A stretch of 64,000 bases of DNA from an uncultured delta proteobacterium (GCA_903869265.1 CAIPYE010000001.1:310001-374000), one strand, 5' to 3'. Shown: positions 1-64,000, counted from the first letter of the stretch. The notes: generated by a model from the letters alone, not told the origin. Made by a program: numbers and translations.

Positions 1-210
1 TTTCCCAGACAGACCATGGTAAATACCGTAATTCATTGTGTTGCCTCTGCCTGTAATCGCTAAATCTACAAAAGCGCACCGCACAAAGCCTCCGGCGAGG
101 AAGTGTGGTTTTTTTGTTTAAGGGGTGTTGGGCCGCCCCAGGCTGACCTTTTTCCTGCACAGCAACCTTTCCCATCTTCCCACACGCCCTTCGATAAGGA
201 ACACCGCACC

Positions 211-2118
211 ATGACCACCTTTGCTGACCTTGGCATCCATCCCGACATCATCACCGGCCTTGAAGCCCTGGGCTTTACCGCGCCAACCCCGGTGCAAGAA
301 CAGATCATCCCAATCCTCCTCAAAGACCCGGTGGATATTGTCGGCCTGGCCCAAACCGGCACCGGCAAGACCGCGGCCTTCGGCATTCCCCTGGTGCAGC
401 TCTGCAACCCAGACAGCCGCAAGACCCAGGCCCTGGTCCTTTGCCCGACCCGGGAACTTTGCATGCAGGTTGCCCGCGACCTCAACGCCTTTGCCAAAAA
501 TCTGCCCGCCATCCGGGTGTGCGCCGTCTACGGCGGCGCCAGCATCGACAACCAGATCCGCTCCTTGCGGCAGGGGGCCCCGATTATAGTCGCCACCCCC
601 GGCCGGTTGCACGACCTGATGCGCCGCCAGGTGATCGATCTTTCCGCCATCCGCTCGGTGGTGCTGGACGAAGCCGACGAAATGCTACAGATGGGCTTCC
701 AGGACGAGCTGAACGCCATCCTTGCCCAAACCCCGGCCGACAAACACACCCTGTTGTTTTCCGCCACCATGCCGCAGAGCGTGGCCTCCATTTCCAGGAA
801 ATACATGAAAAACCCGCTGGAGATCACGGTGGGCACTCGCAATGCCGGGTCGGAAAACATCCGGCACATCTATTACATGGTCCACGCCAAGGACCGCTAC
901 CTGGCCCTGCGCAGACTGGTTGACATGAACCCTGACATGTACGCCATCATCTTCTGCCGTACCCGCCAGGAAGTCAACGAGGTCGCGGACAAACTCTCCA
1001 AGAATGGCTACAACGCCGACCCCCTACACGGCGAACTCTCCCAGAGCCAGCGCGATTACGTGATGCAGCGTTTTCGCAGCAAGTCGGTGCAGTTGCTGGT
1101 GGCCACCGATGTGGCGGCCCGCGGCCTTGACGTCACCGACCTGACCCACGTGATCAACTACAACCTGCCCGATGACAGCGCCAACTACACCCACCGCAGC
1201 GGCCGCACCGGCCGGGCCGGCAAGACCGGCATCTCCATCTCTATTATCCATATGCGCGAACAGTTCCGCATCAAGGAGATCGAGAGCAAGCTGAAAAGGC
1301 AATTCGAACTGGGCAAGGTTCCATCCGGCCATGAGGTCTGCAAAAAACAACTGCTTCATAAGATCGAGACCATCAAAAAAGTCGAGGTAAACCTAGCTCA
1401 GCTGGCACCCTTCATGGAGGCGATCACCGAGGCTCTGGCCGATCTTGACCGCGACGAGCTGATCCTGCGTTTTGTTTCCCAGGAGTTTGCCGACGTTTTG
1501 ACCCATTACCAAAATGCCCCGGACATCAATGTCTCAGAGAAGGGCCGCGGCCAAGAGGGCGATTACAAGCGCCAGGAGAGCAGGTTTTCTCGGCAGGAAC
1601 GCCCGGAAAGCAGATTCGCCCGGCAGGATGACCGCGAACGCGTAAATTTTAGCCGGTTCTACCTCAATATCGGCGAAAAAGACGGCCTCTCTCCGGCGCG
1701 ACTCATCGGCCAGATCAATGACGCCAGCCGTTCCGCCTCCATCAAGGTCGGCCGCATAGAGATCCTGGACCATACCGCCATGTTGGAAGCAGACAGCCGA
1801 TTTGCCCAGAAAGTCCTTGAGGTGTTCCAGGGCCTCAAGATCAATGGGAGGGACGTTGAGGTAAAAACCATGGACGCCCCCAAGGGCCGCTCGGCAAAAC
1901 CAGCGTATCCGGGGCGTAGCGGCGCGAAACCGTACAAGTCCTCCGGCTCGTATAAGCCCTCCAGCTCGGGCAAACCATATTCTTCAAGCAAGCCCGCAAC
2001 CTCGGGCAAGCCATATCCCTCGGCCAGGCCCTCCAGCTCGACCAGACCGTCAGCTCCGGCCAGACCGCCATCCGCAGGCGTTCCCAGACGAGGAAAAAAG
2101 AAACCTTACCCCGAATGA
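211..2118 (+). CDS. deaD: DEAD-box ATP-dependent RNA helicase (DeaD/CsdA-like) with low-complexity Ser/Pro/Lys-rich C-terminus
   Basis: Motifs AQTGTGKT, PTRELCMQV, VLDEADEML, SATMP, HRSGRTGRAGKTG; internal ATG at 211 begins the canonical MTTFADLGIHPDI N-terminus. Confidence 0.93.
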   Translation: MTTFADLGIHPDIITGLEALGFTAPTPVQEQIIPILLKDPVDIVGLAQTGTGKTAAFGIPLVQLCNPDSRKTQALVLCPTRELCMQVARDLNAFAKNLPAIRVCAVYGGASIDNQIRSLRQGAPIIVATPGRLHDLMRRQVIDLSAIRSVVLDEADEMLQMGFQDELNAILAQTPADKHTLLFSATMPQSVASISRKYMKNPLEITVGTRNAGSENIRHIYYMVHAKDRYLALRRLVDMNPDMYAIIFCRTRQEVNEVADKLSKNGYNADPLHGELSQSQRDYVMQRFRSKSVQLLVATDVAARGLDVTDLTHVINYNLPDDSANYTHRSGRTGRAGKTGISISIIHMREQFRIKEIESKLKRQFELGKVPSGHEVCKKQLLHKIETIKKVEVNLAQLAPFMEAITEALADLDRDELILRFVSQEFADVLTHYQNAPDINVSEKGRGQEGDYKRQESRFSRQERPESRFARQDDRERVNFSRFYLNIGEKDGLSPARLIGQINDASRSASIKVGRIEILDHTAMLEADSRFAQKVLEVFQGLKINGRDVEVKTMDAPKGRSAKPAYPGRSGAKPYKSSGSYKPSSSGKPYSSSKPATSGKPYPSARPSSSTRPSAPARPPSAGVPRRGKKKPYPE

Positions 2119-2309
2119 GTTGAGGGGCTTTACCCGCGTCCTCACCCGAGGGCGCGGGCCAACACAATCGTGACCGGACAAAGCTACCCCCTTCGAAAGA
2201 TATTTTTAGCCCGGGACAGGATCATTACAATATCCTGATCGCAATCTAACAATCCCGTGCTATTCTGTTGCTGTTGACTCTATCAACTCCAACCGCAGCG
2301 GGGATTGCC

Positions 2310-4118
2310 ATGCATCGTAAACGCCTTATCTGGCAGCTGTACCCAAGCCAGCTTCTGATCACCATTATCGCCCTTCTGGTCGCCGCCGGCTATGGGGCTT
2401 ATTCCCTCCGGGCCTTTCAGCTGGCCCAGACTTCCGCCGGCCTTGGGGCAAGGGCCCATCTGGCGCAAGAACATATTCTCTCCCTGCTCACCAAAAACGA
2501 CCTGACCGCACTCCAACTCTTCTGCGCAACCGCCGGTAAAGATTCTGCCACCCGTCTGACCGTTATTGGTGCCGACGGCAAGGTTCTGGCAGATTCGGAT
2601 GAAAATCCGGACCGCATGGAAAACCACGGTGACCGGCCGGAGATCATCGCCGCCCTTGCCGACCGACCCGTTCCCTCTCTGCGCTTCAGCCACACCCTCC
2701 AGGAAAACATGATGTATGTGGCAATCCCCCTGGTGCAGAACAATAAAACTATTGGCGTACTCCGCACCGCGATCCCGGTCACCTTCATCGACAGCGCGCT
2801 CAAAAAAATCTTTTTAAAAATCGTATGGGGCTGCCTGATTGTCGCCCTGCTTGTGGCCCTGGTCGCCTGGTTCATCTCCCAACGTATCACCAGGCCGCTG
2901 GAGGAGATGCGGTTGGGTGCCGAACGTTTTGCCAACGGTGTTTTTACCGGCACGCTTCGGGAAGAGGGGGCCGAAGAGGTGGCGAGTCTGGCCCGAGCGA
3001 TGAATGCCATGGCCGATCAGCTTGATGGCCGGATCAAAACCATTGCCCGGCAACACAGCCAGCTGCAGGCGGTCTTTTCCAGCATGGTTGAGGGGGTGAT
3101 CACGGTGGACACCGAAGAGCGCATCCTTGATATCAACCAGGCCGGCGCCAAGCTTCTGAACATCACCCCCGAGAAGCTCCGGGGGAAAAACGCCCTGGTG
3201 GCGGTGCGCAATCTGGCTTTACAGCGCTTTATCAGCCAGGCCCTCGCCTCAGACAAGCCCATCGAAGGAGAGATCGACCTCACCGACCGGGAAGGCCAAG
3301 AAAAATATTTTTACGCCCACGGGACAAGGTTTCAGGATGCCGCGGACTTGACCAGCGGCGCCATCATTGTCATCAACGATGTCACCAACCTGCGGCGATT
3401 GGAAAACATGCGCCGTGACTTTGTGGCCAATGTTTCCCACGAGCTGAAAACCCCGATAACCTCCATCGAAGGCTTTGCCGAAACCCTGCTGGACGGGGCG
3501 CTGGAAAGCCCAGAGGACGCCCGGAGGTTTGTCGAAATAATTGCCAAACAGTCAAAACGATTGCACGCCATCATCGAAGATCTCCTGGCCCTGTCCCGGC
3601 TGGAGCAAGATCAGGAGCAAACCGCGCTGGTGCTGAGCGAAGAAAAAATCATCCACCCCCTGCGCCGGGCCATCGAGACCTGCGGGCTCAAGGCCACCGA
3701 GAAAAAGATCAGCATCGAACTGGAAGCCCCGGATGACCTGACTGCCAAATTCAACAGCCCCCTGCTCGAACAGGCGATCACCAACCTCATCGTCAACGCC
3801 ATCAAATACAGCGACGAGGGCGGCAGGCTGTTGGTGCGGGGAAAACAGCGAGACGAAGAAACAATCGCCATCGAGGTTCAGGATTTCGGGACCGGGGTCG
3901 CAGCCCAGCACCTGCCGCGGTTGTTCGAGCGCTTCTACCGAAGCGATGCGGCCCGCAACCGCAAACTTGGCGGCACCGGCCTCGGACTGGCCATCGTCAA
4001 ACACATTGTCCAAGCGCATGGCGGCGAGGTGGGTGTCATAAGCGAACTCGGCAAGGGCACAACCTTCACCATCCTGCTCCCTAAGGAGAAACACCATGAA
4101 AACACCAATGAAACATAA
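2310..4118 (+). CDS. phoR: PhoR-like sensor histidine kinase (HAMP-PAS-HisKA-HATPase)
   Basis: Two N-terminal TM segments, HAMP region, PAS, H-box FVANVSHELKTPITSIEGFAETLL, G-boxes GTGLGLAIVKHIVQAHGGEV. The start may be 2268 or 2310. Confidence 0.85.
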   Translation: MHRKRLIWQLYPSQLLITIIALLVAAGYGAYSLRAFQLAQTSAGLGARAHLAQEHILSLLTKNDLTALQLFCATAGKDSATRLTVIGADGKVLADSDENPDRMENHGDRPEIIAALADRPVPSLRFSHTLQENMMYVAIPLVQNNKTIGVLRTAIPVTFIDSALKKIFLKIVWGCLIVALLVALVAWFISQRITRPLEEMRLGAERFANGVFTGTLREEGAEEVASLARAMNAMADQLDGRIKTIARQHSQLQAVFSSMVEGVITVDTEERILDINQAGAKLLNITPEKLRGKNALVAVRNLALQRFISQALASDKPIEGEIDLTDREGQEKYFYAHGTRFQDAADLTSGAIIVINDVTNLRRLENMRRDFVANVSHELKTPITSIEGFAETLLDGALESPEDARRFVEIIAKQSKRLHAIIEDLLALSRLEQDQEQTALVLSEEKIIHPLRRAIETCGLKATEKKISIELEAPDDLTAKFNSPLLEQAITNLIVNAIKYSDEGGRLLVRGKQRDEETIAIEVQDFGTGVAAQHLPRLFERFYRSDAARNRKLGGTGLGLAIVKHIVQAHGGEVGVISELGKGTTFTILLPKEKHHENTNET

Positions 4119-4317
4119 CAACCCCAAAACACTGACCACCGCCCTGGAAAAGGCGGCCAAACATATCTGTACGGCCAAAAGCGGGCTGTGCCCCCATATG
4201 GTCGAAGAGTACCCCTGCCCCAGCGATTGCACCCTGGACACCACAGCCTGGGAATGCTGGGCTCAGTACTTCCTCGATCAGGCCACGCCTGCCCGACCCC
4301 AGAATAACACCGACTGA
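4096..4317 (+). CDS. Small Cys-rich hypothetical protein, overlapping the phoR 3' end
   Basis: 73 aa ORF with RBS-like GGAGAAACACC before ATG; five Cys in CTAKSGLC...PCPSDC...WEC; overlaps the phoR stop. Confidence 0.55.
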   Translation: MKTPMKHNNPKTLTTALEKAAKHICTAKSGLCPHMVEEYPCPSDCTLDTTAWECWAQYFLDQATPARPQNNTD

Positions 4318-4464
4318 AAAATCACGACCATCCCCTCCCAGCCCGCCAGACCCCCTCCTGAATCAAACCCTGTTGCAAAGCTAACACACCCCTGACAGAG
4401 ACCACTTATAACTTGAAAAGAAAGAGGATGGTGACGGAGCGCCAATAATCAACCACGGGGTGAG

Positions 4465-6867
4465 ATGATGAGCAGACTTTCTTTCGCAGACATTTCGATA
4501 TCCCTGGCAGGATCGGGGCAAGATCCCAGACCCACGGAACGTGAGTGCATCGCCTTGCTCGGTCTTGACCCCAACAGCCCGGCCAGCCTCCCATTTTTCG
4601 GTTCCGATGCAACCACCGGCTGCGAAAACGAGCTCCAGGTGGCGGTGTCCGGTAACCGCGAGGCGGCGGATCTGCCCAGAGCCATTGAGCAGTCAAGCTA
4701 CTACGCCAACATCATCAAACGGGCCGACCGCGGAGAAACCTCGCCCCGAGCCCGCCGGGACCTGGAGCGCTATCTCAGCGACAACGTCGAGCAGGTCTGG
4801 GAAAACAGCTGGGTGCGTTTCCCCCTCTCCAGCCTGCACCCGAACGCCTTGCATGTCCTGGCCGGTGATCTCAAGGCCGACAAACAAGACCCCAGCCGCG
4901 GCGAACGCACCGATACCGACCGCTTCTTCGTGGAGGAGGGGGGCAAGAAACACCTGCGCATCCCCATCAGCTATCTGCTCAAGCTGGCCCTGGCCGATGT
5001 CATTGGCCAAGGCTCCAGCCATGAAACGGTGCAAAAAACCGGGAGCCGGCTACTCACCCACCTGTTGAACGACAACACCTCGCCGGAGACCTTTTCCTTC
5101 CATGTCACCACCATGCACCCCCACACCGGCTATGGCAAAGCCCTGGCCCGGGAGACGGCCAAGCGCTTCCTCTTTACCCAGCTGCTGATCATGTATGCCA
5201 ACGAAAAATTCGAATTGGTCCGGCGGGGGCAGAAAGCCATGCTCTTTTTCTCCCCGCATCCGCCGATGCGGCAACGGGCCCTGAACGAATGCATCTCCGA
5301 CGCCTTCTACCGCAAGCTGTTCATGAGTCCCTGCCTTTCCGGCTGGGACGAAGGCGAGGCCAAGCACCAGTACATGATCCTCTGCCACCAGGTCTTGAGC
5401 CGCAGCCACCTGAACGCGGTGATGAAAATGCGCGAGGCAGGCATCATCACCAACAATCTGGTGATGATGCCCCACACCTCCAATATCAGCCTGGCCAACA
5501 ACGGAACCCATGTCAGCATGGGCAGCCGCAAGATGAGCCGATTGCTGGGCGACCCCGGCTCCGGCTTCACCCCACGCCACGAAAAATGTGTGGGCGATCT
5601 GGTGGCCAAGATCATGGAGCACTTCCTCCCGCTCTTTGTTTCCACTTACAGCGCCGCACCCTACCGTCTGGCCTTCGAGGATTTTCATCCGGAACAGGCC
5701 CTGGGCTTTCTCCCCCACCAACTGGACTACACCCATCTGCGCATGCTCTGGCGGCGCTGGCGGAAAAAGGCGCACAACAAATTGTGCGGCCAGGCGCTCA
5801 CTCCCTTCGGCCCCCAGTTTATCGACCATATCGTCGGAAAGGCCTGCCGCTGCAAGGGGGATTTCATCCCGGACTTCCGGCTCATCGATTACCCGGTGGC
5901 CCTGCTTTCCACCGAGCGGAGCGCCAGCCAGGACGGACGAATGCACAATGACCGCCGCCTCAAGGAAGACCTGGACATGATGGGCATCTTTGACAAACGG
6001 ATGTCGGTCTACCTGCCGTACAAGCTGCGGGAATTCGAGGTCATGGGTTTTTCCGGCTTCGAGGCCCGCTACTATTCGCAATTTGAGCAGTTTGCCGGCG
6101 ACCTGGGCCGGGCCACCGACCTGCAGATGCTGCTCAACGCCCTGGCCTTCAAGCTCATCGCCGCAGGCAGCTGCAGCCATCAGCATATCCCCGACACCCC
6201 CTTTGTAGAAAGCGAGCGGCGGCAGATTCTGTTCGGCACGGCCATCGGCATCCCCACCTTTTTCGTGCACAAGGATACGCCCAACCGTTTCCTGCGGACC
6301 ATCCTGAAGAAAACCAAAAACACCCGGACAAGCCGCCGCTACGGGGGTTATCTCCGGGTATTACACCATGAATACCGCCTGGCCCTGCTTGAAATCATCC
6401 GCGAAGAGGCGGGTGAGCTGGTGGAGGGTTTCGGCTTTACCGATCTGCTGGCCGATTTGGAGCTACGGTTGCGGGAGCCCGCCAAGCATGGGGCCTTGGG
6501 TCGACTGACCACCGGAATTCTCGCCAAGGGGGGCGCCGATTCCCCCTACGACATGTCGGCCAAGGAGTTCAATCTGACTGCGGAGCGCTATTACCGCGAA
6601 GATCTGCGGCAGGAGCAGATCAACGAAGGGTGGCAGTATGTCGCCGAGGAGATAAAGGCCATGGCAGCCAGCGAGATCCCGCTCTCCCTGGAGATGCGCG
6701 ATGAAGTGACCGCCATTCTTGGCACCCAGGAGGTCGACGGTTTCCTCCGCCAGACCCAGGATGAACTGCTGGGCGATTCGCTTGCCCCGGCAAACGCGGC
6801 GCGGTTGCTGCAGCTCATGCTCATCGCCGAGGATCTGGACAGCAAGCGGCAGAAACATACGCTTTAG
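4465..6867 (+). CDS. Uncharacterised 800-aa protein
   Basis: Long ORF in a tight cluster with psd-like and lgt-like genes; no family recognised by eye. Confidence 0.85.
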   Translation: MMSRLSFADISISLAGSGQDPRPTERECIALLGLDPNSPASLPFFGSDATTGCENELQVAVSGNREAADLPRAIEQSSYYANIIKRADRGETSPRARRDLERYLSDNVEQVWENSWVRFPLSSLHPNALHVLAGDLKADKQDPSRGERTDTDRFFVEEGGKKHLRIPISYLLKLALADVIGQGSSHETVQKTGSRLLTHLLNDNTSPETFSFHVTTMHPHTGYGKALARETAKRFLFTQLLIMYANEKFELVRRGQKAMLFFSPHPPMRQRALNECISDAFYRKLFMSPCLSGWDEGEAKHQYMILCHQVLSRSHLNAVMKMREAGIITNNLVMMPHTSNISLANNGTHVSMGSRKMSRLLGDPGSGFTPRHEKCVGDLVAKIMEHFLPLFVSTYSAAPYRLAFEDFHPEQALGFLPHQLDYTHLRMLWRRWRKKAHNKLCGQALTPFGPQFIDHIVGKACRCKGDFIPDFRLIDYPVALLSTERSASQDGRMHNDRRLKEDLDMMGIFDKRMSVYLPYKLREFEVMGFSGFEARYYSQFEQFAGDLGRATDLQMLLNALAFKLIAAGSCSHQHIPDTPFVESERRQILFGTAIGIPTFFVHKDTPNRFLRTILKKTKNTRTSRRYGGYLRVLHHEYRLALLEIIREEAGELVEGFGFTDLLADLELRLREPAKHGALGRLTTGILAKGGADSPYDMSAKEFNLTAERYYREDLRQEQINEGWQYVAEEIKAMAASEIPLSLEMRDEVTAILGTQEVDGFLRQTQDELLGDSLAPANAARLLQLMLIAEDLDSKRQKHTL

Positions 6868-6877
6868 GAGAGCAGCC

Positions 6878-7894
6878 ATGCACCAGTATGTCGAAAGGTT
6901 GAGCGGCACAGTGATCACCGAAGAACTCTTCGGTGACCGGATCGTCCGTTTCCTTTACTCCCGGGCCAGGGAGCAGGCCCCTTTTCTTTTTCGTCTGGCG
7001 ACCTCGGCCCGCATGTCAAGCCTGTTGGGCCTCTACCATTTTGATCTGGCGCTGGGGCCTCGGCTGAGGGGGAACTCCCGCTTCTTGGCGCGCTGCGGCG
7101 TCGATCTTGACGAATGCGTGGCCCCACGGGAACACTTCATCACCCCACGCAAGATCTTCGAGCGGCAGATCCGCTACTGGCAGTGCCGACCCATGCCGCA
7201 GGGGGAGGACGCCGTGGTCTCACCCGCCGATGCCCGGGTGGCGCTGGGATCCCTGGCCTCAGATTCCCCGCTTTTTCTCAAGGACAAGTTTTTCAACTAC
7301 GAGGAATTATTGGGCGCTGACCATCGCCTTTGGCTTGAGGTCTTCAGCCATGGCGACTACGCCGTCTTCCGGCTGACCCCGGACAAGTACCATTACAATC
7401 ATACCCCGGTCTCCGGCAGGGTGGTGGATCATTATTCCCTGGGCGGCGTTTATCATTCCTGCAATCCCGGCGCGGTGGTGGAGATGATCACCCCCTACTC
7501 CAAAAATAAACGGGTGGTCACCATTATCGACACCGATGTGCCCGGCGGCACCGGGGTGGGGTATGTGGCCATGGTGGAAGTGGTGGCCATGATGATCGGC
7601 GACATTGTGCAATGTTACAGCGATACGGGCTATGACCATCCGCTACGAATCCGACCCGGCATGTTCCTAAGCAAAGGACAGCCCAAAAGTCTCTACCGGC
7701 CGGGGAGCAGCACCGACATCCTCTTTTTTGAAAAGGATCGAATCCGTTTTGCCGAGGATCTCCTTGAAAAAGGGAGCCAAACCAATGTGCACAGCCGCTT
7801 CAGCCTCGGCTTCGGTCGGCCCCTGGTGGAGGTGGAGGTCCAGGCACGATCCCTCATCGCCATGACAAACCCTAAAGAAGGAGAAACGACATGA
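6878..7894 (+). CDS. Phosphatidylserine decarboxylase family protein
   Basis: PSD-like segments (VVSPADARV, KDKFFNYEELLG, YHYNHTPVSGRVVDHYSLGGVYHSCNP) and candidate autocleavage motif RPGSSTDILFFEKDRI; ATG at 6878 with GGAG upstream. Confidence 0.85.
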   Translation: MHQYVERLSGTVITEELFGDRIVRFLYSRAREQAPFLFRLATSARMSSLLGLYHFDLALGPRLRGNSRFLARCGVDLDECVAPREHFITPRKIFERQIRYWQCRPMPQGEDAVVSPADARVALGSLASDSPLFLKDKFFNYEELLGADHRLWLEVFSHGDYAVFRLTPDKYHYNHTPVSGRVVDHYSLGGVYHSCNPGAVVEMITPYSKNKRVVTIIDTDVPGGTGVGYVAMVEVVAMMIGDIVQCYSDTGYDHPLRIRPGMFLSKGQPKSLYRPGSSTDILFFEKDRIRFAEDLLEKGSQTNVHSRFSLGFGRPLVEVEVQARSLIAMTNPKEGETT

Positions 7895-8949
7895 GCAATG
7901 GCCTTTTCATCCTGATCCTGGGCCTGGTGCTGCATCCCCTGCTGTTGCGGGCCTACAAGATTCTGCCGCGCGAGAAGTGGCAGATCATCGCCGCGATCCC
8001 GACCACGAAAGCCGCCACGCTGGATGGCTGCTGGCACGGCACCAATGTCACCTATTACGGGGCGCTGCTGGCCAGCGGCAGTCTTTTCGGGGCGATGGTC
8101 TTCTTTCTGCTTCTGGGAGCCCTGGGTCTGCCCATGTGGGGGATCATCGGGCTGCTTCTCGGGGTGATGGGCTGCTCGGTGGCCGCAGCCAAGCTTATCG
8201 CCATGGCGGTGGAAAAGAAACGGAACACCTTCACCGTTGGGGGCGCCGCCATCATCGGTCTCTTGAGCATGCCGCCTGCTGTGGCAGCCTATAATGGGCT
8301 GGCCTCGCAGTGGGATGCGCCACCGGTTTCCCTCATCCCGGTGATGGGTGCCTTGGTGGTCGCCTATCTGTTGGGCGAGGGGATTGGTCGGCTCGCCTGC
8401 CTCAGCTTCGGCTGCTGCTACGGCAAGCCCTTGTCCGAGTTGGGGCCGAAAGCGCGCTGGCTCTTTGCACCTTTCTCCACCACCTTCCATGGCTCCACTA
8501 AGAAGATTTCTTACGCCTCAGGCCTTGCGGGGGTGGGAGTGGTGCCGATCCAAGCCATCACCTCATTGCTTTCGGTGAACATCGGCCTGGTCGCCATGTA
8601 TCTTTTCCTGGAAGGCGCTTTCCGGGCCTCCTTTCTGCTCGCCGCCCTCTTTGCCCTTGGCTGGCGCATCCTGTCCGAGTATTTCCGTGCCGACTACCGG
8701 GGTGAGGGGAAATTTTCCGCTTACCAGCGCATGGCCCTGGCCGGCATGGGCTACTGCCTCCTTCTGTCCCTGTCTGTCGGCACTGGCGCAGACAGCCAAA
8801 CCAATCTGGGCGTCGGGCTTGCCTCGCTCTGGAATCCTGCCGCCCTGCTGTTCTTTCAGACCCTCTGGCTGCTGCTTTTCATCTACACGGGAGTCAGTTC
8901 AGTAACCGGCGCCATGCTCACCTTTCATGTGCGAGGGGAAAAAATATAA
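7891..8949 (+). CDS. Prolipoprotein diacylglyceryl transferase (Lgt)-like membrane protein
   Basis: Multi-TM protein with GEGIGRLACLSFGCCYGKP, like the GR(I/L)xCFxxGCCYGKP of Lgt-like families; ATGA overlap with the upstream psd-like gene. Confidence 0.75.
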   Translation: MSNGLFILILGLVLHPLLLRAYKILPREKWQIIAAIPTTKAATLDGCWHGTNVTYYGALLASGSLFGAMVFFLLLGALGLPMWGIIGLLLGVMGCSVAAAKLIAMAVEKKRNTFTVGGAAIIGLLSMPPAVAAYNGLASQWDAPPVSLIPVMGALVVAYLLGEGIGRLACLSFGCCYGKPLSELGPKARWLFAPFSTTFHGSTKKISYASGLAGVGVVPIQAITSLLSVNIGLVAMYLFLEGAFRASFLLAALFALGWRILSEYFRADYRGEGKFSAYQRMALAGMGYCLLLSLSVGTGADSQTNLGVGLASLWNPAALLFFQTLWLLLFIYTGVSSVTGAMLTFHVRGEKI

Positions 8950-9189
8950 CGAAAGACAGGGCTCAAGGGGCAAGAAAGAAACTTGTCCCGTCAATCTTTC
9001 CTCCGATCCGCGCTGGGACGTGGGCCATCCCCGCAAACCAAGCCCCGGCAATGAACAATCACACCGTTTTCCCCTGCCGTCCTCCCCCTCATCTTAATCC
9101 AATCCAATTCCTTTTTTATCTGCACACTAATTTTCCCTGTGTACCCTATCTAAACTGATGCCATCCAAATCGATTTTCAGGAGGACGAA

Positions 9190-10907
<1,718 letters not shown>

Positions 10908-10923
10908 GCAGGGGGGGGAAAGC

Positions 10924-11721
10924 ATGCATCAAACGTACACGGATATCCTGGTTGAACAGGAGCGCCTGTGGCGCAAATCTTTGGCGCTTACTGCGGGAAT
11001 ACTCGCCCTTGTCATCGGCTTCTCCTTTTATACAGGGCTTTTTGATCCCCAACGTCTTTATGAAGGCATTCCCTCTATTGTCAGCCTGATGAGAGAAGGG
11101 CTTCCGCCGGACTTCAGCGCAGCCAGAACCTGGCTGAAGCCCCTGCTCGACACCCTGGCTATGAGCATCGCCGGCACAGCCATTGCGGTTTTCTTCTCGG
11201 TGCCACTGGGGTTGCTTGCCGCCCGCAACACGAGCCCCCATCCGCTCGTCTATCAGATGGCCCGCGCCATCCTGAACGGACTGCGTTCTGTGCCTGAGTT
11301 GATTCTGGGGATACTCTTCGTGGCTGCCGTTGGTTTTGGGGCACTGCCGGGCGTTTTGGCCTTGGGCCTCCATTCCATCGGCATGGTGGGCAAATTTATC
11401 TCCGAGGCGATCGAACATGTAGCGGAGGAACCATTGGAGGCGACGCGTTCCGCTGGGGCTACCCCGCTCCAAGTCATTACCCATGGGGTGCTTCCCCAGG
11501 TACTTCCCCAGATTGCCGATGTAACGATCTATCGCTGGGAATACAATTTCCGGGCTTCCACGGTTATGGGCATGGTAGGAGCCGGCGGTATCGGCTTCCA
11601 ATTGATGGGCTCTCTCCGCCTCATGCAATATCAGGAGGTAACCGCCATTCTGCTGGTTATCCTGGCGGCGGTTACCATGGTCGATGGCATCGGTATCCAT
11701 TTACGAAAACGTTTTAAATAG
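10924..11721 (+). CDS. ptxC: Phosphite/phosphonate ABC transporter permease (PtxC/PhnE-like)
   Basis: PhnE-type permease with EAA-loop-like [18 protein letters not shown] and [23 protein letters not shown]. Confidence 0.87.
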
Positions 11722-11731
11722 GATGAATGTA

Positions 11732-12730
11732 ATGAAACCGAAAGTTGTGATTACCCAACAGGTCCATCGGGAAGTCCTTGATCTGCTTTCTGCATCCTGC
11801 GAGGTAGAGGCCAATACAAGCACGGAACCGTGGCCTCCGGAAATTCTCCGCGCCAAAGCCAAGGACGCCAAAGGAATCATGGTTTTCATGCCCGACAGCA
11901 TCGACGAAAACTTTCTCGACGACTGCCCGGAGTTGGCAGTGGTGGGGGCAGCCCTGAAGGGCTATGACAATTTTGACGTTCAAGCCTGCACCGAGCGTGG
12001 CATCTGGTTTACCAATGTCCCGGACCTGCTGACCATTCCAACTGCGGAACTGACCATCGGTCTGATGATCGGCCTGTCGCGCAATATCTCGGCGGGCGAT
12101 GGTTTTATGCGCAGCGGTCGCTTCCAGGGATGGAGACCGCACCTTTACGGAACCGGCCTAGCCGGCAGCACCGTCGGAATCATCGGCATGGGCGCGGTTG
12201 GTCAAGCAACAGCCCGATGCCTGCAAGGGTTCTCCGCTCATCTTCTCTATTACGACCAGCAGCCGCTTCCGCCGGAAAAAGAACAGGAACTGGCCTTGAC
12301 CTTGCTTCCTTTCGAAAAGGTCCTCGCAGAAAGCGATTTTACCGTGGTGATACTGCCGTTAACGGAAAAAACACTCTGGATGATCGATAAAAAGGCTATT
12401 TCACATATGAAGGAAGGGAGTTTTCTAATCAATACAGGCCGAGGCTCGGTGGTTGACGAACAAGCCGTAGCCGCAGCCCTTGCGAGCGGCAGATTGGCCG
12501 GTTATGCAGCGGATGTCTTTGCCATGGAGGATTGGGCCTGGAGTGACCGGCCGGTCGCAGTTCCCGGAGAATTGCTGAAAAACCAGCGGCAAACCTTTCT
12601 CACCCCGCATCTTGGTTCTGCCGTCAATGCGGTAAGGCTGGAGATTGCCATGGAGGCGGCGAAAAATATTTTACAGGCCCTGGCTGGCGACACCCCACAA
12701 GGTGCGTTAAACCAACCAAAAGCCCGTTAA
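11732..12730 (+). CDS. ptxD: Phosphite dehydrogenase (PtxD-like, NAD-dependent D-2-hydroxyacid dehydrogenase family)
   Basis: Strong remembered resemblance to Pseudomonas stutzeri PtxD across its length: [100 protein letters not shown]-like end. Confidence 0.9.
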
Positions 12731-12914
12731 CATGCCCGGTGAAAGCTGAGGTGAGGCAGACGAGACAGATCTTGCCGGCACCATTCCGGAATCCCGGTGG
12801 TGCCGGTCCAGGACAGCGCCTCGAAAGCCAAGCTGTTTTTTACGCACACACCTAAATGTCGTATCGGACGCCCAAGCCCAAAGAACTCAACCCCTGCCCT
12901 TTCACCTTGATCCT

Positions 12915-13343
12915 TTAATCTTTCACTTCAAGCCACTCCAGGGTGGCCATAACCACATCCTTCACCGAATAGGGCTTGGCAAAATAGGCATTAGCCCCCA
13001 TCTCCATCCCCTTTTCAATATCCTGAGGCGCGCCAAGCGCGGACAGCATGACCACCGGAATTTCCGCCAGATCCCGGTCCGGATGCGAGCGGATCAGCTT
13101 ACAGAGCTCATGGCCGTCCAGACGGGGCAACATGACATCCAGCAGAACCAGAGCAGGCCGCAGCTGTTCCACGATGGCAAAGGCGGTCAAGCCGTCATGG
13201 GCCACCGCCACAGGCACCATTTTTTTCCGCAACGAATAGCAGAGTAATTGGGCGATATCCTCGTCATCCTCGACAACGAGTACCATCCCGGGTTCCCGGT
13301 GCGTCCTGTTTTCGCTGCATTGCATCATTATGGGAACCCTCAT
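12915..13343 (-). CDS. Response regulator receiver-domain protein
   Basis: VLVVEDDEDIAQLL, LVLLDVMLPRLDG, VVMLSALG, NAYFAKPYSVKD; overlaps the upstream c-di-GMP gene. Confidence 0.85.
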   Translation of the reverse strand: MRVPIMMQCSENRTHREPGMVLVVEDDEDIAQLLCYSLRKKMVPVAVAHDGLTAFAIVEQLRPALVLLDVMLPRLDGHELCKLIRSHPDRDLAEIPVVMLSALGAPQDIEKGMEMGANAYFAKPYSVKDVVMATLEWLEVKD

Positions 13344-15244
13344 CTTTTATTTTTTTCCTCTTTTGCGACCTTAACGCCTTCCAAAGGCATCTCCGATCTC
13401 ACTTCCTCACGCCTGTTACGGACAATGGCCGAGCCTTTTTCCTGCTTGGCCGCCCGCTTGACCCCAGAGGCGAGAAAAGCCAGCTCCGCGTATGAATTCA
13501 CCGGACATTCCTCGGTACTGACGATCCCGATGGAAAGCGAAAGCAGAGCAAACCTCCGCTGTTCCCCCTGCCGGTCCCTGGCATGGTAATACCCCTCGCT
13601 AAACTCCTGCGCGCCATGAAATTCGGGCAACAGCCCATTCAGTCCATCAATAATCTGCTGACAGATCTGCTGGGAGGCATGGGGCCGGGTGATGACGATA
13701 AAATCATCCCCGCCGATGTGCCCGACAAAACGGAAACGGTCGTTGACTCCAGGCTGAACGATATCGACAATGAGCTTGCCGATCCGCTGGATGACCATGT
13801 CCCCCTTTTCAAAGCCGTAATAGTCGTTGTAGGGTTTGAAGTCGTCGATATCGATATAGCAGACGTCAAAATTGACCTTGCGCTGGAGAAAGGTGGCCAC
13901 GGTTCGCTGGATGAATTCGTTGCCCGGCAGACCGGACAATGGGTTCGCCCCCTTGGCCAATTGGATACTTTTCTGGGTGATGGCCTCAAGCAGGGCGTTG
14001 ATGGCCACGGTCCCGAGGTATTTGCCGTTTCTGGCCACGCAGATATCGTCATACAGATGCCTGCCACGACGGGCCTTGATCCTCCGCACCACCTCCTCCA
14101 TGGGCGTTGCCGCCTCAACCAGGAGGAAATCATCCCCCAACACATTCTTGACCGTCCGGTGGGCCGAGAGGGCGAAGCCATACCCATGGGGGCCGACCAT
14201 CTGTTTTTCCAAAAAATGCATCCGGTTCAGCATGCCCAGCACCCGCATCTCGGCCACAACCGGGATCCCCTGCAGCTTGACATCATCCATGAACCGTTGA
14301 TGGGCGGTCATGAGGGACTGCTGGGGAGAAAGCGGCTCAATGTACTTGACCGTATCGCCTATGGTACAGGATTCCCCATGGACTTCGGAGCAATACGCTG
14401 CCTCGTCCCGGACAACCAGCGGCGCGAAATGCTGCCGGGAAAGGTCTGGGCCGGGCCGTTCCAGCAGGTAGCCCTGAAGCAGATCGATATCAAACCGGGC
14501 AAGGGTCTCCAGTTCTTCAGGCCGCTCGATCCCCTCGGCAACGACGGTGATGCCAAGCTTGTGGCACACCGTGGCAATGGCGTCCACCAGATTATGCTTG
14601 AAGGAATCCTGGTCGATATTGGTGATGAAATGCCGATCGACCTTGACGTAATCCGGCTCAATGACCGAAAGCATCTTCAGCCCGCCGTAGCCGACGCCGA
14701 AATCATCGATGGCAATCTTGTATCCCCTTTTCCGGTAGTACTCCACCGACTTTTTAAAAAGATCGTAATTCCGGATTGCCTCCTGCTCGGTAATCTCCAG
14801 GATGACCCGCTCCTTGGCGATACCGCACTCCTCGGCCAACCGGTCGGTCGCCCCTCCGCGGTGATCCGGATGCATGAGGGTGACAGGGCAGATATTCACG
14901 TACAGGTAGGCATTTCTTTCGGCAAAACCCAGCTCCGCCGCCCGACAAAAAGCATGTTCCCGGCAGACCATATCAAGGGTCGAAATAATGCCTTCCTCCT
15001 GGGCTCTCTGAAAAAGCATTCCGATATCGATGGGAGGGGTATGTGCTTCCCGCACTCTGGCCAAGGCCTCATAGCCAAAGATCTCTCCGGTCCGCCTCGA
15101 AAAAATGGGCTGAAACCAGGAGGTGAGACCGTTATTATCCAGCAGGTCAAGCATCTCGCCCCGTGAAATCCTGGTGGGCTGAAACCTTACGCGCTCTGCC
15201 TCTTTTTCCAACATAATGACTTCCGCTGACGCTGACTGGCTCAT
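13340..15244 (-). CDS. EAL-CBS-GGDEF signalling protein
   Basis: EAL motifs ([24 protein letters not shown]), central CBS-like segment, C-terminal GGDEF domain with GGDDF variant. Confidence 0.85.
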
Positions 15245-16815
15245 GCGGCCACCAGCCGGGGAACGAACTGGCCGGACTTTTCCTCTGACCAGCCCTCTTC
15301 CTTCCCCGCTTCCTCTTGCCCGTTGATCAGGGTAATCAGCGATCCCGAGATGCGTCGCAGCTCCACCGCCTGCGTCCTCAATTCCGCCGCGGTTCGGGCC
15401 GCTGCTTCCGCCTCGGCGGAAGCAGCCAGGCTCACCGTGTCAATCTCGCCCATGGCCGCGCTCACCTGCCGGATCCCGACAACCTGCTCAGCACTGGCCA
15501 CGGCGATGTTTTGCACCTCCTCGTCCACCTTGGCAATACCCTGGTGGATCTCGACAAACGCCTTATCCAAGCTTTCACACAGCACGCTGCCCTGCTTCAC
15601 CTTCTCGATATTATTCTGAATAATATCGGAGGTTTCCTTGGCGGACGTGGCCACATTATGGGCCAATCTCCGGATTTCATCGGCAACCACGCCGAAACCG
15701 GCCCCTGCCTCTCCGGCCCTGGCCGCCTCCACAGCGGCATTGAGCGCCAGCAGATTGGTCTGGAAGGCAATGGCATTGATGTTCTTAATGATCTTCATCA
15801 CCTCGGCAGACTGGCCTTCTATCTCCTGCATGGCTTGCAGCATCATCGCCATCTGGGCGCCACCTTCCTGCACCACCTGTTGCATGCTCTTGGAAAGGGC
15901 GCTGGCCTGTCGGGCGCTCTCGTTGTTGGCGTTGGTCTGGCCGAGGAGCTGTTCGATGGAGGCCCCGGTCTCTTCCACCCCGGCGGCCTGGCGGCCAGCT
16001 CCGTCCGCCAGGCTCAGGCTTGCCGCGGATAGCAGGGTTGATTCCTCATAGACCTGCTCCACCACGCCTTGCAATCGTTCCTTTATCTGCATCATGGGCT
16101 GAATCACCTTGCGGCCAAGGTAGAAAAGGATAAAGAGGAACACGCCAAAAACGCCGAGCCCGGACCCAAGCAGGGCGAGGAGAGAAAAATTCTTCGCCTT
16201 CTGAAACAAAGCCTTATGCGTGGTCCCCACTGCGGCAATGGTCTCACCGGTCTGCAGACCTGCTTGTTTGGCAATCTGCTCTGCCAGCGCACGGCTCATG
16301 GCAATGGCTTGCGTCCCCTTGTCGCCGGTGTACTGATCCGCCGCCCGAATCCCATCATAATAACTTTCCTGAAACCCGATCATGCTCTGACCAATGGCCT
16401 TCTGCTTCTTGAAGCCATCATATTCCTCGGAAATCCGCTGCAACTGGGCCTGGGCTGCCGCGTCCTGCGCCAGGGCTTTTTGCGCCGCCGCCAGCATGGC
16501 AATAATCCGGGCATCGCCTTTTTCAAATGCCTCTACATACTTTGTCTGCATATCCTGAAACTTGCCCCGCACCAGAAAATTCTTCCACTGGAGCATCTGC
16601 TCAAGCAGAGCTGATTGCAGCTCCCGGACCAAGAGCACATTGTCGATGCCATCCTCCCCGGAAATCCGGATGTTCTTATTTGCCTGGTTCGCTCCAGAGA
16701 TCAACTGTTCCTGGGTGGTTACGGAAATGGTGTACAGCACACTCATTCCAACACCTGCAGCCAGCATGATAAAGACAAAGAAAAAACCGAGCCTGTTTTT
16801 CAAATTCCAACGCAT
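15241..16815 (-). CDS. Methyl-accepting chemotaxis protein
   Basis: N-terminal TM segments, MCP signalling hairpin [40 protein letters not shown]; start [10 protein letters not shown] at 16815. Confidence 0.88.
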
Positions 16816-17057
16816 GACCTGACCCCTTGCTGGTTGCTTTGCCTGCTGCTGACCCCGACAGGGATAAGGCTTTCCCCGACCAAACATCCCCCCTCGCAGG
16901 AAAAAAGATAGGCGGAACAAACGCTGTGCCTGCTGCTTTGGCAAAACCTTTCCAGCTCATGCAGGCTGGGGATATAGGGGGCGTTTTTGGCGGAACAGGT
17001 CGCAACGGACCAGATGTTTGTCCCGTGGCTGTAATGCAGAAGATGTTTGCAGGGCAT
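16800..17057 (-). CDS. Small Cys-rich protein upstream of the MCP
   Basis: [50 protein letters not shown] with GGAGG 8 nt before ATG; overlaps the MCP start by 16 nt. Confidence 0.5.
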
Positions 17058-17161
17058 GGCGCGAGCCTCCGTATGGGTGAGTGGTGATCTTGTTTCCATA
17101 GGAAGGCAAATTACTGCCCGTTTATTAGACGATGATTACGGGGAGGTTATTTTCCAATTTC

Positions 17162-17200
17162 AAAAAAACACCCCCCTGCCGATGCTCTGACAGGGGGGCT
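17162..17200 (-). terminator. Rho-independent terminator downstream of the porin
   Basis: On the minus strand: AGCCCCCCTG-loop-CAGGGGGG followed by TGTTTTTTTG. Confidence 0.8.
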
Positions 17201-17339
17201 AAGGAGAAGTGGGATGTACTGCAAGGTACTGCGAAATTGTTCGCTTTAGATTACCTTTCCATTATTTTCGGGTAAGGCCGCCCCTGCCTGGGAGGAGGCA
17301 AGGGTGGCTCACGCCACTCCAGAGAGGAGATGCGGCCTT

Positions 17340-18677
17340 TTAGAACTTATAACCTACGTCAAACTGCATAAGATTGACGGTGTCCACCTTGTTATTGGCC
17401 GAGTAATAGGCCTCGTCCTGTTTGTAGTTCATCCATGTGAAATCAAGCGCCCAATTCTTGGTGATATCGTAGCCAGCCTGCACCCGGTGGCCCTTCTTGT
17501 TGGTTACCGAGCCAAGGCCGTCGCCGAAATCGGAATCCGAGAGCGCGCCATAGAGCGAATCTGCCTCAACCACTACATATGCGTAGCCAAAACGAACCTT
17601 GTCGATCTTGGCATCGAGGCCCACTACCCAACCGAGATCGGCATCACCCGGCTTCTTGGGAAAATCCTTGGCCTGACTCAAGCCGATAGCACCATCAGCC
17701 CCAAAATTCTGCCAGATATGGCCATAGAGGGAGAGGTTGACGCTGGATACAGGAAAGGAGACCTTGCCATAAAGATCACCGATCTCCAAGGCATACTTGG
17801 CCGGGTCAACGGTGTTGAGCGAGGTATTGGCCTTGTCGTTGATGAAGGATTGGTCATATTTCTGATAGCTGGCGGCCAGGACATAAGAAACGTCGCCCAC
17901 CTTGTCCCGATACCCCGCCTGTCCCTTATAGAGCATGGCGGTGTTGTCGTCACCCACCAGTTTCGCCCCGTATCCGCCCACCGTGGCAAACACGCCCTGC
18001 TTTTTGCCATACTGTGCGGACAGGCCGGCCAGACGCACATCGCTGTCATACAACACCCAGGAGGTCTCATAGGGATTCAACTGCTGACCAAGGGTAAACT
18101 TGAAATCATCCACCTTGTGGGCGGCATAGGCATAATCAAGCCAGAGACCAGGGGACTCGAAGGCGCTGTATTTAGACCAGGTTGAATTGGTGCTGGTCGC
18201 GAGATGGGATCCGTCGTCATTTGCTCTCTCGCCGGAGGCCAAGCCCGCACCCACTTCCCAATTCTCGGCCTTGTTATCCCAAACCCCGCCAAGACGGAAG
18301 CGGGTCCGCCAACGGTCACGGGCCACATCAGCGGTGTTGGCCTGATCGTAATAGTTCTTATCCTGCCTTTCATAGCGCACCCGCAAATCGCCTTTCAGAG
18401 TCAACTGATCAATAAACTCGTTGGCCAAGGCAACCTTGCTGCTCCCGCTAGCACTGCCGCCGTTTTTCTTGACTTCTTCCTCGACCTTGGCCGCCACCTT
18501 CTTATCCACCATGGCCCCAAGAGCATCGATGTGCTCCTGCTGGGAAGCGACCTTGTTGCGCAGGAACTCAAGCTCCTGCAAAATCTGCTCATCGCTCATA
18601 CCTGCGCCGGCCAAAGCCGCCGCAGGCAGGGTGAGACAAAGGCCCAATGCTGCTACCGCTGATAATACCTTCCTCAT
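17340..18677 (-). CDS. Putative outer-membrane porin
   Basis: Signal peptide, N-terminal coiled-coil, Gly/aromatic beta-strand pattern, terminal aromatic VGYKF. Confidence 0.8.
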   Translation of the reverse strand: MRKVLSAVAALGLCLTLPAAALAGAGMSDEQILQELEFLRNKVASQQEHIDALGAMVDKKVAAKVEEEVKKNGGSASGSSKVALANEFIDQLTLKGDLRVRYERQDKNYYDQANTADVARDRWRTRFRLGGVWDNKAENWEVGAGLASGERANDDGSHLATSTNSTWSKYSAFESPGLWLDYAYAAHKVDDFKFTLGQQLNPYETSWVLYDSDVRLAGLSAQYGKKQGVFATVGGYGAKLVGDDNTAMLYKGQAGYRDKVGDVSYVLAASYQKYDQSFINDKANTSLNTVDPAKYALEIGDLYGKVSFPVSSVNLSLYGHIWQNFGADGAIGLSQAKDFPKKPGDADLGWVVGLDAKIDKVRFGYAYVVVEADSLYGALSDSDFGDGLGSVTNKKGHRVQAGYDITKNWALDFTWMNYKQDEAYYSANNKVDTVNLMQFDVGYKF

Positions 18678-18898
18678 GTCTTTCTCCTTTCTCCGTAACG
18701 TTTATAAAAATTGCTTCGTAACAATAGGGAAATGGAAGGAAGCAAAGTTCCAGCCATCGCCGCATCCGAAATGTTACGGAGAGCCTACCGGGGGAGTATT
18801 AGAGAGAGATCATCCTATGGTTAAAAACAAATTAAATAAAGGTTAGCAAAACGAGGGGATAAATTCGAGCTTGTGGCGAGTTATCTTCTGTTCATCTC

Positions 18899-18926
18899 CT
18901 AACAAAATCCTAATAAAATTCTAACA
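18899..18926 (+). promoter_or_regulatory. Candidate PhoB box upstream of pstS
   Basis: Three direct repeats CTAACA / CTAATA / CTAACA at 18899, 18910, 18921, exactly 11 bp apart. Confidence 0.6.
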
Positions 18927-19013
18927 ATCTGGCAGCATAGTGTGGGGCAGATGCACTGAGCAGATCACAAACCGGCATAAGCCATCTGTAACTTCACTTA
19001 GGGAGAGACAAAC

Positions 19014-20009
19014 ATGACGATGCACAAAAGTTTTTTCACCAGTGTCACCAAGGCTGCCTTGGCAGGCTGCCTGGTCGCGGTCACCGCCACCAGCGTTTTT
19101 GCCAACCCCATCACCGTGGACCCGAAAACCCCAGTCTATAAGAAAGTGAGCGGGGTTTCCGGCAACCTCGACAGTATCGGTTCGGACACCCTGAACAATC
19201 TGATGACTTATTGGGCAGAAGGGTTCCGCAAGGAATACCCCAATGTCCGCATCCAGATCGAGGGCAAGGGCTCAAGCACCGCTCCGCCCGCCCTCATTTC
19301 CGGCACCTCCCAGCTCGGCCCCATGTCCCGGGAGATGAAATCCGAAGAGATCGATGCCTTTACCAAGAAATACGGATATGCTCCGACCAAAATCGGCGTG
19401 GCCTTCGACTCCCTGGGCGTCTTTGTAAATAAAGACAACCCGATCAAAGAATTGAGCCTGCCCCAGGTTGACGCTATCTTTTCCAAAACCCGAAAGGGCG
19501 GCATGTCCGAGGAGATCACCACCTGGGGCCAGTTGGGCCTTACCGGTCCCTGGCAGCAAGCCCCCATCAGCCTCTTCGGCCGTAACTCCGCCTCCGGCAC
19601 CTATGGCTATTTCAAGGAACACGCCCTGTTCAAAGGCGACTATAAGGATACCGTCAAGGAACAGCCAGGCTCTGCTTCGGTGGTCATGGGTGTCACCGAG
19701 GATCGCAACGGCATCGGCTACTCCGGCATCGGCTACAAGACCTCTGGGGTCAAGGCCCTGGCCCTGAGCAAGAAAACCGGAGAAAAAGCACATGAAGCCA
19801 ACTACGAGAACGTGCTGAACGGCAGTTACCCGCTTTCCAGAACCCTGTACATCTATGTGGCCAAAGCGCCGAACAAGCCGCTGCCCACCGAAATCTCCGA
19901 GTTCCTCAAGTATGTGCTTTCCAAATCCGGCCAGGAAATCGTAATTAAAGACGGGTTTCTGCCCCTGACCCATGAAGTCCTTGAAAAAGAGCTGGCTAAA
20001 CTCAAGTAA
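19014..20009 (+). CDS. pstS: Phosphate ABC transporter substrate-binding protein PstS
   Basis: Signal peptide; PstS-type [42 protein letters not shown]; upstream of pstCAB. Confidence 0.93.
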
Positions 20010-20048
20010 TCCCCACCGGCCATGGCCGGACACAAGTTCACCTCCCCG

Positions 20049-20092
20049 GCCCCCGGGAAGACCTGCCCGTCGGCGTTGGTCTTCCCGGGGGC
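20049..20092 (+). other. Strong intercistronic hairpin between pstS and pstC
   Basis: GCCCCCGGGAAGACC (20049-20063) is the exact reverse complement of GGTCTTCCCGGGGGC (20078-20092); 14-nt loop; no T-run after it. Confidence 0.75.
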
Positions 20093-20146
20093 TTCCTCAG
20101 TAGATGCACTTTCCGCGGCATGACCCAGGACAGCAAGGACCACCCC

Positions 20147-22366
20147 ATGCAGAAACTCGACAAACAATTCATCAAGAAAGTCCGCAGGCAGGATCGCATG
20201 GCCACCCGCGCCATCACCTGTGGCGGCCTGCTGGTCATCGCCAGCGTCATCGCCATCCTGGTCCTGATCGTCCGGGTGGCCTTGCCGCTTTTTCAGCCGG
20301 CCAGCGCCGAAATCATCCACCGCGTGTCGATCAAACCCGGACACGCCCCTGTTCTTGCCGTGGGGATGGACGACACCCAGGAGGTGGGCTTTACCCTGGA
20401 CAACACCGGCCTTTTTTCCTTTTACAATCTCGCCTCCGGCAAGGATTTTTTCAACGCCCCCGCCTCAACCCGGAAGGCAAAGGTGCAATCCGTCGAGAGC
20501 AACAAGAACAACGTCTTCGCCATTCTCTGGGAGGACAACAGCGTGACCGTCTCCCAGGTGGACTTTCGACTGCTCTATGACCAGGGCGGCCAAAGGACCA
20601 TCCAGCCGGAAATCACCCAGCTGGGCGAATATCCGGCCCGCCGCTATCCGGCCCCGGTCAAGAGCATGATGGTCCGCGCCCACGAAGGACGGTTGACAGA
20701 GGTGGCGCTCCTGGCAAACAACCGCTTCCAGATAGACCATGAGGTCGTCACCACCGATCTCTTTGACAACCAGAAAAAAGAAACGTTCTCTTTCCTGATC
20801 GCAGAGGAGCTGCCCGGCAGAATTTCCGCCTTCACCCTGGACGAAAAAGGCGCCACTCTGTATGCCGGCACCGATAGCGGCAGCCTGTTGCGGTGGGATC
20901 TGAGGGAAAACGAGGCAGCCACACGCACCGACAATGTGGTGGCCGTATCGGGAGATAAGCCCATCACCGCCCTGGCCATGGTTTTTGGCGATATCTCCGT
21001 GGCGGTGGGCGATGCCGAGGGTGGCCTTGCCACCTGGAGCGAGGTTTGGACCGGGGAAGGAGAAGGCAGGGAGCAGAGGCTCCGCAAAACCCATACCCTG
21101 ACCAGCCACCAGACCTCGGTGGAGAGCATCATTCCCACCCGCCGCTCCAAGTCCCTGATCAGCCTTGGCGCCGACGGCAGAGCCCATTTCGACCACATGA
21201 CCAGCGAGAACCACCTGCTAAGCCTTGCCCCGGCCCTGGACATGGTGGGCATTTCCGACCAGGGCAACGGCCTGATCGGTCTTGATGCGGACAATCTTAC
21301 CGTCTGGAAGATCGATGCCCCGCACCCGGAAATCAGCTTAAAAACCCTGTTCGGCAAGGTCTGGTACGAAAGTTACGACAAGCCGGAATATGTCTGGCAG
21401 TCCTCGTCCGCCTCCGACGATTTTGAACCGAAACTCAGCCTTATCCCGCTGCTGTTCGGCACCATCAAGGGGACTCTATACGCCATGGTCTTTGCCGTGC
21501 CGCTTGCCATCTTCGGCGCGGTCTACACCAGCCAGTTCAGCACCCCCACCTTTAAAAAGACCATCAAACCGGTGGTGGAGATCATGGCCTCGATCCCCTC
21601 GGTGGTCATCGGCTTCCTCATCGCCCTCTGGCTGGCGCCCATCGTGGAAAAGGGTATTCTCACCGTGATTCTGTCCGTGCTTTTCCTGCCGCTGATCTTT
21701 GTCGGGATCATGGCCGCACTCAGGCCTTTCTATAAAACACCTACCCTGCAGAACTTCTGCAACGGCCATGAATTTCTCCTGCTGATTCCGGTTATCCTTT
21801 TGGCCACGGGCTTGGCCATGGGGATCGCCCCCACCGTGGAACACCTGCTCTTTGCCGGCAACTTCAAGCAATGGCTCTACAACGACCTGGGGTTACGCTA
21901 TGACCAGCGCAACTGCATCATCATCGCCTTCGGCCTTGGCATTGCCGTAATCCCCATCATCTTTTCCATCACCGAGGATGCCATTTCCAACATCCCGCCC
22001 AGCCTCACCGCTGCCTCCCTGGCCTTGGGCGCCAGCCGCTGGCAGACGATCTGGCGGGTAGTCCTGCCCTCGGCCAGCCCCGGCATCTTTGCCGCGATCA
22101 TGATCGGCTTTGGCCGGGCAGTGGGGGAAACCATGATCGTGCTAATGGCCACCGGCAACACCCCCATCCTCGACTGGTCGATCTTCAACGGCATGCGGAC
22201 CCTGTCGGCCAACATCGCCGTGGAGATTCCGGAAGCGCCCATGGGCGGCACCCTGTACCGGGTGCTGTTCCTCTGCGCCTCCATGCTTTTCACCCTGACC
22301 TTTCTGGTAAATACCGGGGCGGAGCTGGTCCGCGAGCGGTTGCGCAAAAAATATGGCCGTTACTAA
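20147..22366 (+). CDS. pstC: Phosphate ABC transporter permease PstC with large N-terminal extension
   Basis: C-terminal PstC permease (ASIPSVVIGFL, ALGASRWQTIWRVVLPSASPGI, GRAVGETMIVLMATGN) preceded by ~400 aa with repeat/WD40-like character. Confidence 0.88.
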   Translation: MQKLDKQFIKKVRRQDRMATRAITCGGLLVIASVIAILVLIVRVALPLFQPASAEIIHRVSIKPGHAPVLAVGMDDTQEVGFTLDNTGLFSFYNLASGKDFFNAPASTRKAKVQSVESNKNNVFAILWEDNSVTVSQVDFRLLYDQGGQRTIQPEITQLGEYPARRYPAPVKSMMVRAHEGRLTEVALLANNRFQIDHEVVTTDLFDNQKKETFSFLIAEELPGRISAFTLDEKGATLYAGTDSGSLLRWDLRENEAATRTDNVVAVSGDKPITALAMVFGDISVAVGDAEGGLATWSEVWTGEGEGREQRLRKTHTLTSHQTSVESIIPTRRSKSLISLGADGRAHFDHMTSENHLLSLAPALDMVGISDQGNGLIGLDADNLTVWKIDAPHPEISLKTLFGKVWYESYDKPEYVWQSSSASDDFEPKLSLIPLLFGTIKGTLYAMVFAVPLAIFGAVYTSQFSTPTFKKTIKPVVEIMASIPSVVIGFLIALWLAPIVEKGILTVILSVLFLPLIFVGIMAALRPFYKTPTLQNFCNGHEFLLLIPVILLATGLAMGIAPTVEHLLFAGNFKQWLYNDLGLRYDQRNCIIIAFGLGIAVIPIIFSITEDAISNIPPSLTAASLALGASRWQTIWRVVLPSASPGIFAAIMIGFGRAVGETMIVLMATGNTPILDWSIFNGMRTLSANIAVEIPEAPMGGTLYRVLFLCASMLFTLTFLVNTGAELVRERLRKKYGRY

Positions 22367-22381
22367 CCTGGAGAAAAGATC

Positions 22382-23974
22382 ATGACCAAAAAATTCTGGC
22401 GGCAGGGAGAGCCATTCGTCTGGGCCACGGGCCTTGCCCTTTCCCTGATCCTGTTTTTAACCCTGCTGCTGTTCTATGTGGTGCTGGACAACGGTCTTGC
22501 CGTGTTCTGGCCCAAGAAGGTCGCCTTGGCAACCCTGAGCGATGGCCGACATCTGCTTGGCGAAATTGTCCAGGAAGAGACCATTCCCCACACCGAAAAG
22601 AAACGGCTCCAGTTCAAGATCGGCAACCGGGATCTCTACGGCCTCGATTTCAAATGGGTTGATTCCAGCGAAATCACCAGCCTCAGCTATCCGGAAAACA
22701 TCTATGTGCTGGAACGCCTTGAATTCGGCAATTTTTATGGCTATCTGAGCGAGCTTGAGGTCAAGGGGATTGCTCCGCCTGCCAGCGGCTCAAACAGCCT
22801 GCGCCTGACCATTGACGCCCTCGACTCACGGAAGAAAGAGGTCAACCTCCTGGGCAAAAAAATCGCCAACCTCAACCGACGGGTGGAGTTGATCGACCGT
22901 CGGTTGGCCACAGGCCGTTACAACAAGGAGGAAAACACCCCCGCCCTTGCCGCCCTCAAAGGCGAAAAACAGGGGCTCAAAACTGAGTTTGAAGCGCTGG
23001 TAAGCATTCTCAGCCAGAAGGCTGCCGCCCTTTCCACCAATCAGGCGATCTTCACTGATGCCAATGGTCGGACCAAAGCCATAGCCCTTGCCAACATTGT
23101 CCGCAACTACCAGCCAAACACCATGTCGTTTCTCGCCAAATGCGGCTATTACCTGGAGCGGCTGCGGGAACTTTTCTTTGACGACCCGCGGGAATCCAAT
23201 ACCGAGGGCGGGTTGTTCCCCGCCATCTTCGGCACCATCATGCTGATCTTTCTCATGAGTATCCTCTCCTTTCCCCTGGGGGTGCTGGCCGGCATTTATT
23301 TGCGCGAATACGCCAAAGACGACTGGCTGGTGAAGATGGTCCGCATCGCGGTCAACAACCTGGCCGGTATTCCCTCCATCGTTTACGGCATCTTCGGGTT
23401 GGGCTTTTTTGTCTACGGGATCGGCGGCAGCATCGATCGGTTCTTTTTCCCTGAACGGTTTCCTACCCCCACCTTCGGCACCGGCGGCATTCTCTGGGCC
23501 AGCCTTACCCTGGGTCTGCTCACCGTGCCGGTGGTGATCGTAGCCACGGAAGAGGCGTTGGGCTCGATCCCCCCCGGCATCCGGGAAGGCTCGCAGGCTC
23601 TGGCCGCCACCAAGCTCCAGACCCTGACCAGAATCCTGTTGCCCATGGCCTCCCCCGGCATCCTCACCGGCTTTATCCTGGCCATGGCCAGGGCCGCAGG
23701 CGAGGTCGCGCCCTTAATGATCACCGGGGTGGTCAAGCTGGCCCCGTCCCTGCCCCTGGACGGGCTCTTCCCCTATCTGCACCTGGACCGGAAATTCATG
23801 CACCTGGGGTTTCACATCTACGACATCGGCTTTCAATCCCCCAACGTGGAGGCGGCCAAGCCCATGGTCTATGTCACCACCCTCCTGTTGATCCTGATCG
23901 TGCTGGCCATGACCAGCACGGCCATCTATCTGCGCAACAAGATGCGACAACGCCACTCCGTGGTCGATGTGTGA
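22382..23974 (+). CDS. pstA: Phosphate ABC transporter permease PstA
   Basis: NNLAGIPSIVYGIFGLGFF, AATKLQTLTRILLPMASPGILTG, ARAAGEVAPLMITG. Confidence 0.92.
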   Translation: MTKKFWRQGEPFVWATGLALSLILFLTLLLFYVVLDNGLAVFWPKKVALATLSDGRHLLGEIVQEETIPHTEKKRLQFKIGNRDLYGLDFKWVDSSEITSLSYPENIYVLERLEFGNFYGYLSELEVKGIAPPASGSNSLRLTIDALDSRKKEVNLLGKKIANLNRRVELIDRRLATGRYNKEENTPALAALKGEKQGLKTEFEALVSILSQKAAALSTNQAIFTDANGRTKAIALANIVRNYQPNTMSFLAKCGYYLERLRELFFDDPRESNTEGGLFPAIFGTIMLIFLMSILSFPLGVLAGIYLREYAKDDWLVKMVRIAVNNLAGIPSIVYGIFGLGFFVYGIGGSIDRFFFPERFPTPTFGTGGILWASLTLGLLTVPVVIVATEEALGSIPPGIREGSQALAATKLQTLTRILLPMASPGILTGFILAMARAAGEVAPLMITGVVKLAPSLPLDGLFPYLHLDRKFMHLGFHIYDIGFQSPNVEAAKPMVYVTTLLLILIVLAMTSTAIYLRNKMRQRHSVVDV

Positions 23975-23986
23975 TAAGGAGAAACA

Positions 23987-24775
23987 ATGCAAACGACCGA
24001 CACCGCCATAATTCAGATAGATAACCCGCAGGTTGAAATAGAGAACCTGAACCTCTATTATGGGACAAGCCAGGCGCTCGACAACCTGACCTTCGGGATT
24101 GCCGGCCAGCAAGTAACCGCCCTGATCGGCCCTTCCGGCTGCGGCAAATCCACCCTGCTCCGCTGCATCAACCGGATGAACGATCTGGTCGACGGCTTGC
24201 GCATCGAGGGGGCCATAAAGATCAACGGGGAAAACATCAACGACCCGAACCTGGATGTGATTGAACTGCGACGCAAGGTGGGCATGGTCTTCCAGAAATG
24301 GAACCCCTTCCCCAAGTCCATCTACGAGAACATCGTCTACGGCCTCAGGATCGCAGGCATCCACGACAAAAACGTGCTCGACGAGTCGGCAGAAAAATGC
24401 CTGAAACGGGCCGCTCTCTGGGACGAGGTCAAGGATCGGCTACACCAGTCGGCCATGGGCCTTTCCGGCGGCCAGATGCAACGGCTCTGCATCGCCAGGG
24501 CCATTGCCGTGAGCCCGGAGATCATCCTCATGGACGAGCCCTGCTCGGCCTTGGATCCGCGCTCTACTTCCCGGATCGAGGATCTTATCCGCGAATTGCG
24601 GGGGGAGTACACCATCATCATCGTCACCCACAACATGCAACAGGCGGCGCGCATCTCCGATTACACCGCGTACATGTATCTCGGGGAGCTGATCGAATAC
24701 GGACCGACACAGACGGTGTTCACCATGCCGGAGAAAAAGGAAACCGAGGACTACATTACCGGCCGATTCGGTTGA
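23987..24775 (+). CDS. pstB: Phosphate ABC transporter ATP-binding protein PstB
   Basis: [77 protein letters not shown]. Confidence 0.96.
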
Positions 24776-24818
24776 TCAAGGTGGGGCAAAAGCAAACGAA
24801 TAGATATCCCTATAAATA

Positions 24819-24888
24819 CCGTTCGCGGTGAGCCTGTCGAACCGCAGCTTCCGCCTTAATAGGCCTTTGACAAACTCAGGCCGAACGG
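24819..24888. repeat. REP-like inverted-repeat element (degenerate copy), pstB-phoU intergenic
   Basis: CCGTTCGCGGTGAGCCTGTCGAA ... CCTTTGACAAACTCAGGCCGAACGG arms; same motif at 49711-49782. Confidence 0.8.
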
Positions 24889-24910
24889 ATTATGAGAAGG
24901 AGAACCCCTT

Positions 24911-25594
24911 ATGGCTAAAAATATCCAAACAGAAAGAGAAAAGCTCAAAAACCAGCTCGTCTACCTCGGCACGGCGGTGCAGGAAAACCTGCAGAAAGCG
25001 GTTAAGTCCCTGTGGGAGAAAAATCCCGAAATGGCCCGCCAGGTTATCAAGCAGGACAAGAATGAAATCGACACCTTCGAGATCAATGTGGAGGAGGAAT
25101 GTTTGCGTTTGCTCGCCCTGCACCAGCCCGTGGCCGGCGACCTGCGTTTCATCGTCACGGTACTCAAGATCAACAACGACCTGGAACGCATCGGCGACCT
25201 GGCCGCCAAGATCGCGGACAAGGTCCTCCTGCTCCACGACATTGACCCGGTCCGTTTTGCCTCCGAGGGCATGCAAATTCCGGAGATGTTCAACTCCATG
25301 TTTGCAAAAACCATCTGCATGTTCCAGAACACCATGGAAGCCTTTATCAACGAGGATACCAATCTGGCCTACAAGGTCTGCTTGATGGACAACGATGTGG
25401 ACCGGGACAAGGCGTGCATCCGCGCCGAGATGGAGGAGATCATCATGCATGATCCGGCCCAGCAGGTCTATCTGGCCAAGCTGATCAGCGTAGCGAGAAG
25501 CATGGAACGCATCGCCGATCACTGCACCAATATCTGCGAAGACATTATTTATATGGCGCAGGGCAGAATTGTCCGCCATCATATAACGCAATAG
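24911..25594 (+). CDS. phoU: Phosphate transport system regulator PhoU
   Basis: PhoU repeats (VEEECLRLLALHQPVAGDLRFIVTVLKINNDLERIGDLAAKIA; ISVARSMERIADHCTNICEDIIYMAQG). Confidence 0.95.
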   Translation: MAKNIQTEREKLKNQLVYLGTAVQENLQKAVKSLWEKNPEMARQVIKQDKNEIDTFEINVEEECLRLLALHQPVAGDLRFIVTVLKINNDLERIGDLAAKIADKVLLLHDIDPVRFASEGMQIPEMFNSMFAKTICMFQNTMEAFINEDTNLAYKVCLMDNDVDRDKACIRAEMEEIIMHDPAQQVYLAKLISVARSMERIADHCTNICEDIIYMAQGRIVRHHITQ

Positions 25595-25635
25595 CCTTAC
25601 GGAAATGCCGCCGTCATACTGCTCAGGAGAACACA

Positions 25636-26337
25636 ATGGCCAGAGAAACCATCCTTGTCGTGGAAGACGATGAAAACATCCAGCAGCTGGTAGGCTATAA
25701 CCTGGCCAAGGCCGGGTTCCACGTGATCTATGCCGACAACGGGGAACAGGCGCTCAGCGTCATTAAACGGGAGAAACCGGAGCTGATCGTCCTGGACCTC
25801 ATGCTGCCCGGCCTCAGCGGCTTTGAGGTCTGCAAGCTGGTGCGCAAGGATCCGAAGAGCAAGAACCTGCCCATTGTCATGCTCACCGCCAAGAGCGAGG
25901 AAAACGACATGGCCGCGGGTCTCGATCTCGGAGCGGACGATTACATCACCAAGCCCTTCAGCCCGAAAATCCTCATCTCCCGGATCAAGGCTGCCCTGCG
26001 CCGCAAGGAGGGGTTGAGCGAAGAAGGGGGTGGGACCAAGAAAAACGGACCGCTCACCATCCACGGAATCGCCATTGACCCCAACCGCTATGAGGTGCTG
26101 GTGGGGGACGAAGCCATCACTCTGACCGTCACCGAATTCAGCATTCTTGAACTCCTGGCCCGACGGCCAGGCTGGGTCTTCAACCGCCAGCAAATCATCG
26201 ACGGAGTCCGGGGCTATGACTATGTCATCACACCCCGCGCTGTGGACGTGCAGGTGTTCGGGCTCAGAAAAAAACTGGGCGAGGCGGGCAAATACATCGA
26301 AACCGTTCGCGGTATCGGCTACCGGATGCAGGGCTAG
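25636..26337 (+). CDS. phoB: Phosphate regulon response regulator PhoB (OmpR family)
   Basis: Receiver domain plus winged-helix domain ending AVDVQVFGLRKKLGEAGKYIETVRGIGYRM; downstream of phoU. Confidence 0.93.
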   Translation: MARETILVVEDDENIQQLVGYNLAKAGFHVIYADNGEQALSVIKREKPELIVLDLMLPGLSGFEVCKLVRKDPKSKNLPIVMLTAKSEENDMAAGLDLGADDYITKPFSPKILISRIKAALRRKEGLSEEGGGTKKNGPLTIHGIAIDPNRYEVLVGDEAITLTVTEFSILELLARRPGWVFNRQQIIDGVRGYDYVITPRAVDVQVFGLRKKLGEAGKYIETVRGIGYRMQG

Positions 26338-26374
26338 CTGGACTCGGAGCGAATCGGCTCAAAATTCTTCCTCT

Positions 26375-27976
26375 TTAATCCACCTCAACCCGCCTGGGCA
26401 ACCCTCCGCCACCGCCCTGATATGCGGCCTCACGCCGGTTCACCAGTTCCTGCTGGTTGTCCTGGTCCAGTGCAAGACGGTCACCACTGCGCTTACTTGC
26501 AAATCGAACCAGAACATCCCATAATTCCGTGGTCGGCTCGGGCGCATTCAGGCCGACCCTACCCCCAAAATATTCCCGCTGATGGAGCGCAGGTCCCTTT
26601 GGTAGTGCAATGGTATAGACCGCCTCTGGCCTCGGCGCCATCGGCCCCCAGTAGGCGGATTCAGGCAGGGAAGCTTTTACCCGCATCAACTCCTTGCCCG
26701 TAATCTTCAACCGATACAGACTGGTAAACCCAGGAGTGCCGGCAGGCTCACGCTCCACCGAGAAGGCGTCAAGGACATCCTGCCTGGTCAAACTCCCCTT
26801 GCGCCACTCCTTGCGTACCGCATTCAAACCTACAAAAGCTGCATCGACCTTCAGCGTTTCCACGGCAGCCCGGGCGGCGAGCATGGCCATGTCCCCCTTG
26901 CTTTGATCGGCGTAAAGATGGGTGAAGCCCTCATAAAGAGCGCCCTGATACCCACGTAAAATCCGTTTCACCGCCCTATCTGTAACCTCATCCACCGGCG
27001 TTTCACGCTCACGATTCGGGATGAGGGAAAAGGCACTCTGCTGGATACGTCTTTTTTGCAGATCATATTCGATATCGAACCTGCCGATATTCTTGGCCCA
27101 GGCGCCGACATGAACGATTGTTGTGCCACCCACCTGAATGGGTGTTGACATCAGGGTATGGCTATGGCCGCCCAGAATCAAATCGACACCCTGTGTTTCC
27201 TTGGCCAGACGAGTATCCTCCTCTATTCCCAGATGACTGACCAGAACCAGCAGATCAACCTCCCCCCGATGTTTTGCGATGATATCGCGGGTGATTTTCG
27301 CATAATCAAAATCCGAGCGCAACCCCGGCATCTCGGGATAAAATCCCCCCGCATACTGTTCATCCTTTTCATTCCAAGGCTTGGAGACCAGACCGAAGAA
27401 ACCGATTTTCACCTGTCCCACCTGCAGTACGGCATAATCGGTCCAGCCCGGCTGCTTTGCGTCTTTATCACCGGAATGCGCCCCGGTCATTTTCGTATTG
27501 GAAGCGAGCACGATTGAAAAGGGGTCGCGGCTAAAGGCAAGCAATTCATCAATCCCCCAGGCAAAGTCATGATTGCCGATGGTGCGCACATCGTAATGCA
27601 TCGCCTGTACTATTTCCCTGGTGACCAACCCGCGGGAAACCTCCTCGGCAATGGAGCCCTTTTCGTAGTCATCCCCAGCGTTGGTGAAAATCGTATACGG
27701 GTTTTCCCTTCTCACTTGCTCACAATAACCGCGGAGCCTTGCGACCGGACTCGAGCCACCCCTGATAGGGTTATAGTTGGCGTGGACATCGGATACATGG
27801 ACAAAAGAAATCTTCTGAATTATGGCTGAACCATCCCCGGAGGGCCAGCGCGGTTGGTCTTGGACAAAACCGCCTCCTGCCCCGCCGAGAGATAATGCCC
27901 CGGAAGGAAGCAACCCAACACAAGAAACGAAGCAAGTCACAAAGAAATACTTCCTGCAGACGGGCAATATTTTCAT
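26375..27976 (-). CDS. Exported 5'-nucleotidase/UshA-like metallophosphoesterase
   Basis: Signal peptide; FVHVSDVHANYNP, TNAGDDYEKGS, GNHDFAWG, LGGHSHT motifs and a C-terminal 5'-nucleotidase domain. Confidence 0.85.
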   Translation of the reverse strand: MKILPVCRKYFFVTCFVSCVGLLPSGALSLGGAGGGFVQDQPRWPSGDGSAIIQKISFVHVSDVHANYNPIRGGSSPVARLRGYCEQVRRENPYTIFTNAGDDYEKGSIAEEVSRGLVTREIVQAMHYDVRTIGNHDFAWGIDELLAFSRDPFSIVLASNTKMTGAHSGDKDAKQPGWTDYAVLQVGQVKIGFFGLVSKPWNEKDEQYAGGFYPEMPGLRSDFDYAKITRDIIAKHRGEVDLLVLVSHLGIEEDTRLAKETQGVDLILGGHSHTLMSTPIQVGGTTIVHVGAWAKNIGRFDIEYDLQKRRIQQSAFSLIPNRERETPVDEVTDRAVKRILRGYQGALYEGFTHLYADQSKGDMAMLAARAAVETLKVDAAFVGLNAVRKEWRKGSLTRQDVLDAFSVEREPAGTPGFTSLYRLKITGKELMRVKASLPESAYWGPMAPRPEAVYTIALPKGPALHQREYFGGRVGLNAPEPTTELWDVLVRFASKRSGDRLALDQDNQQELVNRREAAYQGGGGGLPRRVEVD

Positions 27977-28129
27977 CTTCTCTGAAACGATACTGTTCAC
28001 CACGATGGAAGATTAAATGTTGCATAGCACTGTTCCTGTTTAGGTATTAATGAATAAATGTTACAAATGGATTAATAACAGATAATCTTTTGATGAGGCT
28101 TACACCTCTAAATAAATTCTCACGGTTCC

Positions 28130-28157
28130 CTTACATAAATCTAACATTCATCCTGTA
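28130..28157 (+). promoter_or_regulatory. Candidate PhoB box upstream of the PHP phosphoesterase gene
   Basis: CTTACA (28130), CTAACA (28141), CCTGTA (28152) with 11-bp periodicity, in the divergent intergenic region. Confidence 0.5.
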
Positions 28158-28263
28158 TAAATAAACATATAATGTTCTTATTTCATTATTAACAAGACGA
28201 TAAAGAAACATATTCCTCCTTTCCATCGGGTGGAAGCAATCTCGGATTACGGAACAAAAACCA

Positions 28264-29880
28264 ATGAAAAATTATCACCAAATAATAACCAAACGAACGG
28301 TCGTATTCTTGATGCTGCTCGTTCTTTCAATAAGCCTGGCATCACCGGGAAACGGGCAAGAGAATGGCCGCTGGCTGGCCGGAGATTTCCACAACCATAC
28401 CTTTCTTACCGATGGCAGCATTGCGGCGGAAGATGTCTTCTCCCACGCTTTCCGCTTCAACCTCGACTGGATCGCCAATTCCGAACATGGCGGAACCTAT
28501 GGCCGAGGCCCCGATGGCCTGCCCTGGCCCTCCGCCGGAGTCACCTTTCTCGGCGATCCGCCTGCAGGCAAAATGTGGCGCTGGCAATCCTTGCTGCAGT
28601 ACTCCTATCCGCTCATCCACAAAGCACGGGCGACGTATCCAGAAAAGCTGATCATCCAGGGATATGAATGGAATGTCCCCACCCATGAACATGCCAGTGT
28701 CGGCATCATCGATACGGCTGAGGAGGGAGGAGTGGCAATCGCCCGTCATGAATACCTCTTTGACGCCAAGGACACCTCCACCACGACAGACGGCTTCCTG
28801 ACCAAGGAGGACAAACGGACAAAAAATGACCACGCCAAGGCGGTGGTCGGCGTTGCCTGGCTTGAAGAAAATTACCGAACAAGCGGTTATTGCGTGCTCA
28901 ACCATCCCTCCAGACAACTCGGATATTCCATCAGCGACATCCGGGACTTCAACACTGCCGCACCGCATATCGCCTTCGGCTTCGAAGGATTTCCCGGCCA
29001 CCAGAAGGCAGCCTCCCGCGGCAATTACGACCAGGGGCCATTCCGGGACGCGGTCGGCAACGACATCACCGATAGAGCCCGCACCTATGGCGGCGCCGAC
29101 CTCATGCTCGCCAAGATCGGCGGCACTTGGGATGCGTTGCTCGGCGAAGGGCGACACTTCTACGTCTTTGCCAACTCCGATTTTCACAATCCGGAAAACG
29201 ATTTCTGGCCCGGGGAATACACCAAGAATCACACCTTTGTCCGCGATACCAATCGGGATGGGAAATATTCCCAACTTGAACTGCTGGAAGGAATGCGTTC
29301 AGGCAACTCTTTTATCGTGCATGGAGACCTGATCAGTGGACTGCGGTTCACAGCACAGTCCCGCAAGAAAAAGGCGGAGATGGGTGACACCCTGCATGCC
29401 CTGGCTGGCAGCGAGGTAACGATTACGATCAGCTTCAAAAGTCCGCCCAAAAATAACCATGGCGACACGGTTGCCGTGGACCACATTGATCTGATCGCCG
29501 GAGAGATGGCAGGCAAAGTTTCCAGACTGCTTGCCGACGGCACAACCCCGAACCCCGGCTACGAAAAAGAGACTAACGAAACCACCCGGGTAATCGCCAC
29601 CTTTACCGACAAAGACTGGCGGCCTACAAATAAACCCGGCACCGGCAGGAAAAGAACCGCCGACAGCGGTTGGCGGACAGTGAGCTACCATGTAAGACCG
29701 CTCCAGCACGACATGTACTTCCGCCTGCGCGGAACCAATCTCCGTTGCGGCGTCGACGGAGAAACCGACAGAAAATGCAATCCCATGGCCGACGAGCTTC
29801 TGGGATCGAACAACCAGAACAAAGCCTATGCCGATCTCTGGTTTTATTCAAATCCGCTTTTTGTCCGGGTGTCCCGTTAA
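28264..29880 (+). CDS. Exported PHP-domain (CehA/McbA-like) metallohydrolase
   Basis: Signal peptide; GDFHNHTFLTDGSIAAEDVFSHAFRFNLDWIANSEHGG, later HPSRQ and NSDFHNPEND metal motifs. Confidence 0.75.
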   Translation: MKNYHQIITKRTVVFLMLLVLSISLASPGNGQENGRWLAGDFHNHTFLTDGSIAAEDVFSHAFRFNLDWIANSEHGGTYGRGPDGLPWPSAGVTFLGDPPAGKMWRWQSLLQYSYPLIHKARATYPEKLIIQGYEWNVPTHEHASVGIIDTAEEGGVAIARHEYLFDAKDTSTTTDGFLTKEDKRTKNDHAKAVVGVAWLEENYRTSGYCVLNHPSRQLGYSISDIRDFNTAAPHIAFGFEGFPGHQKAASRGNYDQGPFRDAVGNDITDRARTYGGADLMLAKIGGTWDALLGEGRHFYVFANSDFHNPENDFWPGEYTKNHTFVRDTNRDGKYSQLELLEGMRSGNSFIVHGDLISGLRFTAQSRKKKAEMGDTLHALAGSEVTITISFKSPPKNNHGDTVAVDHIDLIAGEMAGKVSRLLADGTTPNPGYEKETNETTRVIATFTDKDWRPTNKPGTGRKRTADSGWRTVSYHVRPLQHDMYFRLRGTNLRCGVDGETDRKCNPMADELLGSNNQNKAYADLWFYSNPLFVRVSR

Positions 29881-29899
29881 CATCCTGCGCCCCGAGCCA

Positions 29900-30583
29900 T
29901 CACTTGTCCGTTTTCCTGGCGATATACACCACGTGTCTCCGCCCGCCCCGACCCGGACGTTGGCGGTTCACTGAGAACCCGGCCGCCTGCAGCCTTTTTT
30001 CAAAGGCTTGGTCCGGGTCTTCTGACCACACCGCAAACACCCCGCCCGGTTTCAGGGCGGCCCGACTTGACGCCAGTGCCTTCTTGCCGTAGAGATAGTC
30101 GCCTCTGCCCTGGTCCCCCTCATAGGGGCCCTCGTAGAGGTCGAGGATTATGGCGTCAAACAGCTGCTCCTTGCCCTTCTTCGCCGCCTCACCAATAACC
30201 TTGGCCACATCGGAAATCACCACCGTGACCCGGGGGTCATCCACCGCTCCGTTGGTGAGCTTGGCAATGGGCCCCTGGCACCAGGTGACCATGATCGGGT
30301 TCAGCTCCGCCACCACAACCTCGGCATCCGCCGGGAGATGATCCAAAGCCGCCTTGAGGGTGAACGCCATGCCCAACCCGCCCACCAGCACCTTGGGCTG
30401 CTTGATCTCTTTCAGGCCCGCACAGGCCAGCTCCGACAAAACAATCTCGGACATGTTGGCCGAGGAGTTCATCAGCACCCGGCTGTCGATGGTGATGAGA
30501 AAATCATTCTCGCCCCGCTGCCGCAGATCGAGCAGCCCCTCGTCGGTGTCCATGCTGTCAACTACCCGCCAGGCTAAGGCCAT
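29900..30583 (-). CDS. Spermidine synthase-like SAM-dependent protein
   Basis: VLVGGLGMAFTLKAAL, VVVAELNPIMVTW, YDAIILD-like FDAIILDLYEGP. Confidence 0.75.
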   Translation of the reverse strand: MALAWRVVDSMDTDEGLLDLRQRGENDFLITIDSRVLMNSSANMSEIVLSELACAGLKEIKQPKVLVGGLGMAFTLKAALDHLPADAEVVVAELNPIMVTWCQGPIAKLTNGAVDDPRVTVVISDVAKVIGEAAKKGKEQLFDAIILDLYEGPYEGDQGRGDYLYGKKALASSRAALKPGGVFAVWSEDPDQAFEKRLQAAGFSVNRQRPGRGGRRHVVYIARKTDK

Positions 30584-30790
30584 CTACAATGCTCCCATCT
30601 TTTTGACCCGCCCCACTGCCCCGTTTTCCAACCGGACCTTAATGCCATGGGGATGGGTGGGGGATTTGGTCAGGATATCCTTCACTATGCCCTCGGTGAG
30701 TTTTCCCGAGCGCTGGTCCTCTTTGAGCACGATGCACACCCGTAGCCCGGGTTTGATCTCGCTTCGGTTCATGCCATCCATGGTGCTCAC
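30584..30790 (-). CDS. YwbE family protein
   Basis: RSEIKPGLRVCIVLKEDQRSGKLTEGIVKDILTKSPTHPHGIKVRLENGAVGRVKKM is typical of YwbE. Confidence 0.85.
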   Translation of the reverse strand: MSTMDGMNRSEIKPGLRVCIVLKEDQRSGKLTEGIVKDILTKSPTHPHGIKVRLENGAVGRVKKMGAL

Positions 30791-31131
30791 TTAATTTCCC
30801 GTTGGATCAGCGCCAGCAGCTGGGCAAAGGTGTCGCTGAAGTAATGGGGCGTGGTCTGGCCCGGGCTGCTGGGATTTTCCACGTTTACCCCGTACCGGAG
30901 CCCCTGTTCGGTCAGCACCTTGTACTTTTTCATCTTGCCGACATATTTCGAGCTGGGCCGCTCTTTCTCCGCGAGCAAGCCGAGGGAGACCAGGATCTTG
31001 TTCGCCTTGACCGTGGAGATCTCCACCTTATTGTCTTTCAGCAGATTGGTGAGTGAATCTGTTTTTTCCACTGCTTCCTCCTCGCAGGCCCGCTCCGGGA
31101 AACGCCTGCCGGAGACGCGACCACTTGGCAA
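30787..31131 (-). CDS. Hypothetical protein
   Basis: ORF with helix-turn-helix-like character (KANKILVSLGLLAEKERPSSKYVGKMKKYKVLTEQGLRYGVN); overlaps ywbE. Confidence 0.6.
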   Translation of the reverse strand: MPSGRVSGRRFPERACEEEAVEKTDSLTNLLKDNKVEISTVKANKILVSLGLLAEKERPSSKYVGKMKKYKVLTEQGLRYGVNVENPSSPGQTTPHYFSDTFAQLLALIQREIK

Positions 31132-31137
31132 TTATCT

Positions 31138-32376
31138 TCAACCGCCCTGTCCCAAACCGTCCGCCATAAGCAAAGTCTCCAGGCAATGTTCCCGGATGGA
31201 GTAGAACTCCTTGATCTCCCGGATCTGGGCCAGCAGCTCTGCCTGTTCCACCGGGCCGGGGCACTTGCCCTTCACCCCCAGGATCATCTTGTTCTTGCTC
31301 GTATGTTCCAGGGAAACGAACTCGAAGATCTGGGTCTCGTAGCCGCAGGCCTCAAGGAGCAGCCCGCGCAGGGAGTCGGTGACCATCTCCGCTTCCTGGC
31401 CGAGATGGATGCCGTGCTTGAGCATGGGCTCGAGCAACTCGGGGCTTGTCATCTGAGGCCGGATCTGCTTGTGGCAACAGGGCGCGCACATGATGATCGC
31501 AGCCCCCGAGCGGATGCCAAGATGGATGGCGTAATCCGTGGCCATGTCGCAGGCATGCAGGGCGATCATGATGTCGATACTCTCCGGAGGGAAGCTGCGG
31601 ATATCGCCCTGGGCAAAAGACAAGGTGTCGAGCTTCAGCCGCTGGGCGGCTTTACTGCACAGGCTGACGAGATCCTCCCGCAATTCCACCCCGGTCACCT
31701 TGGGCGTAAGCCCCAGGCTGGCGCGCAGGTACTCCTCCATGGCAAAGGTCAGGTACCCTTTGCCCGAGCCGAAATCAACCACCCGCAGCCGCGCCTTCTC
31801 TTTCAGCCCCGAAGAGGCAATGGCATGGTCCAGCACCTCGATGAACTTGTTGATCTGCTTCCACTTGCGCGACATGGAGGGGATCAGTTGCTGCTGCGCA
31901 TTGGTGACCCCAAGTTCCTTGAGAAACGGGGTAGCCAGATCGAGAAACCGCGCCTTCTCCCGGTCATGCTTCTGGAGGGTGACGCTCCTGCCCGAAGCCT
32001 TGCCCCGCTGCAGGATGCACTTGCCCTTTTTGTTCAACGAGATCTGGATATCCTCACCCACCGTTTGCAGATGCAGATTATTGAAAGCGGGACCAAACAG
32101 ATCGCGGATGAAGGCAATCCCCGCCGGGATGGGCAGGTTCTTGGTGACATCCTTGGTCTGGTAGCGATAGAGAAAGGAAAGGCACTCCTGTCCCTTCAGG
32201 GTAAGCCTCCGGACAAAGACCCTGTCCAGCCCCGGTTCCGTCCCATGGTATTTCCCCAGCACGAGTTTGACAAAGGTGTTGTGGCTCAGGCAATCTGCCA
32301 GCAGGCTGAAAAAAAGCTCCCTCTGGCTGTGCCTCTCCTTGGCCCCTGTTTGCGTCTCTGTCATCTCAGTCATCAT
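31138..32376 (-). CDS. Class I SAM-dependent methyltransferase (Methyltransf_32-like)
   Basis: VVDFGSGKGYLTFAMEEYL, IALHACDMATDYAIHLGIRSGAAIIMCAPCCHKQ. Confidence 0.8.
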   Translation of the reverse strand: MMTEMTETQTGAKERHSQRELFFSLLADCLSHNTFVKLVLGKYHGTEPGLDRVFVRRLTLKGQECLSFLYRYQTKDVTKNLPIPAGIAFIRDLFGPAFNNLHLQTVGEDIQISLNKKGKCILQRGKASGRSVTLQKHDREKARFLDLATPFLKELGVTNAQQQLIPSMSRKWKQINKFIEVLDHAIASSGLKEKARLRVVDFGSGKGYLTFAMEEYLRASLGLTPKVTGVELREDLVSLCSKAAQRLKLDTLSFAQGDIRSFPPESIDIMIALHACDMATDYAIHLGIRSGAAIIMCAPCCHKQIRPQMTSPELLEPMLKHGIHLGQEAEMVTDSLRGLLLEACGYETQIFEFVSLEHTSKNKMILGVKGKCPGPVEQAELLAQIREIKEFYSIREHCLETLLMADGLGQGG

Positions 32377-32516
32377 CGCGCACCATTTGCATGCTTTCCC
32401 GGTCTTGGCTCATGGATGCTTTTGTATTCATATTTTCGCTACAGCGCCAATTGTTTTTTTGCTTTACGCTGCCTTGACTGTTTTTTAGCGAGAGTATCCA
32501 GCTTCTCACCCTCCAT

Positions 32517-32565
32517 CATATCACTTTGAATCCCTTTGCGAATATGGTCAAATACCGGACAAGAA
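32517..32565 (+). repeat. Short dispersed repeat, diverged copy 1 of 3
   Basis: CATATCACTTTGAATCCCTTTGCGAATATGGTCAAATACCGGACAAGAAT resembles 37219 and 40431. Confidence 0.5.
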
Positions 32566-32637
32566 TTCGATTTTTCATGGCTGGGGGAAAGCTAAACGCT
32601 GTCACCGCCGGCTGCATCATACAGCAAGGAAACGCAC

Positions 32638-33108
32638 ATGGGGAACCCGTTACAGGAGCAGCTTCTCAAGGCCGGGCTGGCCAGTAAAAAACAGGCCAAG
32701 AAGGCCGAGCACGAAAAACGGATCAGCCGCAAGCAACACGATGGCAATCCCCCTGCCGCAACCAGCAACACAGCGCGGGAAGAACAGACAGCCAAGGATC
32801 TGCGCAACCGGGAACTCAACCGGGAACGCCTTGAGGAGACCAGGCTGCGTGAGCAGAAGGCCCAGGTAAAACAACTCATCGAGACCAATCGCATCCCCCA
32901 GGATGGCCGGGGCGAGCCGTACCACTTTGCCGAACAGAACAAGATCAAGAGGATCTTTGTCTCCGAGGAGATGGGTGACCAGCTCAGCCGAGGCCAGTTG
33001 GCCATTGTCAAGCTCGGCGCAGGCTACGAGGTGGTCCCGGCCAAGGTGGCCCGCCAGATAGTGAGCCGGGACAAAGAGGCAGTGGTGGTTTTTCATGAAA
33101 AGGTATAA
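32638..33108 (+). CDS. DUF2058 family protein (YaiL-like)
   Basis: MGNPLQEQLLKAGLASKKQAKKAEHEKRISRKQ and the C-terminal VSEEMGDQLSRGQLAIVKLGAGYEVVPAKVA are typical. Confidence 0.85.
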   Translation: MGNPLQEQLLKAGLASKKQAKKAEHEKRISRKQHDGNPPAATSNTAREEQTAKDLRNRELNRERLEETRLREQKAQVKQLIETNRIPQDGRGEPYHFAEQNKIKRIFVSEEMGDQLSRGQLAIVKLGAGYEVVPAKVARQIVSRDKEAVVVFHEKV

Positions 33109-33256
33109 GGGGCACACTTGACCAGGACCAAACCCTGAGCTGGCTCGGTCTCATGCGGTGTCGTTGGTATAATTTCACAAAGATTTTTTCAAATCCTGGC
33201 CGTTTGCTGGCATAATAATCTCAACCCTTTTCCTTCCTTCCAGATTACGGTGAACC

Positions 33257-34291
33257 ATGAGCGCCAAACGCCTTGATTCCGGAAATTCCGGCCCATGCCC
33301 CCGTACCCCACCACCCCGCCCCCTGTTGCAAACATGGTCCGGGCTGCTGTTGTGTTTTCTCTTCCTTGCAACAGGATGTGGGGATAACCATCCGGGCTCT
33401 TTCCAGGGATATGTCGAGGGAGAATATCAGCTGATCTCCTCCCCCCTGGCAGGTCAGCTCCTGAACCTCTCGGTACAACGCGGAATGAGTATTGCCGCCG
33501 ACGCGCCTCTTTTCACCCTGGAACAGCAAAGTGAGGGTGCGGCAGTATCCGAGGCGGAGCAGGTTTTGCAGCGGGCCAAAGATACCCTGGCCAATCTTGG
33601 CAAAGGGTTGCGGCCCAGCGAAATCGCAGCGCTTCAGGCCAAAGTGGCCCAGGCCGAAGCCGCTGCCACTCTGGCCGGCCAGGAACTTGTCCGGAGGGAA
33701 ACCCTGTTTCAGCAAAATGCCATCTCCCGCGAAGAACTTGACCGGGCGCGAAAGGAGAAGGAAAGCAGCGTGGCGGCGGTGGCCCAGCTTACCGCCGAGC
33801 TTAAAACCGCAGGGCTCGGCGCCCGACCCGATGAAGTCCAAGCTGCCCGTGCCGATGTGAAGGCAGCCGAAAACCGGCTGGAACAAGCGCGCTGGCGGAT
33901 GACGCAGAAGACCCAGACGTCCCCGGCAGCCGGGTATGTTTTTGATACCTTTTACGTGGTGGGAGAATTCGTGCCAGCCGGTTATCCGGTGGTGAGCATT
34001 CTGCCGCCGGGCAACATCAAGGTCCGGTTTTTTGTCCCCGAAACCGTGGTCGGAACCCTTGCTGCCGGTGGGCAGGTGAGCATTGGTTTTGACGGGGTCG
34101 GCAAGACGTACCAAGGGACAATTTCCTATATCTCCCCCCAGGCGGAATACACACCGCCGATTATCTATAGCCGGGAAACCCGCGCCAAGCTGGTGTTCAT
34201 GGTTGAAGCAAAAGTTCCCCCGGAGCAGAGTGTCGAACTGCACCCCGGCCAGCCGGTGGACGTCAAGCTGGAGCCTCCCCCCCATGGCTGA
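33257..34291 (+). CDS. HlyD-family membrane fusion protein
   Basis: Lipoprotein-like N-terminus, HlyD architecture with a coiled-coil; upstream of an ABC-2 exporter. Confidence 0.85.
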   Translation: MSAKRLDSGNSGPCPRTPPPRPLLQTWSGLLLCFLFLATGCGDNHPGSFQGYVEGEYQLISSPLAGQLLNLSVQRGMSIAADAPLFTLEQQSEGAAVSEAEQVLQRAKDTLANLGKGLRPSEIAALQAKVAQAEAAATLAGQELVRRETLFQQNAISREELDRARKEKESSVAAVAQLTAELKTAGLGARPDEVQAARADVKAAENRLEQARWRMTQKTQTSPAAGYVFDTFYVVGEFVPAGYPVVSILPPGNIKVRFFVPETVVGTLAAGGQVSIGFDGVGKTYQGTISYISPQAEYTPPIIYSRETRAKLVFMVEAKVPPEQSVELHPGQPVDVKLEPPPHG

Positions 34292-35204
34292 GGATGTGCC
34301 GGTCATCGAGGTACAGGAACTGACCAAGTCATTCAACGGCAAGACCGTGGTGGACAAGCTCTCTTTACGAGTTGCTCCCGGCGAGATCTACGGTTTTCTC
34401 GGCCCCAACGGCAGCGGCAAGACCACGTTTATCCGCATGCTCTGCGGTCTGCTGCGGCCGGATTCCGGCACCGGCGTGTGTCTGGGTTTTGATATCCAGA
34501 AGGAGTCGGAGAAAATCAAGCCCCATGTCGGTTACATGGCCCAACGTTTCAGCCTGTATGAGGATCTCAGCGTCCTTGAAAACCTCAACTTCATGGGGAG
34601 GATTTACGGCCTGCAGCAGCTGAAAACCCTGGTTGATGAAAGCATCCAACGCATGGGGCTTGCCCGTTTTGCCAACCAACTCGCCGGTACCCTGTCCGGA
34701 GGCTGGAAACAGCGGTTGGCCCTGGCCACCTGCCTGCTCCATCAGCCCCGGCTCCTGCTGCTCGATGAGCCCACCGCCGGGGTTGACCCCAAAGCCCGGC
34801 GCGACTTCTGGGACGACATCTACCGGCTTTCCGAGCAGGGGGTCACTTCCCTGATCAGCACCCACTACATGGATGAGGCGGAGCGGTGCCATCGTCTAGC
34901 CTATCTCTCCTACGGCAAACTGCTTGCCGCGGGCACCGCCGATCAGGTCATTGCTGCTTCGGGGCTGACGAGCTGGTCGGTGTTCGGCAGCAATGTGCAC
35001 CGGCTGGCGGCAAGGCTCAAGGGGGTCGCCGGGGTGGAACAGGTGGTGCCTTTCGGCAACACCCTGCATGTCAGCGGCCACGATGCGGATAAACTTGCCC
35101 GGGGTTTACAGCCTTTTATGGCCGAGGAATACCGCTGGCAGAAAACCGAAGCCAACCTGGAAGAAGTTTTTATCAGCCTCATGCAAGACCGCGGGGTGCA
35201 ATGA
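34284..35204 (+). CDS. ABC-2 type transporter ATP-binding protein
   Basis: GPNGSGKTTFIRMLCGLL, LSGGWKQRLALATCLLHQPRLLLLDEPTAGVDP; ATG at 34284 overlaps the hlyD-like stop. Confidence 0.9.
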   Translation: MAEDVPVIEVQELTKSFNGKTVVDKLSLRVAPGEIYGFLGPNGSGKTTFIRMLCGLLRPDSGTGVCLGFDIQKESEKIKPHVGYMAQRFSLYEDLSVLENLNFMGRIYGLQQLKTLVDESIQRMGLARFANQLAGTLSGGWKQRLALATCLLHQPRLLLLDEPTAGVDPKARRDFWDDIYRLSEQGVTSLISTHYMDEAERCHRLAYLSYGKLLAAGTADQVIAASGLTSWSVFGSNVHRLAARLKGVAGVEQVVPFGNTLHVSGHDADKLARGLQPFMAEEYRWQKTEANLEEVFISLMQDRGVQ

Positions 35205-35205
35205 G

Positions 35206-36348
35206 GTGAAGGTTGCTGATATCTTTTCATTGCGGCGCTTCGGTGCCATCATCAGCAAGGAATTCATCCAGATGCGGCGGGACCGGGTGACCTTTGCGAT
35301 GATGATCGGCATCCCCATCATGCAGATGGTGGTTTTCGGTTTTGCCATCAATTCGGACCCCAAACACCTGCCCACCGTGATTGTCGCCGCCGACCACACC
35401 AGTTATTCCCGCTCCATTGTGTCCGCCATGCAGAACAGCGGTTATTTCCAGATCGTCAAGACCGTAGCGAGCGAAGCGGAGGCCGATCTGCTCATCGAGG
35501 AGGGCGAGGCCCAGTTCGTGGTCACCATCCCGGAGGGATTTTCCCGCCGCCTGGTGCGCGGCGAACAGCCGGCCCTGCTGCTCACCGCCGATGCCACCGA
35601 TCCCTCGGCCACCAGCAACGCCCTGGCCGCTTTCCGAATCTTTACTGAAACAGCCCTGAGCCGCGACCTCGATGGGCCATTGCGCTATCTGCGCCGCAGC
35701 GGGCCACCCCTGAATGTCGTTGTCCATGCCCGCTTCAACCCAGAGGGCATCATGCAGTACAATATCGTTCCCGGCCTGATGGGCGTGGTCCTGACCATGA
35801 CCCTGGTCATCATCACCGCCCTGGCCATCACCAGGGAGCGGGAACGCGGGACCATGGAAAACCTGCTCTCTACCCCGGTCAGACCCATGGAGGTGATGCT
35901 CGGCAAAATCGTTCCCTATATCATTGTCGGGTATCTGCAAATGAGCGTCATCCTGCTAGCCGCCCGGTATCTCTTTCATGTGCCGATCATGGGCAACCTG
36001 CTCCTGCTGCTCCTTGTCTCGCTGCCGTTTATCACCGCCAATCTCGGGGTCGGCCTGACCTTTTCCACCTTGGCCCGCAACCAGTTGCAGGCGGTGCAGA
36101 TGGCGTTTTTCTTTTTCCTGCCCTCGATCCTGCTCTCCGGCTTCATGTTCCCCTTCCGGGGCATGCCTCCCTGGGCCCAGCGGGTCGGCGAGGTGCTGCC
36201 CCTGACCCATTACCTGCGGATTGTCCGGGGCATCATCCTCAAAGGCAACACCCTGCCGCAGATTTTCCCCAACCTCTGGCCCATCGGCGTGTTTCTCTTG
36301 GTCGCCCTGACCGTCGGTCTCACCCGCTACCACCGCACCCTGGATTGA
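35206..36348 (+). CDS. ABC-2 type transporter permease (GTG start)
   Basis: ISKEFIQMRRDRVTFAMMIGIPIMQMVVFGFAIN and C-terminal TM block; GTG 2 nt after the ATPase stop. Confidence 0.85.
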   Translation: MKVADIFSLRRFGAIISKEFIQMRRDRVTFAMMIGIPIMQMVVFGFAINSDPKHLPTVIVAADHTSYSRSIVSAMQNSGYFQIVKTVASEAEADLLIEEGEAQFVVTIPEGFSRRLVRGEQPALLLTADATDPSATSNALAAFRIFTETALSRDLDGPLRYLRRSGPPLNVVVHARFNPEGIMQYNIVPGLMGVVLTMTLVIITALAITRERERGTMENLLSTPVRPMEVMLGKIVPYIIVGYLQMSVILLAARYLFHVPIMGNLLLLLLVSLPFITANLGVGLTFSTLARNQLQAVQMAFFFFLPSILLSGFMFPFRGMPPWAQRVGEVLPLTHYLRIVRGIILKGNTLPQIFPNLWPIGVFLLVALTVGLTRYHRTLD

Positions 36349-36453
36349 TGACCGCGACCTTTATGAGTATTCAACCATATCCAATAAATCTGTCCCACCT
36401 TTCCCCTGGCAGCATTGGACAGAAGAAACAGACCCCGAGAAGGTACCGCTGAA

Positions 36454-37158
36454 ATGGCTCAACCGCACACAGGCCCCAAACCGATTAAGAAGCGTCAACC
36501 GCGGGGGTTGCCCATCCTCCATGAGGACAAGGATATTCTCGTGGTCGCGAAACCGGCCGGGCTGCTGACCATCGGCACGGATCGGGAGAAGTCGAGAACC
36601 GCCCATTATCTGCTCAATGATTATGTCCGCAAGGGCGATCCGAAATCGCGCAACCGAGTGTATGTGGTCCATCGCCTGGACAAGGACACCTCCGGCATCC
36701 TGATTTTTGCCAAAAGCGAACCGGCCAAGAAATTCCTACAGGAGCATTGGGAGGATACGGACAAGCATTATCTGGCCATCGTCCACGGACGGCTGAGCCC
36801 CAAGGAGGGAACGATCACCTCCTACCTGGCCGAGAATGCGGCGCAGAAGGTCTACTCGACCCCGGACCCTGCCAAGGGTAAGCTTTCCCATACGGAATAC
36901 AAGGTATTGCGAGAGAGCAAGGGACTCAGCCTGGTGGAAATCCATCTCCTCACCGGCCGCAAGCACCAGATCCGGGTGCATTTCGCGGAAAAAGGGCATC
37001 CCGTGGCAGGGGACAAAAAATACGGAAACACCCCGCTGGCCTGCAAACACCTCGCTCTCCATGCCCGGTCCATATCCTTTATCCACCCTTACAGCGGTGA
37101 GCAAATGCGCTTTGAGCTCGGGATGCCGGAGGAATTTGTCCGGCTGCTCGGGAAATAG
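36454..37158 (+). CDS. RluA-family RNA pseudouridine synthase
   Basis: VVHRLDKDTSGILIFAKS catalytic motif; RKHQIRVHFAEKGHPVAGDKKYG. Confidence 0.9.
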   Translation: MAQPHTGPKPIKKRQPRGLPILHEDKDILVVAKPAGLLTIGTDREKSRTAHYLLNDYVRKGDPKSRNRVYVVHRLDKDTSGILIFAKSEPAKKFLQEHWEDTDKHYLAIVHGRLSPKEGTITSYLAENAAQKVYSTPDPAKGKLSHTEYKVLRESKGLSLVEIHLLTGRKHQIRVHFAEKGHPVAGDKKYGNTPLACKHLALHARSISFIHPYSGEQMRFELGMPEEFVRLLGK

Positions 37159-37218
37159 CAACTGCGGTGGTGGTTGGTTGGCCAGACACAACCAATCGTC
37201 TCCCCGGGGCAAAAATAA

Positions 37219-37279
37219 CATATCCCTCTGAATTCGATGGGAAATATGGCCAAAACGGTCAGGTTATAGTTTGGTTAGG
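37219..37279 (+). repeat. Short dispersed repeat, copy 2 of 3
   Basis: CATATCCCTCTGAATTCGATGGGAAATATGGCCAAAACGGTCAGGTTATAGTTTGGTTAGG resembles 40431-40490. Confidence 0.6.
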
Positions 37280-37401
37280 ATTGCTGGATATAAAAATCTT
37301 TCTCTGATAGATTGACTCCAATCATCCGTTCAGGCCGTTTTGATCCGGTTGGCGGCAATTGAGTATTGTGTCCCCGGAATTCCAAAAGAAGGAGTTTGCC
37401 A

Positions 37402-38712
37402 ATGAACTTTCTTTCCGAGCAAAACAGGCTCGCCGCCGCCCGCAGGCTCTTTGCCCATGTCGGAGAGTTGATCAATGCCCGTTTTTCCGTGCGCCTCTGG
37501 GATGGCACGATGATCCCACTGGGCACGAATGTCGATACCGATTTCTTTATCGCCGTCAATACGCCGGAGGTTATCGGCTCGCTCCTGCGGCGCCCCACCG
37601 CAGAAAACCTCCTTCTCCACTACGCCAAAGGGCACCTGGAAATCCACGGCGACCTGATTGATTTCATTGCCGTGGCCCGGGAGAAGAAGCCCAGAAACAC
37701 ACTGAAGAAAATGAACAGGCTCTTTCTGTTGGGGTCAGCCCTGCCGCTTCTCTTGACCTTTGGCCGGAAAGCAGAGGTTCAGCATAAATACCGGCATGAG
37801 GAGACAGGCCGTCAGGAGTCGAAGCGGGACAACAAGGAATTCATCCAGTTCCACTACGACATCAGCAACGATTTCTACAGCCTTTTCCTCGGCGCGGAAA
37901 TGCTCTATTCCTGCGGCTATTTCACCCATCCGGACAATTCCCTGGACCAGGCCCAGCAGGATAAGCTTGAAATGATCTGCCGGAAACTGCGTCTGCAGGA
38001 GGGGGAGAAACTGCTCGATATCGGCTGCGGCTGGGGAGGTCTTGTCTGTTATGCCGCGAAGAACTACGGAGTCAGGGCGCATGGCATCACCCTTTCTGCA
38101 AAGCAGCTGGAATATGCCCAGGAAAAGATAAAGCGGCTCGGCCTTGCGGATCGGGTCACGGTGGAGCTGAGGGACTATGCAACCGTTGAGGGCACCTATG
38201 ACAAGATCGCCAGCATCGGCATGTTCGAGCACATCGGCATTGCCAACATGCCGAAATATTTTACAAAAATCAATTCTCTCCTCCGGGACCGGGGCATTCT
38301 CCTCAACCACGGGATCTCCCGCCGCGCCAAACCCACCCGTCGCGCGGTCCGCAAGATCAGCCCCGAGCGCCGCCTGATCCTGAAATATATCTTTCCGGGA
38401 AGCGAGCTGGACAATGTGGGGCACACGGCCGAGGTGCTTGAAATCTGCGGCTTCGAGGTGCACGATGTGGAGGCCTGGCGCGAGCATTATGCCCTGACCG
38501 CCGCCCATTGGTACCGTAACCTCATGGCCAGAAAAGAAGAAGCGCTCGGTTTCGTGGGCGCGGAGAAACTTCGGATGTGGGCGCTCTACCTGGTCGGCGT
38601 ATCCATCGGCTTTGCCGACGGCTCGATCGGCATCTGCCAGGTGGTTGCCACCAAGCATGTCGCCAAAGGCCCCTCCGGCCTGCCTCTTACCAGGGCGGAT
38701 TTGTACAGATGA
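37402..38712 (+). CDS. cfa: Cyclopropane-fatty-acyl-phospholipid synthase
   Basis: FHYDISNDFYSLFLGAEMLYSCGYF, KLLDIGCGWGGLVCYAAKNYGVRAHGITLSAKQLEYAQ, SIGMFEHIG. Confidence 0.92.
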   Translation: MNFLSEQNRLAAARRLFAHVGELINARFSVRLWDGTMIPLGTNVDTDFFIAVNTPEVIGSLLRRPTAENLLLHYAKGHLEIHGDLIDFIAVAREKKPRNTLKKMNRLFLLGSALPLLLTFGRKAEVQHKYRHEETGRQESKRDNKEFIQFHYDISNDFYSLFLGAEMLYSCGYFTHPDNSLDQAQQDKLEMICRKLRLQEGEKLLDIGCGWGGLVCYAAKNYGVRAHGITLSAKQLEYAQEKIKRLGLADRVTVELRDYATVEGTYDKIASIGMFEHIGIANMPKYFTKINSLLRDRGILLNHGISRRAKPTRRAVRKISPERRLILKYIFPGSELDNVGHTAEVLEICGFEVHDVEAWREHYALTAAHWYRNLMARKEEALGFVGAEKLRMWALYLVGVSIGFADGSIGICQVVATKHVAKGPSGLPLTRADLYR

Positions 38713-38763
38713 CCGGCCGATCATTTTTTCGAATCCCGCGTTTCTTCTCGCAGGCCTGACCCC

Positions 38764-38835
38764 GTGCAATCGCTTTGGCCGCAAAAAGACAAGCATTCCC
38801 TGGCCGTCATCCACGGACGGCTGCTCGGTAAATAG
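38764..38835 (+). pseudogene. Internally deleted remnant of an RluA-type pseudouridine synthase gene
   Basis: VQSLWPQKDKHSLAVIHGRLLGK* matches the intact gene's LQEHWEDTDKHYLAIVHGRL joined to RLLGK*, plus shared post-stop TAGCAACTG. Confidence 0.7.
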
Positions 38836-39001
38836 CAACTGTGGGTATGCGCAATCCAGCGGCGACTTGTCTGGTGACATCTTGCCCCTGGTGAATGCGG
38901 CATCGACGCCCCAGACCAAGACGAAAAAAACTCAAATGAGTAAGACGTTCTCGAAATCTGCCTAAGAGGGAACCGTGAGCGAATGCTCCCGTTGTGTTCA
39001 A

Positions 39002-39076
39002 TGGTGGGCGATACTGGGATCGAACCAGTGACCCCTGCCGTGTGAAGGCAGTGCTCTCCCGCTGAGCTAATCGCCC
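39002..39076 (-). tRNA. tRNA-Val (anticodon CAC)
   Basis: Minus strand GGGCGATTAGCTCAGCGGGAGAGCACTGCCTTCACACGGCAGGGGTCACTGGTTCGATCCCAGTATCGCCCACCA folds as a cloverleaf; loop TTCACAC; CCA encoded. Confidence 0.93.
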
Positions 39077-39198
39077 TGATGTTTTGTTGTATTATAGTAC
39101 ATTCCGCCGCCATCAACAATCAAACGTTGCTGCCGCAGAGCTACGTTCGGTTTTGCGGGAAAAAACCGGGCTCCGTCCCCATTTTGTGGAGGTGAGAC

Positions 39199-39444
39199 GT
39201 GTCAGAGAAGAAAATTATCGGCCTGCGCGAAGAAGGAGTCGATGTCCCGTACGAGCGGCTCGACCCGGAAACATTGCGGAATGTGATCGAGGAGTTTGTG
39301 ACAAGAGACGGGTCGGATTGGGGGGAGGCCGGCGGTACGCTGGAGGAGAAGGTCGGCCAGGTCATGCAGCAACTGCGAAGCCGGAAGATTAAGATCGTTT
39401 TTGAGCTGAATTCGCAAACAGCGAATATTGTCGTCAACCGCTGA
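39199..39444 (+). CDS. YheU family protein
   Basis: VPYERLDPETLRNVIEEFVTRDGSDWGEAGGTLEEKVGQVMQQLRSRKIKIVFELNSQTANIV. Confidence 0.85.
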   Translation: MSEKKIIGLREEGVDVPYERLDPETLRNVIEEFVTRDGSDWGEAGGTLEEKVGQVMQQLRSRKIKIVFELNSQTANIVVNR

Positions 39445-39560
39445 ATCGCGGCTGATCCACTTTACAACCAAACGCCTAGTGTGGGATTCAAGGCAGGAGT
39501 CGTTTCCCATACAAGACATACGAGGTTGCATGTGACATCTCCCTCTTCCCCCGTCCTATT

Positions 39561-40397
39561 ATGTCCCTGATCGGTCTGTGGCTGGAAAGCCTGCTCACTC
39601 CCTGTCCCCGCTATCTCAGGCGGATGGGTTTTCTCCGTGAACAGCTGGCCATCGAAGCCCGTTACCAACGCAACCGCGCCAGCTGGGAGCCGCACCTTGC
39701 CAGCAGTCGCGCCGCCATCCTCGCTGCGGTCGATTCCTGCACCCAACACCGCACCGCCCTGATCCTGGGGGGTGGCCTGATCAACGACGTGCCCCTGGCC
39801 GAGCTGGCCGGTCGTTTCCAGCAGGTGGTCCTGGCCGATATCCTGCACCTGCCCCGCAACCGTCGCCGGGCCGAAGCCACGGCCCCCAACATCACCTGCC
39901 TTGATTTCGACTGCACCGGAGCGGTGGAGAAACTGTACCAGGCAAGCAATGGACTGGACGACGAACCGGCGATAGCCCTTTTCCGTCAAGCCTCCCCCAC
40001 CCTGCCCGCCGCTCTCGCCTCGGGCTGCGACCTCACCGTCTCCGTGAATCTTGCCTCCCAGCTCGGCTACCTGCCAGCCAAGTGGCTGGAGAAAGGGCGT
40101 CCCAGGAACGAGGAGTTTTCCCTGCACCTCCGGAGGGCTGCGGCGCTTCGGCACCTCGAATGGCTACAGGGGCTGCCCGGAGTGCGGCTTCTTATTGGAG
40201 ACCGCGCCCTGGTGGTACGGGGATTGGATGAAAGCGAGGTGGAACGGGAGGTTATTCTGGGGGAGGGGGATCTGGAGTGCCCATGTGACACCTGGGTTTG
40301 GAGATTCGCCCCAGCCCCGGAATGGGATCGCCGCCACCATCTGGAACTTGAGGTTGGCGCCTATGTTTGGGGGGGGTCGGGCCTTTCGGTCGGATGA
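39561..40397 (+). CDS. Conserved hypothetical protein
   Basis: 278 aa ORF with Rossmann-like ALILGGGLINDVPLAELAGRFQQVVLADI. Confidence 0.65.
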   Translation: MSLIGLWLESLLTPCPRYLRRMGFLREQLAIEARYQRNRASWEPHLASSRAAILAAVDSCTQHRTALILGGGLINDVPLAELAGRFQQVVLADILHLPRNRRRAEATAPNITCLDFDCTGAVEKLYQASNGLDDEPAIALFRQASPTLPAALASGCDLTVSVNLASQLGYLPAKWLEKGRPRNEEFSLHLRRAAALRHLEWLQGLPGVRLLIGDRALVVRGLDESEVEREVILGEGDLECPCDTWVWRFAPAPEWDRRHHLELEVGAYVWGGSGLSVG

Positions 40398-40430
40398 TGA
40401 TATTAAATAAAACTGAAGAAAACAAAATGA

Positions 40431-40556
40431 CATATCCCTATGAATTTAATTGCAAATATGATCAAATGGTCGGGCAATATTCCGTTAGGGTTTTTCGGCG
40501 GTCATGCACTGCGTGGCTAGTCATGACCCTAAAACAAATCTGTCCCGCTTGCCCCT
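40431..40556 (+). repeat. Short dispersed repeat, copy 3 of 3, with hairpin at 40500-40528
   Basis: CATATCCCTATGAATTTAATTGCAAATATGATCAAATGGTCGGGCAATATTCCGTTAGGG then GGTCATG-15 nt-CATGACC; immediately upstream of hsdR. Confidence 0.6.
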
Positions 40557-40571
40557 AGGAGCAGTTTGCAA

Positions 40572-42905
40572 ATGGACAAAAAAGAACTCAGCGAAATAGA
40601 TATCTGCGATTTGTGCATCACGCCTGCCCTTAAAGATGCTGGCTGGGATCAAATCAAACAGATCAGACGCGAGGTTACTCTCACTCCCGGCCCTGTTATT
40701 GTTAGGGGCAACATGTCGTCGCGCAATAAGAAGAAAAAGAAATTCGCCGACTATGTCCTTTATTGGGAACCCGGCGTTCCTGTCGCAATAATCGAAGCCA
40801 AAGACAACAAACACACCGTTAGCCACGGTATGCAGCAAGCCCTGGGCTATGCAGAAATACTCGAAGTCCCCAGCGCTTTTAGTTCCAATGGCGACGCCTT
40901 TGCTTCCCACAATAAGGTTCCAGCCGCCGACGAAGATATCGAAACTCAGTTTCCGCTTGAGCAATTCCCAACACCGCAAACATTATGGCAACGCTATAAA
41001 ACATTTCGCGGTATCGAAGATGATGCCGATGAACTCTTAGCCCAGCCCTACCACACAGACAGTTCCGGCAAAGAGCCCCGATACTATCAGGTCGAGGCAA
41101 TCAATCGGGTTATGGAAGCGGTGGCCCGGGGCCAAAGACGCATCCTGCTGGTCATGGCCACCGGTACCGGCAAGACCTACACCACCTTTCAAATAATCTG
41201 GCGGCTCTGGAAGGCCAAGGCCGTCAAACGCATCCTCTTTTTAGTCGACCGCAATATCCTGGCCGACCAAACCCTGGTCAACGACTTCAAGCCCTTCGGC
41301 TCGGTCATGGCCAAGGTCAAAAACCGCAAGATCGACCCGTCCTACGAAATCCATCTCGCCCTCTATCAAGCCATCACCGGCCCGGACGAAGTGGATAAAA
41401 TCTTCAAAAACGTCTCCCGCGATTTCTTCGACCTGATCATCATCGATGAGTGCCACCGGGGCAGCGCTGCCGATGATTCAGCCTGGCGCGAAATCCTCGA
41501 ATACTTCTCCGGTGCTATCCAGCTCGGCATGACCGCCACCCCCAAGGAAACCAAATACGTTTCCAATCTCACCTATTTTGGCGAGCCAGTTTACACCTAC
41601 AGCTTAAAGCAGGGGATTGAAGACGGCTTTCTCGCCCCCTATAAAGTTATCCGCATCGATATTGACAAAGACATCTACGGCTGGACACCGCCCCCCGGCA
41701 TGGTCGATGACCTGGGCAAGGAGATCGAGGATCGCACCTATAACCAGAAAGACATGGACCGCATCCTCGTCCTCAACCAGCGCACCAAGCTGGTGGCCAG
41801 GCGGGTCATGCAATTACTCAAAGCAACCGATCCCTTCGCCAAGACCATTATCTTCTGTGAAGATATCGACCACGCCGAACGGATGCGGGTCGCCATTGTC
41901 AATGCTGCCGGGCAAATCGCCATCGATAATCCCAAATACGTCATGCGCATCACCGGCGATAGTGTCGAGGGCAAGGCCGAGCTCGATAACTTCATCGACC
42001 CGGAATCCACCTACCCGGTCATCGCCACCACCTCGGAGCTCATGTCCACCGGGGTCGATGCCAAGACCTGCAAGGTCATCGTTCTGGACAAGAACATCAA
42101 CTCCATGACCATGTTCAAGCAGATCATCGGCCGCGGCACCAGGATCGACGAGGAACAGAACAAGTATTACTTCACCATCATGGATTTCAAGAAGGCCACC
42201 GAATTGTTCAGGGATGATGATTTCGATGGCCCACCCATTGTCATCTATGAGCCCGGCCCGAATGATCCGCCGGTCCCGCCTGATCCACCACCTTATGAGC
42301 CAGAGCCCCCTGTCGACCCTCCGGGGACCGGCGAGAGCAAGAAAGTCTACATCAGCGGCGTATCAGCCAGGATCATTGCCGAGCGCATTGAATACCTCGG
42401 CCCGGACGGTACCCTGATCACCGAGTCATACCGCGATTTCACCCGCAAGCAGATCAAGTCTGAGTTCGCTTCTTTGGACGAATTTCTTCAGCGCTGGAAC
42501 ACCGCCAATAAAAAGCAGGCCATCCTCGAACTCCTGGAAGATCACGGCATCGTTTTCGACAATCTTGCCGAAGAGGTCGGCAAAGACTATGGCGACTTTG
42601 ACCTTATCTGCCATATCGCTTATGATCAGCCGCCGCTCACCCGAAAAGAGCGGGCCAATAATGTCAAGAAGCGCAACTACTTCACCAGGTACGGCGAGCA
42701 GGCCCGAATGATCCTCACCGCGCTTCTCGACAAATACGCCGATGAAGGCATTCGCACCATTGAAAATGCCAAGGTCCTCAAACTCAAACCATTCAGCGAC
42801 ATCGGCACCCCCATGGAAATTATCAATGAGGTTTTTGGCGGCAAAGAGAGTTATGAAACTGCCATCCAGGAACTGGAGCAAGAGTTGTTTAAGGAGTACG
42901 CATGA
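40572..42905 (+). CDS. hsdR: Type I restriction endonuclease subunit R
   Basis: N-terminal nuclease-like segment VAIIEAKD, helicase motifs [39 protein letters not shown]. Confidence 0.93.
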
Positions 42906-44377
42906 GTAACGTTTCCGGCATCATCAAATCCATCCAGGACATCATGCGCAAGGATGTCGGTGTCGATGGCGATGCCCAGCGCATCAGTCAGTTGGTCTGG
43001 ATGTTTTTTCTGAAAATCTTTGACGACCGCGAAGCCGAGCTGGAACTTCTTGAAGATGATTATAAATCCCCATTACCGGCTCATCTCCGTTGGCGGGCTT
43101 GGGCCAAAGACTCGGAAGGGATGACCGGTGACGAGTTGTCCGATTTTGTTAACCTCCAGCTCTTCCCGACCCTGAAAAACAAACTCAACACCCTGGGGCC
43201 AAGCGGCAAACGGGCGCTGGTGGTGAAAGACGTCTTTGAAGACGCCTACAACTACATGAAATCCGGCACCCTGATGCGCCAGGTGATCAACAAGATCTGC
43301 GAGATCAACTTCAACACCAAGGAAGACCGCCATACCTTCGGCTCCATTTACGAACAAATCCTTAAAGACCTGCAAAGCGCCGGCAATGCCGGGGAGTTCT
43401 ACACCCCACGGGCCGTCACCAAATTTATCGTCGACCGGGTCGCCCCGCAATTAGAGGAAACCGTGCTCGACCCGGCCTGCGGCACCGGCGGCTTTTTGTC
43501 CTGCACCATCGAACACAAGCGCAAAAACTATGTGAAATCGGCAGCGGATGAAGAGACCTTGCAAGCCACGATCAACGGGGTCGAAAAAAAGTCCATGCCC
43601 CATATGCTCTGCGTCACCAACATGATCCTGCACGGCATCGACATTCCGACCAACATCAAGCACGACAATACCCTGAGCCGCCCGTTGCGGGACTACACCA
43701 ACAAAGACCGGGTCAAGGTCATCGTTACCAACCCGCCCTTCGGCGGCATGGAAGAAGACGGCATCGAAAACAACTTCCCGGCCACCTTCCGCACCCGAGA
43801 AACCGCCGATCTCTTCATGACCCTGATCATCCACCTGCTCAAAGACCAGGGCCGGGCCGCCGTGGTCCTGCCCGACGGCTTTTTCTTTGGCGAGGGCATG
43901 AAAACCCGGCTCAAGGAAAAGCTCCTGGCCGAGTGCAACCTGCACACCATTGTCCGCTTGCCCAACGGCGTCTTCAACCCCTACACCGGCATCAAGACCA
44001 ACCTGCTCTTTTTCACCAAGGGCCAGCCCACCGAGCAGATCTGGTATTACGAACATCCCTACCCGGCAGGCGTGGTCAGCTACAACAAAACCAAGCCCAT
44101 GCGCTTTGAGGAGTTTCAGCCGGAGATTGATTGGTGGGGCAGCGAGGCGGACGGCTTTGCCGCCAGGGTCGAAACCGAGCAGGCCTGGAAGGTTTCGATT
44201 GAGGAGGTCAGAGCTCGCAACTACAATCTTGATCTCAAGAACCCCCATGTCGCTGAACAGATCAGCCACGATCCCGATGAGTTGCTGGCCAAGTATGCCA
44301 GGCAACAGGCCGAGGTGGCGGCGATCCGCGAGGCCTTGAAGAAGGAACTCATGGGCTGTCTGGGGAAGGGGAAATGA
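42902..44377 (+). CDS. hsdM: Type I R-M DNA methyltransferase subunit M
   Basis: [34 protein letters not shown]. Confidence 0.95.
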
Positions 44378-45399
44378 AAAAAACGGAATTGAGCATGGAC
44401 AACCAAGGTCATCCCACCCAGGGTGAGATTATTATCTATAAGTCCGCTGACGGCCGGGCCGGGCTCGACGTGCATCTGGCCGATGAAACCGTCTGGCTGA
44501 GCCAGACCCAGATGGTTGAGCTTTTCCAAAGAGATCAGTCCGTCATCTCCCGTCATCTCCGCAATGTTTTCAAGGAAGGAGAATTGGCCGAAGAAAGCAA
44601 TATGCAAAAAATGCATATTGCAAATTCAGATAAACCGGTCGCCTTCTATAATCTTGACGTCATTATTTCCGTCGGCTACCGGGTCAAGTCGCCACGCGGC
44701 ACCCAATTTCGCATTTGGGCCACCAATGTTCTCAAGCAACATCTCATCCAGGGCTATACCACCAACGAGAGACGCTTGGCAGAAAAGGGACTCTCCGAGA
44801 TGGAGCAAACCCTCGCCCTCCTCTCCCGCACCCTGCAAAGCCATGAACTGGTGACGGACGAAGGCAAGGCGGTATTGGAAGTGGTTGGCCGCTACGCCAG
44901 GTCCTGGTCGCTGCTCCTGCAATACGATGAAGACCGGCTGGAACTTCCCGGCGAGCGTCACCCGTTACAGCGCCCCCTGGACTATGCGCGAACCGGTCAG
45001 GCCATTATCGCCCTCAAGGGTGATCTGCTGGCCCGGAGCGAGGCGACCGATCTCTTCGGTCAGGAATGGCAACATGGACTGCAGGCCATTCTCGGCAACC
45101 TCGACCAGACCTTCGGCGGTCGGGATCTCTACCCCAGCGTCGAGGAAAAGGCGGCCCACCTGCTCTACTTTATCATCAAGGACCACCCGTTCAGCGATGG
45201 CAACAAACGCATCGGGTCTTTCCTCTTTCTGCTCTTCCTGCGGGAAAACCAGTTGCTTGATAGCTCCGGCTTCAACGATACCGCCCTTGTCGCCCTGGCC
45301 CTGCTGATTGCCGAAAGCGATCCAAGGCAAAAGGATCTCCTGATCCGTCTGACCGTGAATTTGCTGGCTCCAAACGGAAACAAGGTGATCCCGTCATGA
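44374..45399 (+). CDS. RhuM-Fic fusion protein
   Basis: RhuM-type N-terminus (TVWLSQTQMVELFQRDQSVISRHLRNVFKEGEL...NLDVIISVGYRVKSPRGTQFRIWATNVLKQHLIQGY) and C-terminal Fic motif HPFSDGNKRIGSFLF. Confidence 0.88.
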   Translation: MKKTELSMDNQGHPTQGEIIIYKSADGRAGLDVHLADETVWLSQTQMVELFQRDQSVISRHLRNVFKEGELAEESNMQKMHIANSDKPVAFYNLDVIISVGYRVKSPRGTQFRIWATNVLKQHLIQGYTTNERRLAEKGLSEMEQTLALLSRTLQSHELVTDEGKAVLEVVGRYARSWSLLLQYDEDRLELPGERHPLQRPLDYARTGQAIIALKGDLLARSEATDLFGQEWQHGLQAILGNLDQTFGGRDLYPSVEEKAAHLLYFIIKDHPFSDGNKRIGSFLFLLFLRENQLLDSSGFNDTALVALALLIAESDPRQKDLLIRLTVNLLAPNGNKVIPS

Positions 45400-47093
45400 T
45401 GGATTTGATTACCGAACATATTGCCACCTGGACTGCCGCCAAAATCCCGCAGGCCACTGGGGGGAGGGGACGCGGGAGAGGGCCGAACGGTCAAAGCCCG
45501 CATGGGATTAAGAAGCTACGGGAGTTGATTTTAGAATTGGCCGTGCGCGGCAAGCTGGTGCCCCAAGACTCCAACGATGAACCGGCCAGCGTGTTGTTGG
45601 AAAAGATCGCTAAAGAAAAAACCCGGCTCGTCAAGGAAGGCAAAATCAAAAAACAGTACCCACTACCAAAAATCAGTGAGGATGAAAAGCCTTTTGATTT
45701 CCTTGAAGGGTGGGAGTGTGAAAGATTAGGTAATATCGCAATAATACAAACAGGTACTTTGGATGCGAATGCATCCTCTCCTGATGGTAAGTATCCATTT
45801 TTTACTTGTGCGAAGGATCCGTTACGAATTGATAATTTTAGGTACGATACGGAAGCAGTTCTTCTTGCTGGAAATGGGAATTTTGATGTGAATTATTATT
45901 TTGGGAAATTTGAAGCATACCAAAGAACTTATATTATAGAAGCAGTTTCCAGAAAATTAATTCATATTCCATTTTTGCATAAATTGATAATAAAGCATGC
46001 GGATAAGCTGAAGGAACAGGCGATTGGCGGAGTTATCAAATACATAAAAATTGGATTTCTAACTGAAGCTATTTTTTCAATCCCTCCACTTGCCGAACAA
46101 CACCGCATCGTCGCCAAAGTCGATGAACTGATGGCCCTCTGCGACAAGCTGGAACAGCAACAAACCGACAGCAACGACACCCACCAAACCCTGGTGGAAA
46201 CCCTGCTTGCCACCCTCACCACCCTCACCGACCCAGCCGAGTTTGCTTTAAGCTGGCAACGCATCGTGGCCCACTTCGACACCCTGTTCACCACCGAAGA
46301 GTCCATCGACCAACTCAAACAAACCATCCTCCAACTCGCCGTCATGGGCAAACTCGTCCCCCAAGACCCCAACGACGAACCATGTAAGATGCTTCTTGAT
46401 GTACCTCAGAACGGTGAAGGCAAAAACAAAAATAGGCCGAAATGGTCAGGCCCAATAGAGGAACAGGAGAAGCCATTTAAGCTCCCGGCTTCTTGGGCGT
46501 GGTTTCGACTAGGTGACCTCTCCAACCTCAAACATGGCTATGCCTTCAGCGGTAATTTCTTCAGCACTGAACCGGCTCCCTTCGTTTTGACAACGCCTGG
46601 AAACTTCTATGAAAAGGGCGGCTTTCGAGATACAGAATCGAAGAGAAAATATTACAACGGGCCGGTTGATCCGGACTTTATTTTTGAACCTGGGGATTTA
46701 ATTATTCCGATGACTGAACAGGCCGCAGGCCTGTTGGGAAGTCCTGCGTTCATCCCCGATGATGGCAGGGTTTATCTCCACAATCAACGTCTCGGCAAAT
46801 TCGACTTCTCGGATTCGATTGCACCTGAGTTTGCATTCTGGTTTTTCAACTGCGAATTTTTCAGAAGCGAATTGGCTAGAACCTGCACGGGAATGAAAGT
46901 CAGGCACACTTCTCCTGACAGAATACTCAGAGTTCCGTTCCCTGTTTGCCCCCTTGAGGAGCAACACCGCATCGTCGCCAAAGTCGATGAACTGATGGCC
47001 CTCTGCGATAGCCTCAAAAAACGTCTGAATGACTCCAAAGCCACCCAGATCCAACTGGCCGATGCCATTGTCGAACAGGCTTTGGTGGCGTGA
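45396..47093 (+). CDS. hsdS: Type I R-M specificity subunit S
   Basis: Two target-recognition-domain halves, each followed by (A/E)EQHRIVAKVDELMALCD; ATG overlaps the rhuM-fic stop. Confidence 0.9.
   Translation: MMDLITEHIATWTAAKIPQATGGRGRGRGPNGQSPHGIKKLRELILELAVRGKLVPQDSNDEPASVLLEKIAKEKTRLVKEGKIKKQYPLPKISEDEKPFDFLEGWECERLGNIAIIQTGTLDANASSPDGKYPFFTCAKDPLRIDNFRYDTEAVLLAGNGNFDVNYYFGKFEAYQRTYIIEAVSRKLIHIPFLHKLIIKHADKLKEQAIGGVIKYIKIGFLTEAIFSIPPLAEQHRIVAKVDELMALCDKLEQQQTDSNDTHQTLVETLLATLTTLTDPAEFALSWQRIVAHFDTLFTTEESIDQLKQTILQLAVMGKLVPQDPNDEPCKMLLDVPQNGEGKNKNRPKWSGPIEEQEKPFKLPASWAWFRLGDLSNLKHGYAFSGNFFSTEPAPFVLTTPGNFYEKGGFRDTESKRKYYNGPVDPDFIFEPGDLIIPMTEQAAGLLGSPAFIPDDGRVYLHNQRLGKFDFSDSIAPEFAFWFFNCEFFRSELARTCTGMKVRHTSPDRILRVPFPVCPLEEQHRIVAKVDELMALCDSLKKRLNDSKATQIQLADAIVEQALVA
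46098..46144 (+). repeat. 47-bp direct repeat in hsdS, copy 1
   Basis: CAACACCGCATCGTCGCCAAAGTCGATGAACTGATGGCCCTCTGCGA, identical to 46962-47008. Confidence 0.85.
46962..47008 (+). repeat. 47-bp direct repeat in hsdS, copy 2
   Basis: Identical to 46098-46144 by eye. Confidence 0.85.
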
Positions 47094-47186
47094 TGCTTAC
47101 TTAATTGCGGCGACGGAAATTATCCTGGGCCATGAGGGGGAAAATTCCCAGCAGTAAAGGCGGTTATGTCAAAAAAAGAGGACACG

Positions 47187-47558
47187 ATGAAAATCGATTG
47201 GGCTTATCTGCGTAAGGGCTGAACATCTTGCAAGAATGCTCAGGAGGTTCTTGAGCGGGAACAGGCGGTGCTCGGCGAGGTGGTTGACGCCCGCACGGTG
47301 CGGATGGATGACGCGGCGGCGTGGGAGCTGTTGCGCAAGGCGGCGAAGATCACCGTGGCCAAGGGCAAGGCGGTTTTGCGCCTAAACCCAGAGCAGGACG
47401 GGAAGGAGGAAATCCTCAAGCAGGTAATGGGGCCGAGCGGGAATCTCCGAGCGCCTGCCTTGCGGGTCGGCGACGAGTTTGTGGTCGGCTTTCATCTTGA
47501 TTTTTACCAGCAATGGCTAAGGGGAAATAATCCCTTGCCGAAAACGGCGCCGGGCTGA
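47187..47558 (+). CDS. Candidate selenoprotein, thioredoxin/ArsC-fold-like with UxxC motif (in-frame UGA at 47220-47222)
   Basis: ATG at 47187 with GAGG RBS; frame reads MKIDWAYLRKG-U-TSCKNAQEVLEREQAVLGEVVDARTVRM...RAPALRVGDEFVVGFHLDFYQQW. The listed ORF 47268-47558 is its in-frame 3' part from a GTG. Confidence 0.75.
47238..47256 (+). promoter_or_regulatory. Candidate bacterial SECIS hairpin
   Basis: GCTCAG-GAGGTTC-TTGAGC stem-loop starting 15 nt after the UGA, with GG/U-containing loop. Confidence 0.55.
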
Positions 47559-47611
47559 GACTACTTGACAGACAACTTGACTTATACTTGACTTTCAGTT
47601 AACCTTTTCCC

Positions 47612-48619
47612 ATGGCCTACGTCCCCCAATTCATAATCACCCCGCACCTGCTTGCAGAAGTCGAACAGGTGGCGGCATTGCGTGAACGAATTCAAAGCGC
47701 CGTGGTGGATTTTGCCTGGATTCCCGCCTTGCAGAAAGACACCCGCACCCGCAACGTTCATGCCTCGACGGCCATCGAGGGAAACCCGCTGACCCTTGAG
47801 CAAGTCCGCGCCCTGGAAGAGGGACGCGAACTTTTTGCCTCCGGCCCCCGGCACAACCGGGAAGTCCTCAACTATTTCGCCGGGCTGCGCCATGTGGAAA
47901 AAAACGCGGCCATAAAAACCATCCGCCAGATGGACATCCTGGAACTGCACCGGATTCTGGCCGGAGAGGTAATGGATCAGGGCGAGGCAGGAAAATACCG
48001 GTCGATCTCCGTGCGGGTCGGCCAGTATCTCCCCCCTCCGCCGGATGCTGTATCGGGGTTGATGTTCGAGTTGCTGGAGTGGTGGAACACGGCATCGCAA
48101 AAACTCTCGCCGGTTATCAGTTCGGCCATCCTGCATTACCGATTCGAGGCCATCCATCCCTTTGCCGACGGCAACGGTCGCACGGGCCGGGCGCTCGCTT
48201 TGTGGGAACTGTATCGGCGAGGGTTTGACACCCATCATATCTTTTCGGTGGACGAATATTACTGGGAAGACCGGCCAAGGTACTATGCCGCGCTGGATGG
48301 CGTGCGGCAAACCGGAGAAGACCTGACCGCCTGGCTGGAATACTGCGCAGCGGGACTCAAACAAACACTCGAACATGCGTGGCTACGGATCCAAACCTTT
48401 CAGGTGAAGTCCGTGGAGAAACTGGTCTTGCGTCCGCGCCAGGAACAGCTTCTCCATCTGCTCCGCGATCACGGGAGCATGGCCCCCGGCGAAATATGGA
48501 AGGCACTGGGCGTATCCCGGCAGGGGGCGATGGATTTGTTGCGCCCCCTGCTTGACGCAGGACTGATCGAAAAAATTGGCGGTAAAAAAACCGGACATTA
48601 CGTCTTGAAGAAGCTATGA
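47612..48619 (+). CDS. Fic family protein with N-terminal inhibitory-type motif
   Basis: HPFADGNGRTGRALALWEL Fic motif and N-terminal ASTAIEGNPLT (class II [S/T]xxxE[G/N]-type); C-terminal winged helix. Confidence 0.88.
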   Translation: MAYVPQFIITPHLLAEVEQVAALRERIQSAVVDFAWIPALQKDTRTRNVHASTAIEGNPLTLEQVRALEEGRELFASGPRHNREVLNYFAGLRHVEKNAAIKTIRQMDILELHRILAGEVMDQGEAGKYRSISVRVGQYLPPPPDAVSGLMFELLEWWNTASQKLSPVISSAILHYRFEAIHPFADGNGRTGRALALWELYRRGFDTHHIFSVDEYYWEDRPRYYAALDGVRQTGEDLTAWLEYCAAGLKQTLEHAWLRIQTFQVKSVEKLVLRPRQEQLLHLLRDHGSMAPGEIWKALGVSRQGAMDLLRPLLDAGLIEKIGGKKTGHYVLKKL

Positions 48620-48801
48620 ACGAAACAGAAGCCCGCGCCGCGCATACAGACACAGCACTGAAAGCAGCGCGTCTTTCGTTGAATCAGCCGACGCAGGTCT
48701 GTGCCGATAACGATCTGGAAGATCTCCTGGCGGGAATCACCCCGGAGAATCGCCATTTAGAAGCGGATTTCGGTGCGCCCCAAGAGCAGGAAATTCTCTG
48801 A
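48616..48801 (+). CDS. Small protein with MazE-like antitoxin C-terminal tail (possible remnant)
   Basis: NDLEDLLAGITPENRHLEADFGAP resembles the C-terminal tail of MazE/PemI-type antitoxins; ATGA overlap with the fic stop. Confidence 0.5.
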   Translation: MNETEARAAHTDTALKAARLSLNQPTQVCADNDLEDLLAGITPENRHLEADFGAPQEQEIL

Positions 48802-48811
48802 TGATGCGCAT

Positions 48812-49696
48812 ATGACCTCCATTCTCCAATGCCCCGTTTGCCGGGAACCTTTGCTTGCAACCGCGACCGGCTACCAATGCGCCGCGAGGCACAGCTTTGA
48901 TGCCGCCCGCCAGGGGTATGTCAACCTGGTGCTTGCCCAGAACAAACATTCCAAAGAGCCGGGAGACGACCCGGACATGATTCAAAGCCGGAGACGGTTC
49001 CTGGATCTGGGGTGCTACAATCGGGTTTCCGACGGGATCAACGAGGCAATCGGCAGTATGCTTTCGGGATTGGCGCACGGCAGCGATTGCTCCGTGCTCG
49101 ACGCTGGTTGCGGCGAAGGATTTTATCTGGCGCGGCTCAAGGAGGCTCTGGCCCGTGGCAGCGCGGCGCACCGCCGCATGGAGTACCACGGGGTCGATGT
49201 TTCCAAGTTTGCGGTGCGCCAAGCCACCCAACGCGATAGGTCCATGGCGTGGTTCGTGGCGAGCATCAACGATCTGCCCTTTTTGGATGGTTCCCTGGAT
49301 ATCGTGCTCAGTGTCTTTTCCCCGGCAAACATCTTGGAATTTGCCAGGATTCTCAAGCAAAGCGGCAGCCTCATCTTCGTAAGCCCCGGCCCGAGACACC
49401 TCAACGGGTTGCGGGAGATCATCTACCCCGTCACCCGGGAGCATGGTGCCCCTGCGATCACCGAAAAAGCCGAAGCGCTTTTTGCTCCTGCCACCGTTTC
49501 GAGGATCACCTACCCGCTCGAACTCAAAGACAATCAGACGATCATGGACCTGCTGGCCATGACCCCCTATTACTGGAACATCGACCGGGAGACAAAGGGG
49601 AAGGTGGCTGCCCTCGACCGGCTGCAGCTGGATGTGGATGTGGAGATTCGGGTCTTTAAGAAAAAAAGTGGGGACGGGACAGTCTACGCTTGTTGA
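48812..49696 (+). CDS. 23S rRNA (guanine) methyltransferase RlmA-like
   Basis: Zn-ribbon CPVCREPL...YQCAARHSFDAARQGYVNLV, SAM motif VLDAGCGEGFYLARL. Confidence 0.85.
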   Translation: MTSILQCPVCREPLLATATGYQCAARHSFDAARQGYVNLVLAQNKHSKEPGDDPDMIQSRRRFLDLGCYNRVSDGINEAIGSMLSGLAHGSDCSVLDAGCGEGFYLARLKEALARGSAAHRRMEYHGVDVSKFAVRQATQRDRSMAWFVASINDLPFLDGSLDIVLSVFSPANILEFARILKQSGSLIFVSPGPRHLNGLREIIYPVTREHGAPAITEKAEALFAPATVSRITYPLELKDNQTIMDLLAMTPYYWNIDRETKGKVAALDRLQLDVDVEIRVFKKKSGDGTVYAC

Positions 49697-49710
49697 CTCA
49701 GAACGACTGC

Positions 49711-49782
49711 CCTTCGACAAGCTCAGGCCGAACGGATGTTGTCTTAATGCATTGATTCCCGTTCGTGCTGAGCCTGTCGAAG
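49711..49782. repeat. REP-like inverted-repeat element
   Basis: CCTTCGACAAGCTCAGGCCGAACGG ... CCGTTCGTGCTGAGCCTGTCGAAG arms with ~23-nt spacer. Confidence 0.88.
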
Positions 49783-49850
49783 CACCTGCTTGAACACAGT
49801 ACACTTGGCTTTCAGGTATCCGATCTTGCATCGAGAAACCTGGAACAGAA

Positions 49851-50126
49851 CTACTTGCTTCCCTTCTCCCTTTCAAATTTTTTCATCTTGTCCCCGATCC
49901 GGGCGGCTTTCTCGCATTGGGAACCTTGTTTGGGGTTGCAGTCGAGGAGGATGGTCATCACCTTGTCGGCGGTTTTATAGCAGCCGGCGTCTTCCAGCCT
50001 TCCCAAGAGGTCGGACATCAGCTTGTTGAATTCCAGACATTTTTCGTAATCGGACGAGGCACGCTGATGCAGGGTGGCTGCCTTTTCCAGATCTTCCTTG
50101 ATATCTTGCGGGATTGATTTCGACAT
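49851..50126 (-). CDS. Hypothetical protein
   Basis: 91 aa ORF immediately downstream of topB on the same strand; charged helical composition. Confidence 0.65.
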   Translation of the reverse strand: MSKSIPQDIKEDLEKAATLHQRASSDYEKCLEFNKLMSDLLGRLEDAGCYKTADKVMTILLDCNPKQGSQCEKAARIGDKMKKFEREKGSK

Positions 50127-50130
50127 GCGG

Positions 50131-52212
50131 TCAGGGGCGATCCGTTTTTTCCACTTTTTTCTGCCGCTCGGCCGAGGGCAACCGTAGGTCCATGACCATG
50201 CCCTGGGTGGAGAGGATGAGCATCCGCGGCTCCTCCTTGATCCGCACCGGCTGCTCCAGGATGCGCTGTTGAAGCAGGACTTGAACCTGTTTGGCGGTAA
50301 GGGCTACCCCTTTGCATTCGGGTTCGAGGACAAAATCACACCCTTCCTTCCAGCCCGAACAGCCGTAGGCTCTGTTTCCCTTGACCACCTCCTTGCCGCA
50401 GAGCGGACAGCTGCCCCAGCGGGCGGTGTCCAGCCGGGCGGCGGAGTTGCTCGTAATCAGGGTACGGATGTAGCCACTGATCCCGCCCATGAACTCGTCG
50501 GGGTCCAGTTGGCTGCGCTCGATTTTTTTGAGTTTTTCCTCCCACTCCCCGGTCATCTCCGGCGATTTGAGGAGCGGGTCCCGGATCAGGGCAATGAGGC
50601 AGCGGCCCATGTCGGTGCAGCGCAGATGTTTTTTATCGCGCTGGATATAGTTGCGGCTGAGCAACGTTTCGATGATGGCCGCGCGGGTGGCTGGCGTCCC
50701 GATGCCGCGCTCCTTGAGCGCTTCGCGCAAGGTATCGTCCTCGACAAATTTACCCGCCGCCTCCATGGCCCCCAGCAGCGAGTTTTCACTGAAATGCTTG
50801 GGCGGAATGGTTTTGCCTTCGCGCAGGGATGGCTCGTGCGGGCCGGATTCGCCTTCGCTGAAAAGGGGCAAGGTTTGCTCCTCGGCCGCGTCCTGGCTCT
50901 GTTTTTTGTTGGCAAAAAGTACGGTCCAGCCCGGCTCGACAACCTGGGTCCCCTTGGCCTCGAACTTCACCCCGTTGCTGACCCCGTCCACAGTGGTGAT
51001 ATTCTTGACGCAAACCGGATAAAAGGCAGCGATGAACTGGGTGGTGATCGCCTCGTACACCAGCTGTTCGTTGGCGCTGAGGCCGCGCGGCGCGACGCCG
51101 GTGGGGATGATGGCGTGGTGATCGCTCACCTTGGTGTCGTCGATGATCCGCTTGCTGAAAGGGAGTTTTGCCAGGTTGAGGGGCGCGATTGCTTCCGGCC
51201 GGCTGGCTTTGAGCTGTTCCAGGATTTTGGGAATGCGCGGCTGCAAATCTTTGCTGAGATAACGGGAATCGGTACGCGGATAGGTGACGAACTTTTTTTC
51301 GTAGAGGTTCTGGGTGGCGGCCAGGGTATCGGCGGCCGAGAGCCCGTGTGCCTTGTTGATCTCCCGCTGCAGGGTGGTGAGATCGAAAAGCTGGGGCGGC
51401 TGCTCTTTTTTCTCTTTCGCAACAATCCCGGTGATGGCAAAGGGCTGGCCAATGATTTTTTCCAGCAGAGCCTGGGCCTTTTCCGGCTTTTCAAAACGTT
51501 TGCCCGTGTACTTGAACACCACCTCGCGGTAGCGGGAGGTGAGCTCCCAAAAAAGCTGGGGCCGGAACTGGAGGATGGTGTCGTCGCGCTCCACGATCAT
51601 GGCCAGGACCGGGGTCTGCACCCTCCCGATGCTCCAGAGCACCCGGTCGCTGCCCCCGCCGATCCGACCGTGACGGACCGTGTAGTAACGGGTGGCGTTG
51701 AGGCCGACAATCCAGTCCGACTCGCTGCGGCAGCGGGCCGCAGCATAAAGCGGATCGTAGTCGTGGCCGTCCTTGAGATCCTTGAATGCCTCTGAAATGG
51801 CGTCGGGGGTGAGCGAGTTGAGCCAGAGGCGGCGGATGGGCTTGTCCTCGCAGTTGCACAACGCCAAAATGTAGCGGAAGATCAGCTCCCCTTCCCTCCC
51901 GGCATCCGTGGCGCAGACAATCTCCTCGGCCTGCTGGCACAGGGTTTCAATCACCTTGAACTGCTCGTCCACCCCGCGGTTCTTGATCAGGGTGAGTTTG
52001 AACTTGTCCGGCACAAAGGGGAGGGTTTCCAGCGACCAATGCTTAAGGGCCGGGTCATACTCCCCCGGCTCCTGGAGGGTCACCAAATGCCCGAAGGCCC
52101 AGGTGATCGCGCAGCCGCGCCCCTCGATATACCCCTTCTTCTTGGTCTTGATATCGAGAACCTCGGCAATGTCGCGCGCCACAGAGGGCTTCTCGGCAAT
52201 AATAACTTTCAT
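50131..52212 (-). CDS. topB: DNA topoisomerase III
   Basis: Toprim MKVIIAEKPSVARDIAEVL, CATDAGREGELIFRYI, active-site region KFVTYPRTDSRYLS, C-terminal zinc finger CPLCGKEV. Confidence 0.95.
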   Translation of the reverse strand: MKVIIAEKPSVARDIAEVLDIKTKKKGYIEGRGCAITWAFGHLVTLQEPGEYDPALKHWSLETLPFVPDKFKLTLIKNRGVDEQFKVIETLCQQAEEIVCATDAGREGELIFRYILALCNCEDKPIRRLWLNSLTPDAISEAFKDLKDGHDYDPLYAAARCRSESDWIVGLNATRYYTVRHGRIGGGSDRVLWSIGRVQTPVLAMIVERDDTILQFRPQLFWELTSRYREVVFKYTGKRFEKPEKAQALLEKIIGQPFAITGIVAKEKKEQPPQLFDLTTLQREINKAHGLSAADTLAATQNLYEKKFVTYPRTDSRYLSKDLQPRIPKILEQLKASRPEAIAPLNLAKLPFSKRIIDDTKVSDHHAIIPTGVAPRGLSANEQLVYEAITTQFIAAFYPVCVKNITTVDGVSNGVKFEAKGTQVVEPGWTVLFANKKQSQDAAEEQTLPLFSEGESGPHEPSLREGKTIPPKHFSENSLLGAMEAAGKFVEDDTLREALKERGIGTPATRAAIIETLLSRNYIQRDKKHLRCTDMGRCLIALIRDPLLKSPEMTGEWEEKLKKIERSQLDPDEFMGGISGYIRTLITSNSAARLDTARWGSCPLCGKEVVKGNRAYGCSGWKEGCDFVLEPECKGVALTAKQVQVLLQQRILEQPVRIKEEPRMLILSTQGMVMDLRLPSAERQKKVEKTDRP

Positions 52213-52348
52213 CGGACGATTTTCTCGCGATCAATATTTTCTTCTGTTACAAAGAAGGCAGCATGACCGTTGGCGCCCCCGCTGCACACCCGGCGCCGCA
52301 CCCTAAACCGAATTCCCCGCTGACGCAAGCCGGGATAAGCCAAAAAAA

Positions 52349-52831
52349 ATGAAAATACGCACACTCACCCCGGAAAATTATCCCAAGGCTTCCGCCCTGT
52401 TGCGGCAGGCATTCCCCCGCAGCACCCATGAGGTGCAGCTGGTGGAAAATCTCCACAAGAACGGCAAGCCGGTGCATGAGTGGGTGTGCATCCACATCAA
52501 CGCGGTCATCGGTTATATCGCTTTCACCACGGCCTACAATGGCTCGGCGGTGTGCGGCCTGCACTTGGCGCCGTTGGCGGTGAAGCCGGAGTTTCAAAGG
52601 CAGGGCATCGGCTCCGAGCTGCTGCGCTTTGCCTTACGGCAGGAGACCATCAGAGACAAGACCATCTTTGTTTTAGGCGATCCCCGTTTTTATAAAAAGT
52701 TTGGCTTTGCGCCCTGCGCCATGCCCATCTGTCCCTTTGACAAAAACAATGCCCATTTCCTGAGCCTTCGCAATAACACAACCAGCCAGTTCACGGTGGG
52801 CTATGAATCGGAGTTTGGGACCAAGAGATAG
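52349..52831 (+). CDS. GNAT family N-acetyltransferase
   Basis: LAPLAVKPEFQRQGIGSELLRFAL and VLGDPRFYKKFGFAPC (YhbS-like). Confidence 0.88.
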   Translation: MKIRTLTPENYPKASALLRQAFPRSTHEVQLVENLHKNGKPVHEWVCIHINAVIGYIAFTTAYNGSAVCGLHLAPLAVKPEFQRQGIGSELLRFALRQETIRDKTIFVLGDPRFYKKFGFAPCAMPICPFDKNNAHFLSLRNNTTSQFTVGYESEFGTKR

Positions 52832-52857
52832 ATGGGCATTCAGGAGAGGCGCTGGCG

Positions 52858-53394
52858 CTATTTCATCTTTGACTTCAGCTTGATCTTTTCCCCAGCAACC
52901 ATGAAGTTGCCGCGGCCGAGATGATGGATCGTCCGGGGATTTTTCACTGCGGGATCGATCCAGGCCTTGACGACTTCAAGGACAAACAGGCAATACTTGG
53001 CCACCATCCCTGTGTCAACCACCCGGCATTCGAGATTGGCAAAACACTCCTCGATGAGCGGTGCGCCAACCCGCGCCGCAGGCTTGGGGGTGAGATCAAA
53101 CCTCTCGAACTTGTCTGTGTTCGCCCCCGAGGTATTGCCGCAACCCACGACCTTTTCCGCTATCTCCACGGTGGGAATGTTGATGACGCATTCGTTGGTT
53201 GCCTCTAGCAGGCCAAAGGAATGGTTGCGATTGCTGATGACGCAACCCACCAGCGGCGGCTCGAACTCGAGCATGGTGTGCCACGACATGGTCATGATGT
53301 TTGGGCGCCCGCCAAGGGCGGTCGTGAGCAGAACGACCGGCCCCGGCTCAAGCAGGCCATAGACCTTGGACAGAGGAAAGGTTTTCCTGGCCAT
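52858..53394 (-). CDS. Flavin reductase-like (flavoredoxin-type) protein
   Basis: ALGGRPNIMTMSWHTMLEFEPPLVGCVISNRNHSFGLLEATNECVINIPT. Confidence 0.85.
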   Translation of the reverse strand: MARKTFPLSKVYGLLEPGPVVLLTTALGGRPNIMTMSWHTMLEFEPPLVGCVISNRNHSFGLLEATNECVINIPTVEIAEKVVGCGNTSGANTDKFERFDLTPKPAARVGAPLIEECFANLECRVVDTGMVAKYCLFVLEVVKAWIDPAVKNPRTIHHLGRGNFMVAGEKIKLKSKMK

Positions 53395-53451
53395 GCTGGC
53401 TCTCCCTTTCGGCAATAAAGGTCTCGTTAAGAGGCGTCCCGAGTCGTCCGG

Positions 53452-53937
53452 TTATTCCCGAACCCAGGTAAGCCGGATGATCTTTTCGCCATCACCGTAA
53501 CTAAAATCAAGCTCGCCCTGGTAGGCGTTGTTCAATGCCTCGCCGATCCGCCGGGCCAGGTGGATGCCGGTGGTTGTTACAAGGGTGCGGCCCTCTTCCT
53601 CGGCAATGGCCATGAGCCGCTCCATGGGGTGCGCTTTTTTCTCCTGATCCTCCAGGTTGCGGATCAGGTTGGTGATCTCCTCGCGACGGGTCCCGTAAAA
53701 TCCACCCAGAATCTCCAGATAGCCGGCCGGGAAATTATCCTTGATGCGTTGGCAAGCCGGACAGACGATGGCATGGGCATTGACCGCCGCATCCCACCAG
53801 GCCCAGCGGCCCTCCAGGAACACGGCCCCGCATACGCTGCACACCGTCGGCTCGGGCAATTTCCGGCGTTCCTGGTAGGTGTCATGCCGCTTTTCCTGAA
53901 TCAGCCGATCCCTTCTTCCATATTGGCCTTTGTCCAT
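53452..53937 (-). CDS. BCAM0308-like zinc-ribbon protein
   Basis: EPTVCSVCGAVFLEGRWAW ... VCPACQRIKDNFPAGYLEILGGFY. Confidence 0.75.
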   Translation of the reverse strand: MDKGQYGRRDRLIQEKRHDTYQERRKLPEPTVCSVCGAVFLEGRWAWWDAAVNAHAIVCPACQRIKDNFPAGYLEILGGFYGTRREEITNLIRNLEDQEKKAHPMERLMAIAEEEGRTLVTTTGIHLARRIGEALNNAYQGELDFSYGDGEKIIRLTWVRE

Positions 53938-54241
53938 AAGGTTTCTCTCCTTGTCTTGTACTGTTGACCTTCAGGTAGAATCACTTCCTGCAAGAGCAGC
54001 CAGGCCATGCCCGTTTCGCGATAATGGTCCCTCCCTCTGTTTTTTAAAAATCAGGCTTCCCTGTTTAAATTATACATCCAGCTACCGGGTAAAACACAAG
54101 CTCCAAATCAGTTTTATTTGCGTGCCTCTTCCTTGGTCGTGCGTTTGGAAAAAAAATCGAGAAACCCAATGAACATGGGGAGATATGCGAATATGCCTGG
54201 AGAAAATTGCGCAGCTCAGGCAAAAAATCCTAGGCACGAGA

Positions 54242-54973
54242 TTACCGCGAGATGGTGAAATCCCACCCCATTTCAATCGCCAGCCATTGCGGAAGAAGCA
54301 TTCTTGACCGAGAAAAATCCAAGCCAGAATTTTCTATATAATCCTGTAACGCCGTTGAAAACGGGCTGGCCACTGTGACCACCGACCGGAGCATCAGCGG
54401 CGCGTCTGCGGTGGATTCCGGATCGTTGGCTACCTGGCAGGATTGGGGCGGCGAAGAGACGAAATGCGTGCGACACACCACCGGCCGCACAGGATAGGCG
54501 CCGCATACGCCATTGACATCCAGCGGGCAGGAATGGTCGTAGCAGGAAAGGTCTGCCAGCCCGTCGATGTTGGATGACGGATGCCTGCCCGGCTTGGAAT
54601 CATCCCATTCATGCCATTGTTGGGTGCGCAACCGAAGGTCGGCTATCTGGTCTGCGGAAAATTCCCGTCGGATGTATTGCGCCAAGGTATGGGCCTCGGC
54701 ACTGTTGGTAAGGATATGATACCGGCAACAGTGACAACAACCCGGTTGACAACTTGGCACGATTCCCTCTGCGCCACGCAGCCGCTCCAGTTCGCAGGCA
54801 ATTGCTTCATCCAAAGAAGCATACACGCCGATGACAAAGCGCTCTTGCGGGGCAATGGGGATATCGGCTCCGAATTCTCCATTACCCATACCCGGATCGC
54901 TCTTCTCAACCAAACGCATCATTCTCCAATTTTTCAAGGGGATTTCAGGCAGACCACAATGAGGAGGCACCAT
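54242..54973 (-). CDS. YkgJ-like cysteine cluster protein
   Basis: CQPGCCHCCRYHI and DHSCPLDVNGVCGAYPVRPVVCRTHFVSS. Confidence 0.85.
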   Translation of the reverse strand: MVPPHCGLPEIPLKNWRMMRLVEKSDPGMGNGEFGADIPIAPQERFVIGVYASLDEAIACELERLRGAEGIVPSCQPGCCHCCRYHILTNSAEAHTLAQYIRREFSADQIADLRLRTQQWHEWDDSKPGRHPSSNIDGLADLSCYDHSCPLDVNGVCGAYPVRPVVCRTHFVSSPPQSCQVANDPESTADAPLMLRSVVTVASPFSTALQDYIENSGLDFSRSRMLLPQWLAIEMGWDFTISR

Positions 54974-55024
54974 ACTTAATTCCGGATAATTAGGCGATCA
55001 CTTTCGGCTCCTCGTCCCTTCCGG

Positions 55025-55771
55025 TCAGTCAAGGGCGCGATAATCGCCATACCGGTTCAACACCAGCAGCATCTTGTCCCGATGGGTTCCCGGCCAATAG
55101 ATCTTACCGCAGCCAAGGCATTGGCGAAAAGAGTCGTAATATTTTTTGGTGAGCGGTTCCAGTTGCTCGATGATCTGCTCCTTGCCGACGGGCTGCAAGA
55201 GCCCGTTGCAGCGCAGGCAGCGGCTCAACGGCTTGAACTGCCCCTTGATGCCGAAGAGATGAACGATTTCCGCCAACTGCCTTTCCGGATAGATTTCCCG
55301 CACCAGGTAGCCGAAGACCACCTCTTTGCGTTTTAAAAGATCCGTATCCTTGCTCAGCAGGATGCGCCTTTCCCGCACCGCCACCGCGATCAATTCCGGA
55401 TCGGAGATATAATTTTGATAAAAGGTGTCAAAACCTGCCATGCGCAGCAGGGTGGCCAGTTTGCCGACATTCATATCCACGGCAAAGGTGAGGCCAGGCA
55501 AGGGCTCGGGCCGGAGCAAGGTTGGGGTCGTTACATCCACGGGGGGAGAGAGAGGATACACATCCAGGGTGTCATCCTTGGCGCCGGGAGCGGCAAAAGA
55601 GATTTCCCGTCCGGCAACGGTCAAGCGTCCCACCTCGGTATGCGGGACTCCCAGGGCCTCGATGATATCCTTGACCGAGGCCTGCCGGGTGAGTTGGTAC
55701 TCAACCCTTTTCTGCCCTTTGAATGGAGGGCGCAGCAGCTCTTTCAGGTTTCCCCAAAAGTTGATGATCAT
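55025..55771 (-). CDS. Ubiquitin-like (ThiS/MoaD-type) plus Mut7-C RNase-domain protein
   Basis: N-terminal beta-grasp-like MIINFWGNLKELLRP...; Mut7-C FAVDMNVGKLATLLRMAGFDTFY, ILLSKDTDLLKR, CxxC pairs CLRCNGLL and CLGCGKIYWPGTH. Confidence 0.85.
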   Translation of the reverse strand: MIINFWGNLKELLRPPFKGQKRVEYQLTRQASVKDIIEALGVPHTEVGRLTVAGREISFAAPGAKDDTLDVYPLSPPVDVTTPTLLRPEPLPGLTFAVDMNVGKLATLLRMAGFDTFYQNYISDPELIAVAVRERRILLSKDTDLLKRKEVVFGYLVREIYPERQLAEIVHLFGIKGQFKPLSRCLRCNGLLQPVGKEQIIEQLEPLTKKYYDSFRQCLGCGKIYWPGTHRDKMLLVLNRYGDYRALD

Positions 55772-55891
55772 CGTGAGAGGAGGCCCCCTGTCAGTGAAGG
55801 GTTTGTCGAAAAAATAAGGGGATGTCTCTAGTTTTCCACTGACTCCCGTTGAAAGACGCCTAACATCCAAAGTAACCGGCGTTGTGCGGCC

Positions 55892-56392
55892 TCATCGCGC
55901 AGCGTCCGGTTGACTGCCGGGTTGGGCCGCACGGAAGTAATCGAAATACACCATATAAACCGGCCAAAAAAGATCTCGGATCTCTTGCCCGTCAACCAGG
56001 AAGTGCATTACTCCCAGTGAGTCGCCAGCTCTGCCCAGATCAGCGTGGAAGCCCTCCAATATCTCGGTTCGTCCAGCAAGCGTCTCTGCGCTGTAGTGTT
56101 TGGCGGCGTTGCATAGGGAACGCAAGACTTCATATTGAGGCATCTCATGGAAATGTGCGTGGAGGAGTTCCTCCCGTGTACGCGCGTCTCCTGGTTTGTG
56201 TTTATATGAGTCATATCCGCCCAGACATATCCATTCCCGGAGATGGTAGAGCGGAAAGACAACGTCCAAGATTCCATCCCCGGAAGGCGATTCGCAAAAC
56301 GCAGTAAAGCTGCGAACCAGCTTCTCGAAAAGCCGACGTGGGTTATTGATAGAATAGGCGCCGTTCATGAGGCCTAACAAGTTATTCTGCAA
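55892..56392 (-). CDS. Hypothetical protein
   Basis: 166 aa ORF with helical composition; no family recognised. Confidence 0.6.
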   Translation of the reverse strand: MQNNLLGLMNGAYSINNPRRLFEKLVRSFTAFCESPSGDGILDVVFPLYHLREWICLGGYDSYKHKPGDARTREELLHAHFHEMPQYEVLRSLCNAAKHYSAETLAGRTEILEGFHADLGRAGDSLGVMHFLVDGQEIRDLFWPVYMVYFDYFRAAQPGSQPDAAR

Positions 56393-56507
56393 CTCTGGCT
56401 ATCATGCAAAAAAATCATGCTGGCCGAAATACCAGCAACGAGGGACAGGAAAAGCCGCCCCCGTGGTCGCCCCGCTCCAGGCAAAAAAATTATCCTCTTT
56501 CGCCTTC

Positions 56508-57872
56508 CTACTTGCCAAGCCCCACAAGCATCAACAGCTCATAAGAAAGCGCGGCAACCAGACCGGCGGCGGGAAGGGTCAGGACCCAGGCCATGACCAT
56601 GCTTTGCGCCACACCCCAGCGGACAGCGGACAGCCGCTTGCTGGCGCCGACCCCGAAGATGCTGCCGGAGATGACGTGGGTGGTGCTTACGGGCATGCCG
56701 AAGTGGCTGGTCACAAAGAGGACGATGGCGGACGAGGTCTCGGCGGCAAAACCGTGCACCGGTTCCAACCGGATGATTTTATGTCCCATGGTCTTGATGA
56801 TCCGCCAACCGCCCACGGAGGTGCCCAGGGCCATGGCGATGGCGCAGGACAACACCACCCAGGTGGGAACCACGGGCTCAGGGATCAGCCGGGCGCTGAC
56901 CAGGGCCATGGTGATGATACCCATGCTCTTCTGGGCATCGTTAAGGCCGTGGGTAAAGGCCATGGCTGCGGCGGAAAATATCTGCAGGTGGCGAAAGCTC
57001 GCGCTCACCCGGCCGGGATGCACATGGGCAAGGGTTCTAAAGATACCGCCCATCAGCAGAAAGCCGATGACAAAGCCCATAGCCGGAGAACCTACGAGCG
57101 GGACAAGCACCTTCTTCACAATCCCGCCCCAAAGCACAAAAGGCAGCCCGCCGTGGATGATGGCCGCGCCGCACAAGCCGCCGATCAAGGCGTGGGAGGA
57201 ACTGCTGGGGATGCCGAATTTCCAGGTGATCAAATTCCAGGCGATTGCTCCGAGGATGGCGGCCAGAATAACCACCTGGAAGGTCTGCTGGTTTGAATCA
57301 AGCTCTTGGGGATAACCCTTTTCCAGCAGCGCACGGTTGGTGTTGGCCAGCTCTTCCGGTTTCAGCTTGCTGGAATCCTTGGCCTTGGCCACAGTCTTGG
57401 GCTTGAGTGCGATCCCGGCGAACCGCTCGGCGGAGTAGAGGTCTGTTTGGGTGATGACGCGGTTCAAATCAGCCACCATGGCACCCTGCAACTCCTGGGA
57501 AGCAGCAGTGCCCACCGTGTATTGCCCAAGCAGCGCCTGGGTTTCCGGGGAAAGCTGCGTTGCCAGATATTGGGAGACCGGATCAGCGGGATGTTGCAGC
57601 TTGGCGGCCAACGCTGCCGGCTGATGGATATCCGCGATCTGGAACCGGGCCGTGTCCACCAGCCCGCTGGCGACGGTAATCGCCACCTGGGTGGAGACCA
57701 GGGCGCCGACAAAATTCAGACAGGCCGCCATGATAATGGCTTTGCGCGGCGAGAGCACCCGGGTGGATACCACCGTGGCGATGGCATTGGCCGTATCGTG
57801 AAAGCCGTTGATATAATCAAAGGCCAGGGCACAGACCACAACCAGCACGAGCAGCAGCGACACACTAAGCAT
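56508..57872 (-). CDS. pit: Inorganic phosphate transporter, PiT family
   Basis: DYINGFHDTANAIATVVSTRVLSP and GLNDAQKSMGIITMALV signatures; GIPSSSSHALIGGL; MPVSTTHVISGSIFGVG. Confidence 0.93.
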   Translation of the reverse strand: MLSVSLLLVLVVVCALAFDYINGFHDTANAIATVVSTRVLSPRKAIIMAACLNFVGALVSTQVAITVASGLVDTARFQIADIHQPAALAAKLQHPADPVSQYLATQLSPETQALLGQYTVGTAASQELQGAMVADLNRVITQTDLYSAERFAGIALKPKTVAKAKDSSKLKPEELANTNRALLEKGYPQELDSNQQTFQVVILAAILGAIAWNLITWKFGIPSSSSHALIGGLCGAAIIHGGLPFVLWGGIVKKVLVPLVGSPAMGFVIGFLLMGGIFRTLAHVHPGRVSASFRHLQIFSAAAMAFTHGLNDAQKSMGIITMALVSARLIPEPVVPTWVVLSCAIAMALGTSVGGWRIIKTMGHKIIRLEPVHGFAAETSSAIVLFVTSHFGMPVSTTHVISGSIFGVGASKRLSAVRWGVAQSMVMAWVLTLPAAGLVAALSYELLMLVGLGK

Positions 57873-58494
57873 ATTTCACAACCACGCTTTCAATGATATG
57901 GGCAACGTCTTCACATTTGTCCACCGCCACTTCTATCCGGTCATACACCGCCTTCCACTTGATCACGTTGATCGGGTCCGCATCCGGGGCGTTGAGCAGG
58001 CTGGCAAGCGCCTTTCGGAAGGCTGCGTCATGCTCGTTCTCGATCTGGTGGATGCGGATGAAGAGACTCTGGACATTATCCCGGTTCGGCTTACTGCGCA
58101 GGGTCTTGACCGTCTCCAGCGTGGCTTCGGTGATCTGCACCAGCAGCGCCACCAGCCCTCCCAGGTCAGGGCGCAGTTGCTTCAGCTCATAGAGCGCCAT
58201 CCTGCCGGTGCAGGCCTCGATGCAGTCGGTCACGTCGTCCAGCGCACTGGACAGTCCGTGCAGGTCTTCCTTGTCCAGCGGGGTGACAAAGGTGGCGTCG
58301 ATCCGGTTGGCAAGCTCGTGGGTGATGTGGTCCGCCTCGCTTTCTATCTCCTTGATTCGTGCCGCGTGCACGGCAAGGTTTGCGAAGTCATTGACCAAGG
58401 CCTGAAATTCCTTGGCCGCATCCACTGCGGCCTGCGCCTGTTTTTCTAGCAGCGCATAAAAACCCTGCCTCTTGCTCATTCCTGGAAAACGCAC
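57865..58494 (-). CDS. DUF47 (PhoU-like) phosphate transport accessory protein
   Basis: EIESEADHITHELANRIDATFVTPLDKEDLHGLSSALDDVTDCIEA; overlaps pit. Confidence 0.9.
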   Translation of the reverse strand: MRFPGMSKRQGFYALLEKQAQAAVDAAKEFQALVNDFANLAVHAARIKEIESEADHITHELANRIDATFVTPLDKEDLHGLSSALDDVTDCIEACTGRMALYELKQLRPDLGGLVALLVQITEATLETVKTLRSKPNRDNVQSLFIRIHQIENEHDAAFRKALASLLNAPDADPINVIKWKAVYDRIEVAVDKCEDVAHIIESVVVKYA

Positions 58495-58517
58495 ACGCTT
58501 ACCTCCTTAAACAAAAT

Positions 58518-58555
58518 GAAAAAAATCAGGCGATCACGCACAGGATCGCCTGAAA
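58518..58555 (-). terminator. Rho-independent terminator downstream of the OmpA/VWA gene
   Basis: TCAGGCGATC-8 nt-GATCGCCTGA perfect stem flanked by A/T runs on both sides. Confidence 0.8.
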
Positions 58556-58558
58556 AAA

Positions 58559-60598
58559 TTACTCCATATACTGGAGGGTGATGATCACGGTTCTGTTCAG
58601 CGATCTTCCCTCGGGCAGGCTGTTGTCGTAGGGCGGATTATTGGGTCCGTTGCCCACATGGTTTATCTGAGTAGCAGCGGCGATCCCGGTCTGGAGGGTG
58701 GTATCGTACACCGCCTTTGCCCGGCGCTCGGACAGGTCGATATTGTATTTTTCCGTGCCGATGCTGTCGGTGTGTCCGGCAATATTCATGGTTACGGACT
58801 TAAGCTCCGCCACCCTGGCGAGCACCCGGTTGACGATAACCTGGTTGCGGTCCTTGAGTTCCGTCCGGTCAAAGTCAAAGAGGATCAGGCCATATTTCTC
58901 CATCACCTTGTTGCCGGTTTTCTGGGCGATGCGCTCCTCCCGTCGGATAAAATTGATGACAATCGGGCTGCCGGCAGTGCTGAACACGTTGCCCTCCTTG
59001 TCTTTCACCTCAAGATCAGCGCTGACCTTGCCAAGCATGGCAATGGTGTGCGCTCCCCCCAATGTTTCCAGGGCAAAGGCCACTTCCGTCGGAGGAGTTC
59101 CAGCGCCCTCCCTGGTAGCCAGCACCTTGTCTGCGCTCAGCAACCTGAGCTGCCAATAGTCGATCTCGACCTCGGCCTGCACAGACGGACTGATCCGGAT
59201 TTCCTTGGTGTCGGCCTGCTCCAGCATATAGGTGCTTTTGATGGTATCGAGAATGGCGGGATAGGTGGAGAGGATTTCCACCCGCTGATTTTCAACGATC
59301 CCCTCCGGCACCCGGCTGGAACTGGGCACTGCAGGAAGGTTCCGGGCCTTGATTTCCATGCGGGACGGATCAATGCCCCATACGGACTTCAGGTAGGCGG
59401 CAACCGCCTCAGCCCGGCTCTTTGCCAGGGCAATCTTCCCTTTTTCCACTCCGGTATTGGAGTTGCAGCCCACCAGGGTGATCCGGGCCTCAGGATTGGC
59501 CAGCAGCCGTTTGCCGATCACGTTCAGAACCTGATGGTACTTCTCCATGGTTCCCGTGAGCTTTTCCTCGGCAAAAGCCCCAACCTCTTCCGGGGTGGCC
59601 AGGGCGACGTACCGGTCAGGAATGCGGCTTTTCCCCGTGTCAAAATAGATGTGGTTCAGCAAGGGAGAGCTGTCCACCATGGTGACTTCCTCGATGTTCA
59701 CAACACCAGGCGCACTGGCCAGCGTTCCGGCCGGCGGATTGAGAAAGCGGTAGGTGACCACGTAGCGATGGAAGATGGTGGTGGAGAATTTCTTGAGAAT
59801 GGGCAGAAAATCGTTGGCCGAGTTGGCCTTGCGGATCATCCCGCCATGCCCCTGGGCAAAAGCGGTCAAAAATACATCCAGGCCGGGTTTGTCCATATAG
59901 TCCACGGCATAGGCGGAGAAATTCTTCACCCCCTTGGCAGCCAAAGCCACCTCCTCGCCTTTTACCACGCTGTTGATGTCTTCTCCGTCTGAAAAAACAA
60001 GCATGAACTTCTGACTGTCCGCAGGCATCTGGCCGATGATCTCCAGCCCCTTTTGCATGCTGTCATAAAGATAGGTGCCGTCGGTGGTGGCCGGGAAAAA
60101 ACTGCCCCTCAAGAATTGACCCAAGGCCGACACCTCGTTTCCTTGAAAGGTCCGGGTGGAGACCCTGGGCTGTTTCGTGCCCGGATCGACAAAGGTGACG
60201 ACATGGACGTTGTCAATGGGCCGGACAAGTCCGAGGAAGCTGTTCAAGGCGGCCAGCAGCGGTTCCACCGCCTTGCGTTGCTCCATGGAATAGGAGTTGT
60301 CCACCACCAGCACGATATTGAGGCCGATGTTCCGTTGCTCCTGAACATCTTCCACCGAAAGGATCTTGGCTGTTTTCACCCCTTGCTTGATGGAAAAATC
60401 CTCTTTCCTCAAGCCCAGGATGGCCTCACCATCCTTATCCTGAACCGAGACCAACAGCTTGCCCTCTTCAAGGGCCTGGAAACTCAGTTTCGCTTTCGGA
60501 CGGAGGGCCTGCACCTCAAGAGCGTCGAGGGCCAAGCTCACGCCCGCCCAGGCAAAAACGGCGAGCAACAGGCAAAGAAGACTAACGATTTTTTTCAT
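58559..60598 (-). CDS. VWA-domain plus OmpA-like exported protein
   Basis: Signal peptide; MIDAS VVDNSYSMEQ; OmpA-like NIAGHTDSIGTEKYNIDLSERRAKAVYD and an additional SRAEAVAAYLKSVWGI segment. Confidence 0.85.
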   Translation of the reverse strand: MKKIVSLLCLLLAVFAWAGVSLALDALEVQALRPKAKLSFQALEEGKLLVSVQDKDGEAILGLRKEDFSIKQGVKTAKILSVEDVQEQRNIGLNIVLVVDNSYSMEQRKAVEPLLAALNSFLGLVRPIDNVHVVTFVDPGTKQPRVSTRTFQGNEVSALGQFLRGSFFPATTDGTYLYDSMQKGLEIIGQMPADSQKFMLVFSDGEDINSVVKGEEVALAAKGVKNFSAYAVDYMDKPGLDVFLTAFAQGHGGMIRKANSANDFLPILKKFSTTIFHRYVVTYRFLNPPAGTLASAPGVVNIEEVTMVDSSPLLNHIYFDTGKSRIPDRYVALATPEEVGAFAEEKLTGTMEKYHQVLNVIGKRLLANPEARITLVGCNSNTGVEKGKIALAKSRAEAVAAYLKSVWGIDPSRMEIKARNLPAVPSSSRVPEGIVENQRVEILSTYPAILDTIKSTYMLEQADTKEIRISPSVQAEVEIDYWQLRLLSADKVLATREGAGTPPTEVAFALETLGGAHTIAMLGKVSADLEVKDKEGNVFSTAGSPIVINFIRREERIAQKTGNKVMEKYGLILFDFDRTELKDRNQVIVNRVLARVAELKSVTMNIAGHTDSIGTEKYNIDLSERRAKAVYDTTLQTGIAAATQINHVGNGPNNPPYDNSLPEGRSLNRTVIITLQYME

Positions 60599-60687
60599 GG
60601 CGTTTCTCCTGTGGAGGATAAAGCGGTGCATCGTCAAGGCAAAAGTTCTGCAAAATTTTTCAAACGGGAAAGGCGGGCTGAAGCCCC

Positions 60688-61347
60688 TCACTCAGGCAGC
60701 GTGTCGGAAAGCCCCCTGCCAATGGCATACTTGACGAGGTCGGCAACGCGTTTGATATTGAGTTTTTTCATCATGTTGGCCCGATGGTGCTCAACGGTCC
60801 GCTTGCTGATATCAAGCTTGTCGGCGATATCTCGGCTGGTAACCCCCGCAGCCACCATCTGCAGGATCTGTTTTTCCCGCGGGGTGAGGATCTCGCCAGA
60901 TCCATCGTTCCGGCTGCTGCAGGCGGCGATGACATCTTCGGGAAATTCTCCGGCCAGATTGGGGGAGATATACACCTCGCCCTGACGAATCCTGTCGATG
61001 GCCGGCAGCAACTCGGTATCGGAATCTTCCTTAAGCAGATAGCCGTCCGCCCCGGAAGCAAAAGAAGAGCAGAGATATTGTTCGCCCTTGTGCATGGTCA
61101 GCATGAGCACCTTGATCTGAGGACAGATCTTGCGCACCTCGCGGATTGCCTCAATCCCACGCAGGTTCGGCATGGAGATATCAAGGATGGCCAGATCCGC
61201 CGGGGTGGTTTTTAAAAGCTCGATGAGTTCCAGGCCATCGGCCGCTTCGCCGACCACCTTGAGGGTGGGATTCTCCTCGATCATTTTTTTGACCCCATGC
61301 CGGATCAGAGCATGATCATCCGCCAGCACTATACGCCATATACCCAT
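60688..61347 (-). CDS. NarL/FixJ-type response regulator
   Basis: Receiver VLADDHALIRHGVKKMIEE; LuxR HTH ILTPREKQILQMVAAGVTSRDIADKLDISKRTVEHHRANMMKKLN. Confidence 0.92.
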   Translation of the reverse strand: MGIWRIVLADDHALIRHGVKKMIEENPTLKVVGEAADGLELIELLKTTPADLAILDISMPNLRGIEAIREVRKICPQIKVLMLTMHKGEQYLCSSFASGADGYLLKEDSDTELLPAIDRIRQGEVYISPNLAGEFPEDVIAACSSRNDGSGEILTPREKQILQMVAAGVTSRDIADKLDISKRTVEHHRANMMKKLNIKRVADLVKYAIGRGLSDTLPE

Positions 61348-61546
61348 GACACTCCCCTTTCATTCCAGACCAGTCCGAAAAAATCACATTATATTCCCTG
61401 GTTATATACTGTAGTCGGCACTTTCCCGCAGTAAAATTTGCTGCCCCGCAAAAAGGAAAAACGTAACGCCCAGTCGCAGAGAGACACGGACAACATCTTA
61501 GAATAAAAAGCATACAACTTCGCGCCACTGCGTTGCTTTTTAGTTT

Positions 61547-62407
61547 TTACCTCCAAGCTTCTTCCGGCTTGGGAGCAAAAGCATTATACGCCAAACTGAT
61601 TCCCAGGGCAAACAGGGTGGTGCCCACCCCGATTACGGCGCCGAGGACGGTTGGCGCAATCAGGGCCAAGCGGATAAGGACCGTGGCCACCGCATAGCCG
61701 GAATTACGGAAGGATACCTGATACTGCGCACTGTAGCGAAGCGAAATAAGCACCACCAGCACATCACTGAAAACCAGCAGGGTGTAAAAGGAGGCAAAGG
61801 CGTTTTCCGGCAACCCAAAGGCGAAATAACCCCAGAGGTCAACAAGGCAGATGCCCCCGAAAGAAACCAGCAGCAGCAGGGCTATCACCTTTTTGGCCAA
61901 GATGAAGTGACTGCGGATTTTCTCATCCCCGCTGATGGGATGAGACCGCTGGGCTTTGTAAAAAAAGCCCAGGACCACAAAGATAAACAGGGCTCCCATC
62001 GCAGAGGCGACAATACTTCCCAGGGAAGGCGCAATTTCAGTCCAGGCCAGCGGTTCGCTGAAATGGGAAAACTCCTTGAAGGTATCCCGCAGGAGAATAA
62101 GGGAAAGTATCTCAAACTGTTTGCCCACCGATTTGGTCACCGAATGGGACAGACTGAGAATAAGGCTCACCACCTCAAGGGCCAGCAGCAGGTTGAAGGC
62201 CTGCTCAATGGCGGTAAGATGGGACAGGGAAAAATGCGAGGCAAACGGTTCGGGCACAAGCTGCCGCCGGTTCAACTCGATGACGACGACAGTGGCGACA
62301 AAAAAACTGACCAGCAGCGTGGCGAAAAACTTCATCCCCTGCTTGCTTTCCAGGTGCAGTTCAACCCAGTCAAAGAGAAAACCTGCCCGTATCAGGAAGA
62401 AATCCAT
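61547..62407 (-). CDS. Multi-pass membrane protein, hypothetical
   Basis: Several strongly hydrophobic segments; probable start MDFFLIRAGFLFDWVEL. Confidence 0.7.
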   Translation of the reverse strand: MDFFLIRAGFLFDWVELHLESKQGMKFFATLLVSFFVATVVVIELNRRQLVPEPFASHFSLSHLTAIEQAFNLLLALEVVSLILSLSHSVTKSVGKQFEILSLILLRDTFKEFSHFSEPLAWTEIAPSLGSIVASAMGALFIFVVLGFFYKAQRSHPISGDEKIRSHFILAKKVIALLLLVSFGGICLVDLWGYFAFGLPENAFASFYTLLVFSDVLVVLISLRYSAQYQVSFRNSGYAVATVLIRLALIAPTVLGAVIGVGTTLFALGISLAYNAFAPKPEEAWR

Positions 62408-62616
62408 ACTGTTCGCCTCCGCCCCATGGGAATGGGAGATAATGTGTGTCTCTCTTTTTTTACTAATCTGTATTTTGGGGCGGGACAAGCTTTTCCTACC
62501 CCCCGGCAATCCCCTGGCCGACAAAATCTTTGACTTGCGCTGGCCGGATGAGCCATCATGGAAGCAGGAGCTGTTTTTGGGCAGTCCATCCCATCCTGTT
62601 TGCCTCGGAGGTGATT

Positions 62617-63279
62617 ATGAGCGCGGAATCGATACAGGCCATGCTCCGCACCATTGAAGAAGAATGCCACTTTACCGGCGGCATCACCGGTCGCTTCACC
62701 CTGCGCCAAGAGGTTTTTGACGCCATGGCCACGGTGCGGCGCGAGGAGTTCGTCCCGGACGAGCTCAAGCCCTATGCCTACGACAACAACCCCCTGCCCA
62801 TCGGCAACGGCCAGACCATCTCCCAACCCTTCATCGTCGCCCTGATGACCGACCTGCTGGAGCCGGAGCCGGACGACATCATCCTGGAAATCGGCACCGG
62901 CTCCGGCTATCAGGCCGCCGTTATATCGCAACTGGTCAAGCGGGTATACAGCCTGGAGATCATTCCCGAACTGGCCAGACAGGCGGCCAAGCGCTTACAC
63001 CTCCTGGGTTACGACACCGTGGAGGTCATTGCCTCCGATGGCTCTTTCGGGTTGCCGGAGCATGCCCCCTATGACGGGATCATCGTTACCGCTGCGGTGC
63101 CACGGATACCCAAACCCCTAGTCGAACAGCTCACGCCTTTCGGCAAAATGGTCATTCCGGTGGGTCACCCCCATCTGCCGCAAGAGTTGCTGCTGGTGGA
63201 AAAATTCAACAACAAGATCACCAGCCGGAACATCCTCTCCGTGGCCTTTGTCCCCTTTACCGGAAAAGCGGAAGCCTGA
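62617..63279 (+). CDS. pcm: Protein-L-isoaspartate O-methyltransferase
   Basis: NPLPIGNGQTISQPFIVALMTDLL, ILEIGTGSGYQAAVISQLVKRVYSLE, APYDGIIVTAAVPRIP. Confidence 0.92.
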   Translation: MSAESIQAMLRTIEEECHFTGGITGRFTLRQEVFDAMATVRREEFVPDELKPYAYDNNPLPIGNGQTISQPFIVALMTDLLEPEPDDIILEIGTGSGYQAAVISQLVKRVYSLEIIPELARQAAKRLHLLGYDTVEVIASDGSFGLPEHAPYDGIIVTAAVPRIPKPLVEQLTPFGKMVIPVGHPHLPQELLLVEKFNNKITSRNILSVAFVPFTGKAEA

Positions 63280-63309
63280 CCGCCATGCCCCGCCCCAGAG
63301 GCAAACCCG

Positions 63310-64000
63310 TTACCCGAACAACCCCACCAGAAAAAGGCTCAACAGCGGGAAATAGGTGATGAAGCCCAGACAGACAAGCAGTATCGCCAAGAATGGCAGG
63401 GTGGCGGTATAGAGTTCGGTAATGGGCCGCTCGAAACGGTAGCTGGCCAGAAAAAGATCAAGCCCCACCGGCGGGGTGCAGTAACCGATCTGCAGATTGG
63501 TCAAAAAGATGATGCCCAGGTGGGTGGGGTCAACCCCATACCCTTGGGCAATGGGCACGATGAGCGGCACCACCAGCACCAGGGCGGAAAAGATATCAAG
63601 CAAGCAGCCGACCATGAGCAAAAAGACGTTCAGCAGCAGGAGAAAGGTGTACTTGCTTGAGATATGCTCCCGGATCAGGGCAAAAAGCTTGGCCGGGATC
63701 TCCTGATCGATCAAAAAACTGGTGGAGGCCATGGAGGCGGCCAACACCACGAAGATTCCCCCGAACAGAGCCATGCTCCGCACCACGATGGAGGGCAGTT
63801 GCGCCGGGGTGATATCCCGATGCACGCACATCTCCACGATCAGAACATAGAGGGCAGTCACCGCCGCCGCCTCGCCCACGACAAAAAAGCCGCCATAAAT
63901 CCCCCCCAGCACAATGACCGGCAACGGCAGTTCCCAGGCTGCGGCGCGCAGGGCTCGCCGCCTTTCCCCTGCCGGCAGCGGCTGACGACGTGGGCCACGG
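63310..64000 (-). CDS. TRAP transporter large permease (DctM-like), partial at window edge
   Basis: GGIYGGFFVVGEAAAVTALYVLIVE, GCLLDIFSALVLVVPLIVPIAQGYGVDPTHLGIIFLTNLQIGYCTPPVGLDLFLAS; frame stays open to 64000. Confidence 0.88.
   Translation of the reverse strand, partial: RGPRRQPLPAGERRRALRAAAWELPLPVIVLGGIYGGFFVVGEAAAVTALYVLIVEMCVHRDITPAQLPSIVVRSMALFGGIFVVLAASMASTSFLIDQEIPAKLFALIREHISSKYTFLLLLNVFLLMVGCLLDIFSALVLVVPLIVPIAQGYGVDPTHLGIIFLTNLQIGYCTPPVGLDLFLASYRFERPITELYTATLPFLAILLVCLGFITYFPLLSLFLVGLFG

Follow-up and report, generated by a model that had tools for sequence, protein, structure and literature searches.

A near-obligate gene trio of a predicted ligase, a PSD-like and an LGT-like protein: a possible phosphate-starvation lipid pathway

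What might three tightly packed genes do together, when one encodes a protein outside the curated sequence families and the other two resemble enzymes that handle phospholipids and lipoproteins? The question is raised by a 64-kb window, the whole stretch of 64,000 nt analysed here, from an uncultured delta proteobacterium with a genome of 2.8 Mb, the nearest named carriers of the first gene being metagenome-assembled genomes of Desulfobulbaceae and Deltaproteobacteria. The three genes lie on the plus strand. The first (4465-6867) encodes an 800-residue protein, hereafter HYP, which is predicted to be a carboxylate-amine ligase; its fold would be that of glutamate-cysteine ligase (GCL) and glutamine synthetase, extended by large insertions and by a helical part at the C-terminus. 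The second (6878-7894) encodes a 338-residue pyruvoyl-dependent decarboxylase resembling phosphatidylserine decarboxylase (PSD-like, PF02666), and the third (7891-8949) a 352-residue membrane protein (LGT-like, PF01790), a predicted diacylglyceryl-type transferase with an altered acceptor site (GRxxCxxxGCCYGK). A preliminary description, made from the DNA alone, gave the coordinates, strand and lengths correctly, together with the 10-nt gap between HYP and the PSD-like gene (6868-6877) and the 4-nt ATGA overlap between the PSD-like and LGT-like genes (7891-7894). The start of the PSD-like gene is the conserved MHQY at 6878 and not that of a longer open frame opening with TTG.

HYP is a real gene and strongly conserved, with identities of 84-93% within the genus and 45-62% in more distant relatives, and 20 of 58 close relatives carry it. 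Across 396 genomes of the phylum, full HYP is present in 49, the PSD-like gene in 50 and the LGT-like gene in 50; all 49 HYP genomes carry both partners on one contig and one strand in identical order, which corresponds to a log10 P of about -61 for random drawing, relatedness being ignored. The fiftieth genome (G165) has no full HYP because the contig end cuts the gene: 137 nt of contig remain beyond the PSD-like gene, and they contain an open frame resembling the C-terminus of HYP. The three proteins also co-vary in their pairwise distances (r 0.85-0.91), and high-scoring PSD-like proteins occur in the 396 genomes only together with HYP and the LGT-like protein. A scan of GTDB contigs yielded 332 stretches encoding HYP relatives, and in the best 80 of 332, which were kept, the order HYP-PSD-LGT on a single strand recurs almost throughout. 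The exceptions are contig ends, one locus with the LGT-like gene upstream (L048), and three loci with a partner not within about 10 kb (L060, L069 and L080). These best 80 of 332 include Desulfobulbaceae, Geobacteraceae and Geomonas, Desulfuromusa and Syntrophaceae, as well as contigs binned as Candidatus Brocadia, Acidobacteria and Victivallales; cultured carriers are Trichlorobacter thiogenes, Citrifermentans bremense, Geomonas and Desulfuromusa kysingii. The trio is thus a near-obligate module and not a chance neighbourhood, a point on which we have hardly any doubt, and the co-function proposed in the preliminary description is strongly supported. Among open-licence papers, none was found that joins these three gene types.

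Apart from one fragment, a lone 31-residue match, possibly a remnant, in a genome without the module (G395:C1:3048054-3048146), a search of the phylum for distant HYP relatives left a gap in the scores from about 990 bits down to no match at all. Some neighbours of the trio vary with lineage. In Syntrophales-type loci, a DksA/TraR-type gene follows the PSD-like gene, mostly before the LGT-like gene (L043, L048, L052, L063, L064, L068, L087, L090, L094 and L097). In Geobacterales-type loci, two unannotated families of 732 residues (L050:7503-9701) and 247 residues (L074:4752-5495) recur near the trio, both without a Pfam or NCBIfam match.

What kind of protein is HYP? Comparison with Pfam, NCBIfam and PDB sequence families gave no match, and the HYP profile retrieved from PDB sequences only weak NifB matches, which we took as chance. 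None of 11 HYP members matched a GCL-family Pfam model, and hhalign of the HYP profile against a single GshA and against an eight-member GCL alignment gave no significant match. The GCL / glutamine synthetase fold was predicted from the GxExELQ and NNGxHxSxGS motifs prior to the structure model. The AlphaFold2 model built with 73 sequences (pLDDT 89.4, pTM 0.92) was then compared with the PDB by Foldseek, where ranks 1-9 are all GCL/GshF or PafA and yeast GCL stands at rank 11. The scores are modest (E 0.008-1.3, none below 0.001; probability 0.60-1.00; target TM 0.31-0.49), as expected for 800 residues with long insertions. Residues invariant in the 73 sequences comprise G52-x-E54-x-E56, D203 and E208, G347-x-H349, Y516 with K/R520 and R522, and E533-x-R535; paired by eye, they follow the same order as the GshA motifs G25-x-E27-x-E29, D60...E67, G148-x-H150, Y300...R304 and E328-x-R330. 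The segment GRLACLSFGCCYGK, described earlier as His/Asn-rich, is present and conserved, but what distinguishes it is not composition: it holds the invariant N345-N346-G347-x-H349 strand, a predicted part of the active site. By its modelled fold, HYP is very likely a member of the glutamate-cysteine ligase / glutamine synthetase superfamily and, because the GshA profile comparison fails, not GshA itself (PF04262). The earlier statement that HYP has no family therefore holds for curated sequence families but not for the fold. Neither of the two outcomes that the preliminary description named as refuting its proposal came about: no curated sequence family matches HYP, and the trio recurs in other genomes. 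Model and motifs together predict an ATP-dependent carboxylate-amine ligase.

The PSD-like protein matches PF02666 with an E-value of 1.4e-37, and a search with its profile finds solved Psd chains at 1e-16, with PsiD-type matches also among the results. Its invariant residues D118, H172, H175 and G276-S277-S278 align with D90, H144, H147 and G253-S254 of E. coli Psd, and the GSST motif noticed earlier is found within a conserved RPGSSTD. Since the decarboxylase triad is kept, an active pyruvoyl enzyme is expected from the alignment. Homology to NCBIfam PRK00723 extends over the full length (residues 2-308), with 132.7 bits lying below the equivalog cut-off of 371. Another contig of the host genome carries a canonical psd (214 residues) followed by a CDP-alcohol phosphatidyltransferase-like gene, named pssA by eye, and phosphatidylethanolamine synthesis therefore has no need of the PSD-like gene. 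Given this pair, we rejected the reading of the PSD-like protein as an ordinary second Psd.

The LGT-like protein matches PF01790 just above cut-off (E 1.2e-5), and all 27 aligned members of its family match PF01790 too. Its AlphaFold2 model (pLDDT 88.5) has E. coli Lgt (5azb) as Foldseek rank 1, with an E-value of 7.4e-4, a probability of 1.00 and a TM of 0.54. In E. coli Lgt numbering, Y26, R143, G154, R239, E243 and R246 are kept in 27 of 27 sequences, in which the arginines corresponding to Arg143, Arg239 and Arg246 are the invariant R167, R259 and R266. In Lgt, the head-group site for phosphatidylglycerol is lined by these three arginines, His103 has been proposed as the base that acts on the lipobox thiol, and His103, Asn146 and Tyr235 are required for activity (PMC8689077). 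The LGT-like family has replaced His103, Asn146, Glu151, Ser198, Glu202 and Tyr235, with V/I, C and T/A aligned at His103, Asn146 and Tyr235, respectively, and has three invariant cysteines (Cys170, Cys175 and Cys176). Because the phosphatidylglycerol-site arginines stay and His103 and other residues are replaced, the alignment suggests a preserved donor side and an altered acceptor side. With His103, Asn146 and Tyr235 gone, diacylglyceryl transfer may be lost or proceed via other chemistry. The host genome encodes a separate canonical Lgt; given this copy and the changed His103 position, we rejected the reading of the LGT-like protein as an ordinary Lgt.

Is the trio connected with phosphate? 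A Pho-box-like direct repeat, TGTCAGGGGTGTGTTAG, lies on the minus strand at 4381-4397, 67 nt before HYP, and TATAAC follows at 4408-4413; the repeat is largely conserved in the genus, where TATA(A/G)C comes after it. The pattern TGTNA-N6-TGTNA resembles the PhoB site of Desulfovibrio vulgaris, a (C/T)GTNAC repeat (PMC3333781). Exact copies lie in the 200-nt region upstream of HYP at 16 of 72 loci, compared with about 1% for shuffled sequences, and the other 56 of 72 are without an exact box. The same pattern precedes pstS in 6 of 13 cases, and PSD or LGT in none. Among the remaining genes of these loci that have free upstream regions, 11% carry it too, many of these regions being shared divergent or Pho-type promoters, for instance of a GT4 glycosyltransferase or ppk. 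A strict scan for the E. coli PHO box (CTGTCAT repeat) is only weakly raised at HYP, and the delta-type TGTNA repeat is needed; most genus-level boxes, including 4381-4397, are reversed relative to the E. coli PHO box. Two exact copies in the 64-kb window are not above chance, and the weight of the 4381-4397 repeat rests on its position and not on copy number. In the host genome, the genus-specific box pattern is confined to one site, 4381-4397, and so names no further regulon members. The other exact TGTNA-N6-TGTNA copy in the window (28131-28146) is intergenic between two divergent genes, a 5'-nucleotidase-like metallophosphoesterase (26375-28003, minus strand) and a secreted PHP-like protein with no Pfam match (28264-29880, plus strand), which are candidate Pho-regulated phosphoesterases.

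The neighbouring genes point in the same direction. Upstream of the trio, a sensor histidine kinase of the PhoR/PnpS type is encoded at 2268-4118 on the plus strand (NCBIfam PnpS 389.7 bits, cut-off 400; phoR_proteo 301 bits, cut-off 334). Downstream, on the same strand, a phosphonate/phosphite-type ABC transporter comprising PhnC, PhnD and PhnE (9190-11721; TIGR02315, TIGR01098 and TIGR01097 above cut-off) is followed by a D-2-hydroxyacid dehydrogenase family protein (11684-12730), matched by 2-hydroxyacid dehydrogenase models but by none above its own cut-off; judging from its family and gene context, we only suspect that it is a phosphite dehydrogenase (PtxD). Among 79 fetched loci, pst or phoU is found in 21, ppk or ppx in 9 and either in 30, many lineages being represented, where pst/phoU would be expected in 1.5-3 of 79, assuming 3-6 such sites per 3.5-Mb genome. 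Judging from promoter sequence and neighbours, the trio is likely to be under Pho control, and the phosphate hint of the preliminary description is backed by the Pho-regulon neighbours and the Pho-box-like site. Three further features were observed around these genes. A Cys-rich small open frame of 73 residues without a Pfam match overlaps the end of the PhoR-like gene (4096-4317). An ABC-led run resembling PhnC-PhnD-PhnE plus the dehydrogenase (9190-12730) follows the trio in two other loci (L022 and L026). In 15 of 79 loci (L045:6255-8717, L042, L047, L061, L066 and others), a fusion of PHP-like and GT4 glycosyltransferase parts is found close to the trio, in some with a Pho-box-like repeat, its best NCBIfam similarities including glycolipid synthases.

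How could the three proteins act together? Glutamate-cysteine ligase joins a carboxylate to an amine at the expense of ATP. We propose that the trio forms one pathway, which low phosphate would switch on through PhoR/PhoB. HYP would join an amino acid or another carboxylate to an amine, driven by ATP, giving an amide-linked precursor of an amino head group, and the PSD-like protein would strip the carboxyl group from the amino-acid unit thus made. The LGT-like protein would then transfer diacylglyceryl from phosphatidylglycerol to the head group, freeing glycerol phosphate. Such a route would yield a diacylglyceryl lipid that lacks phosphorus and is probably zwitterionic, and would recover phosphate. 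We favour a lipid route because a ligase fold, a pyruvoyl decarboxylase and an Lgt fold are always found together and are linked to Pho. The computed support consists of the obligate linkage, the fold classes, the kept and lost catalytic residues, the proximity of Pho genes and the Pho-box-like site; the order of steps, the substrates and the phosphorus-free product are what we infer from it. That the trio as a whole is a phosphate-starvation lipid pathway has, in our estimate, a little less than an even chance, and a phosphorus-free product is a somewhat more tentative proposal. The topology poses a difficulty, as Lgt acts periplasmically and HYP and the PSD-like protein have no evident export signal.

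Three other functions, and the possibility of no joint function, were weighed against this proposal. The trio might instead modify the head group of an existing phospholipid, for example by aminoacylating phosphatidylserine or phosphatidylethanolamine and then decarboxylating it, with the phosphorus kept and the LGT-like protein shuttling or rearranging the diacylglyceryl part. A phosphatidyl substrate would be natural for a full-length homologue of the membrane phosphatidylserine decarboxylases with its triad kept. However, the Pho linkage favours phosphorus sparing, and lipid head groups are known to be aminoacylated by aminoacyl-tRNA transferases, not by proteins of the GCL fold, and we regard such a modification as unlikely. 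Somewhat less probable still is a soluble small molecule, such as a glutathione-like gamma-glutamyl amine or thiol, anchored or exported by the LGT-like protein and serving stress or metal handling instead of membrane replacement. The GCL fold of HYP would suit this product, GshA (PF04262) was not found in the host genome, and free amino acids can be substrates of PSD-fold proteins, as the PsiD-type matches indicate; yet this would leave unexplained both the Pho context and why an Lgt-fold protein with its phosphatidylglycerol-site arginines retained is an obligate partner.

Lipidation of a protein or peptide, the lipoprotein option of the preliminary description, draws on the Lgt fold of the LGT-like protein. 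We consider it very improbable, given that a canonical Lgt is present separately, that the residues Lgt needs at positions 103, 146 and 235 are missing, and that the neighbourhood clusters showed no small, conserved protein that could serve as substrate. Given the PSD and Lgt relatives, a role in lipids or lipoproteins stays plausible, the lipoprotein half looking less likely than the lipid half. Membership in PF02666 would also agree with a plain second phosphatidylserine decarboxylase in a loose cluster, but the canonical psd-pssA pair is present, and the co-occurrence, with high-scoring PSD-like proteins confined to genomes having both partners, nearly refutes it, leaving it scarcely credible.

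If the phosphorus-sparing lipid route is correct, about one eighth of the sampled phylum genomes (49 of 396) would carry an unrecognised lipid pathway, and genes could be named for unassigned lipids of phosphate-limited anaerobes. The glutamine synthetase superfamily would gain a ligase family, and an Lgt-fold enzyme would have been recruited for phosphatidylglycerol recycling. The widest form of the claim, a phosphorus-free membrane lipid of a new class that replaces phospholipids in phosphate-starved anaerobes and is made by an Lgt-fold enzyme used for lipid and not lipoprotein synthesis, with diacylglyceryl passing from phosphatidylglycerol to an amino head group that ligase and decarboxylase have built, is possible, though we hold it with distinct reserve.

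Each protein may finally be compared with its known relatives. HYP shares with GshA and GshF of the glutamine synthetase superfamily the fold (Foldseek ranks 1-7) and the order of the ExE, GxH and ExR metal/substrate motifs, whereas it has 800 residues compared to about 520, carries large insertions, has no profile match and is fixed in a lipid-type cluster. The PSD-like protein resembles the phosphatidylserine decarboxylases, in particular the clostridial type (PRK00723), in its full-length homology and Asp-His-Ser autocleavage set, but differs in its score far below the cut-off and its separation from the canonical psd-pssA pair. The LGT-like protein has the fold of E. coli Lgt and equivalents of R143, R239, E243, R246 and Y26, and departs from it in the six replaced residues and the three invariant cysteines. 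As to the pathway, phosphate-starved Desulfovibrio makes glycolipids (Agt) and ornithine lipids (OlsF) (PMC5193443). In the host genome, neither BtaA (PF11899) nor the PF13444 acyltransferases of known amino-lipid routes were found. Although none of the trio belongs to the enzyme families of the Agt, OlsF or BtaA pathways, these Pho-controlled phosphorus-free lipids, including the betaine lipids of BtaA, share with the trio the phosphate-starvation context and the ecological role that we propose for it.
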